DNA from: Eubacteriales Family XIII. Incertae Sedis bacterium
GTDB taxonomy: Bacteria > Bacillota > Clostridia > Peptostreptococcales > Anaerovoracaceae
Reading direction: 5' to 3'
NCBI GenBank assembly: GCA_031263335.1
Contig: JAISGB010000153.1
Location: forward strand, 1-13,432
DNA: 13,432 nt
Positions 1 through 13,432 of this stretch are shown piece by piece. The notes beneath the pieces were generated by a model. It was not told the origin of the DNA. It searched no databases and saw nothing but the letters and a program-made list of their open reading frames with translations. Positions within the stretch are counted from its first letter, which is position 1. The number at the start of each line of letters is the position of its first letter. A program made the translations under genes and the position numbers.

Positions 1-1800
1 CCATTCATTGGTGTGCCACCCTATGAGTATCGTCTTGCCGAACGCGAACGTCTTATAGAAGGACAACTCGTCCGCGGCCGGGAAACGCAGGGTAAAGTCG
101 CCGTCGTCGCCTTCCGGAATTTCCCGGAAACTGCTTGCGTTATATCCGTATAAAAACAAAAGGGAAGATTCAAAGCCTTCCGTCTTCTCGCTGACAGAAG
201 TGATCCTTGGGTCGACATCCGCCTTTTTGACGAGATCGACCGCGATCCCGCCCTCCGCAACCGTCACCGAAATCGACGGGGAGAGCATATACTCCACTAC
301 CTCCTTTGCACCGTTAAAAGGTGTCAGTCCGTTTTCGGATAATTTTAACGTAATGTCATAGCCCCAGTCCGCAACTGTCGGCATCCCACCTTCTATCGCC
401 GCTCGGTAGTCGGTATAGTCCGGGAGCTTTACCAAGTTGCCTTCATCTATGAACAGACCCATGTTGGGGGCGTAAGAGGCGCCGCGAAGGCCGTTGTTGT
501 TCTTGTTGACAGTCATCAGACCCCGTACATATACGTCCTCGGCGATGTTGTCCAATTTGAATGTCACATCAGCGTGTTTCAGCACGGGATCGACATCAAA
601 CGTTACATCGTCGCGCCAGTACCGGTTGTTGTCGGGATTTAGATTGCCCTCGGCCGCCCAAGCGACGGTCAGTTCCTCGGTGCGCCACGCGCCATCGGGA
701 ATATTTTTATCCCCGAGCATCGGAAATCTGGTGCCGACCGCCAAGCGATATGCCTCGGACGTCCCCACAAACAGCGCTTTGAGCGTATCCGTTTCACCCA
801 CCCGTATCGTGACATAGATCTCACCGTCTTCGACGCGGATCAATGCCGTCCGCTGAAATGCATCGGAAAAACGCATAATTGCGCTCAAAGAAGACCAAGG
901 CACCTCCTTCAAAGATAAGTTCGCAAGATAGTATCCGTCCTCCGGCGTCGTTGCGGACTCATAGCCGAAGTACGAGCTTATGTCACTCAGGGATGATTTA
1001 AAATTGGAAATAACGGTAAGTTCGGCGTCGGTAATGTCATCGTCTGCGACAAATCTTCCGTCTTCATCATAATATATGGATTTGAGTGCGTTTACGGCAT
1101 TGATCATATTTGTCCATGGATATAATTGATAGTGCAGCTCGTCCTGCGCGTCTATCCACGCGAGGATCTCTTCAAAGGCGGCCTTGTTGGGATAGTCTGC
1201 GGGATCATAGTCCTTGCCATCCCCGGGGTCGGTCGGATCCGTGCCTTCGCCGGGTTCGCCCGAACTGTCCGGCAGTTCCGTCGCGTTCGCGAAGTCGAGG
1301 GACAGCTGGCTCGTCGTCGAGACGGACGCCGAGTCGCTGCGCGTGACCGCAAGCGCGATCCGCTCCGTCGTATAGTCCCGCCCTTCCGTATATTCCGTCA
1401 CAAAAGAAAAGGTCTTCGGCGTCTCCGTATCGTCCTCGTACCTCTCCGTAATATCGTATTCATATGCCCCCGCTTCGTTCTTCGCGTTCGCGCAGAGCAT
1501 CGTCAGGTAGCTTTCCGCATAGCCGCTGAAATAGATCGCCCTCTGCTTGACGGTGACGTTCACCGTCATCCGGTCCCCGGCCTTCGTGACCGTGACCTTC
1601 TCCAGATAGTTGTTGTGGCCGGTGACGCTTCCCGTGCTGTTCACGATCGACGCCGGCACTTCATAGCTCGTCGCCTCCCGCCCTTCGCCGGGTTCTCCGA
1701 AGACGTCCGGCGTGGCCGTCACAAGGCCGAACAGCATGACCACCGAAAGCATGACGGCCAAGATGCGGTTCGGCGACATGTGCGATATTCGTTTTTCCAT
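1..1800 (-). CDS. Secreted multi-module protein with NEAT-like beta domains (3' end outside window)
   Basis: This is an open frame of 600 codons with no stop, running off the left edge. It begins MEKRISHMSPNRILAVML, and residues 10-36 look like a signal peptide, so the product should be exported. ATG at 1800 is preceded by GAGG (1808-1805, 4-nt spacer) and AGGAG (1818-1814). I see three similar beta-rich modules, at about residues 45-172, 288-400 and 480-600. Each opens with a short strand beginning with Tyr, then about 35 residues later has a V-x-V..G-x-x-x-V-x-V strand pair. Between modules 1 and 2 is an acidic Gly/Pro/Asp linker (about 176-203). The pattern resembles NEAT (iron-transport-associated) domains, but no YxxxY haem ligand motif was recognised, so haem binding is not claimed. 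It probably shares a transcript with the small exported gene at 1915-2385. The C-terminus is unseen, so wall or membrane anchoring is unknown. Module assignment is by eye; other Ig-like folds are possible. Confidence 0.7.
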   Translation of the reverse strand, partial: MEKRISHMSPNRILAVMLSVVMLFGLVTATPDVFGEPGEGREATSYEVPASIVNSTGSVTGHNNYLEKVTVTKAGDRMTVNVTVKQRAIYFSGYAESYLTMLCANAKNEAGAYEYDITERYEDDTETPKTFSFVTEYTEGRDYTTERIALAVTRSDSASVSTTSQLSLDFANATELPDSSGEPGEGTDPTDPGDGKDYDPADYPNKAAFEEILAWIDAQDELHYQLYPWTNMINAVNALKSIYYDEDGRFVADDDITDAELTVISNFKSSLSDISSYFGYESATTPEDGYYLANLSLKEVPWSSLSAIMRFSDAFQRTALIRVEDGEIYVTIRVGETDTLKALFVGTSEAYRLAVGTRFPMLGDKNIPDGAWRTEELTVAWAAEGNLNPDNNRYWRDDVTFDVDPVLKHADVTFKLDNIAEDVYVRGLMTVNKNNNGLRGASYAPNMGLFIDEGNLVKLPDYTDYRAAIEGGMPTVADWGYDITLKLSENGLTPFNGAKEVVEYMLSPSISVTVAEGGIAVDLVKKADVDPRITSVSEKTEGFESSLLFLYGYNASSFREIPEGDDGDFTLRFPAADELSFYKTFAFGKTILIGWHTNEW

Positions 1801-1846
1801 TTTTCCTCACTTCACTCCTGTGATTGCCCCCTATACCATCCGCAAT

Positions 1847-1895
1847 CTGAAACAAGATCTTCCCGCAACGGATTTCAATCAGATCTTTGGTTCAG
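1847..1895 (-). other. Imperfect inverted repeat between the two exported-protein genes
   Basis: In the 114-nt gap between the minus-strand genes, 1847-1860 (CTGAAACAAGATCT) pairs with 1881-1895 (AGATCTTTGGTTCAG). There are 7 contiguous pairs, a one-base bulge, one pair, one mismatch and 5 more pairs, around a 20-nt loop. No U tract follows on the minus strand, so it does not look like an intrinsic terminator. It could be an mRNA processing or stability element between two co-transcribed genes. Function unknown. Confidence 0.4.
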
Positions 1896-1914
1896 TTGAG
1901 ACAGTCCGCGTCAC

Positions 1915-2385
1915 TTACGAAAACACGACGTCGGCGCCCACAATAGTGCCGCCCGGATGCGAGCTGCCGGGTATCACGATGGTAAAGGAGCCCGCGTAAG
2001 CGGTGTTGAGGGCAGGAGCGGCGGGTACGCCCGTAAACGTGTACGTGGACGGATTCGGAAGCACATCAGCCGTACCAACGTAATCAACACCATTGATGTT
2101 GATTGTCAAGCTGCCGATGTAGCCTGTATAGGGTCCGACCGTCATATTCTGCACATTGATGACGAGCGTATTCGTCGTATCATCATACGACGCGCCGTTC
2201 ATCGTGCCGTTGCCCATCGATACGTTCTGACCGGCGGTACCGTATGTGCCCGCGTCGTACAGGGTTACGTTATAGTTGGTAACGGTGTCGGCGAAGGCCG
2301 AGATGCCCATGGACAGCGCCAGAGCGACGGCCAGTACCAACGCGACGATCGTGCGCTTACGGCTTCTGAAAGATGTTTTTGTCAT
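1915..2385 (-). CDS. Small exported protein, single NEAT-like domain
   Basis: A 156-residue protein starting MTKTSFRSRKRTIVALVL: a basic n-region, a hydrophobic core (about 13-30) and an AFA-type cleavage site near residue 32, so it is very probably exported. The ATG at 2385 has AAGGGG at 2400-2395 with a 9-nt spacer, which fixes the start. The mature part (about 124 residues) is rich in Thr, Gly, Val and Tyr, with alternating beta-strand patterns and no cysteine. Segments NVSMGNGTMN and MTVGPYTGYIGSL resemble conserved positions of clostridial NEAT domains, and the mature length fits one such domain. There is no anchor or sorting signal, so the product is probably released or held by a partner. 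It lies 114 nt upstream of the larger NEAT-like gene on the same strand, suggesting a two-gene exported unit. Ligand unknown; the NEAT assignment is tentative. Confidence 0.75.
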   Translation of the reverse strand: MTKTSFRSRKRTIVALVLAVALALSMGISAFADTVTNYNVTLYDAGTYGTAGQNVSMGNGTMNGASYDDTTNTLVINVQNMTVGPYTGYIGSLTININGVDYVGTADVLPNPSTYTFTGVPAAPALNTAYAGSFTIVIPGSSHPGGTIVGADVVFS

Positions 2386-2404
2386 GGTTTATTTCCCCTT
2401 TCCA

Positions 2405-2413
2405 TGATATAAT
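2405..2413 (+). promoter_or_regulatory. Extended -10 promoter (TGATATAAT) facing the structured region
   Basis: TGATATAAT is a perfect TGn-TATAAT extended -10 element on the plus strand; no good -35 is seen at 16-18 bp. The same nine bases lie upstream of fbp (4120-4128), and TGATATACT precedes the gene at 3276. Transcription would start at about 2420, exactly at the first hairpin of the structured region. It overlaps the leader of the oppositely oriented gene at 2385. Confidence 0.5.
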
Positions 2414-2419
2414 TGGACT

Positions 2420-2585
2420 GTGCCTTACGGCACACGGTTATGTTGCCGAGCAAACCCGTCGTCGTACAGCGCGGTTTGTTCGGCAGTCTTCCGTTGCGGG
2501 AAGATCGGCTGTTTCATGGCGGTTTCCCGCCGACCCGAAGCGCGGCAAGCGCCCTCGGGCTTATGTAAATCGGCGATGTTGATCC
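2420..2585 (+). ncRNA. Candidate structured RNA with five consecutive hairpins (possibly raiA-motif class)
   Basis: No credible protein frame is present, but the region folds densely. Hairpin 1: 2420-2433 (GTGCC/GGCAC, loop TTAC). Hairpin 2: 2444-2456 with 2473-2485, 13 pairs including one G-U. Hairpin 3: 2486-2492 with 2499-2505, 7 pairs, loop of 6, directly abutting hairpin 2. Hairpin 4: 2518-2522 with 2527-2531, loop TTTC. Hairpin 5: 2534-2538/2555-2559 stacked on 2540-2543/2549-2552. The TTAC loop of hairpin 1 could pair with GTAA at 2565-2568. The extended -10 at 2405-2413 would start transcription at the first base of hairpin 1, which favours the plus strand. On the minus strand it would be a structured leader of the gene at 2385. 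The arrangement reminds me of the raiA-motif RNA of Clostridia, but that is from memory and untested. Confidence 0.55.
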
Positions 2586-2992
2586 CCTACCCCGAATCAC
2601 ATACGACATTGTATCCCACACAGAAAATCAGTATATGCTAACCACCATCCCTTTAATATCCCGTTCTATCGGTGATCCGACGGCGTATGCCGCCTACCGA
2701 TTCCTGCGCCACCGGGCGCGATCCGGATCGGCCGGGTCACCCAAACGGGAGGGTATCAACTGTGTGTTAGCCATAGCTTATCACGGGGAGTTAGCATTGT
2801 CAACCTACTTTAAAGATTTTATTTTTCGAAGTGTTTTTCGAGTGGATCGTGTCAAATCCAAAGGGTGGACACGGGGAGATCGTCGGTATCTCGAGGCATC
2901 CCGCCGCCGGGCGGCTGCCGTAGATCCGATACTGTATAAGATGACTCGTCTTGAAGAAAGGCAAGAAATCGGAGCAGGAAGGAGGTGCGGAT
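2586..2992. other. Non-coding stretch with further hairpins
   Basis: No open frame here has a ribosome site or convincing composition. Nested arms 2668-2673 (ATCGGT) and 2696-2701 (ACCGAT) enclose CGGC-GTAT-GCCG (2681-2692). A further hairpin is GCGCC-ACCG-GGCGC (2706-2719), followed by the palindrome CGATCCGGATCG (2719-2730). These may be a 3' part of the RNA at 2420 or a separate element. An AT-rich patch lies at about 2808-2828. A weak -10-like TATAAG at 2935-2940 could serve the small gene at 2993. No terminator with a U tract is clear. Confidence 0.35.
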
Positions 2993-3085
2993 ATGGACAT
3001 CACTTTTGAGATCAACCTGATCGAGATCGTAGAAGCCTTCGCTATCCTGATACTCATCAGGAAAAACGAGCCGCCCCGCTCCTAA
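2993..3085 (+). CDS. Small hydrophobic protein (30 residues), holin-like or toxin-like candidate
   Basis: ATG at 2993 has a near-ideal ribosome site, AAGGAGGTG at 2979-2987, with a 7-nt spacer to AGGAGG. The product is 30 residues: an amphipathic acidic start (MDITFEINLIEIVEA), a short hydrophobic run (FAILILI, residues 16-22) and a hydrophilic RKNEPPRS tail. That is typical of the small single-span peptides often annotated as holin-like or type I toxin-like in Firmicutes, although the hydrophobic run is short for a full membrane span. TAA at 3083 lies in the loop of a hairpin (3071-3100), and a second hairpin follows (3112-3142). No antisense antitoxin promoter was convincingly located. It sits alone between the structured RNA region and the DUF3784-like gene. 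Function unknown; the case rests on the ribosome site and peptide pattern. Confidence 0.55.
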   Translation: MDITFEINLIEIVEAFAILILIRKNEPPRS

Positions 3086-3142
3086 CGGATAACGGGACGG
3101 TACACCCTACGGTGAGCCGCCACGCCAAACGGCGGTTATCAC
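3071..3142 (+). other. Two hairpins at the end of the small-protein gene
   Basis: 3071-3078 pairs with 3093-3100 (7 of 8 positions), with the stop codon in the loop. Then 3112-3115 (GTGA) with 3139-3142 (TCAC) stacks on 3116-3121 with 3131-3136 (GCCGCC/GGCGGT, one G-U), loop of 9. No U tract follows, so neither is a classic intrinsic terminator. They may protect the small mRNA or limit its translation. Confidence 0.4.
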
Positions 3143-3245
3143 TACCATAAGTATATCAACGAATCCCAAGAAGTCAAGAAAAACATCCGAAGCGGGCAAG
3201 CGTCTCCGAGCCTATGCGATATCCCTTACTTCTCCGGAACAATTA

Positions 3246-3254
3246 TGATATACT
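3246..3254 (+). promoter_or_regulatory. Extended -10 promoter (TGATATACT) for the DUF3784-like gene
   Basis: TGn-TATACT on the plus strand; the hexamer 17 bp upstream (TTACTT, 3226-3231) is a poor -35. The predicted start near 3261 would give a very short leader beginning close to the ribosome site AAGGAGGG (3261-3268). Confidence 0.4.
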
Positions 3255-3275
3255 CATACCAAGGAGGGCATCGAA

Positions 3276-4079
3276 ATGAATATGTTTGGGATAGTTGTCA
3301 TCGGCGCAGTCATCGTACTTTTTCTTGTCATGGGTTGCTATTTTTTGACCGGCAAGGGTGGATTCTTGGTTGCCGGATACAATACCAAATCCGCGAAGAA
3401 CAAGGCAAAATATGACGAAAGGGCGCTGTGCCGTTCCGTCGGTTGGGTGATGATTGCGGTCACCTTCTGTTTGATGTTGCTTTGCGTCGCAATGTCCTTT
3501 GACATATCATGGCTTTTGAATTGCGCGATCGGGCTTATGATTGCGATTGTCATCGGTTATGTTATCTATGCAAACACAGGCAACCGTTTTCGCAAGAGCG
3601 CGGATGCGGAAGCGTCGGCCAATGACGGGACGGACGACTCGAGTTCGCTGAACCCCAAAAGAACCTCAACCGTCACGATCGTCATTACCATAGCGGTCTG
3701 CGCCGCGATCGGCGTCATGCTTTTCTTCGGCGAAAAGGAACCCGCCGTGCATGTTTTCGGCGACAATATCCGGATCGACGCCATGTACGGATTGACGGTT
3801 GATTTTTCCGATGTGGAGGAGGTCTCCCTCATAGAAGAAAGCATGGAAGACATCGGCGTCGGCACGCGGGTGAACGGTTACGGCGGCGCAGGGGAAGCCC
3901 TGAAAGGGCATTTCAAATCGAAGGATCTCGGAAGGACACTGCTGTTCATCCGATCGGAATCCTCGCCCACGATACGCATCGCGCGCGACGGCGAGGATGA
4001 TATCTATATCAGCTTTCGCGACGGCGAACGCACGGAAAAGCTGTACCGTGAAATGAGTGCGGCCGTTTCCCCAAAATAA
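3276..4079 (+). CDS. DUF3784-like membrane protein with C-terminal PH-like domain
   Basis: A 267-residue protein. ATG at 3276 follows AAGGAGGG (3261-3268, 7-nt spacer). Predicted membrane segments are at about 4-24, 53-74, 78-98 and 132-152. The first 100 residues carry the DUF3784 pattern: a first span, a soluble segment GYNTKSAKNKAKYDERALCR (34-53), then two spans. A polar Asp/Ser-rich linker (105-131) precedes the fourth span. Residues about 157-262 form a beta-rich domain (YGLTVDFSDVEEV, TLLFIRSESSPTIRI, DIYISFRDGE) ending in a short helix, which fits a bacterial PH-like domain. The fold suggests a membrane-anchored sensor or scaffold; no catalytic residues are seen and the function of the family is unknown. 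It has its own promoter and ends 117 nt before fbp, which also has its own promoter, so they are probably separate units. Confidence 0.85.
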   Translation: MNMFGIVVIGAVIVLFLVMGCYFLTGKGGFLVAGYNTKSAKNKAKYDERALCRSVGWVMIAVTFCLMLLCVAMSFDISWLLNCAIGLMIAIVIGYVIYANTGNRFRKSADAEASANDGTDDSSSLNPKRTSTVTIVITIAVCAAIGVMLFFGEKEPAVHVFGDNIRIDAMYGLTVDFSDVEEVSLIEESMEDIGVGTRVNGYGGAGEALKGHFKSKDLGRTLLFIRSESSPTIRIARDGEDDIYISFRDGERTEKLYREMSAAVSPK

Positions 4080-4119
4080 AGAGCCGTGATCGGCGATTTC
4101 CCTCCCCTGACCGGAGCTG

Positions 4120-4128
4120 TGATATAAT
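4120..4128 (+). promoter_or_regulatory. Extended -10 promoter (TGATATAAT) for fbp
   Basis: A perfect TGn-TATAAT on the plus strand 69 nt before the chosen fbp start; no recognisable -35 at 17 bp (CCCTCC). The predicted start near 4135 gives a leader of about 60 nt that contains a GC hairpin. Confidence 0.55.
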
Positions 4129-4161
4129 TTAATGTAAACATCTTATGCTTGATGACGGGAC

Positions 4162-4177
4162 GCGCGCGGTTGCGCGC
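4162..4177 (+). promoter_or_regulatory. GC hairpin in the fbp leader
   Basis: GCGCGC-GGTT-GCGCGC is a perfect 6-bp stem with a four-base loop. It ends 4 nt before the ribosome site AAGGAG (4182-4187) and lies between promoter and start codon. It may affect ribosome access or mRNA stability. There is no U tract, so it is not an attenuator on its own. Confidence 0.35.
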
Positions 4178-4196
4178 CGGGAAGGAGAAGCTTTTA

Positions 4197-6149
4197 ATGG
4201 ATATACGCGGACTCAGGTTGCTCGCGAAGGATTTTCCGAGCGTGAGGAAGGCGCAGACGGAGATCATCAATCTCAGCGCAATACTGAATCTTCCCAAGGG
4301 CACGGAATATTTCATGAGCGATCTGCACGGAGAAGCGGACGCGTTCATCCATATGCTGAAAAGCGCTTCGGGGGTCGTCCGCCGCAAGATAGACGAGATA
4401 TTCGCGGAGACGCTTTCCGAGCGGGAACGGGACGAACTTGCGGCGCTCATCTACGATCCGCCGGGTGAGTTGAAGCGCCAGTTGCGGACGCGGCCGGACG
4501 CGTTCCGCCGGTGGTGCAAGGAGAGCATCCACCGCCTCATCGAGGTGCTCGACGCCGTCTCATCCAAGTATTCGCGCTCAAAGGTGCGCAAACGCCTGCA
4601 TCCGAGTTCGGTCTATATCATGGATGAGCTCATCAATGCGGACAGCGGCGGCGAACGCAGGGAATATTATGCGGCCATCATAGACACGCTCGAGGGTTGC
4701 GCGTTGCTCGAGGAGTTCATCGGCGAGATCGCCGTGACGATCGGCAGGCTCGCTGTCGACCGATTGCATATCGTCGGGGACATCTTCGATCGAGGGCCGA
4801 GGCCCGACGCCATCATGGACTATCTGATGGCGTTTCACGATACGGACTTCCAGTGGGGGAATCACGACATCGTATGGCTCGGTGCGGGCGCAGGCAACGC
4901 CGCGTGCATCGCAAACGTCGTTCGGCTGAACGTCAGCTACAACAATTATGACATGCTCGAGATCGGATACGGCGTCAATCTGCGCCCCCTCGCGATGTTC
5001 GCGGAACGGGCGTACGCGGACGACCCGTGCGAAGCATTTCGCGTCAAGACCCTCGATGAAAACAAGTACGTGCCGATCTCCGATGAGCTGGCGGCAAAGA
5101 TGAACAAGGCCATCGCGATCATCCAGTTCAAGCTCGAAGGGCAACTCATCCAAAGGCATCCCGAATACCGCATGGACGGACGGCTGTTGCTCGACAAGAT
5201 AGACGCGGAAGCCGGCGTGTTGCGTCTGCCGGACGGCAGGGAGATACCGATGAATGACACCCACTTCCCGACCGTCGATCCCTCAGACCCGTTCGGGCTG
5301 AACGACGGCGAGCGGGAGGTGGTGGACGCGCTGACGGAATCATTCCTGCAGAACGGCAAGCTCCGGAAACATCTGCATTTCCTGTTTGAAAACGGCGCCA
5401 TGTACAAGATCGCGAACGGCAAACTCCTGTATCACGGTTGCATACCGATGACGGAGAGAGGCGCCTTCCTCGCGTGCGGAATCGGCGACGATATCCGCAG
5501 CGGCAAGGCGTGGCTCGACCGGCTCGACGATCTCGTGCGTCGCTCCTATCTGCAATCGGATCTGCGCCCGCCCACCGAACAGCCCGGCGACATCATGTGG
5601 TATCTCTGGTGCGGCCCCCTGTCGCCGCTGTTCGGCAAGGACAGGATGGCGACGTTCGAGCGTTGCTTCACGGACGACAAGGAGGCTCGCGCGGAAAAGC
5701 TGTCCCCGTATTACAAGAACATAGAGAATGAAAATATATGCAGGGACATACTCTCGGAGTTCGGCCTCGATCCCGGACGGGGCTATATCATAAACGGACA
5801 CGTCCCCGTGAAAATACAGGCGGGGGAAAGCCCCGTGAAGGGCGGCGGCCGCCTGTTCATCATAGACGGAGGAATCGCCAAAGCCTATCAAAAGACGACG
5901 GGGATCGCCGGATACACATTCATCTCCGCGTCCAATTACATAGCGCTCGCCGAACACATGCCCTACTCCCCGCCGGGAAAGGACGGGACACAGGAATTCC
6001 ACGCGCCAAAACTCCGCATCATCGAGGAGATGCCGCGCCGCGTCACGGTGCGGGATACGGACACAGGTGCGGAACTCGAAGCGCAGATACGCGATCTCCG
6101 CTCCCTCATCGCGGCGTTCAGGAACGGGGAGATAGAGGAAAGGCGGTAA
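4197..6149 (+). CDS. fbp: Class III fructose-1,6-bisphosphatase
   Basis: Hydrolyses fructose 1,6-bisphosphate to fructose 6-phosphate plus phosphate, a key gluconeogenic step in the cytoplasm. The class III family is typical of Firmicutes. The frame is open from TTG 4149, but ATG 4197 is preferred: AAGGAG at 4182-4187 with a 9-nt spacer, giving MDIRGLRLLAKDF and 650 residues, close to the usual 640-670. Metallophosphoesterase motifs are in order and intact: SDLHGE (41-46), GDIFDRG (194-200), GNHD (221-224), YHGCIP (412-417) and INGHVPVK (532-539). These supply the Asp, His and Asn ligands of a two-metal centre. The family-typical large insert lies between the GNHD and YHGC motifs. It has its own extended -10 promoter and no neighbouring glycolytic genes, and converges with the surface-protein gene at 6189 across only 39 bp with no clear terminator. 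No defects seen. Confidence 0.95.
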   Translation: MDIRGLRLLAKDFPSVRKAQTEIINLSAILNLPKGTEYFMSDLHGEADAFIHMLKSASGVVRRKIDEIFAETLSERERDELAALIYDPPGELKRQLRTRPDAFRRWCKESIHRLIEVLDAVSSKYSRSKVRKRLHPSSVYIMDELINADSGGERREYYAAIIDTLEGCALLEEFIGEIAVTIGRLAVDRLHIVGDIFDRGPRPDAIMDYLMAFHDTDFQWGNHDIVWLGAGAGNAACIANVVRLNVSYNNYDMLEIGYGVNLRPLAMFAERAYADDPCEAFRVKTLDENKYVPISDELAAKMNKAIAIIQFKLEGQLIQRHPEYRMDGRLLLDKIDAEAGVLRLPDGREIPMNDTHFPTVDPSDPFGLNDGEREVVDALTESFLQNGKLRKHLHFLFENGAMYKIANGKLLYHGCIPMTERGAFLACGIGDDIRSGKAWLDRLDDLVRRSYLQSDLRPPTEQPGDIMWYLWCGPLSPLFGKDRMATFERCFTDDKEARAEKLSPYYKNIENENICRDILSEFGLDPGRGYIINGHVPVKIQAGESPVKGGGRLFIIDGGIAKAYQKTTGIAGYTFISASNYIALAEHMPYSPPGKDGTQEFHAPKLRIIEEMPRRVTVRDTDTGAELEAQIRDLRSLIAAFRNGEIEERR

Positions 6150-6188
6150 AGCCGGCGCTCGCCAAACCTTTTGCGATGATTTACAGCC

Positions 6189-9100
6189 TTAACACGCCTT
6201 GTCGATCCGTCTCCGTCTCATCCGTATCCGCATCAATATGAAGATGAGGCCGATCATGGAAGCCGACAGCATGATCCACCATCCCGTCATGTTGCCGTCG
6301 TCGCCGGTCTGCGGCGCGGAACCGATTGAATCCTGTTTGCTTTCAGCACCTATCTCCAACCGGATGTCGCCGCTTACGCCGTCCAAAAACTCGGCTACGA
6401 ATACATACGTCCCCTTCGGAAGGCTTTTCAGATAATCCTCATGCAAGGTGATGATCGTGCTGCCCTGCGTGATCGTATAGGAGGAACGGGGAACCTCCTT
6501 GCCGTCGCACAGCAACCGCAGGAACTTTGTGTGGTCGGCGTCCACCTTCGCGAAGGAATTGCCGTCGCCGGTGAATGTGAAAGTGAAGGTGTCAAAATTC
6601 TTAATGACGGGATAGATCACCGGAGCGGCGTCCCTGTATGTCGCCGTGACCGTGACGGCGTTCGCCGGCATGGTGAAGGTTGTCGCGGCGGCGCTCGCAT
6701 CGGCAAAGCCGCCCCTTCCGTCGCTCTCCCATCCGGCAAACACCTTGCCTGACGGGGCGGCGACCGCCGTAATGCGCACCGCTGTCCCCTCCGTATACGG
6801 GCCGTCGCCCGTATCGTCCCTGCCGCCCGACACCGTCAAGGCATAGGTCTGCCGGATGACGAACCGCGCGTCGGCGTTCGCCGCTGCGGGCAGGGCTGCG
6901 GCGGCTGTGAGTACGGCGGCGGGGACGGTGATGGCAAACGCCGCCGCGCCGCTCACGGCGGGCGCGCCGCCGAAGGTGAGCGTAACGGTCTTGCTTCCCT
7001 CTTCCGCGTCGGCGGCGACCGTCATGCCCGAGGGCAGATTTCCAAACCACGAGGAAGCGTCGGCGTTCACGAGCGCCGCTTTTACCGTATCGCCGTGAAG
7101 CGTGATGGCGGCTGTTTGTGGCGTGAGCGGTTTGCCGACCGCGCCGTCGATGACGCCGGCGCTTACGGCAGCAACGGGGATCGTCGTCACGGACAGCGGG
7201 ACAAATCCTGTATTCGCGCCATTCGCATAGGCGATGCCGCCTTGGCCGGACTGTCTGTCCCAAACCGCCGTCGCGCCGGATCCGGGTGAAAGCGAGATGT
7301 CGGTCGTTGTGCCGCAGGTGTAGACTGTTTGGCCGGCGCCTTGATCCCACGCGATCACCGCGCCCGTGTCGGTCGCGTCCGTGAATCCGCCGGCATTGTT
7401 TGGCAGATAGATCACATTGCCGGCGCCCGCGATCGCATCGCCGTAGGCAAACACAAGGCCACCGGTGACCGTGACGGCGGAGCTTGCACCGGTGGCGTAA
7501 ACGACATAGCCCGTCGTGGCGCCGGCCGCGCCGCCGCTTATCGTAACGGCGGAACTTGCACCGGCGGCGTGAATGACATAGCCCGTCGTGGCGCTGATCT
7601 CGCCGCCGCTTATCGTGACGGATGAGTTTTCACCAACGGCCTCAATGGCGGCGCCTGTCGTGGCGTTGGCGCTCACCTCACCGCCGCTGACTTCCACACT
7701 GCCGAATGTCCGAATGGCTGTGCCGCCGGTCCCCATCGCCTCCACCTTGCCCGTGCCGCTGACCGTAACGGACGAGCTTGCGTCGGTGGCGTAAATGGCG
7801 TAACCTATCATGGCGCCGGCGCTCACCTCACCGCCGCGAACTTCCACACTGCCAGTTGTTGTCCAAATGGCTGTGCCTCCGGTCCCCGTCGCCTTTACAT
7901 TGCCCGTACCGCTGACCGTAACGGATGGGCTTTCTCCGTCGGCATAAATGGCGCGCCCTGTTGTGGCGCTGACCTTGCCGCCGCTTATCTTAACGGAGGG
8001 GCTTGCGCCGGCGGCTTCAATGGCATAGCCTGTCGTGGCGCTGACCTCGCCGCCGCTGATTTCCACAACTTTGTCATATGTATAAATGGCGCGCCCCGTT
8101 GTGGCGCTGACCTCGCCGCCGCTTACCGTAACGTCGCCGTAGGAGCAAATGGCGTAGCCTGTCGTCGCGCTGACCGTAGCCGTATCTTGTATGTTCACAT
8201 TGCCTCTCGTCCAGATGGCATAGCCGTTGCTTCCCGTCGCTTCCACCTTGCCCGTGCCGCTGACCGTAACGGATGAGCTTGCGCCGTCGGCTTCAATGGC
8301 ATAGCCCGTCGTGGCGCCCACCTCGCCGCCGCTGACTTCCACACTGCCGTATGTCCGGATGGCTGTGACGCCGGCCCCCTTTGCCTCCACCTTGCCCGTG
8401 CCGCTGACGGTGACATTCAGGTCGGTGTTCGAGGGATCCGGCATATCGATAACCGAATGATCATATTCGGTGGAGTCGGTGAACACCGTGCCGCCGCTCA
8501 CCGCAACGGTGGAGGTCAAGCCGTCGGCGTAAATGGATCTGCTTTTTTCACCCGAAGCGCTGACCACTCCGCCGCTCACTGTAATAGTGGAACCGTTGCC
8601 GTAGGTGTAAATGGCTACGCTCTCATCAGCTGTTTTCCACATCGCTGTAGCGCTGACCTCGCCGCCACTCACTATAATGGTGGATTTTTCATCGTAGGTA
8701 TTATTGGCGACAATGGCGACATAACCCACAGTATGGATAAGGCCGCCTTTCACCTCAAACACACCGCAGCCTCGCAGTCCAATCAACGGGTGGTTGAAGT
8801 CGGATCCCCCTGTATAAGTGGCGTCCCATTCCACTTTCGCGCCCGCCGCGATATTCAACGTGATACCGTCCGTTGCGTCTGTAACGGCGCCGGTTATGGA
8901 AACGGCGCCGGACGAAACCGTCATTGTGCCGGAAGGCGTACCGCTGATCGCCACCTCATCTCCGTCGCCCACGATGGGCGCCGTCGCATCGATCCATGTG
9001 TGCGTCGTCGCCAACGGCTTTATCGTCCCTCCCGGCGCCGCCGCGTTTCCGACGGACGTGATCGCGCTCCGCGCGAGGGTCGCGCTTTCGGGAAGTTTCG

Positions 9101-9379
9101 GCGGTTCCGGTGGTTCCTGAACGGACACGCCGCCGTCCGCGTCAAGGTCGACCGGATTGTCGACCGGCTCCGGGTCAGAACCCTCGGTTACCGTACCCCC
9201 CCCATTTTCATCTCGGGGATCCCCGTTGCCGCGCCGGCCGCTGCGCCTTGCGTCACCTCGGTCGCCGTCCCGTCGCCGGTCGCGGCAAACGCCGTCTGCG
9301 GCATGACGAGCGTCGCGATCAATAGCGCCAATAGCGCAAGTATGGCCTTTCTCTTTGCCGCAACAATCAATCTTGACAT
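6189..9379 (-). CDS. Sortase-anchored, repeat-rich surface protein, frame-shifted at a G8 tract
   Basis: Two frames make one gene. ATG 9379 has a strong ribosome site (GGAGGT, 9393-9388, 8-nt spacer) and encodes a clear signal peptide (hydrophobic core about 12-26, AFA cleavage site near 32), but stops after 63 codons at 9188. The frame that stays open to 6189 carries the rest. They join at eight G on the coding strand (9203-9196): one extra G, two fewer, or a -1 ribosomal shift gives about 1063 residues. That product would have a Pro/Glu/Asp-rich linker (about 65-97), about 17 beta-helix-like repeats (about 230-650), a divergent InlB/Flg_new-type repeat (about 846-919, GWESDGRGGF and FTMPANAVTVTATY), a carbohydrate-binding X2-like domain (about 920-1013) and a sorting signal (APQTG 1022-1026, hydrophobic stretch, RMRRRR tail). 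Probably a wall-anchored adhesin or shield. As read, the gene is off unless frameshifting occurs; sequencing error is possible. Confidence 0.8.
7432..8686 (-). repeat. Tandem degenerate coding repeats (about 17 units)
   Basis: Units of about 22-25 residues (66-75 bp) alternate between two types: V-x-[VI]-SGGEVSATTGYAI and VTVSGTGKVEATG, usually separated by a short x-A-x-GASSS or TxGS turn. I counted about 17 units from VSGGEVSATAMW to VTGGLVFAYGDAI. Regular small and hydrophobic residues suggest a right-handed beta-helix or beta-roll stalk. Neighbouring units share long near-identical DNA, so length variation by recombination is plausible. Confidence 0.8.
9196..9203 (-). repeat. Homopolymer run of eight G (coding strand) at the frame junction
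   Basis: C8 on the plus strand, G8 on the coding strand. In the secretory frame it reads ATG GGG GGG GTA, forming a G GGG GGG slippery heptamer. In the surface-protein frame it reads AAT GGG GGG GGT. Downstream on the mRNA, 9188-9163 can form a bulged hairpin (4 + 4 bp) about 8 nt after the heptamer. A change of one or two G switches the frame. Confidence 0.9.
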
Positions 9380-9428
9380 ATTCCTTCACCTCCGCTCCCC
9401 GGGCTTCAAATGCTCACATCTGTGATAT

Positions 9429-9457
9429 ATTATACTTCACTATGGTTCACAATACAA
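9429..9457 (-). promoter_or_regulatory. Promoter of the surface-protein gene
   Basis: On the minus strand, TTGTAT (9457-9452) and TATAAT (9434-9429) are 17 bp apart: a perfect -10 and a half-matching -35. Transcription would start near 9422, giving a leader of about 40 nt with the ribosome site at 9393-9388. Confidence 0.6.
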
Positions 9458-9467
9458 AATAAATATA

Positions 9468-9514
9468 ACCGCGCAACAGTCGTTGCGGTCTTAATTTAAC
9501 TTTTGAATCGCAAC
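9468..9514. promoter_or_regulatory. CGCAAC/GTTGCG repeats between divergent promoters
   Basis: CGCAAC (9472-9477), its complement GTTGCG (9482-9487) and CGCAAC again (9509-9514) lie between the two divergent promoters. The first pair forms a hairpin (ACCG + CAAC against GTTG + CGGT, a 2-base bulge, loop AGTC). The flanks are T-rich on both strands, so it could act as a weak bidirectional terminator or as a regulator-binding dyad. Function not known. Confidence 0.35.
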
Positions 9515-9551
9515 ACGTCGTAACATGTACGGCTCTTTGTTTTATTCCCCC

Positions 9552-9580
9552 TTGACAAATATAGCTAACGGTATTATATT
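9552..9580 (+). promoter_or_regulatory. Sigma-A-type promoter of the MarR-ABC operon
   Basis: A perfect TTGACA (9552-9557), 17-bp spacer and TATATT (9575-9580). Transcription would start near 9587, about 117 nt before the MarR start. It is the best consensus promoter in the window. Confidence 0.8.
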
Positions 9581-9605
9581 ATTTATTGGTGCTTTTATAT
9601 AATAC
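9571..9605 (+). promoter_or_regulatory. Perfect 9-bp inverted repeat overlapping the -10: candidate MarR operator
   Basis: GTATTATAT (9571-9579) and ATATAATAC (9597-9605) are exact reverse complements separated by 17 bp. The left arm covers most of the -10 and the right arm lies just after the predicted start. AT-rich dyads over the core promoter are the usual sites of autorepressing MarR proteins. Binding by this regulator is inferred. The spacing is wider than a typical compact MarR palindrome. Confidence 0.5.
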
Positions 9606-9633
9606 ATATACAATATCAATAGACGCGAGCAAA

Positions 9634-9659
9634 CGGGCGCGCCGCCGAGAACGCGCCCG
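9634..9659 (+). promoter_or_regulatory. Stem-loop in the MarR-ABC leader
   Basis: CGGGCGCG (9634-9641) pairs perfectly with CGCGCCCG (9652-9659) around a 10-base loop. It is all GC in an otherwise AT-rich leader, 12 nt before the AAAGGGG ribosome site. No U tract follows, so it is more likely a stability or translation element than a terminator. Confidence 0.4.
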
Positions 9660-9683
9660 CAGATCAACGGAAAGGGGCGTAAA

Positions 9684-9734
9684 ATGCCACAAGGTATACG
9701 GACATGGATTATGAAAGGGCAACGAGAGAACTGA
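9684..9734 (+). CDS. Possible 16-residue leader peptide overlapping the MarR start
   Basis: ATG 9684 has a better ribosome site (AAAGGGG 9671-9677, 6-nt spacer) than the MarR ATG at 9704 (AAGG 9691-9694). It reads MPQGIRTWIMKGQREN and stops at 9734, inside the MarR gene in another frame. It could couple or dampen MarR translation, or be chance. Confidence 0.25.
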   Translation: MPQGIRTWIMKGQREN

Positions 9735-10267
9735 TTGCGAAATGCTTTTCGGTCGCTCGTTCCAAGGAAGCGAGTGATTTCAGGCGGTTTTCGAAGGGGG
9801 AGATGCATCTGCTGAATCACCTGTGCGAGCATCCCGAACGCGCCATGCCGGGTTGCCTCAGCGAACAGATGGGGATCAGCAGCGCACGGATCGCGATGAT
9901 ACTCAACAGCTTGGAGGCGAAGGGGCTGATCGAAAGGAGCATCGACAGGGCGGATCGCCGCAAGATATTGGTCACGGTCACGGACGACGGCGCACAACTG
10001 ATCCGAGAGAAGCGGATCATGATGCAGAAGGCCTTCGGCCACGTCCTGCAAGAGATGGGGGAGTCCGACACGCGGGAGTTCATCCGTTTGGTTACCCGCT
10101 TCTTGGACATCATGCAACAGATGCACGGCGCCCCCCCCCATATGGACGGGGACGAGGATCGGCGGCGCCCGTGCGGCTCTGCGGCCGATCGGGAGGACTG
10201 CCCGCACGCCGCGATGTGCAAGGGTTTTGCGGATAAAGGCAAAGACGAAACAGACAGCGAGGAGTGA
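9704..10267 (+). CDS. MarR-family transcriptional regulator with Cys-containing tail
   Basis: A 187-residue protein. Residues about 5-140 are a MarR winged helix-turn-helix: an N-terminal dimerisation helix, a recognition region LSEQMGISSARIAMILNSLE (52-71), a wing with DRADRRKILVTVTDDG (81-96), and C-terminal dimer helices. It most likely represses its own operon, probably through the dyad at 9571-9605, and would control the two exporter genes that follow. Its stop (TGA 10265) lies within 5 nt of the exporter ATG, indicating translational coupling. MarR proteins are usually about 140-155 residues; here a tail of about 45 residues follows, with C157, C166 and C172 plus H168, a possible metal- or redox-sensing element. 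A C9 run (10131-10139) sits at the domain-tail boundary, so slippage would replace the tail. The weak ribosome site at 9691 makes the start slightly uncertain. Confidence 0.88.
   Translation: MDYERATRELIAKCFSVARSKEASDFRRFSKGEMHLLNHLCEHPERAMPGCLSEQMGISSARIAMILNSLEAKGLIERSIDRADRRKILVTVTDDGAQLIREKRIMMQKAFGHVLQEMGESDTREFIRLVTRFLDIMQQMHGAPPHMDGDEDRRRPCGSAADREDCPHAAMCKGFADKGKDETDSEE
10131..10139 (+). repeat. Homopolymer run of nine C inside the MarR gene
   Basis: C9 encodes the end of Ala143, Pro144, Pro145 and the first base of His146. With C9 the frame runs to 10267. One extra C gives a 32-residue alternative Arg/Gly-rich tail ending at 10236. One fewer sends the frame through the exporter start. 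It is the longest homopolymer noticed in the window. Confidence 0.9.
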
Positions 10268-10269
10268 AC

Positions 10270-12501
10270 ATGAGCATCATCAAACATATCTTTTCATCCG
10301 GAAAAAACACCTTCATCGTCATCCTGATCCTCGCCCTCTTGGTGATACAGGCTTATTGTGACCTCACCTTACCCGCCTATACCAGCGATATCGTCGATGT
10401 CGGCATCATGCAGGGCGGCATCGAAGACGCCGCGCCCACGGAGATTCGCGAGAGCAGCTTGGACGATCTGGAGATGTTCATGACCGACGCGGAGATCGAG
10501 ACGGTCCGCAAATACTACGAGCCGGCGGACGACGCGCGCGCGGAGCAAGCGGCGGGCGGCGCGGTGCTTCGGCGCGCGACGGACGACGAGGCAACAATCG
10601 AAACGCTCAACAAGGCGTTTGCGGCGCCCATGATGTTGATGACCGTCGCAAGCGCCGAAAGCGATATCTTCTCGGGAAACGCGGGAGACGGCGATCCCGA
10701 TGCGGACTCGGCGGGAGAACAGCCGGATCCGGCGATGCTCATGGCGGGCTACAGAGCCGGGGCGGTCACGAAGGAACAAATGCTTGACATCCGCGCGGAA
10801 GCGGTAAAGCAGGCGGAAGCCATGGGCGACGCGGCCATCAACCAAGCCGCCGTGATCTTCGTCAAGGCGGAATACGAGGCGATCGGCATGGATCTAAGCA
10901 AAATCCAGACGGACTATATGACAAAGACGGGCGCCATGATGATCCTCTATACCTTCGTGTCCATCGTCGCGGCCATCTTAGTCTGCTTGATGGCTGCCTA
11001 TACGGCGGCCGGCGTCAGCCGCGATCTGCGGCAACGCATCTACAACAAGACCTTGGATTTCTCCGGGGCGGAGATGGAGAAGTTCACCGTCGCCTCCCTG
11101 ATCACGCGCAACACCAACGACATCCAGCAGATACAGCTCGCCATGGTCCTGCTCCTGCGCATGGTGCTCTACGCGCCGGTGCTCGGCGTGGGCGGCGTGA
11201 TCAAGGTGGTCGGGACGGACACGGGCATGGGATGGATCGTCGTCGTCGCCGTCGCCCTGCTCCTTGTGATCGTCGCGGGACTCATGCGGTTCACCATGCC
11301 CAAGTTCAAGATGTTGCAGGCTCTGCTCGACAAGCTCAACTTGGTCAGCCGGGAAATTCTCACGGGCCTGCCCGTCATACGCGCGTTCGGCAGGGAAGCC
11401 TATGAGGAACGTCGCTTCGACAAGGCCAACCGCGAGCTGATCCAAACGCAACTTTTCACGGGGCGCGCCATGAGTCTCATGATGCCGATCATGATGTTCA
11501 TCATGAACCTGATCACGATCTCCATCGTCTGGTTCGGCGGCAAGGGCATCGACGCCGGCGATCTGCAGGTCGGGGACATGATGGCGTTCATCACCTATAC
11601 GATGCAGATCGTCATGTCCTTCATGATACTCAGCGTCATCTCCATCATGTTGCCCCGCGCCAACGTCGCGGCCGAGCGCGTGGACGAGGTGTTGAACACC
11701 CCGTTCACCATCACGGACAAGCCGGAGACGAGCGCCGTCCGCGATCGGGAGTGGGTCGGCGACGTGTTCTTCAATCGCGTACACTTCCGTTTCCCCGACG
11801 CGGAGGAGGACGTCCTGTCCGACATATCCTTCACGGCGAACGCCGGCGAAACGACGGCCATCATCGGCAGCACGGGCAGCGGCAAGTCCACCCTGATCAA
11901 TCTGATCCCCCGGCTCTTTGACGTGACCGCCGGCAGCATCTCCATCGACGGCGTGGATATTCGGGATATGAGCCGTCACAGGCTCCGGGATCTGATCGGC
12001 GTCGTGCCGCAGAAGGGGATCCTGTTCAATGGGACGATCGCGTCAAACCTGAAGTTCGGCAACGCGGGCGTTTCGGACGCCGGGATGCGGGAAGCGGCGG
12101 AGATCGCCCAAGCCGCCGAGTTCATCGATGTGAAGGATGAAGGGTACGAAAGCCCCATATCACAGGGCGGCGGCAACGTGTCGGGCGGACAGAAGCAACG
12201 ACTGTCCATCGCGCGAGCGCTCGCCAAGCAACCCAAGATACTCATCTTCGACGACAGCTTTTCGGCGCTGGACTACAAGACCGACGCCGCGTTGCGCAAG
12301 ACCTTGAACGAGCGCGTCAAGGACGCGACCGTCATCATCGTGGCGCAACGCATCTCGACGATATTGCGCGCGGACAAGATCATCGTCCTCGACGAAGGCC
12401 GCGTCAGCGGCATCGGCACACACCGGGAACTCCTGAAAACCTGCGAGGTATACAGAGAGATCGCGACCGGCCAACTGAGTGAAGCGGAACTCGGCGCGTA
12501 G
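10270..12501 (+). CDS. Heterodimeric ABC exporter subunit, degenerate catalytic site, large extracellular insert
   Basis: A 743-residue half-transporter with membrane domain and ATPase in one chain; probable multidrug or lipid/peptide exporter. ATG 10270 is preferred over GTG 10264 because GAGGAG (10259-10264) sits 5 nt upstream. TM1 is about 13-33; TM2-6 lie in about 220-462. Between TM1 and TM2 is an acidic, presumably extracellular insert of about 170 residues (about 45-215). ATPase motifs: Walker A GSTGSGKST (533-541), Q-loop Q581, signature NVSGGQ (636-641), Walker B ILIFDD (657-662), D-loop SALD (665-668). The catalytic Glu after Walker B is Asp662 and the switch His is Gln693 (VAQRIST). 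This is the known pattern of the degenerate-site partner in heterodimers such as TM287/288 and BmrC/BmrD. The partner follows after 71 nt. Expression is probably set by the upstream MarR gene. Substrate unknown. Confidence 0.93.
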   Translation: MSIIKHIFSSGKNTFIVILILALLVIQAYCDLTLPAYTSDIVDVGIMQGGIEDAAPTEIRESSLDDLEMFMTDAEIETVRKYYEPADDARAEQAAGGAVLRRATDDEATIETLNKAFAAPMMLMTVASAESDIFSGNAGDGDPDADSAGEQPDPAMLMAGYRAGAVTKEQMLDIRAEAVKQAEAMGDAAINQAAVIFVKAEYEAIGMDLSKIQTDYMTKTGAMMILYTFVSIVAAILVCLMAAYTAAGVSRDLRQRIYNKTLDFSGAEMEKFTVASLITRNTNDIQQIQLAMVLLLRMVLYAPVLGVGGVIKVVGTDTGMGWIVVVAVALLLVIVAGLMRFTMPKFKMLQALLDKLNLVSREILTGLPVIRAFGREAYEERRFDKANRELIQTQLFTGRAMSLMMPIMMFIMNLITISIVWFGGKGIDAGDLQVGDMMAFITYTMQIVMSFMILSVISIMLPRANVAAERVDEVLNTPFTITDKPETSAVRDREWVGDVFFNRVHFRFPDAEEDVLSDISFTANAGETTAIIGSTGSGKSTLINLIPRLFDVTAGSISIDGVDIRDMSRHRLRDLIGVVPQKGILFNGTIASNLKFGNAGVSDAGMREAAEIAQAAEFIDVKDEGYESPISQGGGNVSGGQKQRLSIARALAKQPKILIFDDSFSALDYKTDAALRKTLNERVKDATVIIVAQRISTILRADKIIVLDEGRVSGIGTHRELLKTCEVYREIATGQLSEAELGA

Positions 12502-12572
12502 GCCGAAATCCGCGAACGGATCAAATCGAAACCATTGAACGGCAACCCATAACTTACGGAGGAACAGGCAAG

Positions 12573-13432
12573 ATGAGCGACAGAGGGGAAAGACAGGGAA
12601 GAATCGGAGAGCGGCGGCGCAGAGGGCCTATGGGCGGGCCGCCGGGCGGCGGCATGATGCCGACGGAGAAACCGCAGGACTTCAAGGGGACCATCAAGGG
12701 ACTCTGGCGATATATCTCACGATACCGCCTATCGTTGATCGTCGTGCTGATCTTCGCCGTCGCGGGTACCGCCTTCAATATCGTCGGACCCAAGATACTC
12801 AGCAGGGCCATCACGGAACTGTTCAACGGCTTGGTCGCCAAGTTCACGGACGGGAGCGGCATCGATTTCAAAACGATCGGCTATATCCTGCTCGGATTGC
12901 TCGCCCTGTATTTGGTCAGCTCCGCCTTCGCCGCCGTCATGGGTTGGATCATGACGGGCATCACGCAGAAGATCTGTTACAGCATGAGACGGAACATCAG
13001 CGTCAAGATCGATCGCATGCCCATGAAATACTTCGAGGGCAACTCGGTGGGCGACGTGCTCTCCCGTATCACGAACGACGTGGACATGTTGGGACAGGGA
13101 CTGAACCAGAGCGTCACGACACTGATCACCGCCGTCGCGACGATCATCGGCGTACTCATCATGATGCTGTCCATCAGTCCGCTCATGACCTTGATCGTCT
13201 TTGTCATCCTCCCGATATCCGTCCTGCTCATCGCCGTCATCATGCGGTTCAGCCAGAAATATTTCCGGCGTCAGCAGGAATATCTGGGCGAGATCAACGG
13301 GCAGGTGGAGGAGACCATCGGCGGCCACAACATCGTCAAGCTGTTCAACTATGAGGAAGAGGCCAAGGCTCGGTTCAACGACACGAACGGGGTCCTGTTT
13401 ACCTCCGCGTGGAAGAGCCAATTCCTGTCCGG
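12573..13432 (+). CDS. Partner ABC exporter subunit (N-terminal membrane part; 3' end outside window)
   Basis: 286 codons are visible, running off the right edge. ATG 12573 follows GGAGG (12558-12562, 10-nt spacer). An unusual cytoplasmic N-terminus of about 35 residues, rich in Arg, Gly, Pro and Met (RRRRGPMGGPPGGGMMP, 14-30), precedes the transmembrane domain. Visible spans are at about 53-73, 104-128, 178-199 and 203-225. Coupling-helix type sequence SVKIDRMPMKYFEGNSVGDV (143-162), SRITNDVDML (164-173) and the EETIGGHNIVKLFNYE region (246-261) are typical of type IV ABC exporters (MsbA/BmrA fold). It lacks the large insert of its partner. The ATPase is outside the window; it is expected to carry consensus Glu and His, since the first subunit is degenerate. 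Co-transcribed with the MarR and first ABC genes. Confidence 0.92.
   Translation, partial: MSDRGERQGRIGERRRRGPMGGPPGGGMMPTEKPQDFKGTIKGLWRYISRYRLSLIVVLIFAVAGTAFNIVGPKILSRAITELFNGLVAKFTDGSGIDFKTIGYILLGLLALYLVSSAFAAVMGWIMTGITQKICYSMRRNISVKIDRMPMKYFEGNSVGDVLSRITNDVDMLGQGLNQSVTTLITAVATIIGVLIMMLSISPLMTLIVFVILPISVLLIAVIMRFSQKYFRRQQEYLGEINGQVEETIGGHNIVKLFNYEEEAKARFNDTNGVLFTSAWKSQFLS

Follow-up and report, generated by a model that had tools for sequence, protein, structure and literature searches.

The gene of a large surface protein in an uncultured bacterium of the Anaerovoracaceae very likely belongs to a phase-variation system that acts by slipped-strand changes at multiple loci. The phase-variable surface antigen proposed in the initial annotation turned out to be the best supported reading of the locus: the G/C runs of the genome show a second mode at G9-G12, the same layout is found in the own genome of the gene (G000), in two genomes of the same genus (G001 and G002) and in G081, all three frame offsets occur among the loci, paralogues in G081 differ in the tract, and a homologue carries a tract in frame.

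Results

The window, i.e. the whole stretch of DNA that was analysed (13,432 nucleotides), is contig 64 of the metagenome-assembled genome (MAG) G000, which comprises 1.57 Mb in 279 contigs and is 58.8% complete. The neighbouring genes encode a class 3 fructose-bisphosphatase (FBPase), a DUF3784 protein, a MarR-type regulator and an ABC transporter, and with 89-61% identity the nearest FBPase relatives on record belong to four MAGs titled Clostridiales Family XIII bacterium. The style of the isolate names in these records hints at a termite gut as a possible source, for which one termite paper gave no match. In a comparison of gene order with L100, the nearest named relative, blastn aligned nothing but the FBPase gene, which is 89% identical; no G/C run of at least 7 was found in 16.1 kb of L100. 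A second large ORF with a signal-like start lies at positions 1-1800 on the minus strand, where it is cut by the contig end; it has no tract of 8 or more and no match in Pfam or NCBIfam.

Table 1. Features of the surface-protein locus and its surroundings in the window
Feature	Position	Strand	Remarks
63-aa ORF	9379-9188	minus	start, signal peptide, short linker; stop directly past the tract
Ribosome-binding site GGAGGT	9393-9388	minus	8 nt upstream of ATG 9379
Possible -10 box TATAAT	9429..9434	minus	by eye; weak -35 TTGTAT (3/6) 17 nt upstream
G8 tract	9203-9196	minus	exactly eight G, between signal-peptide ORF and body frame
Surface-protein body	6189..9194	minus	1001 codons past the tract and stop; frame differs from the signal ORF
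Imperfect repeats	7470..8175	minus	63, 72 and 153 bp (VSGGEVSATTGYAI-like units)
Divergent InlB B-repeat domain PF18998	6630..6812	minus	Pfam, E 1.7e-12
C-terminal sortase-like signal	6192..6317	minus	APQTG, hydrophobic stretch, arginine-rich tail; by eye
C9 tract	10131..10139	plus	in frame, close to the C-terminal end of the MarR-type regulator, whose gene precedes that of the ABC transporter

The initial annotation had described a well-started ORF (ATG, GGAGGT, signal peptide) that ends after 63 codons, a separate frame bearing the repeats, the nominal GTG of which at 9389 overlaps the GGAGGT, and a run of eight G joining the two frames; the ORF was found at the same coordinates on the minus strand, and the separate frame, the overlap and the exact length of the run were likewise confirmed (Table 1). 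The N-terminus of the 63-aa ORF is signal-peptide-like (MSRLIVAAKRKAILALLALLIATLVMPQTAFA), a basic part being followed by a hydrophobic part and an AxA end. By the simple hydrophobicity rule on which all signal-peptide calls rest, the export signal of the surface protein is present, but in the deposited copy it stands in the other frame. Counted from GTG 9389 the body frame has 1066 aa; it is open from stop to stop for 1074 codons, including the passage through the signal region, and no internal stop occurs in the 1001-codon body. Codons were scored in a 17-codon window after training on 35,168 codons. The signal frame was preferred at about 9319-9229 and the body frame downstream of about 9214, and this switch between about 9229 and 9214 fits a frame change near the G8 tract. 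The scoring is noisy, however: the body frame exceeded the signal frame at 9394-9334 and remained positive over the greater part of the signal region, and at about 9064-9004 it was itself exceeded by the third frame. In the promoter scan, where at least 4/6 matches were required per hexamer, the TATAAT/TTGTAT pair fell below the threshold and was not listed.

The repeat region of the body has the look of a beta-solenoid and may adopt this fold. The sortase-like signal, read by eye, consists of SAPQTGDD, a hydrophobic stretch and RMRRRR; none of the anchor models of Pfam and NCBIfam matched the body, and two sortase genes (PF04203, above cut-off) were detected in the MAG. The C9 in the gene of the MarR-type regulator is possibly a second contingency tract of the window, in which case a slip would change the end of the regulator.

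The whole genome G000 contains 15 G/C runs of exactly seven, two of exactly eight and 13 of nine or more, the latter comprising ten G9, two G10 and one G12. In 20 spaced contigs of the same genome (119,517 bases) runs of 4, 5 and 6 numbered 577, 132 and 13, and longer ones were not encountered. Run counts thus drop four- to eleven-fold with each extra base as far as length 8, beyond which they climb; from the 15 G7 runs and P(G|GGG)=0.218 we expected 0.9 runs of G9+ and observed 13, so the G9-G12 runs form a second mode beyond chance. A homopolymer longer than chance, the length of which sets the frame, is what marks a contingency locus, and this was found at the window locus.

The numbers of exact G7 and of G9+ runs were compared in 30 genomes. 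Normal decay was seen in G004 (25 and 0), G009 (34 and 0) and G011 (23 and 1), and decay from a high level in G069 (163 and 10), G072 (101 and 8) and G076 (104 and 5), while both classes were high in G008 (147 and 25), G016 (122 and 44) and G057 (65 and 12). Long runs were unusually many per G7 in G000 (15 and 13), G001 (19 and 11), G002 (0 and 4), G042 (8 and 10), G081 (19 and 42) and G083 (6 and 9); the other 15 genomes counted had 0-2 long runs each. The second mode is present in G001, G002 and G081 and absent in G004 and G009. In a wider count, which included the window's own genome, at least one G9 occurred in 62 of 118 genomes. G016 has 80 runs of G8+, several of them at contig ends, and at G010:C9:141153-141246 long G runs repeat every 27-29 bp or so.

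The position of the tracts relative to export signals was evaluated by two rules. Under rule A, a start with a Shine-Dalgarno-like site and a signal-like core has to lie no more than 600 nt upstream of the tract, its frame has to stay open as far as the tract, and beyond the tract any one of the frames has to be open for 100 codons or more; rule B, which was added post hoc after examples had been noticed, covers tracts that separate the start codon from the export signal. The sets included the 15 tracts of at least 8 in G000, 50 of the 80 in G016, and in G081, which has 42 G9+ tracts, 33 tracts located in 28 stretches (Table 2).

Table 2. Tracts beside export signals; the last two columns refer to both rules together, matched controls being positions in the same stretches and P values binomial
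Genome	Rule A	Rules A and B	Matched control	P
G000	5/15	7/15	10.9%	0.0005
G001	4/12	4/12	9.3%	0.02
G002	0/4	3/4	3.5%	0.0002
G081	17/33	20/33	8.1%	3e-14
G083	2/15	2/15	11.1%	0.5
G016	5/50	6/50	8.1%	0.2
G042	0/10	0/10	16.2%	1

On unbiased G000 contigs 175 of 4472 control positions satisfied rule A and 294 of 4392 (6.7%) the two rules together. For rule A the tracts of G000 gave P 0.0002 against the unbiased and P 0.007 against the matched control (8.8%); significance was not reached in G083 (P 0.38) and G016 (P 0.15). With both rules no excess was seen in G083, G016 and G042. When ten of the 15 exact-G7 runs of G000 were examined as a further control, one was positive by both rules and none by rule A (long tracts 5/15 vs 0/10 by rule A, Fisher P 0.057). 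Eight of the 15 G000 tracts fell outside both rules, several being apparently intergenic. By eye, the tract of L063 in G000 (a coding-strand C9, in frame) follows a signal-like stretch overlooked by the rule, as does that of L203 in G083; in two other G083 loci, L196:4003 and L197, the tract shortly precedes a signal-like stretch and may be located upstream of the true start. The association between tract and export signal is strong in the genus of the window and in G081; G083, G016 and G042 gave no significant excess.

The offset between the signal frame and the longest open frame past the tract, which was taken as the body, was 0, 1 and 2 in 13, 10 and 10 of the 33 rule-A genes, respectively, or 8, 10 and 10 when the five genes of G016, all in frame, are left aside; G081 gave 3, 7 and 7. 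Several frame states and no favoured offset were thus found across the loci of five genomes, and this spread points to random slippage and not to a programmed frameshift. Among tract-free signal starts (unbiased G000 contigs and the fetched G001, G081 and G083 stretches) 30 of 40 were in frame, and seven of the ten out of frame were short ORFs.

Paralogues were informative in the same respect. L274 and L298 of G081 are identical at 112 of 120 nt before the tract and 23 of 24 after it; their tract lengths differ, and one is OFF while the other is ON. L271 and L276, also of G081, share 117 of 120 nt before the tract and differ in its length, both being OFF. In G000 the loci L061 and L065 match at 106/120 nt in the signal region, have the tract in common and encode different downstream proteins, as if the signal-plus-tract piece could be moved as a front end from gene to gene. 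L311, from another genus, is the homologue closest to the body and a protein of 2431 aa with a signal-like start in a single frame (45% identity over residues 203-875); its gene contains an in-frame C9 about 72 codons past the ATG, a comparable place with another base, therefore an intact version of the architecture exists in nature with a tract of its own. Within the genus no homologue of the body was found in G002, and in G001 the C-terminal part alone was recognized (41%), in a 621-aa open frame with an in-frame G9; the whole surface protein was found in neither of the two congeners compared, which are 63% and 74% complete.

Pfam was run on 19 chosen, mostly large tract-gene bodies and gave matches in 14 (8/10 in the G000/G001 set, 6/9 in the second set). 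The G000/G001 set contained a putative adhesive domain (PF20595) in L061 and below cut-off in L068, BspA-type LRR in L065 and L192, a PMP-like repeat in L063, and a SpaA-type domain in L184; L189 is a pilin that bears an LPXTG anchor, and L185 a surface protein with a metallophosphoesterase match. No Pfam match was obtained in L059 and L066, L059 showing a weak POMP repeat in NCBIfam. In the G081/G083 set InlB-type Flg_new repeats (L268, L269, L272), further LRR and beta-helix matches, a G5 protein (L203 in G083) and two HsdS genes (L262, L200) were identified. No Pfam match was obtained for L297, L197 and L284 (G002). The G9 tracts of the two HsdS genes for type I restriction specificity (L262:3956 in G081, L200:3994 in G083) lie inside the gene or just before it, and these are possible phase-variable restriction-modification systems. 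In G002, of the same genus, two in-frame G9 (L282:594 and L283:845) stand just before type IV prepilin-like GFTLVE stretches. At L061:4961 (G000 C122), some 540 nt ahead of another tract gene, an inverted repeat with a G8 in its loop is visible by eye (gacaggaagc...gcttcctgtc).

Discussion

In the proposed mechanism translation would begin at ATG 9379 and yield the export signal, the length of the tract would change in living cells, and the full-length product would be made and anchored; the benefit would presumably be a varied display serving attachment, or phage or host recognition. The copy in the deposited MAG is OFF as read from its sequence, a state given by one MAG consensus call. Its G8 is one of the two shortest among the 15 G000 tracts, and with a tract of this length switching may be slow, or the locus may be locked OFF. 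Absent mismatch repair, judged on MutS1, was not supported: MutS1 was matched in 22 of 22 genomes including G000, 19 above cut-off and three as partial matches.

The short tract is also what speaks for a decayed gene, a former switch or an ordinary linker that is now a fixed pseudogene in this species: the eight G are fewer than in 13 of the other 14 tracts, and of the congeners compared (63% and 74% complete) neither has the whole protein, G001 retaining its C-terminal part alone. Decay is nevertheless unlikely in view of a body that runs for 1001 codons free of internal stops and of frames that are still coding-like on both sides of the tract, according to the noisy codon scoring. A homopolymer error of assembly or sequencing in a gene that is constitutively in frame would suit a fragmented MAG (279 contigs, 58.8% complete), as G runs are error-prone, and annotated tract lengths can depart from measured ones, as stated in a report on Bifidobacterium breve (PMC9187656). 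Such an error could account for the single tract of the window, but not for the genome-wide pattern: it would neither create the second mode at G9-G12 nor put it beside export signals, nor would it spread the offsets over 13, 10 and 10 genes while three quarters of the tract-free signal starts are in frame. We therefore regard it as quite improbable for the gene.

A fixed share of full-length protein could also arise by programmed ribosomal frameshifting or by transcriptional slippage; G runs can be slippery, and no stop interrupts the body frame where it crosses the signal region. This mechanism, however, requires a single constant offset, and a programmed frameshift gene was rejected on the three offsets seen in the 33 genes, which leaves it a very slight probability. 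Slipped-strand phase variation is thus the reading that we prefer for the locus.

Poly-G/C contingency loci are well known in Campylobacter and Neisseria, where many tracts in genes of surface structures and restriction-modification systems set ON and OFF states by frame. These are Gram-negative pathogens, whereas here sortase-type surface proteins are concerned and the tract stands beside the export signal. On/off switching of display by G tracts is known mainly from pathogens; to our knowledge, the present lineage is not known as one.

The closest precedent is the pilus of B. breve UCC2003 (bbr_0113, bbr_1889), in which the Sec signal and the LPXTG part are in two ORFs parted by a G tract; slippage of the tract was shown, and maximum depth sequencing served to determine its lengths (PMC9187656). 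The layout is the same, surface proteins of the sortase type are involved in both, and the tract length decides there, and would decide here, if a single frame forms; B. breve is a gut bacterium, as the host of the present loci possibly is too. The differences are that B. breve is a bifidobacterium with two pilus operons and measured lengths, whereas the present loci are many, belong to Clostridia, are known from sequence alone and include adhesin-like proteins as well as pilins. In a survey of 99 genomes, homopolymeric tracts near gene starts were proposed as inactivation switches, poly-A/T being enriched and poly-G/C mostly under-represented with exceptions in 9-11 genomes (PMC2831843); the tracts described here are, in contrast, poly-G of nine and more. 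Known phase-variable repertoires consist mainly of surface proteins and restriction-modification systems, according to another source (PMC11868660). Among the matches listed, judged by title and the beginning of the abstract, there was no open-access report on G-tract phase variation in Anaerovoracaceae. The layout is thus already known from B. breve; what looks new is the lineage in which it occurs, how many loci carry it and that different surface proteins share the signal-plus-tract piece.

Beyond the single locus, it appears probable that some uncultured Clostridia possess a large random display system, in which dozens of loci would be switched by a G tract, in many cases one adjoining the export signal of a surface protein. 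This candidate genome-wide repertoire is testable on existing metagenome reads, and it also calls for caution, since switch genes of such layout will be annotated in MAGs as broken or as short fragments. If the proposal is true, each cell would display a random subset of surface proteins, and the signal-plus-tract piece would be common to different surface proteins of these organisms.
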